Shown here one piece after another: positions 1 through 43,349 of a DNA stretch of 43,349 nucleotides. The stretch is from a virus: the IMG/VR virus record IMGVR_UViG_3300031143_000013, positions 1 through 43,349 of that record; one strand, given 5' to 3'. Under the pieces are notes generated by a model. That model was not told the DNA's origin. It saw only the letters and a program-made list of their open reading frames with translations, and searched no databases. Positions within the stretch are counted from its first letter, which is position 1. Each line of letters begins with the position of its first letter. The translations under genes and the position numbers were made by a program.

Positions 1-347
1 TGCCATTCGTTACAGACGTTAAGAACAAGCTTAGCGTCAAAGCATTGAATGGCTACATCTCTACTACAGCACGTAAGAACAAGCTGCCTATCCAGTACAA
101 CGTAACTCTAGGCGCAGGTATACATGACTTACCTAATGGCAACCAGTATGCGTCCTACACGTTCAGCGCACCTGATCTCGTAGATGTACAAGAGGGTGAC
201 AATGAAATCCTCAAGGACTTCTTAGAGTTTGTTGAAGTTACTAATAGTGGCATCCTATCTAAGTGGGATGAAAACAATCGTCAGGACGTAGATGATTATG
301 AAAAGGAGATCATTGCTTCTATTGTTGACGTAGAGGAGTTTGAGTAA
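1..347 (+). CDS. Hypothetical protein, 5'-truncated (possible ssDNA-binding protein tail)
   Basis: The reading frame is already open at base 3 and runs to a TAA whose last base is shared with the next ATG; the true start lies outside the window, leaving about 114 C-terminal residues. The last 40 residues are strongly acidic (ending DVEEFE). An acidic C-terminus placed just before nuclease genes is reminiscent of phage ssDNA-binding proteins such as T7 gp2.5, which precedes endonuclease I in T7, but no OB-fold motif can be recognised in the visible part. I do not recognise the family; the SSB idea is inference from context only. Confidence 0.75.
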   Translation, partial: PFVTDVKNKLSVKALNGYISTTARKNKLPIQYNVTLGAGIHDLPNGNQYASYTFSAPDLVDVQEGDNEILKDFLEFVEVTNSGILSKWDENNRQDVDDYEKEIIASIVDVEEFE

Positions 348-1201
348 TGGAGCATCCTGCAGAGCTATCCCTTCACAGCTACATGAACTCTGTTCTTGCT
401 GGTAAAAAAGGAATGGATCAAAGCATAATTGATAAAGTTATGTCTGATGTTGGAGATGCTATGAATAAGCAATTCAACGGAGGTCCACGGGATGCATTTA
501 GGTTAAGGATGTCCAACATTGGGCGTCCTACTTGTCAGCTTTGGTTTGATAAGAATGAGCCTGAGTACAAGACAGCATTCCCGCCACGCTTTTTAATGAT
601 GATGATGATTGGTGACATTGTAGAGGCTGTGTTCAAAGGCTTACTACGTGGTGCTGACGTTGACTTTGAGGATAATGCAAAGGTTACGCTTGACTTAGAT
701 GGGCGTAAGATTAATGGCGAGTACGACATGAAGCTAGACGGTAAGGTAGATGACGTTAAGTCTACCTCTCCTTGGTCCTACGCTAACAAGTTTGCCAGTT
801 TTGAAGCACTCAACTCTGGTGATGGGTTTGGTTACATTCCACAGCTTGTAGGCTATGCAGAAGCAGAAGGCGCTCCTGTAGGTGGCTGGTGGGCAATCAA
901 TAAAGGTACAGGTGACTTCAAGTATGTCTCTGCAGCTAACGTAGACAAAGAGAAAGTCTTAGATGAGATGAAGGCTACAGTAGCTTACATTGACGAAGAC
1001 AAACCTTTCAAGCGTTGCTTTGAGGCAGAGCCTGAGACCTTCTATAAGAAGCCTACAGGCAACATAAAGCTTAGTAGAGCCTGTGGCTTCTGTGATTACA
1101 AACAACGTTGTTGGCCTCAGTTACAGACTCTTCCCTCTGTAATGTCTAAGGCTAAGGAGCCACCAATGGTAGACTACGTACACATTGAAGTTCCACAATA
1201 A
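347..1201 (+). CDS. Cas4/RecB-like PD-(D/E)XK nuclease with Fe-S cysteine cluster
   Basis: A 284-residue protein with the signature of Cas4/AddB-type nucleases. A nuclease core contains GEYD (D127) followed by VDDVKS (D136, K138), matching the D...DxK catalytic pattern. Four cysteines flank it: C63 on the N-terminal side and C246-x2-C249-x5-C255 near the C-terminus, the arrangement that binds a 4Fe-4S cluster in Cas4-like exonucleases. No Cas1/Cas2 or CRISPR array is nearby, so the likely role is phage DNA processing: recombination, host DNA degradation or end resection. It is followed with a 17-bp overlap by endonuclease I, which suggests a joint role in resolving and degrading DNA. Family assignment is confident; the exact substrate is not visible. 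Confidence 0.88.
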   Translation: MEHPAELSLHSYMNSVLAGKKGMDQSIIDKVMSDVGDAMNKQFNGGPRDAFRLRMSNIGRPTCQLWFDKNEPEYKTAFPPRFLMMMMIGDIVEAVFKGLLRGADVDFEDNAKVTLDLDGRKINGEYDMKLDGKVDDVKSTSPWSYANKFASFEALNSGDGFGYIPQLVGYAEAEGAPVGGWWAINKGTGDFKYVSAANVDKEKVLDEMKATVAYIDEDKPFKRCFEAEPETFYKKPTGNIKLSRACGFCDYKQRCWPQLQTLPSVMSKAKEPPMVDYVHIEVPQ

Positions 1202-1616
1202 AGGAAGATACCGCAGCGGTTTAGAGAAAGACATTGCTGCGGTACTCAAAGATAACCAGAAGAAAGTTAGGTACGAGTCTCTAAAGATTGAGTGGGAAGA
1301 CTTAAGATATAGAACCTATACCCCAGACTTTTTGCTAGACAATGGCATCATAATAGAATCGAAGGGTATCTTTGATAGTGATGACAGACGAAAACACCTA
1401 GAGATACAGAAGCAACACCCAGAGCTAGACATACGATTTGTGTTTAGCAATGCTAAGGCTAAGCTGTACAAGGGTGCTAAGTCTAGATACTTTGAGTGGT
1501 GTGACAAAAATAACATACTATGGTCTCATAGAGTTATTCCTAAAGAGTGGCTTAAAGAAAGGGGTAAGCCTATACTAGCAGAAAGAATACCCCTTAAAGA
1601 AAAGAGGAGAAGTTAA
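1185..1616 (+). CDS. Endonuclease I, T7 gp3-like Holliday junction resolvase
   Basis: The 143-residue product matches T7 endonuclease I closely: YRSGLE near the N-terminus, YTPDFLL, a GIIIESKG block and QHPELDIRFVFS. The catalytic set is E14, D48, E58 and K60, with spacing almost identical to T7 E20, D55, E65 and K67. The enzyme cleaves four-way junctions and branched DNA, acting in recombination, debranching before packaging and host DNA breakdown. The start is a TTG inside the end of the upstream nuclease gene (17-bp overlap), with no clear Shine-Dalgarno, so translation is probably coupled. Length is close to that of the T7 enzyme (149). Confidence 0.93.
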   Translation: MKFHNKGRYRSGLEKDIAAVLKDNQKKVRYESLKIEWEDLRYRTYTPDFLLDNGIIIESKGIFDSDDRRKHLEIQKQHPELDIRFVFSNAKAKLYKGAKSRYFEWCDKNNILWSHRVIPKEWLKERGKPILAERIPLKEKRRS

Positions 1617-1990
1617 TGGGCGATAGACCTAAGACAGGCAACGATGCACTAATAATAGCTCCAGGTGAGGTTGCCTTAATTATCCAAGCTATTGATTGGG
1701 ATGCAGCAGATGGCTGGGATGGTGAGATAAAAACTAACATGGTCATGAACTCAGATGGTGATGTACCTTTAGAAGTTATGGGACACATGGTAGAAGTATT
1801 AACTATGATGACAGCTTTTCTTTCTGTATCAGATGACCACCCTGAAATCTATGACATTGTAGAGATGAGAAGAAATGAGCTTTTGGGCCTTGACATAGTT
1901 GGTGGAGTACAAGATAACAAAGAGAGTGTAACTAAAGTGGGTAACGTCTACACAATAGACAAGTGGACTAAGACAAAAGGAGACTGCTAG
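1616..1990 (+). CDS. Hypothetical protein
   Basis: The product is a 124-residue acidic protein whose ATG overlaps the TAA of endonuclease I (TAATG). I do not recognise it. The N-terminal third reads like a small alpha/beta fold (ALIIAPGEVALIIQ), the middle is methionine-rich and helical (LEVMGHMVEVLTMMTAF), and the C-terminus is hydrophilic. It has no cysteine motif or membrane segment. Its place between endonuclease I and the DUF3310 gene in a tightly packed operon implies early expression with the DNA metabolism genes. Confidence 0.8.
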   Translation: MGDRPKTGNDALIIAPGEVALIIQAIDWDAADGWDGEIKTNMVMNSDGDVPLEVMGHMVEVLTMMTAFLSVSDDHPEIYDIVEMRRNELLGLDIVGGVQDNKESVTKVGNVYTIDKWTKTKGDC

Positions 1991-1991
1991 T

Positions 1992-2246
1992 ATGGATGAC
2001 TTAGAAGAAGACAATAGCTATGACCCTGTAAACAGGCCAGCGCATTACAATCTTGGTGGTGGCGTAGAGTGCATAGACTACATCAAGCAGGTACTAGGCT
2101 TAGAAGGATTCATTGCGTATTGTCACGGTAACTTCATAAAGTATCAACACAGGTATCGTTACAAGCAGAACCCACTAGAGGACATGCAGAAAGCACAGTG
2201 GTATCTAAACAAAATGTTAGAAGCAATGAAAGAGAAGCACAAATGA
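1992..2246 (+). CDS. DUF3310 family protein
   Basis: An 84-residue protein with the DUF3310 pattern common in phages: DPVNRPAHYN at the N-terminus, then GGVECIDYI, a central CHGNFIKYQHRYRYK block and LEDMQKAQWYLNKM. Family members are often labelled nucleotide kinase or hypothetical and sit among nucleotide metabolism genes, as here next to a MazG-like protein and RNR; the biochemical function is not established. The gene starts one base after the upstream stop and overlaps the next gene by ATGA. Confidence 0.88.
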   Translation: MDDLEEDNSYDPVNRPAHYNLGGGVECIDYIKQVLGLEGFIAYCHGNFIKYQHRYRYKQNPLEDMQKAQWYLNKMLEAMKEKHK

Positions 2247-2728
2247 TTAGTCAAGACGATATAGAAGCAATGCAACCTCAGAAACCACATGAGCAAGTGG
2301 CTGAGTTTATTACAGCTTTTAGTGGATCTCTTGACCCTCGCTTGTGGGTTAAGCTGATTGATGAAGAATTAGAAGAGCTAATGGCTGAGAAGTATGGTAC
2401 GGTAGAGCACTTGAAAGAACTTTGTGATCTGTTATATGTATCTACAGGCTTAGCGCTCACTGCTCCTGATCATGTAGGTATGCTTATGCGTAAAGAGGAG
2501 CGTGAACAAGTTATTAAGCAGCAAGGAACGGTTAGTCGTATGCTAGACAGTGGCTTAGAACAGTATAGTGCTAATGTATTCATGGAAGCTTTTGCCCGTG
2601 TACATAATAGCAACATGTCTAAGCTAGACAGCAAAGGAAGTCCTATCTTACGTGAAGATGGCAAGGTTATGAAGGGGCCAAACTACAAGAAGCCTGACCT
2701 TAGAGATTTACTGGATAAGGCAGCATGA
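2243..2728 (+). CDS. MazG-like nucleotide pyrophosphohydrolase
   Basis: A 161-residue protein of the all-alpha NTP pyrophosphohydrolase type. The metal-binding region is seen in IDEELEELMAE followed by HLKELCDLLYV, and the C-terminal part has the typical phage MazG-like ending (VHNSNMSKL, REDGKV, KGPNYKKPDL). Such proteins hydrolyse nucleoside triphosphates to monophosphates; in marine phages they are suggested to act on dNTP pools or alarmone signalling. I use the ATG at 2243, which overlaps the previous stop as ATGA, rather than an in-frame upstream codon at 2198 buried in the DUF3310 gene. It precedes the RNR, consistent with dNTP supply. Confidence 0.85.
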   Translation: MISQDDIEAMQPQKPHEQVAEFITAFSGSLDPRLWVKLIDEELEELMAEKYGTVEHLKELCDLLYVSTGLALTAPDHVGMLMRKEEREQVIKQQGTVSRMLDSGLEQYSANVFMEAFARVHNSNMSKLDSKGSPILREDGKVMKGPNYKKPDLRDLLDKAA

Positions 2729-2886
2729 AGTTTGATATTAGAATGACACTAGATGTAGATGAGCGGGATAATATCCTGCCTATAGCAGAAGAGATGTACG
2801 AGGAAGTAGTTACTCAACTAATCCAAGACATGATATACGACATAGATGGCGCAGAGATAAAACATATAGAGGTTAAACAAAAATGA
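2725..2886 (+). CDS. Small hypothetical protein
   Basis: This 53-residue acidic ORF is bracketed by ATGA overlaps: its ATG overlaps the MazG-like stop and its TGA overlaps the RNR start. It begins MKFDIRMTLDVD and ends in HIEVKQK, a beta-alpha-alpha-beta-like pattern with a helical centre (IAEEMYEEVVTQLIQDMI). The perfect fit between two certain genes is the main evidence that it is real. I do not recognise the family; position suggests early expression with nucleotide metabolism. Confidence 0.75.
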   Translation: MKFDIRMTLDVDERDNILPIAEEMYEEVVTQLIQDMIYDIDGAEIKHIEVKQK

Positions 2887-4778
2887 GTAATCAACTACCA
2901 ACAGACTACCAATCATTTATTCACAAGTCACGGTATGCTAAGTACCATGAAGGCACAGGACGTGAGTCATGGGATGATACAGTAACACGTTATTCAGTAA
3001 ATATCATCCGCGACTTAGTTGACCCTGAGACAAAGTATAAACTAGAACAAGCTATCTTGGGCCTAGAAGTAATGCCTTCTATGCGTAGCTTAATGACAGC
3101 AGGTTCAGCAGCAGAGCGTGACAACACCTGTATGTATAACTGTAGCTTCTTACCCGTAGATGACCTTAAGTCCTTCGATGAGGCTATGTTCATTCTCCTC
3201 TGTGGCACTGGCGTGGGCTTTAGTGTAGAGAGGCAGTTCATCACTAAGCTTCCAGAGGTGCCTCAACTCTTCCAGAGCGAGACTAACATCGTTGTCAGGG
3301 ATAGTAAGGAGGGGTGGGCTAAGTCTTTGCGTCAATTGATTGCGCTCCTATATAGTGGTGAGATCCCAACGTGGGACGTATCTAAAGTACGTGCAGCTGG
3401 TGCACCGCTTAAAACGTTTGGTGGTAGGGCTAGTGGCCCAGCACCACTTGTAGACCTATTTAACTTTACTATCAACACATTTAAGAAAGCAGAAGGGCGT
3501 AAGCTTTCATCTGTTGAGTGTCACGACATCATGTGTAAGATTGGTGAAGTAGTCGTGGTAGGTGGTGTACGGCGTAGTGCTATGATTTCATTGAGTAATC
3601 TATCAGATGATCGTATGCGTACAGCTAAGTCAGGCTCATGGTGGGAGAACAATCCACAACGTGCCTTGGCTAACAACTCTGTATCCTACACTGAGAAGCC
3701 TGACAGCCTGTCGTTTATGCGTGAGTGGATGTCTCTGGTTGAGTCTGGCTCAGGTGAGCGTGGCATCTTCAACCGTGAAGCATCTAAGAAGCAAGCAGCT
3801 AAGAATGGTAGACGTGATCCTAACTATGACTTTGGAACTAATCCATGTTCGGAAATAATTTTACGCCCATATCAGTTTTGTAATTTAACAGAGGTAGTAG
3901 TACGAGCTACAGATACTTTAGATACTCTATCAGAGAAAGTACGTCTTGCTACCATCTTAGGTACAATTCAGGCTACCTTCACTAAGATGCCTTACTTGCG
4001 TAAGCTTTGGCAGACAAACACTGAAGCTGAACGTCTGTTAGGTGTGTCACTCACAGGTATTATGGATAACCCCCTAATGACACTAAAGAACAGAGGATTG
4101 GATAAAACACTTGAGCATCTTAAGTCTGTCGCTGTTACTACTAATGCTGAGTGGGCTGAGCGCCTTGGCATCCCTGTGTCTGCTGCTATCAGCTGTGTTA
4201 AACCTTCGGGTACGGTATCACAACTGGTTGATTCCAGTAGCGGTATTCACGCTAGGCACTCACCCTATTATATTCGTACTGTACGCGGTGACAACAAAGA
4301 TCCTCTAACACAGTTCATGAAGGATCAAGGCGTCCCTAATGCACCAGAGGTATTCAAGCCTGACCAGACTACAGTGTTTAGCTTTCCTATGAAAGCCCCT
4401 GCTGGTGCAGTATGTACTGCTGACATGTCTGCTATTGAGCAGCTTGAAATGTGGTTAGCCTACCAGCGTAACTGGTGTGAACACAAACCATCTGTCACTA
4501 TTAACGTGAAGAATGATGAGTGGTTTGAAGTAGGTGCTTTTGTGTACAAGTACTTTGATGAGATGTCAGGCGTATCATTCCTGCCATTCAATGATCATAC
4601 GTACCAACAAGCCCCTTACCAAGACTGCGGCAAGAGTGACTATACAATGCTTAAATCATTAATGCCAAAGTCTATTGACTGGACTAAGCTTTCAGAGTAT
4701 GAAAGTGAAGACAACACTGCAGGTAGCCAGACATTAGCGTGTTCAGGTGACTCCTGTGAAATCGTAGACCTAGTATAA
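2883..4778 (+). CDS. nrdJ: Adenosylcobalamin-dependent (class II) ribonucleotide reductase, monomeric type
   Basis: The 631-residue product reduces ribonucleoside triphosphates to dNTPs using coenzyme B12. The class II monomeric pattern is clear: an N-terminal cysteine (C87 in YNCSF), the radical site NPCSEI (C322, E324), C333 in QFCNL exactly 11 residues later as in the Lactobacillus enzyme, GGVRRSAMIS, the KPSGTVSQ/SGIHAR loop, and a C-terminal shuttle pair C620-x4-C625. It therefore depends on host-made or salvaged B12. No nrdB-type or activase gene is nearby, as expected for class II. A glutaredoxin gene follows closely and may help re-reduce the active site. The ATG overlaps the preceding TGA. 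Confidence 0.96.
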   Translation: MSNQLPTDYQSFIHKSRYAKYHEGTGRESWDDTVTRYSVNIIRDLVDPETKYKLEQAILGLEVMPSMRSLMTAGSAAERDNTCMYNCSFLPVDDLKSFDEAMFILLCGTGVGFSVERQFITKLPEVPQLFQSETNIVVRDSKEGWAKSLRQLIALLYSGEIPTWDVSKVRAAGAPLKTFGGRASGPAPLVDLFNFTINTFKKAEGRKLSSVECHDIMCKIGEVVVVGGVRRSAMISLSNLSDDRMRTAKSGSWWENNPQRALANNSVSYTEKPDSLSFMREWMSLVESGSGERGIFNREASKKQAAKNGRRDPNYDFGTNPCSEIILRPYQFCNLTEVVVRATDTLDTLSEKVRLATILGTIQATFTKMPYLRKLWQTNTEAERLLGVSLTGIMDNPLMTLKNRGLDKTLEHLKSVAVTTNAEWAERLGIPVSAAISCVKPSGTVSQLVDSSSGIHARHSPYYIRTVRGDNKDPLTQFMKDQGVPNAPEVFKPDQTTVFSFPMKAPAGAVCTADMSAIEQLEMWLAYQRNWCEHKPSVTINVKNDEWFEVGAFVYKYFDEMSGVSFLPFNDHTYQQAPYQDCGKSDYTMLKSLMPKSIDWTKLSEYESEDNTAGSQTLACSGDSCEIVDLV

Positions 4779-4796
4779 ACATAAAGGAAGTAAAAC

Positions 4797-4988
4797 ATGT
4801 TAGAATCATTAGCCATGGTCCTCTTTACAGCCATCCTAACTATGGGTGTAACAGAGGAGGTTGTAATACCTACAGCCAATAAAGTAGTTGAAGTAGCTAC
4901 ACCTGTAGTAGAACAAGCAATTGAAGTAGCTACACCTGTAGTAGAACAAGCAATAGAGTATGTTCTGCCTTCAACACCAGAAGAGTAA
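4797..4988 (+). CDS. Small hypothetical protein with hydrophobic N-terminus and internal duplication
   Basis: This 63-residue protein has a strong AAAGGAAG Shine-Dalgarno 7 bases before its ATG. Residues 5-17 are hydrophobic (LAMVLFTAILTMG), possibly a short membrane anchor or signal. The rest is two nearly identical acidic 11-residue blocks, EVATPVVEQAI repeated, then a short tail ending PSTPEE. The repeat is a 33-bp perfect tandem duplication in the DNA. I do not recognise the family. Position between RNR and glutaredoxin implies co-expression. Confidence 0.7.
   Translation: MLESLAMVLFTAILTMGVTEEVVIPTANKVVEVATPVVEQAIEVATPVVEQAIEYVLPSTPEE
4888..4953 (+). repeat. 33-bp perfect tandem duplication
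   Basis: Two identical 33-bp units lie head to tail at 4888-4920 and 4921-4953, within the small ORF at 4797. The unit is a whole number of codons, so the frame is kept and eleven residues are duplicated. Perfect identity suggests a recent slippage event. Confidence 0.95.
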
Positions 4989-5040
4989 TACTAACACCTA
5001 AGCAAGTGGCTAAACTGCTTACCTAACTCTAGGAGACAAG

Positions 5041-5277
5041 ATGTATACTATCATAACTCGTGAGCAATGCAACTTCTGTGATGCTGCCAAGGCTATCTTA
5101 AAGGGTAAAAGCTTTCCCTACACAGAATATAACGTACATTCGCCTAGCTCTAAGTGGGTACTAACCTTACTTAAGAGGACTAGCATGACTACAGTACCAC
5201 AGATATTTGGACCTAAAGGTGAATTGATTGGAGGATATACAGAACTAAAGGAGTTACTAAAAGGAGATGATCGTTGA
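5041..5277 (+). CDS. Glutaredoxin
   Basis: A 78-residue dithiol glutaredoxin with the active site C10-N-F-C13, the cis-proline motif TVP (51-53) and the GGYTEL glutathione-binding region at 64-69. It reduces disulfides using glutathione and in phages usually serves as electron donor for ribonucleotide reductase; the class II RNR lies just upstream, with the C-terminal cysteine pair that such a donor would reduce. A Shine-Dalgarno (AGGAGA) precedes the ATG. Its TGA overlaps the TTG start of the following gene. Confidence 0.95.
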   Translation: MYTIITREQCNFCDAAKAILKGKSFPYTEYNVHSPSSKWVLTLLKRTSMTTVPQIFGPKGELIGGYTELKELLKGDDR

Positions 5278-5867
5278 TAAAAAACTGTTTAATGTGTGAT
5301 GTCGTTCTAGAGGCAGGTACAAACTGGTACACCCCTATGATGAAAAAGAAACATTATAGATGTATACCATGCCACAGTAAGATGGGGCTAGTTACCAACC
5401 CTAAAAGAATGTATGTGAATGGTAAGTATATAAAGGCAACACACCCATTATATAAACCAGGAAGGTACAAGACGTTTAATGACGCAGCCTTTGCTGGTAC
5501 TTATAAGTTAGACTCTATCAAAGAGGGTTACGTCTACGTCATAACTAATAAAGCATGGCCTGAGTGGGTTAAGATAGGTATGGCTATTGATGCAGAGGAC
5601 AGGCTAAACGGTTATCAAACAAGTAGCCCTATGCGTGACTTTATATTAGAGCATTCTGTTGCATCTAATGATAGGCGTAAGTCAGAGAAAGAGGCACACA
5701 CAAGGGCCTTACCTTTGTCGCTTGACTCCAAGGGAGAGTGGTTTAAACTGTCGGTAGAACAGGCAATAACAATACTGGATAACTTAAATGAATACGGATA
5801 CACTAGAGCCACCAAAGAAGCCAACCCGATCCCGAAGGAAGACAACTTACAAGGGAGCCTCTTCTAA
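5274..5867 (+). CDS. Zinc-ribbon protein with T5orf172/GIY-YIG-like domain
   Basis: The 197-residue product begins with a TTG that overlaps the glutaredoxin stop. Residues 5-33 form a C-x2-C ... C-x2-C zinc ribbon (C5, C8, C30, C33). Residues about 85-170 look like the T5orf172/Mug113 branch of the GIY-YIG superfamily: GYVYVITNK, WVKIGMA, DRLNGYQT, an SEKEAHTRAL block and GEWFKL. Members are DNA-binding or nuclease-like; here the usual catalytic arrangement looks partial, so nicking activity is uncertain. The 3' end overlaps the phoH-like gene by 80 bp in another frame. Confidence 0.82.
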   Translation: MIKNCLMCDVVLEAGTNWYTPMMKKKHYRCIPCHSKMGLVTNPKRMYVNGKYIKATHPLYKPGRYKTFNDAAFAGTYKLDSIKEGYVYVITNKAWPEWVKIGMAIDAEDRLNGYQTSSPMRDFILEHSVASNDRRKSEKEAHTRALPLSLDSKGEWFKLSVEQAITILDNLNEYGYTRATKEANPIPKEDNLQGSLF

Positions 5868-6504
5868 GCCTACCTCTGGCATTGTACCTAAGACAGATAA
5901 CCAAGCCAAGCTAATTAATGCCATAGCCAGTAGCAAACAGGTGTTGATCCTTGGCCCTGCTGGCACTGGTAAGACCTACGTTACAGCCACATGTGCTGCA
6001 GACTTGTACATCCTAAAAGAGATAGACAAGATTGTTATCACTAGGCCCCATGTAGCTGTAGGTAAAGACATTGGGTTCCTGCCAGGTACACTTGAAGAGA
6101 AAGCCCAGCCTTGGGCGTTACCTGTGTTAGACGTACTGGTGAAACATCTAGGGCGTGGTGCTGTAGATACGGGACTGAAGGCGGGTAACATCGAAGTAGC
6201 AACACTGGCGCTCATGCGTGGGCGTAGCTTTGATGATGCATTCATTATAGTAGATGAAGCACAGAACATTGATATACCAGAGATCAAGATGCTACTCACC
6301 CGTGTTGGTGAAGGTAGTACTATTGTACTCAACGGTGATATACAGCAGTCTGACTTAAAGGGTACGTCTGGTTTAGCTAAGATCATTCATCTCTCTAAGA
6401 AGTACATGTTAGATGCACCAGTAGTTGAGTTTGGTATTGATGACATTGTGCGTAGTGGCATATGTGCTGAGTGGGTCAAGGTGTTTATGAAAGAAGGTCT
6501 ATAA
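5788..6504 (+). CDS. phoH: PhoH-like P-loop ATPase
   Basis: A 238-residue PhoH-family ATPase: Walker A GPAGTGKT (56-63), the ITRPHVAVGKDIGFLPG block, Walker B IIVDEAQN (153-160) and NGDIQQSDLKG. PhoH is common in marine phages; cellular relatives belong to the phosphate regulon and are linked to RNA metabolism, but the phage role is unproven. The start at 5788 lies 80 bp inside the T5orf172 gene; residues 1-35 are basic and low complexity, and the conserved ATPase core starts after the overlap. It is the last rightward gene before the hairpin at 6513. Confidence 0.93.
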   Translation: MNTDTLEPPKKPTRSRRKTTYKGASSKPTSGIVPKTDNQAKLINAIASSKQVLILGPAGTGKTYVTATCAADLYILKEIDKIVITRPHVAVGKDIGFLPGTLEEKAQPWALPVLDVLVKHLGRGAVDTGLKAGNIEVATLALMRGRSFDDAFIIVDEAQNIDIPEIKMLLTRVGEGSTIVLNGDIQQSDLKGTSGLAKIIHLSKKYMLDAPVVEFGIDDIVRSGICAEWVKVFMKEGL

Positions 6505-6512
6505 AAACAAAA

Positions 6513-6535
6513 AGGGGCTGCTTAGTGCGGCCCCT
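6513..6535. terminator. Bidirectional terminator between converging operons
   Basis: AGGGGCTGC and GCGGCCCCT form a 9-bp stem (one G-U pair) around the loop TTAGT, midway between the stops of the phoH-like gene and the leftward 1151-codon gene. An A-rich flank on the left gives a good U-tract (TTTTTGTTTTTAT) for leftward transcripts; the rightward side has a weaker CTTGTCTTA tract. It probably ends both transcription units, more efficiently the leftward one. Confidence 0.8.
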
Positions 6536-6541
6536 CTTGTC

Positions 6542-9500
6542 TTACTGCTTAAGATAGTCTTCTAGAGTATCAACGTAGTCCATAAAGAACTTCAACTCCT
6601 TGTATGTCATCTCTGAAACAGCCCCCTCAAAGTTGTACCTAGTTTTCATGGCACGTAGAGCCTTAGTTCTTAGCTGCTTACTACCTACCATGTTAGCTTT
6701 TCTACGCATAGCTAGTAGCTGTGTTTTTCCTGGGGCATACTCATTAGTATACTCACGTATTTCAGACTTAGCTTCAGTTAGAGTCTTGCGTAACATATCC
6801 TTACGCTGATCAGAATCCCCCTCAATGAACCGCCTGTCACGCAACAGCTTATCTGTAGACCTCTCTAACACAGGAGCTAGGTAAGAGTTAAACACCTTGT
6901 CGTACTCTGCCATTTGGCTACGCTCACTAGCAGTCCACTCAGCCATGTTAGCCATAGAGTAGGCTTTCTCAGTAGAGTTTCTTCCTCTCTTAACAGTGAT
7001 ACCAAAGATACGAGCCAGTGGGTTAGCATCATATATCTCACCCTTACGTGAGGCTACATTGAGTTGCTCCCCTGTAAGTGTGTCTACCTCACCAATGAAG
7101 GCTTCAATGATATTGTCAAAGTACTTCGTAGAGCTTTGAGTAAACACTGCACCAGCAGTCTTAGCCTGACGTGCATCCTTTGCTGTGTCTGTCTCTGTGA
7201 TGAAACCAGTAAGCTTATTAACGGCATCAAGAGGGCGTGTGAAACCTGCAGCGAAGTTACCGCCTGCCTTGGCTAGACCACTAAGAGCTAATTTACGTCC
7301 ACCTTCTTCTTGATTAAGAATAGTATCAACGATGTTAGTTAGGTCATTACCAAACTGTGCATCACTAGCAAGCTGACCAACAGCAAGTTGAGATGTAAGC
7401 TCTGTGATAAGCTCTTTATTTACAGTCTCACCCTTACGCATAAGATTACCTACACGTCCTGCTACAAGCCACAGAGAGAAGGGAAAGGTGTTCTTAGCAT
7501 CTATAATAGTGCCACCACCTATATCCATATCGTATACGCCTAAGTTCTTATCTTGACGTTCCTCATCAAACTGCATAGCCATAACAAAAGCAGTAGTACC
7601 TACTGTGGCACGTGAGAAAGCTTCTATGTCACTAATCTTTGTACCCGTCTGCTTAAGCTGAGAACTAGCAATCCTAGTTGCAGACTCCACCATTGCGAGA
7701 GGGGAGTGTTGGTACGTTGTAGCAATTACGTTATTAAAGAAACGCCCAAAGGGTAGAATAGTACCGATCAAAGGCATGTTAGAAATGCTTTCAACACCCT
7801 TAGCCATTTGACCTAGAAGTTGATCTTGACCTGTATAGTTTTTAGAGTATACAGACTTAAGTGTTGTATCTAAAGCAAGACTAAGCACACCATCGTCAAT
7901 GTCATTCAGTGTACCATCAGCTAATACATCCTGCAGGCTTTTATTTTTATTTATGCGTAGGTGCTTATCTAGTTCAGTCATAAACATTTGAGACTTAGTA
8001 AAGGTGTCTTGTATCTTAACACCCGTCAAACGGTTCATAGCCTCTGTGACTTTTTCAGTACGCTTAAACCACTTAGCATCTTCATCAATACCAAAGCGCT
8101 TAGAGCTACGCTCAACACCACCAGAGAAACTTTCAAACAAGGTCTTAGATACATCTTTGTGCTGCTCTAAGAAACTCATATATGCATCATGAGTAGTGAA
8201 GGGGTCCATCAGGTTCTTCATCCGCTGGCCTTGCATAGTTTTATATACACCAGCTATACGGCGAAGTTCTTTACCCTTAGCTGAGTTACCATGAAACAAT
8301 GATGCAGTCATCAAGCTAGTAGAGCTAAACACATCCGAAAGAGCCTGTCCTGCAGCATACTGACCAAAGCCCATAACGTTGACAGCTGTAGTAGCAGGTG
8401 AAGATACAAGTAACCTACGCCATACAGACTGACCATACTGGCCTAGCTTAGCACGTCCTGCTTTAGCTTCCTCTTCTGCTATATCTTTCTTGATGTCAGT
8501 ACGGCCCGTGATGCTATCAATCATAGCCGTGCCATGAGCAAGGCCACCATCAATAGTCTTACGTGTTTGTGACATGATGTTAAGCATCTGTGCAGAACTA
8601 CGAATATCTTTAGCTAACAAGTCACCTAGAGTTATCTTAGCAGTGCCGTAGTCACCTAGACTAACACCAATAGAGCCTTGCAGCTTAGTGTTAATAGTAG
8701 CTAGTTCATCTTCAGGTATCTGACGTACAAGGTTAGTCATAACATCAGACACAGTAGCGTTACGGCCCAGCTGCATCTTGTTATCTTTGAATATCTTAGC
8801 TAGGCCACCCTTACCATTTTCGCCTAACATAATGTCGTGTACTAATTGTACGGGTGTTACTTCTGGGTCATAAGAAGCAGAGCCTCGTTTCCACTTAGTC
8901 TCCCACGAATCAAAAGCTTTATTGATAGTCTCTACACTACGTTTAATTTCTTTAGGAGGTAATGCTGCAGCTATCTCAGCATCAATCTCTTGACGCATAG
9001 CGCCACGCTCTAGCTGCCCTGCTGTGTCACCTAAGCCACTCTTGCCTTTACCTGCACGTCCAAGTAGCTGAGCACCTGCACCCACTGCCCCTAAGCCGAA
9101 GCTGAAGGTGGTCTGTAGGCTGCTGTACTCTTCTTGTGAACCAACATCTAGCATGACGTTCTGTATCTGGTAGTCGTTAAGCATAGCAAACGTGCCATCT
9201 AAAGCAGCCGTACCATACAAACTATAGCGCTGGGCTTTCTTCTCAACAACCTCTAGTACTGTGCGTTCTGCACCTTCACGAGCACCCGCTAGGAATATCT
9301 CTTTCTCTTTAGTTGCTACGTTCTTAATAACACGATCAGCTGTAGGGCCTTTAACGCCCTTCTCAACAAGGCGAGTAGTAGCACGAGATACAGCTGTATC
9401 AACTGCTTTCTTTTGTGCAGCAGTGTCTAAGCCTTCACGTACTGCACGTTCACCAGCCTCTTTAGCTACCTGCTTGATGAATGCCTTACCACCTTGAGTA

Positions 9501-9997
9501 GCACCATATGCTGCAGCCTTACCTAGTCCACCTGTCATAAGACCAAGGTAGTTCGTTGGATCAGAAGCAGCAGCAAGGATATAATCCTTTACGCCATCTA
9601 CTGCACCAAAGAAGCCATCATTAACAAACACGTTACCTAAGTCATCATACAGATCGTATGCATCTTTAGCTAAAGCTTTTTGCTTGTCATCTGCCTTAGA
9701 GATAAAGCGTACCTCACCACCTGTAGATACGATATTAGTATTAAAGAAACGCATGTGATCCACAAAGTCTTCAACTACAGCGTCACCTTCTTTGTCTTTG
9801 TAGTCTACGCCTTTACGTGCAATCATATAGCTGCGAATCTTATTGAGGTTCTCATACTCTAGAAGATCGTCCTTCTTTAGTTTACCTCCACCTACTACAT
9901 CCTCATCTTCTATACTAGCTTCTTCTACCTCTGCAGTTTTCTGTTCTGCTTCAGTAGGCCCAGTGTCTAACGTGTATTTAAAATTATATTCTGACAT
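6542..9997 (-). CDS. Large internal virion (ejection) protein candidate
   Basis: This is a 1151-residue protein, the last gene of the leftward late operon. Residues 1-45 are acidic and low in order; a region around 130-170 contains glycine/alanine-rich hydrophobic stretches (SDPTNYLGLMTGGLGKAAAYG), and the remainder is long helical segments with further hydrophobic patches near 305-325 and around 560-590. No enzyme motif is evident. Position after the tail genes, size and helix-rich composition fit the ejected core proteins of podoviruses (compare T7 gp16), but I see no direct sequence match. It starts 3 bp after the upstream gene. Confidence 0.85.
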   Translation of the reverse strand: MSEYNFKYTLDTGPTEAEQKTAEVEEASIEDEDVVGGGKLKKDDLLEYENLNKIRSYMIARKGVDYKDKEGDAVVEDFVDHMRFFNTNIVSTGGEVRFISKADDKQKALAKDAYDLYDDLGNVFVNDGFFGAVDGVKDYILAAASDPTNYLGLMTGGLGKAAAYGATQGGKAFIKQVAKEAGERAVREGLDTAAQKKAVDTAVSRATTRLVEKGVKGPTADRVIKNVATKEKEIFLAGAREGAERTVLEVVEKKAQRYSLYGTAALDGTFAMLNDYQIQNVMLDVGSQEEYSSLQTTFSFGLGAVGAGAQLLGRAGKGKSGLGDTAGQLERGAMRQEIDAEIAAALPPKEIKRSVETINKAFDSWETKWKRGSASYDPEVTPVQLVHDIMLGENGKGGLAKIFKDNKMQLGRNATVSDVMTNLVRQIPEDELATINTKLQGSIGVSLGDYGTAKITLGDLLAKDIRSSAQMLNIMSQTRKTIDGGLAHGTAMIDSITGRTDIKKDIAEEEAKAGRAKLGQYGQSVWRRLLVSSPATTAVNVMGFGQYAAGQALSDVFSSTSLMTASLFHGNSAKGKELRRIAGVYKTMQGQRMKNLMDPFTTHDAYMSFLEQHKDVSKTLFESFSGGVERSSKRFGIDEDAKWFKRTEKVTEAMNRLTGVKIQDTFTKSQMFMTELDKHLRINKNKSLQDVLADGTLNDIDDGVLSLALDTTLKSVYSKNYTGQDQLLGQMAKGVESISNMPLIGTILPFGRFFNNVIATTYQHSPLAMVESATRIASSQLKQTGTKISDIEAFSRATVGTTAFVMAMQFDEERQDKNLGVYDMDIGGGTIIDAKNTFPFSLWLVAGRVGNLMRKGETVNKELITELTSQLAVGQLASDAQFGNDLTNIVDTILNQEEGGRKLALSGLAKAGGNFAAGFTRPLDAVNKLTGFITETDTAKDARQAKTAGAVFTQSSTKYFDNIIEAFIGEVDTLTGEQLNVASRKGEIYDANPLARIFGITVKRGRNSTEKAYSMANMAEWTASERSQMAEYDKVFNSYLAPVLERSTDKLLRDRRFIEGDSDQRKDMLRKTLTEAKSEIREYTNEYAPGKTQLLAMRRKANMVGSKQLRTKALRAMKTRYNFEGAVSEMTYKELKFFMDYVDTLEDYLKQ

Positions 9998-10000
9998 GGT

Positions 10001-11704
10001 TTATCCCTCTAAGGCAGTACCAAATGTTTCAACTAAGAAAGACTTATCCATAGGTAACGTCTTTTTATTCTCTTCTGCCCAATCTGACATAGCTTCTATG
10101 ATACCTTCAGGCTCAATGCTGTACAAGTTATCTCTAATGAAGTCAAGAATATCATCACCATGATCAACGAATATCTGAAGGTCTAGCTCTGTTAGCGTAC
10201 CCCTGTCTAAAGCCCCGTCAAAGATAGAAGGCTTTATGCCAAACTTTTTAGCAGCCCTCTCTCTGATAGACTCAACACGTTCCTTCTCTATCTTCTTGAA
10301 GTTATCCTTACCAGCATACGCTAAGTCTAGATTGCGTACAGGTAAGCCCTTCTTTTTACGTTCACCACGAGACATTTCATCCCATTCCTCACGAGTAACA
10401 GTAGACATTGCCTGTGCCATAGTCTTTTGGTTATCTATATTAAGCTGTGCTGTTTCTGCTGCAGCACTAAGTCCAAGAGCGCTATCTACAGCATTAGCTA
10501 GTTTTGGGGCGTACTGTGTAATTTCAAGAGGATCTGCATCTTGTTCGCTTGTTGTCGCAACTTCAAGTTCAACTTCAGGGGTTACTTCAGGTTCACCTTC
10601 AGGTTGAGGACGTACTTTAGGTCTAGCAGCAGCTGCCTCATCCATATCAACTTCTGGTAGTAGCGAAACCTCAACCTCTGGGGTAGTAAAACCTGTAGAT
10701 GTTGTGTCTGTACTAAATGCGTCTTCTGTCTGTGTGTCTGCATCAGTCTCAGTAGTACCAAGAGCTAAGCTGTCTACGTAGGAGCCGCTAAGGAAGCTAC
10801 GTAGATAACCGTCAGCACTGTCTGTGAAAGATTCACCATACGTATCTACCATATCTTGAATAGTAGAACCTACCGTAGAAAGATAAAGTTCATCCATCTC
10901 GGCTTGCGCTTTAGGCAACCTAGCCTTGGCTGCAGCTAACTCATCTTGATCCTCAGAAACTCGTATTGCCCCTATAAGACCTTTAATCTCTGTATCTAAA
11001 GTGGAGTACGCACCTGTGTCTTCTACTGCCTTGGTCAAGGCATTTATAGTACGTGTAAACCCATCCATATCCTCAGAAGGTCTAAACACTTTAATGTCAT
11101 TGAATGTAATAAACGTACCAGGCACAAGGCTCTCATAATCTTGCTGTGCAGACATTTGATTAACATCATAGGCGGTATAGCCATCTTTTATAACTTCTCT
11201 GTCAAGCCTTGCACGAGCCATGTCCATCTGCTTGTCACCCCTAAGGCGATCCATGAAGCTACGCTCAGGCATATCTTTTGTAACGCCCTTGCCTTCATAG
11301 CCTAGCCCGTAGGTCTTCCTGATAAGATTAGTGGTGTCTGTGTCCATCACAGAGAAACCCTCTGGTATATTAACTAGTGCTTCAATGTCTGATGCACCAA
11401 GCTTACCACCACCTGCATCTTCTCTAGCTTTTGTTACCTTATTAGCTAAGGTTGTTATTTCTTGTGGCCCTGCAGCTATAGCAGCTTGGATAACACGCTC
11501 AGATGCACCATTATCACGTAGCATATTAGATATGCCTACAACCTGTTGGACTACAGCGTTACGCTTAGATAAAGTCTGGGTATTACGATCAGCAAGTGTA
11601 CGCTGGTTCTCTTCAAATGCACGGGCTTCATCGCCCTTCTTCTCAATGTCTTTCACCCTAGACTCTAGAAAGCCTGTAGCAAATGCCTGTACATCAAAAC
11701 CCAT
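10001..11704 (-). CDS. Probable internal virion protein
   Basis: A 567-residue acidic protein with a helical, coiled-coil-like N-terminal third (about 15-70, rich in E, K, R, Q) and a proline/glutamate/valine-rich low-complexity linker around 355-400. The C-terminal part is again helical. No catalytic motif is visible. It lies 3 bp before the 1151-residue gene and just after the 192-residue gene, so the trio is likely translated together and may build an internal core or ejection channel in the virion. Function is inferred from position and composition. Confidence 0.82.
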   Translation of the reverse strand: MGFDVQAFATGFLESRVKDIEKKGDEARAFEENQRTLADRNTQTLSKRNAVVQQVVGISNMLRDNGASERVIQAAIAAGPQEITTLANKVTKAREDAGGGKLGASDIEALVNIPEGFSVMDTDTTNLIRKTYGLGYEGKGVTKDMPERSFMDRLRGDKQMDMARARLDREVIKDGYTAYDVNQMSAQQDYESLVPGTFITFNDIKVFRPSEDMDGFTRTINALTKAVEDTGAYSTLDTEIKGLIGAIRVSEDQDELAAAKARLPKAQAEMDELYLSTVGSTIQDMVDTYGESFTDSADGYLRSFLSGSYVDSLALGTTETDADTQTEDAFSTDTTSTGFTTPEVEVSLLPEVDMDEAAAARPKVRPQPEGEPEVTPEVELEVATTSEQDADPLEITQYAPKLANAVDSALGLSAAAETAQLNIDNQKTMAQAMSTVTREEWDEMSRGERKKKGLPVRNLDLAYAGKDNFKKIEKERVESIRERAAKKFGIKPSIFDGALDRGTLTELDLQIFVDHGDDILDFIRDNLYSIEPEGIIEAMSDWAEENKKTLPMDKSFLVETFGTALEG

Positions 11705-11707
11705 AAC

Positions 11708-12286
11708 TTAAACTCCCTTCGCCATAAGGCCCATAGGTTCAGCAGGTGCGCTTACTTCCATGCTCATATCTTCTTCAACGTCATCGACAGGGGCTTCTGT
11801 GCCTGTACTACTCAAGGCTTCTTGTAGCCCCTGAAGGAGTGCTACCCCTGGATCTTCCTGCCCAGCGCCCTTCTTATCTGCATCAATAAAAGCTAACTCA
11901 ATGGAAGCTTGTAGGCGTTTTCTCTCATTCTCTTTAATGTCTTGCTCAGGATTAGTAATATCATCACGTACCACAATGTCATAGTTTGACATAGCTGCTT
12001 TAATGAAGGAGTGAATAACTGGTGCAATGACCATGCTAACATCAATAGAGTGCAAACCGTTCATAACCCCAGAAGTAAGTAATGTCTTAACCAGTGGTGC
12101 AAGAGGCATGTCGTTACCTAGAATAACAGATAGGTCATCCATTACTTCATCATCAGCTAACTTATCAATGTAATACTTTGTTGCCTCTTCAAAGTCTACC
12201 ATTTCAGGAGGGTTTTCCCAAGGCCAGTTGTTAGGCAAGTCAGTTAAAGACTGTCCAGGGGTGGGTGCTTCTAATAGAGATGCCAT
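11708..12286 (-). CDS. Hypothetical virion-associated protein
   Basis: The product is 192 residues and acidic, with PTPGQSLTDLPNNWPWENPP near the N-terminus, then mostly helical segments, and a methionine/proline-rich tail. The size and place before two large core-like proteins resemble T7 gp14 preceding gp15 and gp16, but sequence similarity cannot be claimed. The C-terminal MEVSAPAEPMGLMAKG resembles short tails in other proteins of this operon. I do not recognise a family. Confidence 0.78.
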   Translation of the reverse strand: MASLLEAPTPGQSLTDLPNNWPWENPPEMVDFEEATKYYIDKLADDEVMDDLSVILGNDMPLAPLVKTLLTSGVMNGLHSIDVSMVIAPVIHSFIKAAMSNYDIVVRDDITNPEQDIKENERKRLQASIELAFIDADKKGAGQEDPGVALLQGLQEALSSTGTEAPVDDVEEDMSMEVSAPAEPMGLMAKGV

Positions 12287-12298
12287 TTTATATATACC

Positions 12299-12721
12299 TT
12301 ACTTAGTGAAACCAGCGCCAAAGTAGAGACCTACAATAGCTGATACAATGTGTGTGTCTAGGGGTGTTATTACGAAGCCACGTGCAGACTGCCAATGTAC
12401 TGTGCCATCACCACCAAAGAGCCAGTTGAATAAGCCACCATGTATTTCAGTGTAGCCTACAATAACGCTTACTTCAGGATACCATACAGCAACTAGCTTT
12501 GGCAAGACTATAATAGCAAATATTGAAGATAATGCTATGAGTCTACGTGTCCACGCAAAGTGTGTGTCAGACTTGCCATGCTCTCTGGCTTGCTGCATAC
12601 CGCTGATCATCATCTCTTGCTGCTTAGCTTTGTTCTTAGTGTTCTGACCCCAGATAGACATGACTGCGCCTAGCACGGTGGAGAAGAGCATAGTGATAAG
12701 TTCTAGGGGTAAGCCAAACAT
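12299..12721 (-). CDS. Holin-like membrane protein, three hydrophobic segments
   Basis: The 140-residue protein has three hydrophobic stretches: residues 6-24, 60-80 and 120-136. A charged segment (about 26-58) and the WTRRLIALSS stretch separate the first two. Layout and sequence flavour resemble three-TM holins described for gene transfer agents and alphaproteobacterial phages. A holin would open the inner membrane for the lysozyme-fold enzyme encoded immediately upstream (TAATG overlap). A virion-associated membrane role is an alternative because the neighbours are structural. Confidence 0.75.
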   Translation of the reverse strand: MFGLPLELITMLFSTVLGAVMSIWGQNTKNKAKQQEMMISGMQQAREHGKSDTHFAWTRRLIALSSIFAIIVLPKLVAVWYPEVSVIVGYTEIHGGLFNWLFGGDGTVHWQSARGFVITPLDTHIVSAIVGLYFGAGFTK

Positions 12722-13716
12722 TAGAGTTTTAACCTATCAATAAGAGCATTGTAGTATTTAGTACCTTTAGTACCAAAAGCATCCTTGCCTGTTTTTCCTG
12801 TCTCTAGCCATGTATCAGCACCACTCCAACCTTGATTGTGTGCATAGCCCAGCACCGCAAGTTTCTCCTTTAAAGGGAGCATTTTATATCTCTCTGATTT
12901 GTTTATAAGATACGAGTGGTTTTTTGCAGTGTAAGCAGCAAAAGCTTTTTCCTGTAGTTTAGGATCATTGCGGTAAGCTTCTCTTTCCTGTGCTGTGTGA
13001 CCCAAGGTAATACCTAGAAGCTCTGCAGCGTCTTGCTTAGCTACTTTACCTAGCTGGTACATACCATCGTAGTGTTTGTTAGCTCCACCTTTAATGGTGT
13101 AGGGGTTTTCCTTTCCACCAGACTCAATAGCAGAAATTTCTTCACGATAGGCGTCCCACATTGTAGAGGAGATACCTATTTCAGCCTTTACAATACCTTT
13201 AGCTTCTGCAGTCATAGGTGCAGAAACCTCTCCATCTTTACTGGCTGACATGAGACCAGCAGACTGAGTAGCAAGACGAAGCTGAGTATTCTCTGGTGTA
13301 GCACCGCCACTCTCCTTTAATGATTCTGTAATTACTTCTTCTTCAACTACATCTACGTCACCTATATCTGCTGGACCCATTCTTTTCTGTTTTGATTGTT
13401 CAACAGCATCAAGAGTTTCCTGGGATAAACCTCCAAACATAGCTTCGTAACTGATCTGTGTATCTTGCCTATCTGGAGTTTTATCAGAAAAAACTTTATC
13501 AGCGTCATCTTCACTAGAGAAATATCCTAATAGTTCATCTAACATCTTGTCATAAAAATCAGGCTCATCACTTGAAGTGTCAGTATTGCCATCATCAGGC
13601 TTAGATGCAATACCTTTAGGTATAGCTTTAGGTCTAACGTTTTCTTCTTCAGTTAAAGCTTTACGCTGAGCATAAGCTCTAGTCATAGTGTTGGGGTCAA
13701 AATTAAAATCAGTCAT
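12721..13716 (-). CDS. Lysozyme/SLT-fold peptidoglycan hydrolase with disordered N-terminus
   Basis: The 331-residue protein has about 180 acidic, low-complexity N-terminal residues followed by a lysozyme-like domain: AIESGG with candidate catalytic E198, YDGMYQLGK (the G-x-M-Q type substrate strand), and AHNQGWSGADTWL. This matches soluble lytic transglycosylase/goose lysozyme-like folds that cut the glycan strand. The neighbouring holin-like gene suggests a lysis role, while the long disordered tail and placement within structural genes suggest a virion-associated hydrolase that opens the wall during DNA entry. No signal peptide is seen. Confidence 0.82.
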   Translation of the reverse strand: MTDFNFDPNTMTRAYAQRKALTEEENVRPKAIPKGIASKPDDGNTDTSSDEPDFYDKMLDELLGYFSSEDDADKVFSDKTPDRQDTQISYEAMFGGLSQETLDAVEQSKQKRMGPADIGDVDVVEEEVITESLKESGGATPENTQLRLATQSAGLMSASKDGEVSAPMTAEAKGIVKAEIGISSTMWDAYREEISAIESGGKENPYTIKGGANKHYDGMYQLGKVAKQDAAELLGITLGHTAQEREAYRNDPKLQEKAFAAYTAKNHSYLINKSERYKMLPLKEKLAVLGYAHNQGWSGADTWLETGKTGKDAFGTKGTKYYNALIDRLKL

Positions 13717-13734
13717 GTCATTATACCTATATTA

Positions 13735-16614
13735 TTATCCAAAGATAACCTTATCAACGAATGTACCAGCAAGCTTAGAGAAGATAGAACTTTTTGATGC
13801 TGCAGCTGCATCAACCCCTGCCTCATTCTTAAGGCTCTGTAAAGCAATACTTGTTGCACGATCCGCATTATTGTTCTCTGTCTGGAAGGCAAAGCTCATA
13901 ATGTCTCGCTCTGTCTGCCAGTACGAATCTAAGTTACGTGCAGTAAAGCCTGCCATTGTTTTAGCGAAGTCCATGTTAGACTCATTCTGAGCGGCTGTGT
14001 TAAGTGTAGTTAAGTTCTGACGCCACTGGGCATTAGACTGTGCTATTACAAGGCCATTCTGTGCATTGAACAAGTCACGCTGTTGCTGGATCTCAGAGTT
14101 AAACTCACGCAGAGCATTGACTGAGTTGACGTTGAACTGATCCATAGCATTCTGCTGAGAAGCATTGAACTGACCTGTTTGACTAGCTAAGTTAGCAAAG
14201 AACTGATTAGTCTGGTTCTCACTAGAAGCATTAAACTGTGCTGCAGCATTCTCAGCAGCTTGATCTGTGAACAAAGCTTGGATGTTTTGCTGTGACTTAA
14301 ACATAGTCGTTTGCTGCTCGTTAGACAAGTTAGTCATGTCCATCTGCATAAAGTTCTGTGCATTCTGTACAGCTGTTTGCTGACGGTTGTTTAGGTTAGC
14401 CATATCCAAGTTAGACAAGGCTGCAGCTTCTGCCATCACCATAGCTTGACGGTTAGACAGATTGTTAAGGTTCATAGTGTTAGCAGAACGAGAGTTTTCA
14501 AGAGCGATATTCTGCTCTGCAGTAAAGTTCATGTTAGCTATGTCACCGACACGTGCTGAGTTTTGTACACGTGCTTGGAAGGCTTGGTCAAACTCCATGC
14601 CAAGGAACTGAGCACGTTGTTGTGCAGACAGCATAGCACGTGCTTGACGGTTAGATAAGTTCTGACCCTCAAACTGTGCCTGTACTTGTGCGTCCATCTG
14701 AGCAATAGGTAGTGCAGCTTCCATTGAAGCTTGAATGATAGCTTGCCCTGCCATGCTAGAAGCACCAAGACCTCTGGCAGCTAACGTAGCTGTAGCTGCT
14801 CTCATGGAACCAGCAGCCCATGCAGGTGTATTACCACCCTCAAACTGTTGCATGAGACCTTCTAGTTGTCCTTGTACAGTAGCTTGTGTAGAAGGTGTAG
14901 CAGTAGCCGCTTGGATCTGCTCGTTGAATGTAGCAGCCTTCTCAGCATCGGCTACACCAGAGATAATCTCACCAGCCTGTATCTCACGTGCAGCAGGGGC
15001 ATTAACCATAGTGGCTGTACCCTGAGCAGCAGTCATACCAGTAACACCAGATGTAAGCTGTTGCTGTGCTATAGGTTGAGCTTGAGTAGATACTGTGCCT
15101 TGAGCAGCAGTCATACCAGCTGTCTCTGCCTGTATTCCTGTATAGGCTGGCGTAAATGCTGCAGTCTGTACTGAGGGTGTTACCTGTTGATTAGCTTGTT
15201 GTACAGTACCTACTGTGGCTGCCTCTGCAAAAGGAGCAATAGGTACAGTCTGTCCTGCATCCACAGGTACAAAGTCTGCAGCTTGTGGTTGCATGTACTG
15301 AACGTTAGACTGCATAGGTTGCATAGTCTGTGCAATAAGGTTAGCATCACGCTCAGCTTGCTGTTGTACAAACGTACCTTCTGCAGCGTAGATAGGCTTC
15401 TTAGTCATTCCACCTTTGCTCATAGCCACACCAACAGCACGAGCCTTACGGCGAAGACCTTCACTGCTATTCATAAAAGTCTTGGCAGAATTTATGTCAT
15501 CACCACCAAAGCCATTCATCCTAGCTATTATAAGCAGGGCTGAATCTACTGTACCACCTTCAGCATAGCCTTGTACAGCACCGCCTTTGTTTTGCCCTTG
15601 TACAGGAGTAAAACCAGGAGGTACGTATGTAACAGGAGCGCCATTAACTTCAGTTACAGTAACTTCTTGACCTAGATTATTAGCATATAAAACTTGCTGA
15701 GAGCCACTAGAACCCATAGTAGGGGCAACAATTGTAGGGTCAACTAAGCCTGGTGTACCAGCGTAATTAGTCTTGTATGTTACCTCTTTAGGTACTGCAG
15801 ATAGTCCTGCTGTTTGTAAAGGCTTACTAAATGTACCTGCTTGCTCATTACTGATAGATGTATTAGCTGATATTTGTGGTTGGTTGTAATAAGAAGGGGG
15901 TGTTACTTGTTGGGTAACAACCTGTGGCACAGCTTGAACGGGTACTGCTGCACCTGCGGGAGCGGTAATAGAAGGTGCTTGTACCGAAGGAGTAAAAGAA
16001 CTAGAGGTACTAGGAACCACAGGTTTCTTTTTTTTCTTTTTTATCTTATCAAATGCTGCCCACTGTAGTGAGTTATCTAGATTACCGCCGAACATTTGAT
16101 TCTGTCTATCATACTCTTGTGTGTATGCTGCATTAGCCTGCTCTTGCCACTCAGGAGTTGAGGTAGGAATACTAGCTATTGTATTTGTAGCAGGATTTAA
16201 CCCCTGTGCAGCTAGGCCATCTTGAATAAGTTGTGCATTAGCTACATGATCATTAACCATAAAGTTATATAGCTCCCCTGTTTCAGGGTTTATCTGGCCT
16301 CCGTAGAGTTCTTTATTAGCTTCAGTACTATCAAGATATCCATACTCGTTCTTAGCTGTTTGAACAGCTTCGTAGTGTATTCTTAGACCTTCATCTTGAG
16401 GGCCTGATGTAGGAGCGCCAACATAAAAGTCACTTGTACCTGCATTATAACCATTACTGTAAAGAAAATCTGATACAGCTTGATATGACATAGGATCGCT
16501 AGGATCAATGCCAACAGCTGCTACAGCCTCATTCATTGAAGCTGTAGAGGCACCTGTTGTCTGTGCAGCATATTGTATATCCGCTAATTTTATGATGTCT
16601 TCTTGAGTTGCCAT
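13735..16614 (-). CDS. Large Q/N-rich virion protein with Asn-Arg-Gln repeats
   Basis: A 959-residue protein in three parts. Residues 1-190 look globular. Residues 190-345 are P/V/Q/T-rich with a lysine run (KKKKKK). Residues about 345-420 carry glycine-lysine motifs (GYAEGGTVDSALL, SKGGMTKKP) also seen in the 745-residue protein at 30.2 kb. The C-terminal half is helical, alanine/glutamine/asparagine-rich and repetitive, with NLSNRQA, NLNNRQQ and NLSNEQQ recurring about every 20-25 residues. It probably forms a long fibrous or internal virion element; no enzyme motif is visible. Confidence 0.85.
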   Translation of the reverse strand: MATQEDIIKLADIQYAAQTTGASTASMNEAVAAVGIDPSDPMSYQAVSDFLYSNGYNAGTSDFYVGAPTSGPQDEGLRIHYEAVQTAKNEYGYLDSTEANKELYGGQINPETGELYNFMVNDHVANAQLIQDGLAAQGLNPATNTIASIPTSTPEWQEQANAAYTQEYDRQNQMFGGNLDNSLQWAAFDKIKKKKKKPVVPSTSSSFTPSVQAPSITAPAGAAVPVQAVPQVVTQQVTPPSYYNQPQISANTSISNEQAGTFSKPLQTAGLSAVPKEVTYKTNYAGTPGLVDPTIVAPTMGSSGSQQVLYANNLGQEVTVTEVNGAPVTYVPPGFTPVQGQNKGGAVQGYAEGGTVDSALLIIARMNGFGGDDINSAKTFMNSSEGLRRKARAVGVAMSKGGMTKKPIYAAEGTFVQQQAERDANLIAQTMQPMQSNVQYMQPQAADFVPVDAGQTVPIAPFAEAATVGTVQQANQQVTPSVQTAAFTPAYTGIQAETAGMTAAQGTVSTQAQPIAQQQLTSGVTGMTAAQGTATMVNAPAAREIQAGEIISGVADAEKAATFNEQIQAATATPSTQATVQGQLEGLMQQFEGGNTPAWAAGSMRAATATLAARGLGASSMAGQAIIQASMEAALPIAQMDAQVQAQFEGQNLSNRQARAMLSAQQRAQFLGMEFDQAFQARVQNSARVGDIANMNFTAEQNIALENSRSANTMNLNNLSNRQAMVMAEAAALSNLDMANLNNRQQTAVQNAQNFMQMDMTNLSNEQQTTMFKSQQNIQALFTDQAAENAAAQFNASSENQTNQFFANLASQTGQFNASQQNAMDQFNVNSVNALREFNSEIQQQRDLFNAQNGLVIAQSNAQWRQNLTTLNTAAQNESNMDFAKTMAGFTARNLDSYWQTERDIMSFAFQTENNNADRATSIALQSLKNEAGVDAAAASKSSIFSKLAGTFVDKVIFG

Positions 16615-16626
16615 TTCAGCCTACCT

Positions 16627-16881
16627 TTATTTATCCATTGTCATGTATACTGCGCCTGCGATAAACGTCAGTACGGCGACAGTGGTTACTTTTATTGCTG
16701 TTGTCCAGATGGACTTGCGAGTATCACGCCAAGCTTCAATTAAACTTCTCATTTCTGTAATGTCTCTGTGTGCATCATCATCAAGTAGACCGATAGAACG
16801 CAGAGCTTCCTTAGCTCCACGCCTAGCTGCACGGTCCAGCATTGCTTCTAGTTCATCATGTGTGATGGTTACTTGGCTCAT
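16627..16881 (-). CDS. Small membrane protein (alphaproteobacterial phage type)
   Basis: This 84-residue protein has a hydrophilic helical N-terminus (THDELEAMLDRAARRGAKEA), a DITEMRSLIEAWRDTRKS segment and one C-terminal membrane segment around residues 62-80. The pattern resembles small proteins of the DUF6127 kind that I associate with alphaproteobacterial phages; that label is from memory and unverified. Single-TM proteins of this size can act as holins or anti-holins. It lies between fibre-associated genes and the 959-residue protein. Confidence 0.8.
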   Translation of the reverse strand: MSQVTITHDELEAMLDRAARRGAKEALRSIGLLDDDAHRDITEMRSLIEAWRDTRKSIWTTAIKVTTVAVLTFIAGAVYMTMDK

Positions 16882-16902
16882 ATTTTAACTCGTTCTTATT
16901 AA

Positions 16903-17256
16903 TTAAGCATTAAGGGCGTCTAAGTCATCCCAGATAGTTGTAGCAGCAGTAGCAGGAACAAAGGCTATATCATTGCCATCGCTATCTACGCCTGATGTCC
17001 ATGTCTGCACACCATCAACAACACTAATGCTTGTCAGATAAGTAGTCAGATCATCCTTGCTAGTAATCTCAGCAATAGCATCTGATATGTCTGCACCATC
17101 GTCAGATATACCTAGCATAATCCAATCCTGTGGACTTGCTGTATTAGGATCAGCAACGGCGTACATCCCGCCTGTGTCTTGTGGAACCCCAAAGGTCAGC
17201 CATGTAGGGATAGTACCTTCTGATGTTAGGCGGTATTTTACAACTTTATGCGGCAT
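16903..17256 (-). CDS. Hypothetical protein, fibre-gene neighbour
   Basis: A 117-residue acidic protein starting MPHKVVKYRLTSEGTIPTWL; its ATG overlaps the end of the upstream gene by 11 bp. The sequence is beta-rich with an Asp/Ser-rich middle (SDDGADISDAIAEI) and a TWTSGVDSDGNDI strand. Small proteins like this just behind adhesin genes often act as fibre chaperones or minor tail proteins, but no motif proves this here. I do not recognise a family. Confidence 0.78.
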   Translation of the reverse strand: MPHKVVKYRLTSEGTIPTWLTFGVPQDTGGMYAVADPNTASPQDWIMLGISDDGADISDAIAEITSKDDLTTYLTSISVVDGVQTWTSGVDSDGNDIAFVPATAATTIWDDLDALNA

Positions 17257-18094
17257 CTTTATTATCCTCTAGCAGCGGTGTGTTTGTCAGTGATGTTTCG
17301 TCATATATTACAAAGCCACGGCTCTCTGCAAAATCACTTGGGCAATGCGCCCACTTGTCTGCACAAGCTTCTAGCCATTGCACCGTGTGATGATGCTCTG
17401 GGGCTTTACCTTCTTTAACTAATTCGTTTTCCCAGTTAAGGTACGACATGACTTCTAGCTGTGCCTGTGCTGCATTGATGCCAAGGTCAAACAAGTATAT
17501 CATGTTACCTTCATCAATTACACCATTGCGTGGTCTAGCACTATTAAGAGCCTGCTTCATGCAAGTCATAATGTGATACTTAACTTCTTCTAACTCGTAG
17601 TCAGCTTCTGTAAGCTCATCCTTGCCAAGCTTCTTCATCAGGTTGTCGTACTGGTTAGTAAAGAAGTTTAGCTTACGAACAGCAGCCTCTACATATCCAC
17701 GACCACTGGCAGCTTGTGCCTGCATCTCGTTGATCTTAATCTCTAGCAACTCCTGCTCAAGATCGTCTGTCTCTGTGGTCAGCTTACGTTCTAGCTTCTT
17801 CAGCTTTACTTCTTTCTTCTTCATCTTGAAGTAGCCCTCTTGCAGAGCAGCTTTAGTCTTCTCAATCTCAGCTAGTGAATGCTTCACAGAACGGATAGGC
17901 GTGATTGCCGTAACGTCTAGTGTGACACTCATCATCTGCGAGTGAGACTTGTAGAAGTTGCTAGACGCCTGTGCAATTGCAGGGGCTTTCTCAGCAATGT
18001 TAGCCAGCATGGACTTGTACTCAGGCTTCGCAGATGGAAGCTGAATGTTAAGGTCTACTGTGGCTAGTGCCGTTTCTTGAATCGTATCTTTCAT
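17246..18094 (-). CDS. Hypothetical coiled-coil protein
   Basis: I place the start at the ATG at 18094 (282 residues) because GGAG lies 7 bases upstream; an ATG four codons earlier (18106) overlaps that Shine-Dalgarno. A charged coiled coil lies at about 75-140 (KMKKKEVKLKKLERKLT). The rest is helical with a C-terminal region rich in Trp, His and Cys (HHHTVQWLEACADKWAHC). It sits between three adhesin paralogues and other fibre-linked genes, so a role in tail fibre assembly or host interaction is possible. The family is unknown to me. Confidence 0.8.
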   Translation of the reverse strand: MKDTIQETALATVDLNIQLPSAKPEYKSMLANIAEKAPAIAQASSNFYKSHSQMMSVTLDVTAITPIRSVKHSLAEIEKTKAALQEGYFKMKKKEVKLKKLERKLTTETDDLEQELLEIKINEMQAQAASGRGYVEAAVRKLNFFTNQYDNLMKKLGKDELTEADYELEEVKYHIMTCMKQALNSARPRNGVIDEGNMIYLFDLGINAAQAQLEVMSYLNWENELVKEGKAPEHHHTVQWLEACADKWAHCPSDFAESRGFVIYDETSLTNTPLLEDNKDAA

Positions 18095-18121
18095 GGTTTT
18101 CTCCATTGTTATTATTCTTAT

Positions 18122-19135
18122 TTACAAGCCGCCGTGGGCAGTAGATACAGCCGCTGTAGCTTCACCAGCCTGTTGAGCAAAAAGTAAGTCCCCGAAGTCT
18201 AAGGCGTTTCCAGCAGATGCAATTGTTACATAATCTATTACGTTAGTTGACCCACCAAAAACCGCCCGTGTTGCATTTGCTGCTGCTGCTGCGTTACTTC
18301 TGTTTACACTAGGGTCACCAAAATCTGTAGCATTTCCAGCAGACGCAATTGTAACAAAATCTATAGTTGAAGTACGACCAGTACCAGAACCAAACAAAGC
18401 CCGTGTACTGTTAGAACAACCATTCATTTTGTGTCCAGCTACTGTTAAATCGCCAAAGTCTGTAGAATTTCCAGCAGATGCAATTGTTATAAAGTCTATA
18501 ATATTTGAACCACTACCATCGCCTGTTTGACCTGCTGCAAACAAACCTCTAGTAGCAGATGCAGCAGAAGCAAGGTTCATACGTGCAGCAGTCATATCGC
18601 CAAAATCTGTAGCATTGCCTGCTGACGCAATTGTTACATAGTCCATTGTATTAACTTTAGAACCTGTTTCACCACCGCCACGGACTCCTCTGGTAGAACT
18701 AGCTAAACCAGATGGCCCTTGTACTGTAGCAGTAAGATTACCAAAGTCAGATGCATTGCCTTCAGATACAAGACCGTACAAATCTATCGTATCTACATCG
18801 CCACTCTCACGACCTCCAAAAGAAAGACCCCTAGTTGCGCTTGAACAACCGCCTAATTTAAATCTTGCAGCAGTTAAGTTACCCCAATCAGTTGCATTAC
18901 CAAGGACTTCAATAACAACTGTTTGAATATCATTTCTTTTGTTATCACCAGAAGTAGCACCACCATGCCAAAAAGCTCTTGAAAACGTATTCCCAGTAGT
19001 AGGCCACAGCCCACCCTTGGTGTAGCTTAGTGCTTCAGCAAGTGACCACACGCCAGATGCTGCATCGTCTTGGTAAGGGCCAGCAGGTGCTGTCGGAGTA
19101 TCTGTCATTATGTTGCCAAGAAATCTTTTAGGCAT
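18122..19135 (-). CDS. Propeller-like tail adhesin, paralogue 3 (six repeats)
   Basis: The 337-residue protein is made of six repeats of about 45-50 residues, each with a YVTIASAGNATDFGDL-like strand followed by a small/polar segment and STRGLF-G-G. The repeats are kelch-like in period and glycine pattern, so a six-bladed beta-propeller is a reasonable inference. The N-terminal part has a GVWSL motif before the first repeat, and the protein ends AHGGL, an ending shared with its two neighbours. Such proteins in marine phages are placed among tail fibres and probably bind the host surface. It shares TAATG with the paralogue upstream. Repeats here use SAGN rather than STGN. Confidence 0.88.
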   Translation of the reverse strand: MPKRFLGNIMTDTPTAPAGPYQDDAASGVWSLAEALSYTKGGLWPTTGNTFSRAFWHGGATSGDNKRNDIQTVVIEVLGNATDWGNLTAARFKLGGCSSATRGLSFGGRESGDVDTIDLYGLVSEGNASDFGNLTATVQGPSGLASSTRGVRGGGETGSKVNTMDYVTIASAGNATDFGDMTAARMNLASAASATRGLFAAGQTGDGSGSNIIDFITIASAGNSTDFGDLTVAGHKMNGCSNSTRALFGSGTGRTSTIDFVTIASAGNATDFGDPSVNRSNAAAAANATRAVFGGSTNVIDYVTIASAGNALDFGDLLFAQQAGEATAAVSTAHGGL

Positions 19136-20079
19136 TATGATAGTCCTCCGTGGGAGTTTGAGGTAGCCGCAAGATTTTGTTTACCCACAGATAAGTCACC
19201 ATAGTCTGCACCGTTGCCAGTTGAAGCTATGGTCACAACATCTACTTCGGGATTGTTGGGATGAAAGGCTCCAATCAATGCTATTGTCTCTGATGATGTA
19301 GCGGCAGGCCCCCCGTCAGCAAGCGTCAGATCTCCGAAGTCCGTGGCGTTGCCCGTGGAAGCAATGGTAATATACTGTATTACGTTTGATACACCGCCGG
19401 ATGCTTGACCCCCAGAAAACAGACCTCTGGTTGATGAAGAGCATCCCGCAAGGCCATAAATTGTTTCAAGCAAGTCTCCAAAGTCACTAGCATTACCAGT
19501 TGAAGCAATCGTTACATATCCCATTGTGTTTGCACGTGCTCCTGCACTATCACCCCCTCCTGCAAAAACAGCCCGAACACTAGAAGCTAATGCACCGGGC
19601 CAATACATTTGTGTAGTCAAATTGCCAAAATCTGAGGAATTACCTGTAGATGCAATAGTAACATAGTCAATGACGTTGTAGACACTCCCACCTGGAACAT
19701 AGCCTCCACCGAACAGCGATCTAGTGCCGTTTGAAGCTGAAGCAATCGTAAGCTTGCCGGGACTTGATAGATTTCCAAAAGTAGATGTACTGCCACCAGA
19801 CTCATAAGTTACAAAATCAATAAGTCGGTAGTTTGTTGAATCCTGCCGACCACCTCCAAACAAGGCTCGTGTCGCAGAACCTGAAGCTCCATAGAGACGG
19901 CGTTGAGTAGACATTGTTCCGAAGTCCACTGCATTACCTTGCGTGGTTAAATTAAAGGCGTCAATCGTTGTGCTATCATCACTGCCTCCAAATAAAGCTA
20001 GTGATGCAACAAACACAGGCCACCCTGTTCTATTCTGATACTGCGTTGAGAGGCTCCATACACCTTGATAATTGGGCAT
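19135..20079 (-). CDS. Propeller-like tail adhesin, paralogue 2 (six repeats)
   Basis: A 314-residue paralogue of the flanking genes with six IDYVTIASTGNASDFGDL-like repeats and interleaved STRALFGGG segments, the N-terminal GVWSLSTQYQ motif and the terminal SHGGLS. The six-repeat count implies a closed six-bladed propeller. It is probably a receptor-binding component of the tail. Its third-position base usage looks richer in G+C than that of its neighbours (for example TCCGAAGTCCGTGGCGTTGC), a possible sign that this copy was acquired or exchanged by recombination. Overlaps on both sides are single-base TAATG junctions. Confidence 0.88.
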   Translation of the reverse strand: MPNYQGVWSLSTQYQNRTGWPVFVASLALFGGSDDSTTIDAFNLTTQGNAVDFGTMSTQRRLYGASGSATRALFGGGRQDSTNYRLIDFVTYESGGSTSTFGNLSSPGKLTIASASNGTRSLFGGGYVPGGSVYNVIDYVTIASTGNSSDFGNLTTQMYWPGALASSVRAVFAGGGDSAGARANTMGYVTIASTGNASDFGDLLETIYGLAGCSSSTRGLFSGGQASGGVSNVIQYITIASTGNATDFGDLTLADGGPAATSSETIALIGAFHPNNPEVDVVTIASTGNGADYGDLSVGKQNLAATSNSHGGLS

Positions 20080-21254
20080 TATGAAAGTCCTCCGTGACCG
20101 TTTGAATTTGTCATAGGAGCATCACTTGTTGTTCCAGTTAAATCAGCAAAATCTGTAGCGTTACCTGTTGAGGCTATTGTTACTGTTACAATGGCATTAC
20201 CACTATCAATAAAAGCACCAACAGTGTGTGAAGACGCTGCACGAAGATTAAGCCCCGACATTTTTATTAAATCTCCAAAATCTGTAGCGTTTCCAGTGTT
20301 TGCAATAGTGACGTAATCAATTGAGTTTGTGTTAGTAGACCCTGTAAATCCACCTGCGGTAAGACCCCTTGTGGGTGACGAACATCCTCCTTGCCCACGC
20401 CTAACTAAGGTACTATCTCCGAAGTCCGTAGCATTTCCAGTGGAAGCAATTGTAACATAGTCCAATACATTTTGTTCTGCGCCTGATCCACCTGATGCTC
20501 CACACGCTCTTACGCCTCTTGTAGTGCTACAGAAACCGCTAGATTGCTGGCAAGATTGTGTAAGATTTCCAAAATCAGTAGCGTTACCAACGGAAGCAAA
20601 AGTAATATAGTCAATCACATCAGAATTAGCATCTCCTGCACCACCCACACAACCTCTTGTAGAACTTCCAAATTGTGCGCCAAATTGTTTGGCAAAAGTT
20701 GCATCACCAAAGTCTGTAGCATTACCTGCTGAAGTAGGGTTTACATAATCTAAGGTATTAAGGGTAGCTGTGCTTGCATTTCTACCACAAGAAAAGACTG
20801 AGCGAGTAGATGATGACATAACATTACCACTATTACGTCCGACAGTTAAATCACCGAAGTCAGCAGCATTTGCTTGAACATTAATATTAAACCTATCTAT
20901 ATTTACAGTACCACTACCAAAACCTGCAACCATTGCATATACAGCCGCAACAGGAGTAAAACTAGCACTAGCATCACTGGGGGCAGATGTACCAAAAGCA
21001 TTAATAGCCCAAACGTTAGCGGTGTAAGCTGTTCCGTTAGTAAGGCCAGTAACTACAAGAGGTGAGCTTGTACCAGACGTACCTATGCCAGCAACTTGCG
21101 CCCTAAAACCTGTAATATCAGATGTACCTTCATCAGAAGGCGCAGTAAATGCTACGCTAACCTGCCCATCACCTGCTGTACCAGCAACACCTGTCGCTTG
21201 ATCAGGGGCGTTCAGCCCGTCCTGTCCTATAAAGCCGCCTTTGCCATTAGACAT
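20079..21254 (-). CDS. FN3-domain plus propeller-like tail adhesin, paralogue 1
   Basis: The 391-residue protein has an N-terminal fibronectin type III-like domain (about 15-105: DGQVSVAFTAPSDEG, VVTGLTNGTAYTANVWAIN, GTSAPSDASASFTP) followed by six propeller-type repeats (YVTIASTGNATDFGDL pattern) and the shared GHGGLS ending. FN3 domains are frequent in phage tail proteins and may help weak glycan binding. The start MSNGKGGFIGQDG is glycine-rich. It is the first of the three adhesins in transcription order and lies after a small beta-rich protein and the 964-residue fibre, consistent with assembly at the tail tip. Confidence 0.88.
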   Translation of the reverse strand: MSNGKGGFIGQDGLNAPDQATGVAGTAGDGQVSVAFTAPSDEGTSDITGFRAQVAGIGTSGTSSPLVVTGLTNGTAYTANVWAINAFGTSAPSDASASFTPVAAVYAMVAGFGSGTVNIDRFNINVQANAADFGDLTVGRNSGNVMSSSTRSVFSCGRNASTATLNTLDYVNPTSAGNATDFGDATFAKQFGAQFGSSTRGCVGGAGDANSDVIDYITFASVGNATDFGNLTQSCQQSSGFCSTTRGVRACGASGGSGAEQNVLDYVTIASTGNATDFGDSTLVRRGQGGCSSPTRGLTAGGFTGSTNTNSIDYVTIANTGNATDFGDLIKMSGLNLRAASSHTVGAFIDSGNAIVTVTIASTGNATDFADLTGTTSDAPMTNSNGHGGLS

Positions 21255-21264
21255 TAATTAATCC

Positions 21265-21627
21265 TTAGTCTGTCATTAATTCGTAGCTAACCAAATATGT
21301 TAGGTCACTGGCTGCAGAAGCTGTAACTGCAAGAATGTCTGTCTCATCTAAGTAAAACCCATTGTCTTTACCTACGACAACTAAGGTTGCATCAGCAGGT
21401 ACAGATATAGTTTTAGCTATGGCAACATAGTTTGAACCATTGTCTATACTTACTTCCACTGTAATATCAGCGGCATTAGAGCCATCAATATTAGCAATAA
21501 TTAGTGAGTTTATTTTAGCAACTTTATCAGCAGCAACATCAACGATAGATGCTCTACTTGTTGTTACTGCGCCAGCCGCCATCACGGGTGTGATAGTTGC
21601 TACGTTGATTAGATTTACTACGGCCAT
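21265..21627 (-). CDS. Small beta-sandwich-like structural protein
   Basis: This 120-residue protein is almost entirely beta-strand in character: AKINSLIIANIDGS, DITVEVSIDNGSNYVAIAKT, a VPADATLVVVGKDNGFYL turn and ILAVTASAASDLTYLVSYE. Similar strand order and turn motifs occur in the 121-residue protein at 37845-38210, so the two may share a fold. It lies between the repeat fibre and the adhesins and may be a fibre adaptor or decoration protein. Function is inferred. Confidence 0.8.
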   Translation of the reverse strand: MAVVNLINVATITPVMAAGAVTTSRASIVDVAADKVAKINSLIIANIDGSNAADITVEVSIDNGSNYVAIAKTISVPADATLVVVGKDNGFYLDETDILAVTASAASDLTYLVSYELMTD

Positions 21628-21638
21628 TTATTTATCCT

Positions 21639-24533
21639 TTATCCAAATACTATTGCTGCGGCAATAGCAAAGCCTTTACTTGCTGCAGTTGCAACGGAAT
21701 CGTCTACATACTTTTTTACCGACTGTTGTGTTGGCACTAACGTAGCTGAGTCACTTGACATATCGTCTTCATCTGCAAATGCAGTTACGGTAATTGTACC
21801 ATCTGCTAAACTACCAAAGTTTACCGCACCTGTAGTTGTGAAGGCAGAGGAGCCAATATTAATTGTACCAAAGCCAGAAGTAATTGATCCGCTATTCAAA
21901 GCACCTGTGGTTACTACATTAGCACCACCAACACTGTGACCTGCAAAGTATGTTGAAACTGTATCAACATTGGTCATTCGCATTGTGCCAGCGTCATTGA
22001 TTAGTATGCCATCGCCTGATGCTACAGCAGTTGTACCTCTTGCTGTGTCGCCGTCAATTAAGTTTATCTCTGCGGCTGTAGAAGTTACACCATCTAAGAT
22101 ATTTAGCTCAGCAGCTGTAGAAGTAACACCGTCTAAGATATTTAACTCAGCAGCTGTAGAAGTGACTCCATCTAAAATGTTTAACTCTGCTGTAGTGGAT
22201 GTTACACCATCAAGTATGTTTAGTTCCGTTGCAGTAGATGTTACTGCTACATCCTCATTAATTTTAGGGGACGTTAAAGTTTTATTAGTAAGTGTGTCTA
22301 CAGAAACACGAGATAGTAATGTTGAGTTAGCACCTGCTGGTAACATTAAAGTATTTGTAACAGTTGCAGAGTGCGGTTGTCCGTATACCTTTTGTCCGTG
22401 ACTATTACTTTCGCAGTTAAATACTATTGCACCTGAGTTAGTATTACCTCTTACAACAACTGTACCTGTCCCATGTGGAGCTAAGTCAAGATCAGCATTA
22501 GAGGCTGTAATAAAGTCACCGCCAACAAGAGTTGTACCATTAAGTATGGCACTTGTCAAGGTCTTATTAGTAAGAGTTTTAGTTGTACTTGCCATAAATG
22601 TATCAAAGTCAGATACAAGTGCCTGCTTCATTACATCGGCATCACTAATTACAACACCGTCTGTGCCTGCAAGGGTAACTGTAGCCTGTGTAGTTTCACT
22701 ACCGTCAAGGATGTTAAGCTCTGCTGTAGTAACTGTAGCACCGTCTAGTATGTTAAGCTCTGCACCTGTAGATGTAAGTCCAGATACGTTATTAGCTGCA
22801 CCTGCTACAGTATCCACATAAGCTTTAACACTTTGTTGTGTAGGTACAAGAGTAGCACTATTAGATGACATATTATCTTCATCGACAAACGCTGTAATTC
22901 CAATAGTACCGTCATTCAGAGAACCAAAGTTTACCGCACCTGTAGTTGTGAAGGCGGAAGACCCTATGTTAATAGTACCAAAGCCTGACGTAATAGAACC
23001 AGCATTAAGCGCACCAACTGTAGTTAGATTTGCTTGCGTGTTCAAGTTATTCTGCATGTAAGTGTTAATGTCGCTCATAGCGACCTGCTTCATAGTACCT
23101 GCGTCATTGACTACAACACCATCAGCATCAGCTAATGTAGTAGAGGTAACACTAGTGCCGCCATCCATTATGTTTAGCTCAGCAGGTGTAGCGGTAATAG
23201 CTGTGTTACTTGCTGCAGCCAGTACTGGAACAGTACCACTTTGGTTGGGTAGGTTTATTGTACGATCTGCCGTTGGATCAACGATTGTCAGTGTAGTTTC
23301 ATGAGCGTCAGCAGTAGCACCTTCAAACACAATAGCATTAGCTGCATTCATAGTGACCGTATCAACTACCGTCTGTGTACCGCCAACAGTCAAGTTACCT
23401 GTAATTGTAAGGTTATCTGCTACTGTTACTTCTGATGTAGTGTGACCAATAGTTATTGCAATGCCAGATGTTTCTGTGGCAACTTTTAACGCACCTGTTT
23501 TATTAGTGATATAAGAGTTAGTTCCATCATGGTACAGTGCCATGTCACTGCCAGCACCAAAGTTAAACTTGTCACTGTCAGGTACAATCAAGTCACCACT
23601 AGCATTTACGGTAACAACTTTAGATGCTTCAGACGTACCAAGTGTAGTTACATCAAGATAGTTTAACTCTGCAGTTGTAGCAGTAACCCCATCTAGTATG
23701 TTAAGTTCGGTAGCCGTAGATGTTACACCGTCTAGTATGTTTAGTTCTGCTGCAGTGGATGTGACACCATCTAAGATATTAAGCTCAGCAGCGGTTGCTG
23801 TAACTAATGTACCACCTAGTTTTAAACCATTTGAGGTATCGTGTGAAGCAATGTTAAAGTCAAAAGCACCATCAGCGAAGGTAGTATTGCCAGTAATTGT
23901 AATAGTTGAACCATCAGCCGTAATGCTATCAAGAGCAATATTACCCACGTTAGTAATGTTAGCATCGCCAAAGGAAGTAGCAGCTAAGGTTGTAGCGCCA
24001 GTTACTGCAAGCGTACCTGCAATGGCTGTGTTACCGCTGGTGTTTGCAACAGTAAACTTATTGCTGTCCATAGTCAAGCCACCATTAAGGGCTGTAACAC
24101 CCGTTACGGTAAGCGCACCAATAATACCAGCGTTTGCATCAACGTCTAGCGTGTCAATATGAGCAGTGCCATCTAGGTGTAAGTCTTTAAACTCTAAAGT
24201 AGATCCACCTAGATCAACATCATTATCAGTAACAGGGGCTATAAGACCATCTGAAATACGTATCTGTTCTACTGCAGAGCCACTTACTTCAACAAAGACA
24301 CCATGCCTATTATTACCAGTATCAACAACTATTTTATTTAAACCATCTGGGTCAGCTATTAAAGGTACAAAGGAACCTTCGTCACTATCACCATCATGCC
24401 TGTGACCTGTAGTTGCGGAACTACTATAAGTAAAAGCATCTCTTAGCTTGTTGTACTCTGCATTAATAGGTGCAGCCTTAACGACTGCTGTAGGTACGAT
24501 ATCTGAAGTAGACTGCCGTGAATAACCTGCCAT
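21639..24533 (-). CDS. Tail fibre with LDG-type 13-residue repeats
   Basis: A 964-residue fibre. The N-terminus (AGYSRQSTSDIVPTAVVKAAPINAEYNKLRDAF) resembles particle-binding ends of marine phage fibres. The shaft contains tandem copies of TSTAAELNILDGV: about four at residues 243-294, isolated pairs near 600-650 and a run at 763-827. A block with GSITSGFGTINIGSSAFTTT and VPTQQSVKAYVD occurs twice (once near 520-590, once near the C-terminus). These repeats typify long trimeric beta-helical fibres. It ends without an obvious receptor-binding head; the downstream adhesins may supply that role. Confidence 0.9.
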   Translation of the reverse strand: MAGYSRQSTSDIVPTAVVKAAPINAEYNKLRDAFTYSSSATTGHRHDGDSDEGSFVPLIADPDGLNKIVVDTGNNRHGVFVEVSGSAVEQIRISDGLIAPVTDNDVDLGGSTLEFKDLHLDGTAHIDTLDVDANAGIIGALTVTGVTALNGGLTMDSNKFTVANTSGNTAIAGTLAVTGATTLAATSFGDANITNVGNIALDSITADGSTITITGNTTFADGAFDFNIASHDTSNGLKLGGTLVTATAAELNILDGVTSTAAELNILDGVTSTATELNILDGVTATTAELNYLDVTTLGTSEASKVVTVNASGDLIVPDSDKFNFGAGSDMALYHDGTNSYITNKTGALKVATETSGIAITIGHTTSEVTVADNLTITGNLTVGGTQTVVDTVTMNAANAIVFEGATADAHETTLTIVDPTADRTINLPNQSGTVPVLAAASNTAITATPAELNIMDGGTSVTSTTLADADGVVVNDAGTMKQVAMSDINTYMQNNLNTQANLTTVGALNAGSITSGFGTINIGSSAFTTTGAVNFGSLNDGTIGITAFVDEDNMSSNSATLVPTQQSVKAYVDTVAGAANNVSGLTSTGAELNILDGATVTTAELNILDGSETTQATVTLAGTDGVVISDADVMKQALVSDFDTFMASTTKTLTNKTLTSAILNGTTLVGGDFITASNADLDLAPHGTGTVVVRGNTNSGAIVFNCESNSHGQKVYGQPHSATVTNTLMLPAGANSTLLSRVSVDTLTNKTLTSPKINEDVAVTSTATELNILDGVTSTTAELNILDGVTSTAAELNILDGVTSTAAELNILDGVTSTAAEINLIDGDTARGTTAVASGDGILINDAGTMRMTNVDTVSTYFAGHSVGGANVVTTGALNSGSITSGFGTINIGSSAFTTTGAVNFGSLADGTITVTAFADEDDMSSDSATLVPTQQSVKKYVDDSVATAASKGFAIAAAIVFG
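22051..22243 (-). repeat. 39-bp tandem repeats encoding ELNILDGVTSTAA units
   Basis: About five imperfect 39-bp units in tandem within the fibre gene, differing mainly at third codon positions. A second cluster lies at 23651-23803 and a short pair near 22690-22770. The divergence at synonymous sites with conserved protein suggests selection on the repeated fold and gives sites for repeat-number change. Confidence 0.88.
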
Positions 24534-24536
24534 ATT

Positions 24537-26681
24537 TTATCTCCTGTCACCTAGACCGTATGTAACAGAGAAAGCCTGGATGGTATGGCTAGGGTCTGTC
24601 CCATTTGTTACATATTTAATTGATATTGATTTACCTGAACCTGACACGTTTGTTGACCTGATAGGAGAGGGATTACCATCGTATATTTCTTCTGAATCAA
24701 ACTTAGCTTTATCATAGAAAGCTGCAGCACCTTGCGTAGTTATAGCATAGTCAGAGGCTAGAGTTAAAGACGTATCACCATAGTCATACTCAATACCCAT
24801 TGCTATATTAACTAAGCCCTCTGATCGCATGTAAGTATTAATATTATAGATAGTCTTACGAACCTCTGGATCTCCCATATAGATAAAGGGAGTCTGGAAG
24901 TAACTAAATATAGCAGCGCCATTAAAGTCTTCGCCTGTCTCTTGTCGTGATACAAATCCAGCTGAGTCTCCATGTATGATAAACTCTTCTTTATCTACAT
25001 ACCCGCTTGCAACTTGATTAACTTCTATGCCAACAATCTGAGAGAACTCAAAACCTCTACCAGCATCACCGCTACGTCTAACACCCCCAATAATACCTAG
25101 TGATTCTTGATCTTGAAAGAACATACGAAACTGAGACTTCTTTTTTAGTACAACTGTCTTAATTGTAGTTAAGTCTTCGTTTGCAGTGTATGAATCAAAG
25201 ATAGACTGAATGGGTTTTGATAGAGAAGCAAGCTCAATATCGCCAATACGATCTGTAGCTGATATAGGACGTACACCATCAGGGGCTAGGAAGATAAGCT
25301 CCCCATTAAACTCTACTACACTATCTGGAGCCGTACACCCTAAGTTACTTGTTACATTTTGTAACACAAAGTTAGCTTGGTTATCTCCTACTAGGCGTTT
25401 AATATTATTTGCACCAAAGATATATAGTTGATCACGGAAAGATTTGATCTGAGTTATCTTGAAACCTACATTGACTACTCCCGCTCCGTTTGCAGGGTTG
25501 AAGTCTGTTTCAGCTACAGGTGAGCTAAAGTGTAGGTGGTAAGGTTCTCCAGCATCTCCTGCTAAGAATAAGTGGTTATTAAAAACTGCAACTAGGGTAG
25601 GGTCAGTAGGAGCATTACTATCTGTAATCTGTATATAGTTACTACCGTCATAGGTAGCCGCTGGGTTAATACCGTCAACCAATGCAAACTTAGGAGCGCC
25701 CCAGTTAAAGTTTTCAAAACGTACTTGTGTAACACCCGTCATAGTAGGAGCAACAGGTCTGTACTGACCAGCGCCAGAGCCTACCTCAATATTACCTGTA
25801 ACTGCACCACTGGCTGCTATCTGAGTAATTGTATTAAAAAAGTTTGTACTTGTTACTGTAGCATCTGCTGCTGGGCCTGTTATTATTTCAACTAGTGCCG
25901 CACCTAGATAATCAGTTCCTGTAACAGTAAGAGTTATACCTGATACATCACCGCCAGCAGAAAAGATAGTAACCTTTCTAGGTTGTAAAGATGCAGCAGT
26001 AGTAAAATTAATTGTGTTGCTTGAGTGCAGAGCGCCATTAATAGCTAGGTTAGCTGCGCCACTAGTAGTTTGTGCAGCACATACGCCATTCCTGTCATTA
26101 GCTACAAGGCTAGAGTCTACAGCAGTCCAACCTATAACTGTAGGGGTTGCGGTAACTGCAGTTGACTCTTCAGATGTACCACCTGTAATAATATTACCTG
26201 TAGCAAATATCGCAGTAGGTAGTTTTCCAAAGTTAATAACAACGCTGTTAGATGAAGTAGATATTACTGTACCTGTAGCTGCTACACCTGAGTCATCAGC
26301 TGCGCTTACAACACCCGTAACTGTTTCACCAACTGTAAGGTCAGTACCCTCACCACTGGTTACAACAACCGTGTAGTAGTGGTTATACCAATGCAAGTAG
26401 TTATTTCCACTAGCAGGTTTTCTTGTCCCGAATATACCTTGTTGTACATCAGCAGAAACATGCACCCCCAAAACAGGGACACTATTAGTTGAGTCACCTG
26501 TAAGTTCACCATAAGATCTTGAATAACCGCTAATACGGCGATACCCGCCCAAAAGAGCAGGTTCATAATTAATTAGTCTATAAGCTGATCCAGCAAACTG
26601 ACCACCGTGAGTAAGGGGGTCTAGGTTGTTGAAAAGTCCACCACTACAAGGTGTAGCAAACGTGGATAGTTGTTCTGCCAT
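24537..26681 (-). CDS. Tail tubular protein B-like
   Basis: The 714-residue protein follows the tail tubular A-like gene with a TAATG overlap, the canonical order in podoviruses (T7 gp11-gp12). The N-terminus (FATPCSGGLFNNLDPLTHGGQFAGSAYRLINYEPALLGGYRRISGY) is typical of nozzle/tube proteins in marine podoviruses. The body is beta-rich with blocks such as NNHLFLAGDAGEPYHLHFSSP and GELIFLAPDGVRPIS that read like a nozzle propeller. It likely forms the tail nozzle through which DNA leaves. The assignment rests on order, size and composition rather than a catalytic motif. Confidence 0.85.
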   Translation of the reverse strand: MAEQLSTFATPCSGGLFNNLDPLTHGGQFAGSAYRLINYEPALLGGYRRISGYSRSYGELTGDSTNSVPVLGVHVSADVQQGIFGTRKPASGNNYLHWYNHYYTVVVTSGEGTDLTVGETVTGVVSAADDSGVAATGTVISTSSNSVVINFGKLPTAIFATGNIITGGTSEESTAVTATPTVIGWTAVDSSLVANDRNGVCAAQTTSGAANLAINGALHSSNTINFTTAASLQPRKVTIFSAGGDVSGITLTVTGTDYLGAALVEIITGPAADATVTSTNFFNTITQIAASGAVTGNIEVGSGAGQYRPVAPTMTGVTQVRFENFNWGAPKFALVDGINPAATYDGSNYIQITDSNAPTDPTLVAVFNNHLFLAGDAGEPYHLHFSSPVAETDFNPANGAGVVNVGFKITQIKSFRDQLYIFGANNIKRLVGDNQANFVLQNVTSNLGCTAPDSVVEFNGELIFLAPDGVRPISATDRIGDIELASLSKPIQSIFDSYTANEDLTTIKTVVLKKKSQFRMFFQDQESLGIIGGVRRSGDAGRGFEFSQIVGIEVNQVASGYVDKEEFIIHGDSAGFVSRQETGEDFNGAAIFSYFQTPFIYMGDPEVRKTIYNINTYMRSEGLVNIAMGIEYDYGDTSLTLASDYAITTQGAAAFYDKAKFDSEEIYDGNPSPIRSTNVSGSGKSISIKYVTNGTDPSHTIQAFSVTYGLGDRR

Positions 26682-27400
26682 TATTGAGCACCAGTTACAG
26701 AGTTAAAATGTCTACCTGTTACAGTAGAAGTTATATACAAGGGTGTATCAAGTAGTAGACGCCGCATGTTATCAATACCATCCATAAACTTCTTCTCATG
26801 GATCTGCCCACTCTGATCATTGGAACGGAAACGCATAAGATACATCATAGCTCCATCAATAACAACTGTGTTAAACCTTTGAGGTATCACAGACACATCA
26901 TTGAATGCTGTTAGGTCAGCAGGAAAGGAATAGTAGCGATACTCAATATCATAGGCAGCATCTGGAATGGGTGTAACACCAAACTTAGAATCTTGTGTCT
27001 GGTAAATACGCAGAGGTACAGACCTAGACGTAGCCCCGCCAATATCTTCTATAGGTCTAAAGCTACGTAGGTAATCTGCAAATGTAATTACAGGAAGCTT
27101 ACGAGGCTCGTTCTGTTGTGTTTCGTTTTTCTTAATGTAGAAAGTATCCCAATCTACCTTTGATAAGTCTGCAGGAAAGTCATACACACCCGTACCAACA
27201 ACTAATGTTTGTGTATTAGTAGTAAGAGTGAAAGGCCATTCCTGCGATATTTGTAGTATTTCTCTTATGCTCGAATTAATAGCATCCTTAGAAAGCGCTT
27301 GTAAGTTACGTACATCTAAAAAACCTGACCCAGCTGCGTCTAGCTCTGTCTCATTTATGCGTCTAAGTAATTGATTTACTAGATTGATGTATGTAGCCAT
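26681..27400 (-). CDS. Tail tubular protein A-like (gatekeeper)
   Basis: The product is 239 residues when started at the ATG at 27400, which has AAAGGAAG 7 bases upstream; a TTG seven codons earlier is less likely. The N-terminus (YINLVNQLLRRINETELD) and ISSIREILQ-like helical bundle (SSIREILQISQEWPFTL) match the T7 gp11-type gatekeeper that joins portal and nozzle. The following GTGVYDFPADLSKVDWDTFYI and YYSFPADLT strands fit that family. It lies between the capsid cassette and the tail tubular B-like gene. Confidence 0.87.
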   Translation of the reverse strand: MATYINLVNQLLRRINETELDAAGSGFLDVRNLQALSKDAINSSIREILQISQEWPFTLTTNTQTLVVGTGVYDFPADLSKVDWDTFYIKKNETQQNEPRKLPVITFADYLRSFRPIEDIGGATSRSVPLRIYQTQDSKFGVTPIPDAAYDIEYRYYSFPADLTAFNDVSVIPQRFNTVVIDGAMMYLMRFRSNDQSGQIHEKKFMDGIDNMRRLLLDTPLYITSTVTGRHFNSVTGAQ

Positions 27401-27429
27401 GAAAGAACTTCCTTTGAGCAAAGTTAGAG

Positions 27430-27449
27430 GGGCTAGTTTCCCAGCCCCC
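27430..27449 (-). terminator. Hairpin after the capsid/decoration genes
   Basis: GGGGCT and AGCCCC form a 6-bp GC-rich stem around an 8-base loop, 14 bases after the decoration gene stop in the leftward direction. The leftward transcript continues CTCTAACTTT, only moderately U-rich, so partial termination is more likely than a full stop. It sits just upstream of the tail tubular A-like ribosome-binding site. Confidence 0.62.
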
Positions 27450-27462
27450 CTTAGTTTAGCAA

Positions 27463-27945
27463 TTAAGCCAGTGTATCACGATCTACTGTTTGAGCAGTAT
27501 GGTCTCCGACTTCAGAGACATCCATCAACATACAGTAAACACGTAGTTTACCTGCGCTGAAGGTTGCACCGTCACCCGCAAAGGTTACGTCCATTGTATC
27601 TGCAACAGCATTGACAAGAACACCTGCTTGAGCTACTGTTGGTGCGTATGCAAGATCTGCAGCACCATCAATATCAAACGCAGCTACGTACTCGTTAGGG
27701 TCAACCGCTGTACCAAGAATAGCAGTAGCGTTAGAACCTGTGTTCATAGTAGCAGATTCCATTACTTGAATACCTGCCCATAGAATGACAGTATTACCAG
27801 GAATAGTAAGTGCCTGAATAATGTCACCAGCTGAACAATCAACCGCACTTGCAGTGAGGTCAAGAGTGTTTTCAATCATGTAAGGCTTCCGTGAAGGATT
27901 ACCTGCTCCACGAGTGGGTGCTAAAAATGTAGTTAAAGTAGCCAT
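27463..27945 (-). CDS. Probable capsid decoration protein
   Basis: This 160-residue beta-rich protein lies 14 bp after the major capsid gene. It opens with TFLAPTRGAGNPSRKPYMIENTLD and has alternating strands (IIQALTIPGNTVILWAGIQVME; GKLRVYCMLMDVSE). Size, composition and position fit a head decoration or head-completion protein produced in capsid-like amounts; it shares promoter and hairpin with the capsid gene. I do not recognise the exact family. Confidence 0.78.
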   Translation of the reverse strand: MATLTTFLAPTRGAGNPSRKPYMIENTLDLTASAVDCSAGDIIQALTIPGNTVILWAGIQVMESATMNTGSNATAILGTAVDPNEYVAAFDIDGAADLAYAPTVAQAGVLVNAVADTMDVTFAGDGATFSAGKLRVYCMLMDVSEVGDHTAQTVDRDTLA

Positions 27946-27959
27946 AAGTTTATCCTCCC

Positions 27960-29030
27960 TTACGCTGCGTTATATTTAGCAGTTACGATTGCTTCTGGAC
28001 GAAGAATCTTCCTGCCGTATAGATGCATTCCACGGACAATGTCCGAAAATGAGTCTGGGTCACGATATGACTCAACTTTGTTGATCTGCTCTGCAGAAGC
28101 AACAGCCGAATCGTGTCCAGCAACAATCACACCGTAGTTGGTGTCCTGGTTGGCTGAACCTGATGTACCTGATCCTGTACCTACTGAAGGTAGGTTATTG
28201 GATTGATAGATACGGAAGCCGTGTAGGTTGTTCAATACAAGACCATTCTGGAGACCTGAGCCACCCTGATCTGCATTTAGTACCCGTGAATCCTCGTCTT
28301 TTAAGAGTTCCATGAATACGGCGTCCAAGACCAGCCAGCGACCACGAGAGTCAACATTCTGTTGGTCAAGCAAGCGACCCATACGTGCAATAACCTGCAA
28401 AGGTGATGCAACAGATGTGCTTGCAGCAGTAGCGCCACCAAAGCGAGGTGTCAAAGGAATAGAGTGATCCCCTGCAGAGCTTGTTGTGATGTTGCCAAAC
28501 GAACCCTTGTTCAACTTCATAGTTGTCAACAATTCGTCAGTACCAGCAGTATCTACAGCGAGTGTGCCGTTTGTTACGTCATTGACTGCATCTGCATCAG
28601 CGTGTAAAGCAGACTGCTTGTAACCAGACAAATAGCCAAGGCATTCTTGGTCCATTTGGTCAGCCAAACGATAGGCTGCACGATCAGTTGCAAGTTGCAT
28701 GAAATCGACATGGCTATGGGCCTCTTCGATATCGTCAATCTTGAAAGCAAAGTAGTTGCTTTTGTCTACTACAAGCTGAAAATCTTCATCGTCAAGATCC
28801 TGGGCTGTGATCTGAGCACCACGTGTGTACTCTTTCACGGAAACCTCTGGTTCCTTCATAATTTTAACGGTATCGCCTTGGTTTGCGATCTCACCAAAAT
28901 AGTCGTTGTTAGTAATAGCATTAGCTACAGCGCTCTTGCGAAACGCAAGCTGTACCTGTTTGCTGTAAATGATAGGGCTGAAGTTACCATTTGGTAAGTT
29001 CCCGTACCCTGTTGCGGTTGAAAAAGCCAT
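27960..29030 (-). CDS. Major capsid protein
   Basis: A 356-residue protein between scaffold and decoration genes. The N-terminal region (NFSPIIYSKQVQLAFRKSAVANAITN), IANQGDTVKIMKEPEVSVKEYTRG, the DFQLVVDKSNYFAFKIDDIEEAH segment and MDQECLGYLSGY follow the pattern of major capsid proteins of marine tailed phages with the HK97 fold. A GRWLVLDAVFMELLKDED strand and the C-terminal LRPEAIVTA also fit. GGAG 7 bases before the ATG and a dedicated promoter upstream suggest very high expression. Confidence 0.9.
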   Translation of the reverse strand: MAFSTATGYGNLPNGNFSPIIYSKQVQLAFRKSAVANAITNNDYFGEIANQGDTVKIMKEPEVSVKEYTRGAQITAQDLDDEDFQLVVDKSNYFAFKIDDIEEAHSHVDFMQLATDRAAYRLADQMDQECLGYLSGYKQSALHADADAVNDVTNGTLAVDTAGTDELLTTMKLNKGSFGNITTSSAGDHSIPLTPRFGGATAASTSVASPLQVIARMGRLLDQQNVDSRGRWLVLDAVFMELLKDEDSRVLNADQGGSGLQNGLVLNNLHGFRIYQSNNLPSVGTGSGTSGSANQDTNYGVIVAGHDSAVASAEQINKVESYRDPDSFSDIVRGMHLYGRKILRPEAIVTAKYNAA

Positions 29031-29198
29031 GTTATATTCTCCTTTAGATGATGAATGGCTGGTTAATATAGTTACACATTCATATCCGAATGAAGAGGGC
29101 CGTTCTTTTTAGGGTATCATACTTGTAGAGGTAGCGCAACCCCTATTAGTTTGGTCCTATAGTCAAATGGGTAATTCTTTTCGGTTTGTGTAAAGATA

Positions 29199-29226
29199 GT
29201 TATATCTACAATTAACTAAAAGTCAA
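29199..29226 (-). promoter_or_regulatory. Sigma70-like promoter for the capsid gene
   Basis: Reading leftward, TTGACT (29221-29226), a 16-bp spacer and TATAAC (29199-29204, extended TATAACTAT) lie in the 199-bp gap before the major capsid gene. The same hexamers and spacing occur upstream of the HNH gene and in the 41.3 kb region. The transcript would carry a leader of about 160 bases. Confidence 0.72.
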
Positions 29227-29229
29227 TAG

Positions 29230-30144
29230 CTATTTCATATCATAGACAAACTTTCCACTGCGAATTGATTCCATGATAGCATCTGCATGTTTTTCATATT
29301 CACGAGTAGACATTTTATTCACTTGAGATTCGCGCCACTGTGCTGCAGTATCGTCTGTCTCAGGGGAATTTCTTGTTCTAGCTTTGACAGAGCTTGCTGC
29401 TGCCTTATCACTAGAGTTATCTTTCTTATTGGTAATGTTTTTGTCAGACTTGTATAAGTCAATCACACGAGAAACGGACTTAGCATCCTCTAGGTTCTCA
29501 TACAAGGCATCCTGTACCCACTTAGGCTGTTCCTCTGCCCAGTTGTGGAATGCGTCATCACCACGAATAGTTTTAAAGTCAGGGTGAAAGCTCATTAGCT
29601 CTGCTTCTGCTTTTTCTTTCTTAGCTGTAACACGTAGCTCTTCTAGCTCCTGCATACGGCTGTCTAAGTCACTTGAGCGCTCTTGCGCCTTCTTGTCTGC
29701 AATAGCCTCAACAATGGATGCTACGTCAGGGTATTTCTTTGACCAAGCTTCAATGTCCTGATCTGTCTTTGGTAGTACAAGCTCATTGTTAGCAGCTTTC
29801 TTTAGCTGACCTTCAAGGCTTCCTATGCGGTCTTTAAACTCTGACTCTTTTTTAGCCAAGTGCTTTTGTATATCTGCGTAACGTTTCTTATAGCTGCGCT
29901 CTTCAGCAGTCAGACTTTTGTCATCTGCTTCTTGTGCTTCAGGTGTCTCTTTGGTAGCTTCTTGTTCGGGATTACTCTCATCCTGAACTTGGGCTTCCTC
30001 AGTTCCCTCGCTATCGGGTTCTTCTTGTTCTGCTCCGACATGATTCTTCATAAGCTCTTTAAGCTCTGCCTCTTCTTTTGCAATACGTTCTGCATTACGG
30101 TTGTTCTTGATATACGTAGTTTCTTGTGCTTGGGCTTCAGCCAT
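29230..30144 (-). CDS. Capsid scaffolding protein
   Basis: The 304-residue protein is highly charged and helical: glutamate-rich low complexity at 20-75, coiled coil at about 80-115 and 150-185, a FHPDFKTIRGDDAFHNWAEEQP segment typical of phage scaffolds, and a basic C-terminal part. It lies immediately upstream of the major capsid gene. Scaffolds guide procapsid assembly and leave or are cleaved before DNA packaging; no protease motif is seen, so release without proteolysis is likely. Confidence 0.88.
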   Translation of the reverse strand: MAEAQAQETTYIKNNRNAERIAKEEAELKELMKNHVGAEQEEPDSEGTEEAQVQDESNPEQEATKETPEAQEADDKSLTAEERSYKKRYADIQKHLAKKESEFKDRIGSLEGQLKKAANNELVLPKTDQDIEAWSKKYPDVASIVEAIADKKAQERSSDLDSRMQELEELRVTAKKEKAEAELMSFHPDFKTIRGDDAFHNWAEEQPKWVQDALYENLEDAKSVSRVIDLYKSDKNITNKKDNSSDKAAASSVKARTRNSPETDDTAAQWRESQVNKMSTREYEKHADAIMESIRSGKFVYDMK

Positions 30145-30200
30145 AGTTTGTTTCCTTATTATTATTATTAGGGGCCAGCATCATTACTGGGTGTCCTCGT

Positions 30201-32438
30201 TTATTTGTTTTTCTTCTTGGAGCGCTTAGAGATAAAGCCGCCTTTGCTCATTCCTCTATCTCCACCCCCTGTTTCTTCTAGTTCTTCGTCTTCAAAGCCC
30301 TCAAACTCACCACCTTGAGCAGTACCATATCCTGCGTCCACTGCACCTTGTGCAGCAGTAGTAGCAGCTTTTTCAGCAGTTTTTTCAGCGGCTCTGTCTT
30401 GCATTCGGCTTGCTAGTGACGGGCCATCGTCATTACTATTACTAGGAGTACTATCATTATTTGGATTGTTAGCAGAACCTGTAATTATCTTACCGTTAAT
30501 CTCGGTTCCCGGTTTTATAGAATTTCCTGCATCATCTACAAGCTGACCATTAACGTATTTAGCACCATCAAAAGGCGTCACTATATTAGCTAAAAATTCT
30601 GAAAAGCTATTACCCGAAGTAGTTGCATTGGCATCCGTTGATGAATTTGACGAACCTCCTCCATTTTCAATATCTTTTCTTTTCTTAAGTTCGTCTTTTA
30701 AAGAATTAATACTGCGTTCCATAACAGTCTTACCTGTAACACCTTTTATAATCTTACCTGATAATCCCTTATCTAGGAAATTATTAAGAAAAGAATTTAA
30801 ACCTTTACCAGACTCTAAACTTTCAAGCTGTCCCTGAAGGGCGTCTGTTGTTTGAGTTGAATAGTAATCTTCAGTAGACGGGGGTTCATTACTATCATTT
30901 TCATTATCCTGACCCACGCTAGTCTGTGTAGTAACTCCTACCTGTGTAGCACTCCAGCCCTCTGCTATCCTTGCATCATGCTCTACTTGTTGAGCGGGTA
31001 GAGTGAATGCCTGTGATGTAAGTCCATCAGGGCTGTATAGCATTACCATACGTACAGCTGCAGTAGTAGCAGGTGCTACACCCCGTGCTCTATCTATTCC
31101 AGAGCCACGACCATACTGTGTGGAAACGTTAGCTGCCATAGTGTTTGCATTACGGCCATCCTCTAAGCCAGCCTCATTGTAGCCAACCCTTTGTTGTGGG
31201 ACCATACCGCCTGCAGCCATGCCCATCTCTTGTAGTACAGCCATCTCCTCTGGTGTAAGAGCGTCCATGTCTTGTTGGCCTTCAGCAGCTACAGGCTCAC
31301 CACCAATGCGTCCATCTACTTCCATCTTCATCATGCCCTGCTTGGCTTCTGATCGTAGGTCTTCAAAGAACTTTACACCATAGAAACGTAGCACATCAGC
31401 GGGTACAACATATTCACCTTCGCTTAACTGAGCAGGTACATCATCCCGTACTTCTGAGGCCATTGAGCCTGGAGGTATCTCGTTACCGCTTACAGGGTCA
31501 ACTCTCATGCCATCATCAGCAATACCACCCTCTTCAAAGAGTTCAGCCATTTGAGATTCGTTATTCATTGCTAATCCGCCTTCATTAAAGTTTGCTGTAG
31601 GTAGCTTATGTACTGTAACTCCAGCCGCACCAAGTTTATTATTAGTTACTGCAAATCCTTCGCCCAGTGTTTCTGTTATGTAGGAGCTAAGTTCAGGTTG
31701 TGTGAAACCTTTTTGATAAGTATCCCTAGTTGTTATAATAGACATAGGCTCTGGGCCAACTGTACCCTTAGCGTCCATTACATCCCTGCCACGTGTAGTT
31801 ATAACGGCCCTACCATTAGGCTCAAGTACACGTCCAATATCTTTTACAATAGTATCTCTAACATCCCTTGGTACTACGTTTAATACGTTTAGATTAGTTA
31901 CTTTTTTATAAGAGTTTGATGGTATGTCAGTAGGATTATTAAAGTCAGGTGTGAAGTCACCTTTGGGGAAAGGCTCATACGTATCAAAGCCAAGCTCTTT
32001 CTTTGATAGTCCTAAACCTGCACCAAAGTCTAAAGTTTTACCTTCACCTGATAACTCTGTTAGTAGTGTATCAGCTTTCTTGTAAGTAGGGAGTGTCCCT
32101 GCTATCTGAGTACGCGCTGCGTTTTCAGCGGGAGGAACCCTGTCTGCTGCAGCTACATCATCACCCTTGCGTAACATACCCTTAAGAATAGGGCCTCCCA
32201 CAGGTAAAACAGCTGCTAACTCAACAGCAGTAAGACCCGCCGCCTTTAGATAATTAGGGTCATCTTTTTGTACTTCATTAACAATATCAGAGACACCCTT
32301 AACCGTACCAACAGGCGTAAAGTCTAAACCTGCATCTAACATCTGAACACTCATAGGTGTTTTTTTTCTATAGGAACCTGTTAAGGGGTTATACTTTTCC
32401 CAGAGACTCTCTTCTTCTTGTTCTTTTATGTCAGCCAT
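30201..32438 (-). CDS. Structural protein with embedded SAM-dependent methyltransferase domain
   Basis: A 745-residue multidomain protein. Residues 13-95 form a Gly/Pro-punctuated segment with a hydrophobic stretch (AVELAAVLPVGGPILKGML). Residues about 120-280 read as a class I methyltransferase: LDFGAGLG at 136-143 (SAM-binding motif I), LNVLNVV at 183-189 and GRVLEPNGRAVITTRG at 202-217. Residues 305-420 match a marine phage structural pattern (GNEIPPGSMASEVRDD, AQLSEGEYVVPADVLRFYG, KFFEDLRSEAKQGM). The C-terminal half is low complexity and ends in a basic KKKNK. It lies between portal and scaffold genes. Target and activity of the methyltransferase are unknown. Confidence 0.8.
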   Translation of the reverse strand: MADIKEQEEESLWEKYNPLTGSYRKKTPMSVQMLDAGLDFTPVGTVKGVSDIVNEVQKDDPNYLKAAGLTAVELAAVLPVGGPILKGMLRKGDDVAAADRVPPAENAARTQIAGTLPTYKKADTLLTELSGEGKTLDFGAGLGLSKKELGFDTYEPFPKGDFTPDFNNPTDIPSNSYKKVTNLNVLNVVPRDVRDTIVKDIGRVLEPNGRAVITTRGRDVMDAKGTVGPEPMSIITTRDTYQKGFTQPELSSYITETLGEGFAVTNNKLGAAGVTVHKLPTANFNEGGLAMNNESQMAELFEEGGIADDGMRVDPVSGNEIPPGSMASEVRDDVPAQLSEGEYVVPADVLRFYGVKFFEDLRSEAKQGMMKMEVDGRIGGEPVAAEGQQDMDALTPEEMAVLQEMGMAAGGMVPQQRVGYNEAGLEDGRNANTMAANVSTQYGRGSGIDRARGVAPATTAAVRMVMLYSPDGLTSQAFTLPAQQVEHDARIAEGWSATQVGVTTQTSVGQDNENDSNEPPSTEDYYSTQTTDALQGQLESLESGKGLNSFLNNFLDKGLSGKIIKGVTGKTVMERSINSLKDELKKRKDIENGGGSSNSSTDANATTSGNSFSEFLANIVTPFDGAKYVNGQLVDDAGNSIKPGTEINGKIITGSANNPNNDSTPSNSNDDGPSLASRMQDRAAEKTAEKAATTAAQGAVDAGYGTAQGGEFEGFEDEELEETGGGDRGMSKGGFISKRSKKKNK

Positions 32439-32619
32439 TAACTTTATCCCTCAAGTACTTCAAGTTACGATAAGCTGCAATCTTACCTTGAGCACGATAA
32501 AACTCAACAGGGTCAGATAATGTCTCAGCACTTTTGTGTTGCTGTGATATGCACTCATCTAACTCTTGAAGAAGTGCATCCCATTCTACTTTATTGTTTA
32601 CAAGGCTCTTAAGCGACAT
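32431..32619 (-). CDS. Small hypothetical protein
   Basis: A 62-residue helical, charged protein. I choose the ATG at 32619, which overlaps the portal 3' end by 11 bp, over an in-frame codon at 32658 deeper in the portal gene. The sequence (SLKSLVNNKVEWDALLQELDECI; EFYRAQGKIAAYRNLKYLRDKV) resembles short helical proteins found next to portal genes in marine podoviruses, with no known function. Its end overlaps the 745-residue gene by 8 bp. Confidence 0.72.
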   Translation of the reverse strand: MSLKSLVNNKVEWDALLQELDECISQQHKSAETLSDPVEFYRAQGKIAAYRNLKYLRDKVNG

Positions 32620-34750
32620 TACCGCTGAACCCTTGCTCTCCTGGTACTGGTGCGACACCCGTTCCTATAGTACCACCGCCAGCACCTGTCTGGTCTTGTA
32701 CCTGAGCGCCAGCAGGAGCGCCCTGTGGAGCAGGAGCACCACCTTCAGGGCCTGGGACACCTTCAGGAGCCATAGGGGGCTGTGGGGGCGCTTGGAAGGC
32801 TTTGAGTATCTCTGCCTGTATTGCTGCGTCCTGCATGGAGTTAGTCACTTTGTCTGGATCAAGGTTCATGCTCTTAGCAATCTCACGAATAACGTAATCC
32901 ATCTTAGCGAATGGTGCAAGTGCTGGGTTAGATGCAACCTGCAAGAACTGCATTAAGCGCTGTGAGCGAACTTCATTAGCCATTAAGCTCTCTGTACCAG
33001 ATGCCTTAACCTCTAAGTCACCCTTGATGCTGCTATCAAAATCAAACTGCATGTTGAATGCAAAGAAAGCTTTACCCATAGGAGCGATAAGATAGTCATC
33101 TACATTCTTAACCACACTACGAATAGAGCCGTTAGCAGCAGACATAAGCATACTAATACCTGAAGCAGTACGTCCAACACCACTGACACCCGTTTGACCA
33201 TGAGCAAAGGAAGGGAATCCAGTAGACTCATCAGCTAATACTCGTGCTTTATCAAAGAGTTGCATGTTTTCCTGTGCTACGTTGGGGAACTTAGTGCCAA
33301 ACAAGGCTTGACCAGGTGCACCCCCCTGTCTTCGTAGGACTTTTCCTGGGTACATAGTTAAGTCTTGGCCTGGAACCAAGTTTGTCTCATCTACTTCAAT
33401 GATAAGATTACCACTTAGAGAAGCATTGTCAATAGCCATACGCATAAAGCCATTCATCAATGTCTGTGTATCGTCCATGTTCTCAGCAATACCTACGCCA
33501 AAGAAGGAATAAGGGTTGTGCTCATAGGGTACAGAGTAGTAAGGGATACGTGAAGGCTTGAATGGGTTAAGCACACAACGAAGGACTTCTCCGTTACACA
33601 CCCAGATATTGCAGTTTACTTCGTTTAAGTCTTTATATTCTTTGGGTATCTTAATACCATTATCTTCTAGTATATCTATATCAACAAAGCCCCAGAACTC
33701 AAACACTTCCCAACGCTCTGAGTTACCAATAGTACTATCGTCATCTTCCATCTTCTGTTCCCAATGCTTACGCACATAGTCAGAACCAGAAGCAACGACA
33801 GCTTCAATAGAATCTTCCATAAAGTAAGGGCGATTAGCTAGAGAACGTATTTGTGTACGAGACATCTTGTGACGCTCAACTACATACTCTGCATCATCCA
33901 TGCTTGAAGCTTCAGGGTCAGGGTAGAAGTTCCATATAGATACATGATCTGTAGAAGGTACAGTCTTTACTATAGGGTCATACTCACCTTCTTCATTCCA
34001 GTTAGGATACTCTTTATCTGTAGCGAAGGGGCCTTTCATAACACCTGTACCTAGCAGTGCCATCTCAAAGGCCATACTACGTAAATGCTTAGATGCACCC
34101 GACTCGTTTAACTGATCGTGTACTTTCTTTTCCATCTTCTTAGCTGCTACCATAGCAGGATGGAATGTTACAGTAGTAGGAGAAGTACCGTCACCCTCAA
34201 TGAGTTTATCTGCTACTGGAGTTAGTTTATTTTCTAAACCACCTAAGCGTTTCTCTAATGAGCTTCTAGTCTCACCTGGTTTTAGTTTAGTGTCTGGGCC
34301 AATCAAGTAAGGCTTAGTAGGCTCCTGACCAAAGGCACTCTTTAATTCTTCTACACCTGCTTCTGCATTAGGGTCTAGATTAATGTGTACAGACTCAGCA
34401 ACGCCATCAGGTAATACAGAGGGATCTATCGAAAGCGGAAACTTATTATTTCCAAATAGAACATCAATAATCTGCCCATAAGCAGCGAGAGTTTTAGTCT
34501 TAGTGACTTTAATAAATACCCTAGATTTTTCACTAGATGTGAATTGCACGTCTGATCCGTAAAGACCACGATAGTTTCTATAAGCACGTAGCCACCTTTC
34601 TTCATCCCCTAATCTAGAGTCTTCTGCTCTTTTGAATCGCTCATTAACAAACGCAACAATACTACTGCTTGACGCAAGGAGTTTATCGTCTTGTGCTTCT
34701 GCAGCAACTACGTCATCAGTCTCAAACGAAAGATCATCTATTTCTGCCAT
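32609..34750 (-). CDS. Portal protein
   Basis: The 713-residue protein lies directly after the terminase large subunit. It has the portal layout: a helical N-terminus with RFKRAEDSRLGDEERWLRAYRNYRGLYG, a VFIKVTKTKTLAAYGQIIDVLFG segment, a stem/crown region including SVPYEHNPYSFFGVGIAE, MRMAIDNASLSGN and GISMLMSAANGSIRSVV, and a proline/glycine-rich C-terminal tail (residues 645-700). Portals form the dodecameric ring at one capsid vertex and join the terminase motor, then the tail. Length is in the range of podovirus portals of the P22 type (about 700). Confidence 0.9.
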   Translation of the reverse strand: MAEIDDLSFETDDVVAAEAQDDKLLASSSSIVAFVNERFKRAEDSRLGDEERWLRAYRNYRGLYGSDVQFTSSEKSRVFIKVTKTKTLAAYGQIIDVLFGNNKFPLSIDPSVLPDGVAESVHINLDPNAEAGVEELKSAFGQEPTKPYLIGPDTKLKPGETRSSLEKRLGGLENKLTPVADKLIEGDGTSPTTVTFHPAMVAAKKMEKKVHDQLNESGASKHLRSMAFEMALLGTGVMKGPFATDKEYPNWNEEGEYDPIVKTVPSTDHVSIWNFYPDPEASSMDDAEYVVERHKMSRTQIRSLANRPYFMEDSIEAVVASGSDYVRKHWEQKMEDDDSTIGNSERWEVFEFWGFVDIDILEDNGIKIPKEYKDLNEVNCNIWVCNGEVLRCVLNPFKPSRIPYYSVPYEHNPYSFFGVGIAENMDDTQTLMNGFMRMAIDNASLSGNLIIEVDETNLVPGQDLTMYPGKVLRRQGGAPGQALFGTKFPNVAQENMQLFDKARVLADESTGFPSFAHGQTGVSGVGRTASGISMLMSAANGSIRSVVKNVDDYLIAPMGKAFFAFNMQFDFDSSIKGDLEVKASGTESLMANEVRSQRLMQFLQVASNPALAPFAKMDYVIREIAKSMNLDPDKVTNSMQDAAIQAEILKAFQAPPQPPMAPEGVPGPEGGAPAPQGAPAGAQVQDQTGAGGGTIGTGVAPVPGEQGFSGNVA

Positions 34751-34753
34751 AAT

Positions 34754-36331
34754 TTAATATCCGAATGTTGGGTCTGACGCTTGAAAGCCAGACCTTTGTG
34801 TTGCGGGGTTAAAGTCCCATAGTGAGCTTCTTGGTCTAGTCATAATACCATACCTTAAAGCATCATACAAGTGATCTTCTGAGTTTGTATCAACATCTTC
34901 AGAGTTTCTTTTGTCTAAAGGTATTGATGGTATCTGCGCTAGTAGATTGGTGCAGGTAGACATGAATACCAAGCGTGGTTTCTCAGTAAACTCATCTACC
35001 TGCAAACGGCGATGTAACTCATTTTTACCAGCCACTCTTGAGCCACGAGAACGGTCAGAAGGTCTCCAACGACAACCCTTCATGTTCATTTGTTCTGCTA
35101 ATGACGGGCCAGTATCCCCACGTTTGTGCCACAGGGAAGAGTCCAATACGCCGTATCTCATTGTACCATCTTCAGCCTCTGCATCAAGAATCATATCTGC
35201 TAGATCAGTGGCTGTTACTTTACTACAATAAAGTTCTCTGTATACGATAAGCTGCTCATCAGGTGCTACAGCTATCCAAACAACACCTGTGTAACTCCCA
35301 TATCCATAGTCACAAGCTCTAAATCTAGACCATGACTTAGGTATGCTAAAAGGATCTATAACGTGTATAGCTCTGTTAAACTCAGGGAAAGCTGCCCCTT
35401 CATTTACATCCCAGTTACCTTCAAGTAGTTGTTTTTTCTGATGCTCAGGTAGTGAGAGTAGCATTGCTTCATACTCACCGCCCTGTGACAAATAAGGGTT
35501 ATCAAATAGGCTGGCAGGGATAAACCTACGTTTAAATAGAGGTTCACCCTCTCTGCTATGCCCTTTAGGGAACGTAATAGTATCCCCTGTTTCTATACTA
35601 GTAGCCCAGAATGCCTCATTGCGAGGTGCTGGGTCAATAAACATCTTTTTAACCCAAGCATGTCCGTTTCCACCTGGGTTTGTTGTGGCTCTCATGTACA
35701 AACCTAGCTCATTACTATGTGCAGATCTCAAGCGTGACCTCATATAATCCCAGGCGTAGTTTGTATTCCACTGCGTCAGTTCATCGAAGCCTATCCAGTT
35801 AAACGCCTGCCCTTGGTAGCGGGTAACATCCATGTCTTTGTCCAAGTAGGACATCCAAAGTCTGCCCCCTCTAGGGCTAGTCCACTGTGACTTACGTTCT
35901 GACCACTTTATACCTGGAATTGCTTTAGGGTATAGCTCTTGACTCTTTTGTATTAGCTCTCGTAGCTCTTCTGTAGTGTGTCGTACCAGCAAACCACTAA
36001 AGTTAGGGTTGCCTAAGCCATGTAGAGGGTCTGCAAGCATGGCGTAGCTTTTACCACCACCCGCACTGCCTCCATATAGTACTTCACGCTCACTAGAACT
36101 AAGAAAGTCAGTCTGAGGGCCAGCATTAGGCTTAAAAACTACGTCTTGAGCTACTTCTACTTCATACTGAGGGGGTAGAACTGTCGCTGGTACTGTCTTC
36201 TTCGTCTTCTCCGTGGGTACTATAGGCTCCAATGCGGTTTTTTTCAAGGGTTTCGATTTCCTTGAGGATTTTTTGGAGCCGCTGGGCAAGGAACCGTTTA
36301 GCTGTAGTTGCTTTTTTACGTTTGAGGTCAA
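34754..36331 (-). CDS. terL: Terminase large subunit
   Basis: A 525-residue packaging ATPase and nuclease. Walker A is GGSAGGGKS (87-95) and Walker B WIGFDE (179-184); ATTNPGG (215-221) is the coupling region. The C-terminal nuclease contains ACDYGYGS (D341), GVLDSSLW (D397) and EDHLYDALRYG near the end. The start is uncertain: the ORF begins with TTG at 36331, overlapping the upstream gene by 170 bp, and no ATG occurs before residue 98. Later in-frame TTG codons at 36289, 36244 and 36232 are alternatives. The first 55 residues are basic and low complexity, so a later start would not disturb the ATPase. Confidence 0.93.
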   Translation of the reverse strand: MTSNVKKQLQLNGSLPSGSKKSSRKSKPLKKTALEPIVPTEKTKKTVPATVLPPQYEVEVAQDVVFKPNAGPQTDFLSSSEREVLYGGSAGGGKSYAMLADPLHGLGNPNFSGLLVRHTTEELRELIQKSQELYPKAIPGIKWSERKSQWTSPRGGRLWMSYLDKDMDVTRYQGQAFNWIGFDELTQWNTNYAWDYMRSRLRSAHSNELGLYMRATTNPGGNGHAWVKKMFIDPAPRNEAFWATSIETGDTITFPKGHSREGEPLFKRRFIPASLFDNPYLSQGGEYEAMLLSLPEHQKKQLLEGNWDVNEGAAFPEFNRAIHVIDPFSIPKSWSRFRACDYGYGSYTGVVWIAVAPDEQLIVYRELYCSKVTATDLADMILDAEAEDGTMRYGVLDSSLWHKRGDTGPSLAEQMNMKGCRWRPSDRSRGSRVAGKNELHRRLQVDEFTEKPRLVFMSTCTNLLAQIPSIPLDKRNSEDVDTNSEDHLYDALRYGIMTRPRSSLWDFNPATQRSGFQASDPTFGY

Positions 36332-36629
36332 TGTCTACTCTTCTTCTTAGCGCTTGCTGCGTAATAGGTCTACCTGTCTGTTTTTCTAACCATATACAGA
36401 CATCTGCGTAACTATACTGCTTTAAGTGTCTCTTTGCAAGCTCTAATGCCTCTAATTCGTAAGGGATAGGCTCTAAAAGTGCATCATTATCGTAGCAAAC
36501 CTTATATCCGTAAGGTACACCCTTGTTAGTATTACCTAGTCTTACTACTGTATGCCACTCTTTTTCTTTACCTTTAGGTGGTTTAGGTAGTTCCCAGTAA
36601 CCTATATCTTCTGTTATCTTTAATCTCAC
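36162..36629 (-). CDS. Helix-turn-helix-like protein next to terminase
   Basis: The 155-residue protein starts with beta-like segments (GVPYGYKVCYDNDALLEPIP) followed by LKQYSYADVCIWLEKQTGRPITQQALRRRV, a helix-turn-helix-like pattern reminiscent of the DNA-binding part of serine recombinases, and a basic coiled coil. The recombinase catalytic domain is absent. Placed between the small and large terminase genes, it may be a DNA-recognition partner in packaging, possibly a second terminase-associated subunit. Its last 170 bp overlap the large terminase ORF in another frame. Confidence 0.8.
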   Translation of the reverse strand: MRLKITEDIGYWELPKPPKGKEKEWHTVVRLGNTNKGVPYGYKVCYDNDALLEPIPYELEALELAKRHLKQYSYADVCIWLEKQTGRPITQQALRRRVDIDLKRKKATTAKRFLAQRLQKILKEIETLEKNRIGAYSTHGEDEEDSTSDSSTPSV

Positions 36630-36640
36630 AATAACACTAC

Positions 36641-37012
36641 TTATTCATTAGAACCTTCTTTGGGTGGAAGGTAGAATACACCGCCACCACTAGAGGATAC
36701 GTCCAATCTTTCTACTTTACCCAAGCCAGCACGATCAAGTAGGTCTTTAGCGGCAACCATCTTATCACGAATGCCTAGTTCAGTAGGGTCATACAAAGCA
36801 CCAGCCATAGACATAGCTGCTTTAGGGGCTACTTGTGCAAAGTAAGTACGTGTAGCCTCTCCTATCTCATCTTTAAGAGACTCAACTATAGAACGAGTAG
36901 AACTAGTCTCGCCATAACCCGCTAGTTTCTTAGCTTGTACAGCATCACCTTGAGCCTCTTCAAAGAGAACCTCTAGGAAACGCCGTTGATTATCTGTTAA
37001 GTTACGTGTCAT
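36641..37012 (-). CDS. Terminase small subunit candidate
   Basis: A 123-residue protein with LTDNQRRFLEVLFEEAQGDAVQAKKLAGY at the N-terminus, the helix-turn-helix-like opening common in small terminase subunits, followed by helical oligomerisation segments and a C-terminal KEGSNE tail. Small subunits bind the packaging site and regulate the large subunit ATPase. Gene order (this gene, the DNA-binding-like gene, large subunit, portal) supports the call. Confidence 0.82.
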   Translation of the reverse strand: MTRNLTDNQRRFLEVLFEEAQGDAVQAKKLAGYGETSSTRSIVESLKDEIGEATRTYFAQVAPKAAMSMAGALYDPTELGIRDKMVAAKDLLDRAGLGKVERLDVSSSGGGVFYLPPKEGSNE

Positions 37013-37048
37013 GGTGTTACTACTTTCTTTGTATAAAGATAATACATG

Positions 37049-37522
37049 CTATTTGACCTCTTCAGCTAGTATTGCTGCACCCCAGAACAAACCAGCAGTA
37101 CCTATGCCAAATACTATAACACAAGCGAGGACAGTTAAGAAGTAAAATATCCTATCCCTCTTATCTGCTTCAGCCTCAAGTGCATCCTTACGCCGTTTAC
37201 GAGCTTGGGCCTGTTCGTGTACAACCATATCCCACATACCTGGAGGGCCATATAATCGTGTTGTAGACCTCAAATCGTCCATACACTCTTTGTGCTTCAT
37301 CTTAGCTTGAGCTATGGCGAAACCTTCTTCTTCAGTAGAGGTAAGGCGACCCAGTGGGCCTTTGTGCCTGCCCTTCTCAGCAATACCAATCTCGGCTTCA
37401 AGGTTAGCTAATTTACCGAAAGCAGGCATAATGCTATTAACATCTTTGCCTGCCTTTATTGCGTTGCTTATACCGCCAGCTATGCTGCTTACTGCACTTG
37501 CAAGAGCTAAAACTTCAATCAT
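37049..37522 (-). CDS. Membrane-anchored hypothetical protein
   Basis: This 157-residue protein has a weakly hydrophobic N-terminus (IEVLALASAVSSIAGGIS), a charged helical middle and a strong C-terminal hydrophobic stretch at about 124-152, long enough for one segment or a tight pair. The central YGPPGMWDMVVHEQAQARKRRKDALEAEADKRDR is highly charged. The architecture, seen upstream of terminase genes in many marine phages, has no assigned function; a lysis or membrane role is possible. Confidence 0.78.
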   Translation of the reverse strand: MIEVLALASAVSSIAGGISNAIKAGKDVNSIMPAFGKLANLEAEIGIAEKGRHKGPLGRLTSTEEEGFAIAQAKMKHKECMDDLRSTTRLYGPPGMWDMVVHEQAQARKRRKDALEAEADKRDRIFYFLTVLACVIVFGIGTAGLFWGAAILAEEVK

Positions 37523-37549
37523 GCAAATACAGTCCTATATTCAGTTAGC

Positions 37550-37762
37550 CTATTTAGGTTCTTCGTTTAGAACACGGCTAATGTCACCACGAGTAATTCC
37601 AATATCTCTTAAGTCTTTGTCTGTCATTCCGTGAAGCTGCATTGAAGCTATGCGGCGGTTTGCTTCTTTTTGGCGACTCTCAATAAAAGCATTAAAGACT
37701 TTTACTAGCCATGCTTTAAATGATGCACCAAAGCGTTGTGTTTGTGTGATTACTAATTCCAT
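37550..37762 (-). CDS. DUF1127 domain protein
   Basis: A 70-residue protein whose C-terminal half is a DUF1127 motif: RRIASMQLHGMTDKDLRDIG followed by ITRGDI. The start at 37762 has AAGGAG 8 bases upstream; an ATG two codons earlier is too close to that site. DUF1127 proteins are small arginine-rich proteins abundant in alphaproteobacteria; in Agrobacterium and Rhodobacter members act in phosphate/carbon metabolism and RNA turnover. A phage copy suggests host origin and a role in altering host gene expression. The upstream gap has TATAACTAT at 37794-37802 but no good -35. Confidence 0.88.
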   Translation of the reverse strand: MELVITQTQRFGASFKAWLVKVFNAFIESRQKEANRRIASMQLHGMTDKDLRDIGITRGDISRVLNEEPK

Positions 37763-37844
37763 GTCCATTCTCCTTTTTTATATAGGGACGAACATAGTTA
37801 TACTTAATTAAAACCTATTTAGTAGATACAAGTTTGCATACCCG

Positions 37845-38210
37845 TTATCTATTAGGGTTATACCTTTCCCGTACAGATATGGTAGCCTCAATAGTATTAG
37901 TAGTCTGGGCATACAAGACAATCTTATCACCAGCGTGTAAGTGCATGACACTACTATCTAGTACATTAAAGGAGCTATTAGCTGCTATGCTGTGATCTTT
38001 GAGTAAGTAATGATACGTGCTGTCAGCTTTATGAAAAAACTGTACGAAGATCTTCTTAGCACCTGAGTTATTGTTATTCAGGAATAGAAGATCAATAGTA
38101 GCGCTATGCGTTGCAGGACATGTATACAGAACATCAGCCGCTGCATCAGCAGTAGTGGAAGCTATAGTCTTAGCCTCTGTAGAAGTCTTATATATAGCTA
38201 GTTCTACCAT
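37845..38210 (-). CDS. Beta-sandwich-like structural protein
   Basis: The 121-residue protein is beta-rich (ATIDLLFLNNNNSG, KKIFVQFFHKADSTYHYLLKD, HLHAGDKIVLYAQTTNTIEATISV). Strand order and the turn around a HSIAANSSF motif parallel the 120-residue protein at 21265-21627, so the two probably share a fold, perhaps a head or tail decoration domain. The gene ends 76 bp before the DUF1127 gene's upstream gap and starts directly against the next gene. Confidence 0.78.
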   Translation of the reverse strand: MVELAIYKTSTEAKTIASTTADAAADVLYTCPATHSATIDLLFLNNNNSGAKKIFVQFFHKADSTYHYLLKDHSIAANSSFNVLDSSVMHLHAGDKIVLYAQTTNTIEATISVRERYNPNR

Positions 38211-38588
38211 CTAGTCTTTCTTAGCTTTCTTCTTACCAGTAACTCTCTTCTTAATCTTTGTAGTCCAAGCTTCATTAATATCAGGAGTACTAGGGTCATC
38301 ACCTACAAGTTGACCTTTAGCATTACGAGCACGTACTACTTCTGTCTCTACTATAGTAGTTTCCTCAGTTACAGTAACCATTGCTTGATTAGATGCTGAA
38401 CCTGCAGTAGAAGTAGTTAGACTAGGCATTACTTCACCAGCCATAATAGCTTCTACATGCTCATCTGCATACCATACGTCACCATAGGCAGCTTCACCAG
38501 CTACAGGGCCACCACTAGCGTCTAATACTTGACCATCAACAACAGTGTAGCCTGCAGCGTTTAGTTCTTTTTCTTTATTGTTAAACAT
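38211..38588 (-). CDS. Hypothetical protein
   Basis: This 125-residue protein has a globular N-terminal part (AAGYTVVDGQVLDASGG; YADEHVEAIMAGEV), a threonine/valine-rich middle (VTVTEETTIVETEVV) and a strongly basic tail (KKRVTGKKKAKK). The basic tail is shared in character with other small proteins of this cluster. I do not recognise the family. Confidence 0.75.
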   Translation of the reverse strand: MFNNKEKELNAAGYTVVDGQVLDASGGPVAGEAAYGDVWYADEHVEAIMAGEVMPSLTTSTAGSASNQAMVTVTEETTIVETEVVRARNAKGQLVGDDPSTPDINEAWTTKIKKRVTGKKKAKKD

Positions 38589-38592
38589 TTAG

Positions 38593-38901
38593 TTAAGTCC
38601 GTTTCTTTGATGGGGGGTTCGATGCACCACACATTAGGCCCCCCTTATTCATGAATCCCATTTTATTACGTACTGCTTTAGGTAAGGATGCTGCGCCCTT
38701 GTTAGGAGCTTTAGTTAAGCCACCATCTTGCATAGCATTGCCAGCCATCATCATACCTTGGTTTTTCATATCTAAAGAATCACCATTTGCCTTGGATGGA
38801 CCTGTATTAATTACAGAACCGCCCATGTTATACATGCCCTTCTTTACAGAGCCACCCATGTCGTACATGCTCTTCTTAGGTTTTTTACTTCCGTAATTCA
38901 T
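38593..38901 (-). CDS. Small basic Gly/Met-rich protein
   Basis: A 102-residue basic protein with tandem MYDMGGSV/MYNMGGSV repeats near the N-terminus, KGG-like motifs (FMNKGGLM) and a basic tail ending in SKKRT. Similar glycine-methionine-lysine motifs occur in the 745- and 959-residue structural proteins. The composition suggests an unstructured, nucleic-acid-associated or virion-associated peptide. The function is unknown. Confidence 0.75.
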   Translation of the reverse strand: MNYGSKKPKKSMYDMGGSVKKGMYNMGGSVINTGPSKANGDSLDMKNQGMMMAGNAMQDGGLTKAPNKGAASLPKAVRNKMGFMNKGGLMCGASNPPSKKRT

Positions 38902-38913
38902 TGTGTCTCTCTC

Positions 38914-39081
38914 CTATTTCTTTATCTTAGCTTTAGCTGTTTTACTCAGGTCTTTAAAATGTACAACCTTCTTAGAAGACTTTGACATAGTAGCACCTGT
39001 CATAACTTTACCGTCAGGATGCTTATGGGTCTTACCCGTCCATTCCCTACCGTCAATAGTATAGTGTTTTACACCCTTCAT
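38914..39081 (-). CDS. Small basic protein
   Basis: A 55-residue protein, MKGVKHYTIDGREWTGKTHK at the N-terminus and a lysine-rich end (KTAKAKIKK). Its ATG overlaps the TGA of the upstream gene (ATGA). The lysine/histidine-rich, small alpha-beta composition and operon packing support a real gene. I do not recognise it; a DNA-binding or virion role fits with the basic neighbours. Confidence 0.72.
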   Translation of the reverse strand: MKGVKHYTIDGREWTGKTHKHPDGKVMTGATMSKSSKKVVHFKDLSKTAKAKIKK

Positions 39082-39329
39082 TTACTTACCTTCCTGTAGG
39101 TTTTGGTTTTGGCTGCAATTTTTTTAGGTTGAGCCACATGCTGCTTACCTGCCTTAGTGCCTTCTCGTTTAGCTCTGGTTGTAGCGGCGTACTCAGAAGG
39201 AGTAAGAGACTTAATAGCCTTAGCAGGTAGATAACGCTCACCAGTTTTAGCGCTGGGCTTTCCACTCTTAGTACCCCACTTTTGATTACCCCAAGCCTTT
39301 AAGCTCTTCTGTGACTTAGCTAATGCCAT
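39078..39329 (-). CDS. Basic phage protein (GERYLPAKAIKSL family)
   Basis: An 83-residue basic protein with WGNQKWGTKSGKPS, GERYLPAKAIKSLTPSEYAA and a lysine-rich end. The same pattern is widespread in marine myo- and podophages, where it lacks a defined function. I use the ATG at 39329, one base after the stop of a 24-residue ORF, instead of a GTG at 39344 inside that ORF. Its TGA overlaps the next ATG. Confidence 0.78.
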   Translation of the reverse strand: MALAKSQKSLKAWGNQKWGTKSGKPSAKTGERYLPAKAIKSLTPSEYAATTRAKREGTKAGKQHVAQPKKIAAKTKTYRKVSK

Positions 39330-39330
39330 A

Positions 39331-39405
39331 CTAACAGCAGTCACAACCTGTGTGGCACTTCTTATTCAGTAATGCACACAACAGTCGTTTAATATACTTT
39401 CTCAT
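39331..39405 (-). CDS. 24-residue cysteine-rich peptide ORF
   Basis: A tiny ORF starting MRKYIKRLLCALLNKK and ending CHTGCDCC, bracketed by an ATGA overlap with the upstream gene and a stop one base before the next ATG. It has five cysteines and a basic amphipathic N-terminus. The exact fit in an otherwise gap-free operon is the main support; it could equally be a translational coupling device. The function is unknown. Confidence 0.5.
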   Translation of the reverse strand: MRKYIKRLLCALLNKKCHTGCDCC

Positions 39406-39578
39406 TTGTATCCGCCACCCTTTGCTTTATATTGCTTAGCTACCATTTGAGCCTTACGTGCAGACCACTGACCAGGCTTACCACCCGAAGACCCCGCCTT
39501 TACAGAAGCTACAAGAGTCTTACGCATACTAGGCTTAGTGTAGTTACCCGCTGCGTTTACTGTAGATTTCTTAGCCAT
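39402..39578 (-). CDS. Small basic protein (GKPGQWSARKAQ family)
   Basis: A 58-residue protein starting MAKKSTVNAAGNYTKPSMRK and ending with GKPGQWSARKAQMVAKQYKA and a GGGYK tail. This ending is common in small basic marine phage proteins of unknown function. Its ATG overlaps the upstream TAA and its TGA overlaps the next small ORF. Confidence 0.78.
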   Translation of the reverse strand: MAKKSTVNAAGNYTKPSMRKTLVASVKAGSSGGKPGQWSARKAQMVAKQYKAKGGGYK

Positions 39579-39781
39579 TAAGCAGGCTCCCCATTATACT
39601 TTAACTCAGCACAGTTAGGTTTTATACTTGCATGACTGTACGTAGCTCTAATCTTTAGTGCTTCATTTAAAACGTCTACTTGGCATTCTTCTTCAGTGCT
39701 AAATACGTAGGGACTAGTAACAACGTCACAATGCTCAGATAGAGCACTCATACATACCATTATTATACCAAAGTATCCCAT
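39578..39781 (-). CDS. Small protein with hydrophobic N-terminus, possibly secreted
   Basis: A 67-residue protein: a hydrophobic start (GYFGIIMVCMSAL) followed by a hydrophilic body with three further cysteines (SEHCDVV, EEECQVDV, KPNCAELKY). It may be an exported protein with disulfide bonds; the start does not give a clear lipobox, so a spanin lipoprotein is not supported. The ATG at 39781 is preferred, 2 bp past the upstream stop, to a GTG three codons earlier. Confidence 0.7.
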   Translation of the reverse strand: MGYFGIIMVCMSALSEHCDVVTSPYVFSTEEECQVDVLNEALKIRATYSHASIKPNCAELKYNGEPA

Positions 39782-39783
39782 TA

Positions 39784-40062
39784 CTACCACTTTACTTTAT
39801 CCGCCCAATAAGCTGCACTCATCTTACCCTTAGCTATGTTCTTACCGTGCCTAGCCTTAAAACTCTTACGCTTAGCCTTCATGCGATCAGATTCACCCTC
39901 TTTAGGCTTTCCTGCTGTGGATGCTCCCTGCTCACCAAAGCGGATGAGCTTAATGGTTTCACCTTCTTTGGCAAGTACAGCGTGGGACTTACTAGGATGC
40001 TTAGGTGTACGCTTGGGTTTGTTGTAACCTGCAAATGTCTCACCTCTATACTCAATAGCCAT
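39784..40062 (-). CDS. Basic phage protein (YRGETFAGYNKPKRTP family)
   Basis: A 92-residue lysine-rich protein with EYRGETFAGYNKPKRTPKHP, KSHAVLAKEGETIKLIRFGE and KSFKARHGKNIAKGKMSAAYW. I recall this pattern from many tailed phages, where it remains uncharacterised. The beta-like core with basic tails suggests nucleic acid or virion binding. It starts at a TAATG junction with the membrane/coiled-coil gene. Confidence 0.8.
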   Translation of the reverse strand: MAIEYRGETFAGYNKPKRTPKHPSKSHAVLAKEGETIKLIRFGEQGASTAGKPKEGESDRMKAKRKSFKARHGKNIAKGKMSAAYWADKVKW

Positions 40063-40415
40063 TAGTTAGGTCCATTTCTACTCATAATCTCACGACCATA
40101 GTATTCTAAAGTCTTCTCAGCTAAAGCTATACGTTGCTGTAATTCAGTAATACGGGATATAGTCTTAGTTAATGCATCTGCTTCTTCCCATAGATCTTCT
40201 ATTTCTTCAAATGCACCATCAATGTAATCACTATTTTCTTGTACATCACGCTTAAGATTAACATTATCCTCAATAGCCATACGGCTACCTAGTTGTGATA
40301 CAGTCTCTTCTAAGTTTGATATAATAGAAGCTTGTTGTGACACCCACCACACTCCACCTGCAAGCTGCACTGCCATAGCTACTACAAGGGCTACAGGTAA
40401 CTTAAGGTTTTCCAT
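40062..40415 (-). CDS. Single-TM coiled-coil protein (i-spanin-like)
   Basis: The 117-residue protein has one N-terminal membrane segment (about 6-24) followed by a charged periplasmic-type coiled coil (residues 30-110). This topology matches inner-membrane spanins, which join inner and outer membranes in the final step of lysis. No outer-membrane lipoprotein partner is evident beside it, so the spanin call is tentative; such proteins are also simply annotated as hypothetical in marine phages. Confidence 0.75.
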   Translation of the reverse strand: MENLKLPVALVVAMAVQLAGGVWWVSQQASIISNLEETVSQLGSRMAIEDNVNLKRDVQENSDYIDGAFEEIEDLWEEADALTKTISRITELQQRIALAEKTLEYYGREIMSRNGPN

Positions 40416-40420
40416 AGCTG

Positions 40421-40705
40421 TTATCGCTTTCCTGCGTTACTGTTACGGGGTATGCTTCTATTAGTACTAGCTTTCTGAACACGTAAGTTAGACTTAGCAT
40501 TATTACGAGGATTACCGTCCTTGTGGTCTACATCCTTACCGTCACCCTTACTTACTGCTCCACCCTTCTCCATAGCATAACGTGCCTTCTTACGAGCACG
40601 GTTATCCGCCATACGCTTAGGAGACTTGTCATACTTACCTTCACCACTCATGGTGTAGTTACGCTTGCCAGCTGGCTTTTTCTTGCCCTTCTTAGGAGTC
40701 AGCAT
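40421..40705 (-). CDS. HNH-like basic protein
   Basis: A 94-residue lysine-rich protein. The C-terminal part, DVDHKDGNPRNNAKSNLRV, resembles the His-Asn core of HNH nucleases (DH ... N ... N), but the CxxC zinc sites and a full fold are missing, so it may be minimal or degenerate. I place the start at 40705, which has AGGAAGAG 5 bases upstream, instead of an ORF start at 40738 inside the upstream gene. Confidence 0.75.
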   Translation of the reverse strand: MLTPKKGKKKPAGKRNYTMSGEGKYDKSPKRMADNRARKKARYAMEKGGAVSKGDGKDVDHKDGNPRNNAKSNLRVQKASTNRSIPRNSNAGKR

Positions 40706-40952
40706 AGGGTCTCTTCCTGTTAGGTTCGAGTACGTCACGCTTGTCTATCATACCCTCTAAGTACATAGCTCTCTCTACGTGATCTAAAGTATACTTAACT
40801 CCAGTGTCAGCTAAGATAGCCTCTCTTACATAGAATACATCAGACTTAGGAATGTGTATCTTTAGTAAGGCATTGTTATTCTTAGATGCCAGAGCATTAT
40901 AGAAGTCCTCTAATACGGACTCACTTGGGTATAGTTGTATTCGTTTTTTCAT
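40692..40952 (-). CDS. Hypothetical protein
   Basis: The product is an 86-residue protein starting MKKRIQLYPSESVLEDFYNA, with a helical centre and IHIPKSDVFYVREAILADTG and LDHVERAMYLEGM segments. It does not match a family I know. It is the first gene after the 41 kb repeat/promoter region, with no clear Shine-Dalgarno, and overlaps the HNH-like gene by 14 bp. The upstream TTG at 40961 is a weaker start. Confidence 0.75.
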   Translation of the reverse strand: MKKRIQLYPSESVLEDFYNALASKNNNALLKIHIPKSDVFYVREAILADTGVKYTLDHVERAMYLEGMIDKRDVLEPNRKRPYADS

Positions 40953-41050
40953 TAAAGTCAAGTACTAATGTTAAGGGGTGTGAGAAAAGTAGTATTACTA
41001 GGGGTTCTGTTATTACAGAAAGGAGAGAGGAGACAAGGAGTGACACTTAT

Positions 41051-41291
41051 AGTAACTACAGAAGCCCTAGTAATACTTAATAGTAACTACTTCCTTCATT
41101 ATAACTACAAGGTTAGTAACTACTACAAATATTATAATAGACTATGTTTAACATACTGTCAATAACTATTTCAATGTAATTACATAAATTACTATAACTA
41201 CATAGTATTACTATATAGTAACTACTTATCTTATTTATAACTTGTATATGTTATTACTATTTAGTAGTTATTACTTTTTTATGTAGTTACT
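41051..41291. repeat. Array of AGTAACTAC elements (operator or origin candidate)
   Basis: Four exact AGTAACTAC copies at 41051, 41082, 41115 and 41217, one inverted copy at 41283, and variants at 41100, 41193 (TATAACTAC) and 41264 (inverted AATAACTAC). The copies lie in an AT-rich non-coding gap and surround two promoter-like sites. Spacing is irregular, about 15-33 bp within the left group. The array suggests binding by a phage regulator or replication initiator. Confidence 0.7.
41134..41162 (-). promoter_or_regulatory. Leftward sigma70-like promoter within the repeat array
   Basis: TTGACA (41157-41162), a 17-bp spacer and TATTAT (41134-41139) read leftward toward the gene ending at 40692. 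Three AGTAACTAC elements lie downstream of it, in the probable leader, where a repressor could act. Confidence 0.6.
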
Positions 41292-41323
41292 TAATAGTTT
41301 AACTACCACTACCACTACAGTAA

Positions 41324-41351
41324 GTTATACTTATTCCGTAAACCGTGTCAA
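41324..41351 (-). promoter_or_regulatory. Leftward sigma70-like promoter, TTGACA-16-TATAAC
   Basis: TTGACA (41346-41351), a 16-bp spacer and TATAAC (41324-41329) read leftward, the same architecture as the promoters at 29.2 and 42.2 kb. It lies upstream of the whole AGTAACTAC array and about 375 bp before the first gene. Confidence 0.7.
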
Positions 41352-41410
41352 CCCCTAATCGTATATTAGCTAGTTATTGTAACAATTCGTGAACACAAAA
41401 GGCATGGGGG

Positions 41411-42187
41411 TCAGTCTAGTGGGTACACCTTATTGGACTTACTCATATTAACATAAGCGGGTAGAACTTGTAAGTTCCAGGGTACATGTAACCCACAGAC
41501 GTTTTCACCTCTAAGAGGGACTATATGGTCTACATGGTAGTCTTCACCAGTAAAGGATCTACAATCCCGCATATGCTCATATATGTCTAATATCTGTTGC
41601 TTTTGCTCAGGGTTCAACCATTTAGGTGTAGCTTGTTTACTACGTTTATCACGTAAAGCTCTATCTCTTTTAGCTTTAGCTTTTCCTGCAGGGCTTTTCC
41701 TGTATAACTTAGCAGTATCCTGACCTTTTGGACTAGCTCTATGTTTAGCTTCCTTGTTGTTCTTACATGTTTTACATTCATGGCTAGGCGTTCTGTAAGT
41801 ACTACCACTCTTACGCTTACGCTTGCGCATAGGGAACTGCGATAAGGGTAACTCTTCATTACAGTTGCCACATACCTGGACAGCTTTAGCCATGATATCC
41901 TTACGCTTTTGTTCTTGCCTCTCAAGTTCTTCTTTATGCCAAGCATCCCACTTAGCTTGGCCTAGCTGTTGCTTCTCTTCGGGAGATAGTTGCGGTTTAC
42001 GTACACTACTCAGGTATTCCTCCCGATTTAAGCCTGTTGCAGAGCCTTTCTTTGCGTTGTACTGGTTTGTGTATTCTCTTCTGCAAGCCTTACACCTAGC
42101 TGTAGGTGTCTGTTCACCACTGGCTAAGCGAATCTTGTCAAACTCATGTAAGTCTTTAGTTTTACTGCATATGCTGCATTTCTTCAT
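41411..42187 (-). CDS. HNH endonuclease with two zinc-binding CxxC pairs
   Basis: The 258-residue protein starts at 42187, with a full AAGGAGG Shine-Dalgarno. The first half has two treble-clef-like sites: C4-C7 with C32-C35, and C106-C109 with C138-C141. Between and after these are charged helices. The C-terminal domain YHVDHIVPLRGENVCGLHVP, then NLQVLPAYVN and KSNK, is an HNH nuclease core (D220, H221, N238, N247). HNH nucleases near terminase genes can act in packaging, or be homing-type selfish genes. It is the first gene after the divergent region, with its own promoter. Confidence 0.88.
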   Translation of the reverse strand: MKKCSICSKTKDLHEFDKIRLASGEQTPTARCKACRREYTNQYNAKKGSATGLNREEYLSSVRKPQLSPEEKQQLGQAKWDAWHKEELERQEQKRKDIMAKAVQVCGNCNEELPLSQFPMRKRKRKSGSTYRTPSHECKTCKNNKEAKHRASPKGQDTAKLYRKSPAGKAKAKRDRALRDKRSKQATPKWLNPEQKQQILDIYEHMRDCRSFTGEDYHVDHIVPLRGENVCGLHVPWNLQVLPAYVNMSKSNKVYPLD

Positions 42188-42211
42188 GTTAGCCTCCTTG
42201 GTGTACGTATA

Positions 42212-42239
42212 GTTATACCTATGTATATACATCTGTCAA
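42212..42239 (-). promoter_or_regulatory. Sigma70-like promoter for the HNH gene
   Basis: TTGACA (42234-42239), a 16-bp spacer and TATAAC (42212-42217, extended TATAACTAT) lie 25 bp before the HNH start codon. It shares both hexamers and spacing with the promoters at 41.3 and 29.2 kb. Confidence 0.78.
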
Positions 42240-42301
42240 TAGGGGAGTGACTCATTGTAAAAAACCCGTGTGTGTATTTGTACATATACGTATATCGTAT
42301 A

Positions 42302-42329
42302 CCCCCACCCTGGCCCCTGCCCGTACCCC
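42302..42329 (-). other. G-quadruplex motif
   Basis: The minus strand carries five G-runs of 4, 3, 4, 3 and 5 bases separated by loops of 1-3 bases, fulfilling the usual G3+N1-7 rule. It lies about 60 bp upstream of the HNH promoter, at the divide between divergent operons. It may affect transcription or replication start. Confidence 0.7.
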
Positions 42330-42601
42330 TATAAGAGGTGACATATCGTTTTTCTAGGGTATTAATAGTGCTAAACTACTGTAAAGTAATACTTTTAATA
42401 GTGTTAGGTGAACCCTCTTTTGGCTAAGTTACTGTAATTGCTAGGTGTTTCCTGACAGTGAACGAAATAGCACTCACGATGCATGTAATACACCCCTACC
42501 CCCCATTTGCGTTGCACACATATACCACCCCTAGAAAACCATGCCGCATTGCATAAAGGAATAGATACGCGCATGTAGTATATACTCGCGAGGCAACAAT
42601 T

Positions 42602-42636
42602 AGTTTATCTAACTAGATCAACACCTTAGATAAACT
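42602..42636. repeat. 11-bp perfect inverted repeat
   Basis: AGTTTATCTAA (42602-42612) and TTAGATAAACT (42626-42636) are exact reverse complements with a 13-base spacer. There is no U-tract, so an operator or replication-linked dyad is more likely than a terminator. Confidence 0.75.
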
Positions 42637-42880
42637 TAGCGCCAATCAATATCAAATGTTACAGCTATTCTTTAATGAAAACATAAACTTAAACTATTTC
42701 CGTGATCATCTAAATTAATTATTGTGTTATTCAATTCATTCTGTGCATAGTGATTACATCGAAAGCGACAAGAGATAAACCGAAGCAGCGTAGCTCTTCA
42801 ACAAGTCTCAGCGTCCTAACGGCGAACACGGTGCAAGGCCCTGAGAAATAAAGACTAAGACTAACGACTAAAAGATTTAC

Positions 42881-42910
42881 TTGACTAACTAAACTAAATA
42901 ATACTACGAT
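42881..42910 (+). promoter_or_regulatory. Weak candidate promoter for the rightward operon
   Basis: TTGACT (42881-42886) and TACGAT (42905-42910) are separated by 18 bp. The -10 is poor, so this is only a candidate. A transcript from here would include every helix of the structured leader before the ATG at 43238. Confidence 0.35.
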
Positions 42911-42961
42911 AAGACAACAAAACAGCCCTAGTTATCTGGATGGATGGCAGCAAGCGAATTA

Positions 42962-43218
42962 GCAGTCTAAGCAACTGCATAGTGACGAAACCCGATTGTT
43001 ACAGGCATGACAAAACCTGTGACATTGAGCAAGGGATGTAGGCACAAGGGATCACTGAAAGTGTGGTTTGAGAGTGGTGATATGAAACAATCCACCTACA
43101 GTGCTGGTTGCTTTGTAAAGACATCCAGGCCAAGGGTCACTATAGCTATGTCTTCACTAAGCAACAATAACGTCTGCTTAGCTTGGGTTTATCTCTACGG
43201 TGATATAAGCCTTAACCC
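42962..43218 (+). ncRNA. Structured 5' leader RNA candidate with alternative helices
   Basis: Five helices can be paired by eye: GCAGT/ACTGC (42962/42974), GTTACAGG/CCTGTGAC (42998/43016, 8 bp with one wobble), TGTAGG/CCTACA (43037/43095), GTTGCTT/AAGCAAC (43107/43159) extended inside by AAGACAT/ATGTCTT (43118/43148), and GGTTTAT/ATAAGCC (43186/43205). CTAAGCA at 43157 can instead pair with TGCTTAG at 43175, and GGGTT at 43185 with AACCC at 43214, giving mutually exclusive folds. The 9-mer CTAAGCAAC occurs at 42967 and at 43157. The last fold ends just before the Shine-Dalgarno (TGGAG, 43227). A cis-regulatory switch is inferred; the ligand is unknown. Confidence 0.6.
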
Positions 43219-43237
43219 TAAACATTTGGAGAATATC

Positions 43238-43349
43238 ATGTATAAAGTTGAAAAGAATGTACCAATGCCAAACGCAACTCGCAATGGCGTTCCTTACTAC
43301 AAATACCCTTTCTTCACAATGAATGTAGGTGATAGCTTTGCGGTGCCTG
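43238..43349 (+). CDS. Hypothetical early protein, 3'-truncated
   Basis: Thirty-seven residues are visible before the window ends: MYKVEKNVPMPN, then YYKYPFFTMNVGDSFAVP. This opening resembles small conserved phage proteins whose N-terminus has KYPF..M.VGDSF, of unknown function. GGAG lies 6 bases before the ATG. The frame is also open upstream to 42986 (ATG codons at 43007 and 43082), but the ribosome-binding site and overlap with RNA helices favour 43238. It opens the rightward operon that presumably leads to the replication genes outside the window. Confidence 0.75.
   Translation, partial: MYKVEKNVPMPNATRNGVPYYKYPFFTMNVGDSFAVP

Follow-up and report, generated by a model that had tools for sequence, protein, structure and literature searches.

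The locus and its genes

The window analysed here, the full 43,349 bases of the IMG/VR virus record IMGVR_UViG_3300031143_000013, encodes a terminase large subunit that is 56–86% identical to its counterparts in HMO-2011 and in most HMO-2011-type roseophage isolates. Phages of this type are described as dominant and widespread in the ocean (PMC9038755). The gene plan is like that of the isolates CRP-2 and CRP-603, with leftward structural genes, rightward early genes and a long divergent non-coding region between them. We found no description in the literature of how early genes are switched on in HMO-2011-type phages.

Gene 1 of the rightward operon starts with MYKVEKNVPMPN behind the Shine-Dalgarno sequence GGAG (43228–43231) and is cut off by the end of the window. 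An identical stretch is found in the 55.8-kb contig L005, in which gene 1 is complete and the rightward operon continues beyond it. The gene is also conserved in frame in contigs L013, L014, L009, L007 and L008.

Two further non-coding stretches recur in related phages. A block of ~75 bases at 42257–42331 recurs with 84–87% identity in the divergent intergenic regions of both CRP-2 and CRP-603, and with about 79–91% identity in contigs L061, L020, L035 and L014. The DNA flanking the block gives no alignment; it is perhaps an origin, packaging or promoter signal. Between leftward genes, an AT-rich stretch at 41040–41330 contains many TAGTAACTAC-like repeats, and a similar stretch is present in CRP-2 and CRP-603.

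The comparison of homologous leaders shows that the rightward (early) operon is headed by a predicted untranslated RNA of ~480 nt, which consists of a near-constant 5' element of 90 nt, a linker without structure and a structured module that can be exchanged. Its features are listed in Table 1.

Table 1. Features of the leader and of the first rightward gene (window coordinates).
Feature	Position	Strand	Description
Promoter P1 (predicted)	42722–42751	+	-35 TTGTGT 42722–42727, 18-base spacer, -10 CATAGT 42746–42751
5' element	42756–42845	+	90 nt; long bulged stem-loop and second hairpin
Helix P1	42759–42769/42813–42822	+	5' element, stem-loop 1
Helix P2	42772–42777/42804–42809	+	5' element, stem-loop 1
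Helix P3	42782–42789/42793–42799	+	5' element, stem-loop 1
Helix P5	42825–42832/42838–42845	+	5' element, second hairpin
Linker	42846–42922	+	A-rich, G-poor, unstructured
Central module B	42923–43096	+	174 nt; holds the first hairpin of the first-pass annotation
H1 outer	42925–42927/42949–42951	+	module B
H1 inner	42933–42936/42943–42946	+	module B
H2	42962–42966/42974–42978	+	module B; the first hairpin of the first-pass annotation
H4	42991–42993/43033–43035	+	module B
H5	42999–43005/43016–43022	+	module B
H6	43051–43055/43063–43067	+	module B
H7	43074–43077/43092–43095	+	module B
Two-part arm	43107–43165	+	GTTGCTT (from 43107)/AAGCAAC outside AAGACAT (43118)/ATGTCTT (43148); stable, unalignable to relatives, just 5' of gene 1
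CTAAGCA/TGCTTAG	43157–43163/43175–43181	+	pairs, near-isoenergetic with the alternative; without homologues for covariation
GGTTTAT/ATAAGCC	43186–43192/43205–43211	+	pairs; without homologues for covariation
GGGTT/AACCC	43185–43189/43214–43218	+	pairs; without homologues for covariation
Gene 1	43238–43349	+	truncated by window end

Promoter P1 would start transcription at ~42758, the third base of the 5' element. Over 57 distinct upstream sequences a sigma70-like promoter stands at a fixed distance from the element, with a -35 region like TTGCAA or TTTACA and a -10 pattern in which A occupies position -9 in 46/57 and T position -5 in 52/57. We infer one transcript running from this start into gene 1; the last arm of the leader is directly followed by the gene 1 ribosome-binding site, which suggests a single continuous RNA, and no terminator-like or processing site was found in the leader of the window. 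Across 58 leaders the folding energy of the linker is, in the median, -0.1 kcal/mol for each 70 nt. It contains a second sigma70-like promoter-like site (TTGACT-N18-TACGAT, 42881–42910), at which ACTTGACTA is common to 31 of 60 leaders; such a site would yield transcripts without the 5' element.

A conserved element at the 5' end of the leader

The first-pass annotation had placed a structured leader with mutually exclusive helices at 42962–43218. Leaders of 67–70% identity were retrieved by tblastn, and their alignment revealed conserved blocks both upstream of and within this interval, which omits the best-supported domain just upstream, the 5' element. When the conserved block ACATCGAAAGCGACAAG was scanned against IMG/VR, 77 contigs were obtained; a few are chance matches and the others carry the 5' element. 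The matches are metagenomic contigs.

Several lines of comparative evidence describe the element as a folded RNA. In alignment-free tests with conserved letters as anchors, helix P2 has its two halves paired in 60 of 80 cells, where shuffling gives 35 on average (none of 20,000 shuffles as high), and helix P5 pairs in 26 of 33 against 16.8 (2 of 20,000 as high). A MAFFT alignment of 13 sequences (A1) has 95% of cells paired and 9 of 29 pairs doubly changed, compared with 0–2 when the pairing partner is slid. The covariance model R1 finds one copy in the window, at 84 bits, and a single copy at each of 70 loci. Over 54 distinct 5' elements the covariation score reaches 0.359, with at most 0.061 in slid controls, and counting on a tree gives 59 double compensatory events in 15 pairs versus 0–7. 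The invariance of the 5' strand of helix P1 is partly an ascertainment effect of retrieval by an exact 17-mer; contigs retrieved otherwise do show compensatory pairs in this helix (L200 with GCC/GGC, L232 with GAA/UUC, and L196).

The element, which also contains invariant stretches, is placed between the divergent leftward block and the rightward genes. It lies 400–900 bases upstream of the first rightward gene, with ~390 nt to the start codon in the window; on the other side, the nearest long leftward gene is mostly about 900–1,300 bases away.

Central module B

Downstream of the linker, module B behaves in the same manner. In a three-sequence MAFFT alignment fitted to no structure (window, L160 and L157), 13 of 31 pairs are doubly changed, while slid controls give 0–2. 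The model R2 detects 26 loci at E < 1e-6, comprising 25 distinct homologues; over these loci 21 of the 31 pairs are doubly changed, and the tree count arrives at 61 double compensatory events versus 0–3 in slid controls. Fitting to the models applies to alignments A2 and A7 but neither to A1 and A5 nor to the anchor tests. The H1 stem illustrates the kind of change seen, occurring as GUAUC/GAUAC, GUCAG/CUGAC, GUGAA/UUCAC, GUGCA/UGCAC and GCUAA/UUAGC around the loop UGGA(U/C), and the loop of H2 is kept as UAAG(C/G)A in nearly all copies.

Among the pairs of module B there are 40 G-U cells and 7 A-C cells, and this excess favours an RNA of the plus strand. A minus-strand RNA, which has a folding z of -1.7, was rejected on the same asymmetry.

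Folding energy was considered as evidence and abandoned: with z values of 0.07 for the 5' element and 0.02 for module B, it is ordinary for both conserved domains and hence uninformative. On this measure one would have dismissed an RNA that the comparative data establish. These data leave hardly any doubt that a structured RNA is encoded at this locus, and they bear out the earlier proposal of a structured untranslated leader upstream of the rightward operon through compensatory change in homologous leaders.

Modular composition in related phages

Other phages keep the 5' element and have different structured regions in the place of module B. We refer to these central modules as type C (L103, L138, L129, L125, L165, L073), type D (L112, L128, L122) and type E (L038, L100, L109, L145), all of them apparently structured. 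The first gene after the leader varies between phages as well, and the leader persists.

A third covarying domain, T, is found directly 5' of gene 1 in many phages, with 27 distinct copies (L143:933–1050, L104, L123, L112, L150 and others), and is absent from the window. It is laid out as a long stem closing a CCAA-loop hairpin and a CUUGA-loop hairpin. For the former, 71 of 72 cells are paired, where shuffling gives 46.7 on average (0 of 20,000 shuffles as high); for the latter the figures are 37 of 40 and 28.7 (2 of 20,000). For these phages a TTGACA promoter before gene 1 was rejected as the sole reading, as the TTGACA letters vary and the CUUGA hairpin is kept.

The 3' arms and the proposed switch

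The first-pass annotation had drawn most of its helices between module B and gene 1. All strings it named are present in the window, including the repeat CTAAGCAAC at 42967 and 43157, and every pairing it proposed consists of standard base pairs. Its first hairpin sits in covarying module B, but for the 3' arms (43107–43218) the only relative is the identical contig. Relatives do have a two-part arm in the same place as 43107–43165, which shares its position and is unrelated in sequence; the reality of the arm is thus backed by its position only.

The notion of mutually exclusive helices holds in so far as both pairings can form and are near-isoenergetic, GTTGCTT/AAGCAAC and CTAAGCA/TGCTTAG giving -32.5 and -31.7, a difference of 0.8 kcal/mol. 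The competing 3' helices, however, are not conserved. Nor does the annotated interval fold better than expected: for 42962–43218 z is -1.24, with 22 of 200 dinucleotide shuffles equally or more stable, and 42900–43240 and 43097–43239 give -0.53 and -0.78. A kissing contact of the first hairpin loop had been suggested from the repeat. The repeat is there, but UGCUUA, the complement of the loop, is absent from 8 of 8 close relatives (those whose loop is UAAGCA or the variant seen in L157), so that among them the window alone could form the contact, and we rejected it together with a pseudoknot. In four more distant leaders (L135, L143, L146 and L148, at +59 to +66) the H2 loop reads CUAAGGA and is complementary to UCCUUAG in the 3' strand of helix P1, so that the two domains might touch in this subgroup. 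This match with the 5' element is regarded as chance, because that strand is common in those leaders.

Searches for known RNAs

The class of the RNA had gone unrecognised at first, and Rfam 15 agrees: neither the window nor any of 12 relatives has a match that reaches the gathering score, and when the E-value was relaxed for the window, L143 and L103, chance matches were all that appeared. The Rfam covariance models of GOLLD and ROOL found nothing in the window and the 12 relatives, and no tRNA or tmRNA was detected in the window or at 16 loci. Likewise, a blastn search for the leader in 50,697 phage records and an exact pattern search of 84,980 bacterial and archaeal genomes gave no match. 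A literature search, with subscription literature outside its coverage, turned up no mention of such an RNA.

The cultured relatives compared (HMO-2011, CRP-1, CRP-2, CRP-3, CRP-207, CRP-235, CRP-345, CRP-603 and HTVC033P) share the phage group of the window by terminase, and CRP-2 and CRP-603 also its long divergent intergenic region, but both the 5' element and module B are unmatched in the isolates searched. A covariance search of 15 HMO-2011-type isolates came back empty, as did a direct cmsearch of six of them in full, while the positive controls, IMG/VR records, were matched as expected; each of the 7 matching records holds one R1 copy, as the window does. Taken together, the leader is an RNA of an undescribed kind, built of separate folded domains; the marine phages that carry it form a large, uncultured group.

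What might the leader do?

Our best guess, to which we assign a probability of about 0.4, draws on an analogy: the leader would be a cis-acting transcription-processivity device that works like put of phage HK022, without homology to it. The 5' element would act in cis while emerging from RNA polymerase, and the elongation complex would thereby become resistant to pausing and termination, which is the mode of put. As a result, transcription could pass through the long leader, itself untranslated, and on through the early operon downstream. The central module and the arm beside the ribosome-binding site would belong to the leader as secondary parts specific to each phage. An unstructured untranslated transcript is the kind that needs protection from Rho. 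That the leader is independent of the identity of gene 1 is as expected for an operon-wide device.

Antitermination by put proceeds through the zinc-binding domain of the RNA polymerase beta' subunit. The HK022 element is ~70 nt long, comprises two stem-loops immediately 3' of the early promoter PL and requires no protein factor (PMC9378689). The likeness extends to phage origin, to a predicted position in cis directly after an early promoter, to a presumed operon-wide action and to the arrangement of two stem-loops, the first long and bulged and the second shorter; host RNA polymerase would presumably be used in both cases. In contrast, the 5' element has 90 nt and is followed by large structured modules, and it occurs once per genome, whereas HK022 has two copies, putL and putR. 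A search of the HK022 genome with R1 gave no match up to E = 10, and therefore we propose no homology to put and claim no membership. Further points speak against a put-like device. Transcripts from the promoter-like site downstream of the 5' element would miss it. No terminator that would need read-through was found in the leader. Finally, the idea accounts for the 5' element but fails to explain why large folded central modules are retained and swapped.

These modules are the strength of the main rival explanation, possible if on the doubtful side, in which the leader is a non-coding RNA of several domains that is produced as infection begins and acts in trans, in the style of GOLLD and ROOL. 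Its domains would assemble into a particle of their own or attach to a component of the host, and swapped modules would adapt it to different hosts or defences. Three kinds of covarying domain at one locus, the wholesale exchange of central modules between related phages and the independence of the leader from gene 1 all fit, and phage RNAs of similar style and unknown function are known (PMC12286853, PMC7567579). GOLLD and ROOL are likewise long non-coding RNAs of phages, elaborate in their folds and strongly covarying, and GOLLD has one conserved and one less conserved end (PMC12286853). They differ in usually lying near tRNA genes, which are missing here, and the present RNA stands at an operon head, measures only ~480 nt and has exchangeable modules. 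Against a separate RNA stand the 3' end of the window's leader, where neither a terminator nor a processing site was found, the ribosome-binding site directly after the last arm, which suggests a continuous transcript, and the absence of a match to GOLLD, ROOL or any other Rfam family.

One could go further and regard the locus as a slot for interchangeable RNA modules, in which a constant 5' element drives the early expression of unrelated folded domains acting in trans. The modules might target, for example, host RNA polymerase, ribosomes or defence systems and be swapped like accessory genes. We hold both the slot and these targets to be rather unlikely.

The riboswitch or attenuator logic put forward in the first-pass annotation, by which a ligand, a protein or the ribosome shifts the 3' arms between exclusive helices and turns gene 1 on or off, has fared poorly. 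The closeness in energy of the two alternatives, the last arm near the Shine-Dalgarno sequence and the invariant, aptamer-like stretches of the 5' element do recall such devices, and the riboswitches and attenuators of Rfam 15 share with the window the 5' leader position, conserved unpaired stretches and a competing helix pair. They differ in that no family matches, no expression platform is conserved and the downstream genes are not conserved either. Moreover, the leader offers no terminator, eight relatives cannot make the loop contact, the conserved 5' element lies ~390 nt from the start codon and the folding energies are ordinary. As the leader stays while gene 1 varies, control specific to one gene is disfavoured; with the platform unconserved and the regulated gene changing, we consider the switch improbable.

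A role at a replication origin within the divergent intergenic region, whether by an R-loop or primer RNA or by dyads acting as DNA, appears to be a similarly long shot. Its location in a long divergent non-coding region, near the block at 42257–42331 shared with CRP-2 and CRP-603, would suit it, but the element is absent from the same-group isolates searched, and the 40 G-U versus 7 A-C cells of module B point to single-stranded plus-strand RNA rather than duplex DNA.

That the leader encodes a protein can be dismissed: the frame 43007–43348, listed as P0001, has no stop in the window and runs into gene 1 in phase, but stop codons close it after 7, 16 or 38 codons in 9 relatives, where it is mostly out of phase with gene 1, and the RNA fold is the conserved unit. 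In the window the phase with gene 1 is due to chance, and automatic annotation may over-extend the gene.

Implications for early gene expression

Each of the better-surviving explanations would carry its own consequence. If the 5' element is an antiterminator that needs no protein, the task of HK022 put would have a second solution, unrelated to the first. If the modules act in trans, these phages carry exchangeable effector RNAs, and the slot arrangement, if true, would amount to a class of phage effector RNA without a known counterpart. The RNA family that heads the early operon is strongly supported, and it provides a concrete, testable part of the switch-on of early genes in these phages.
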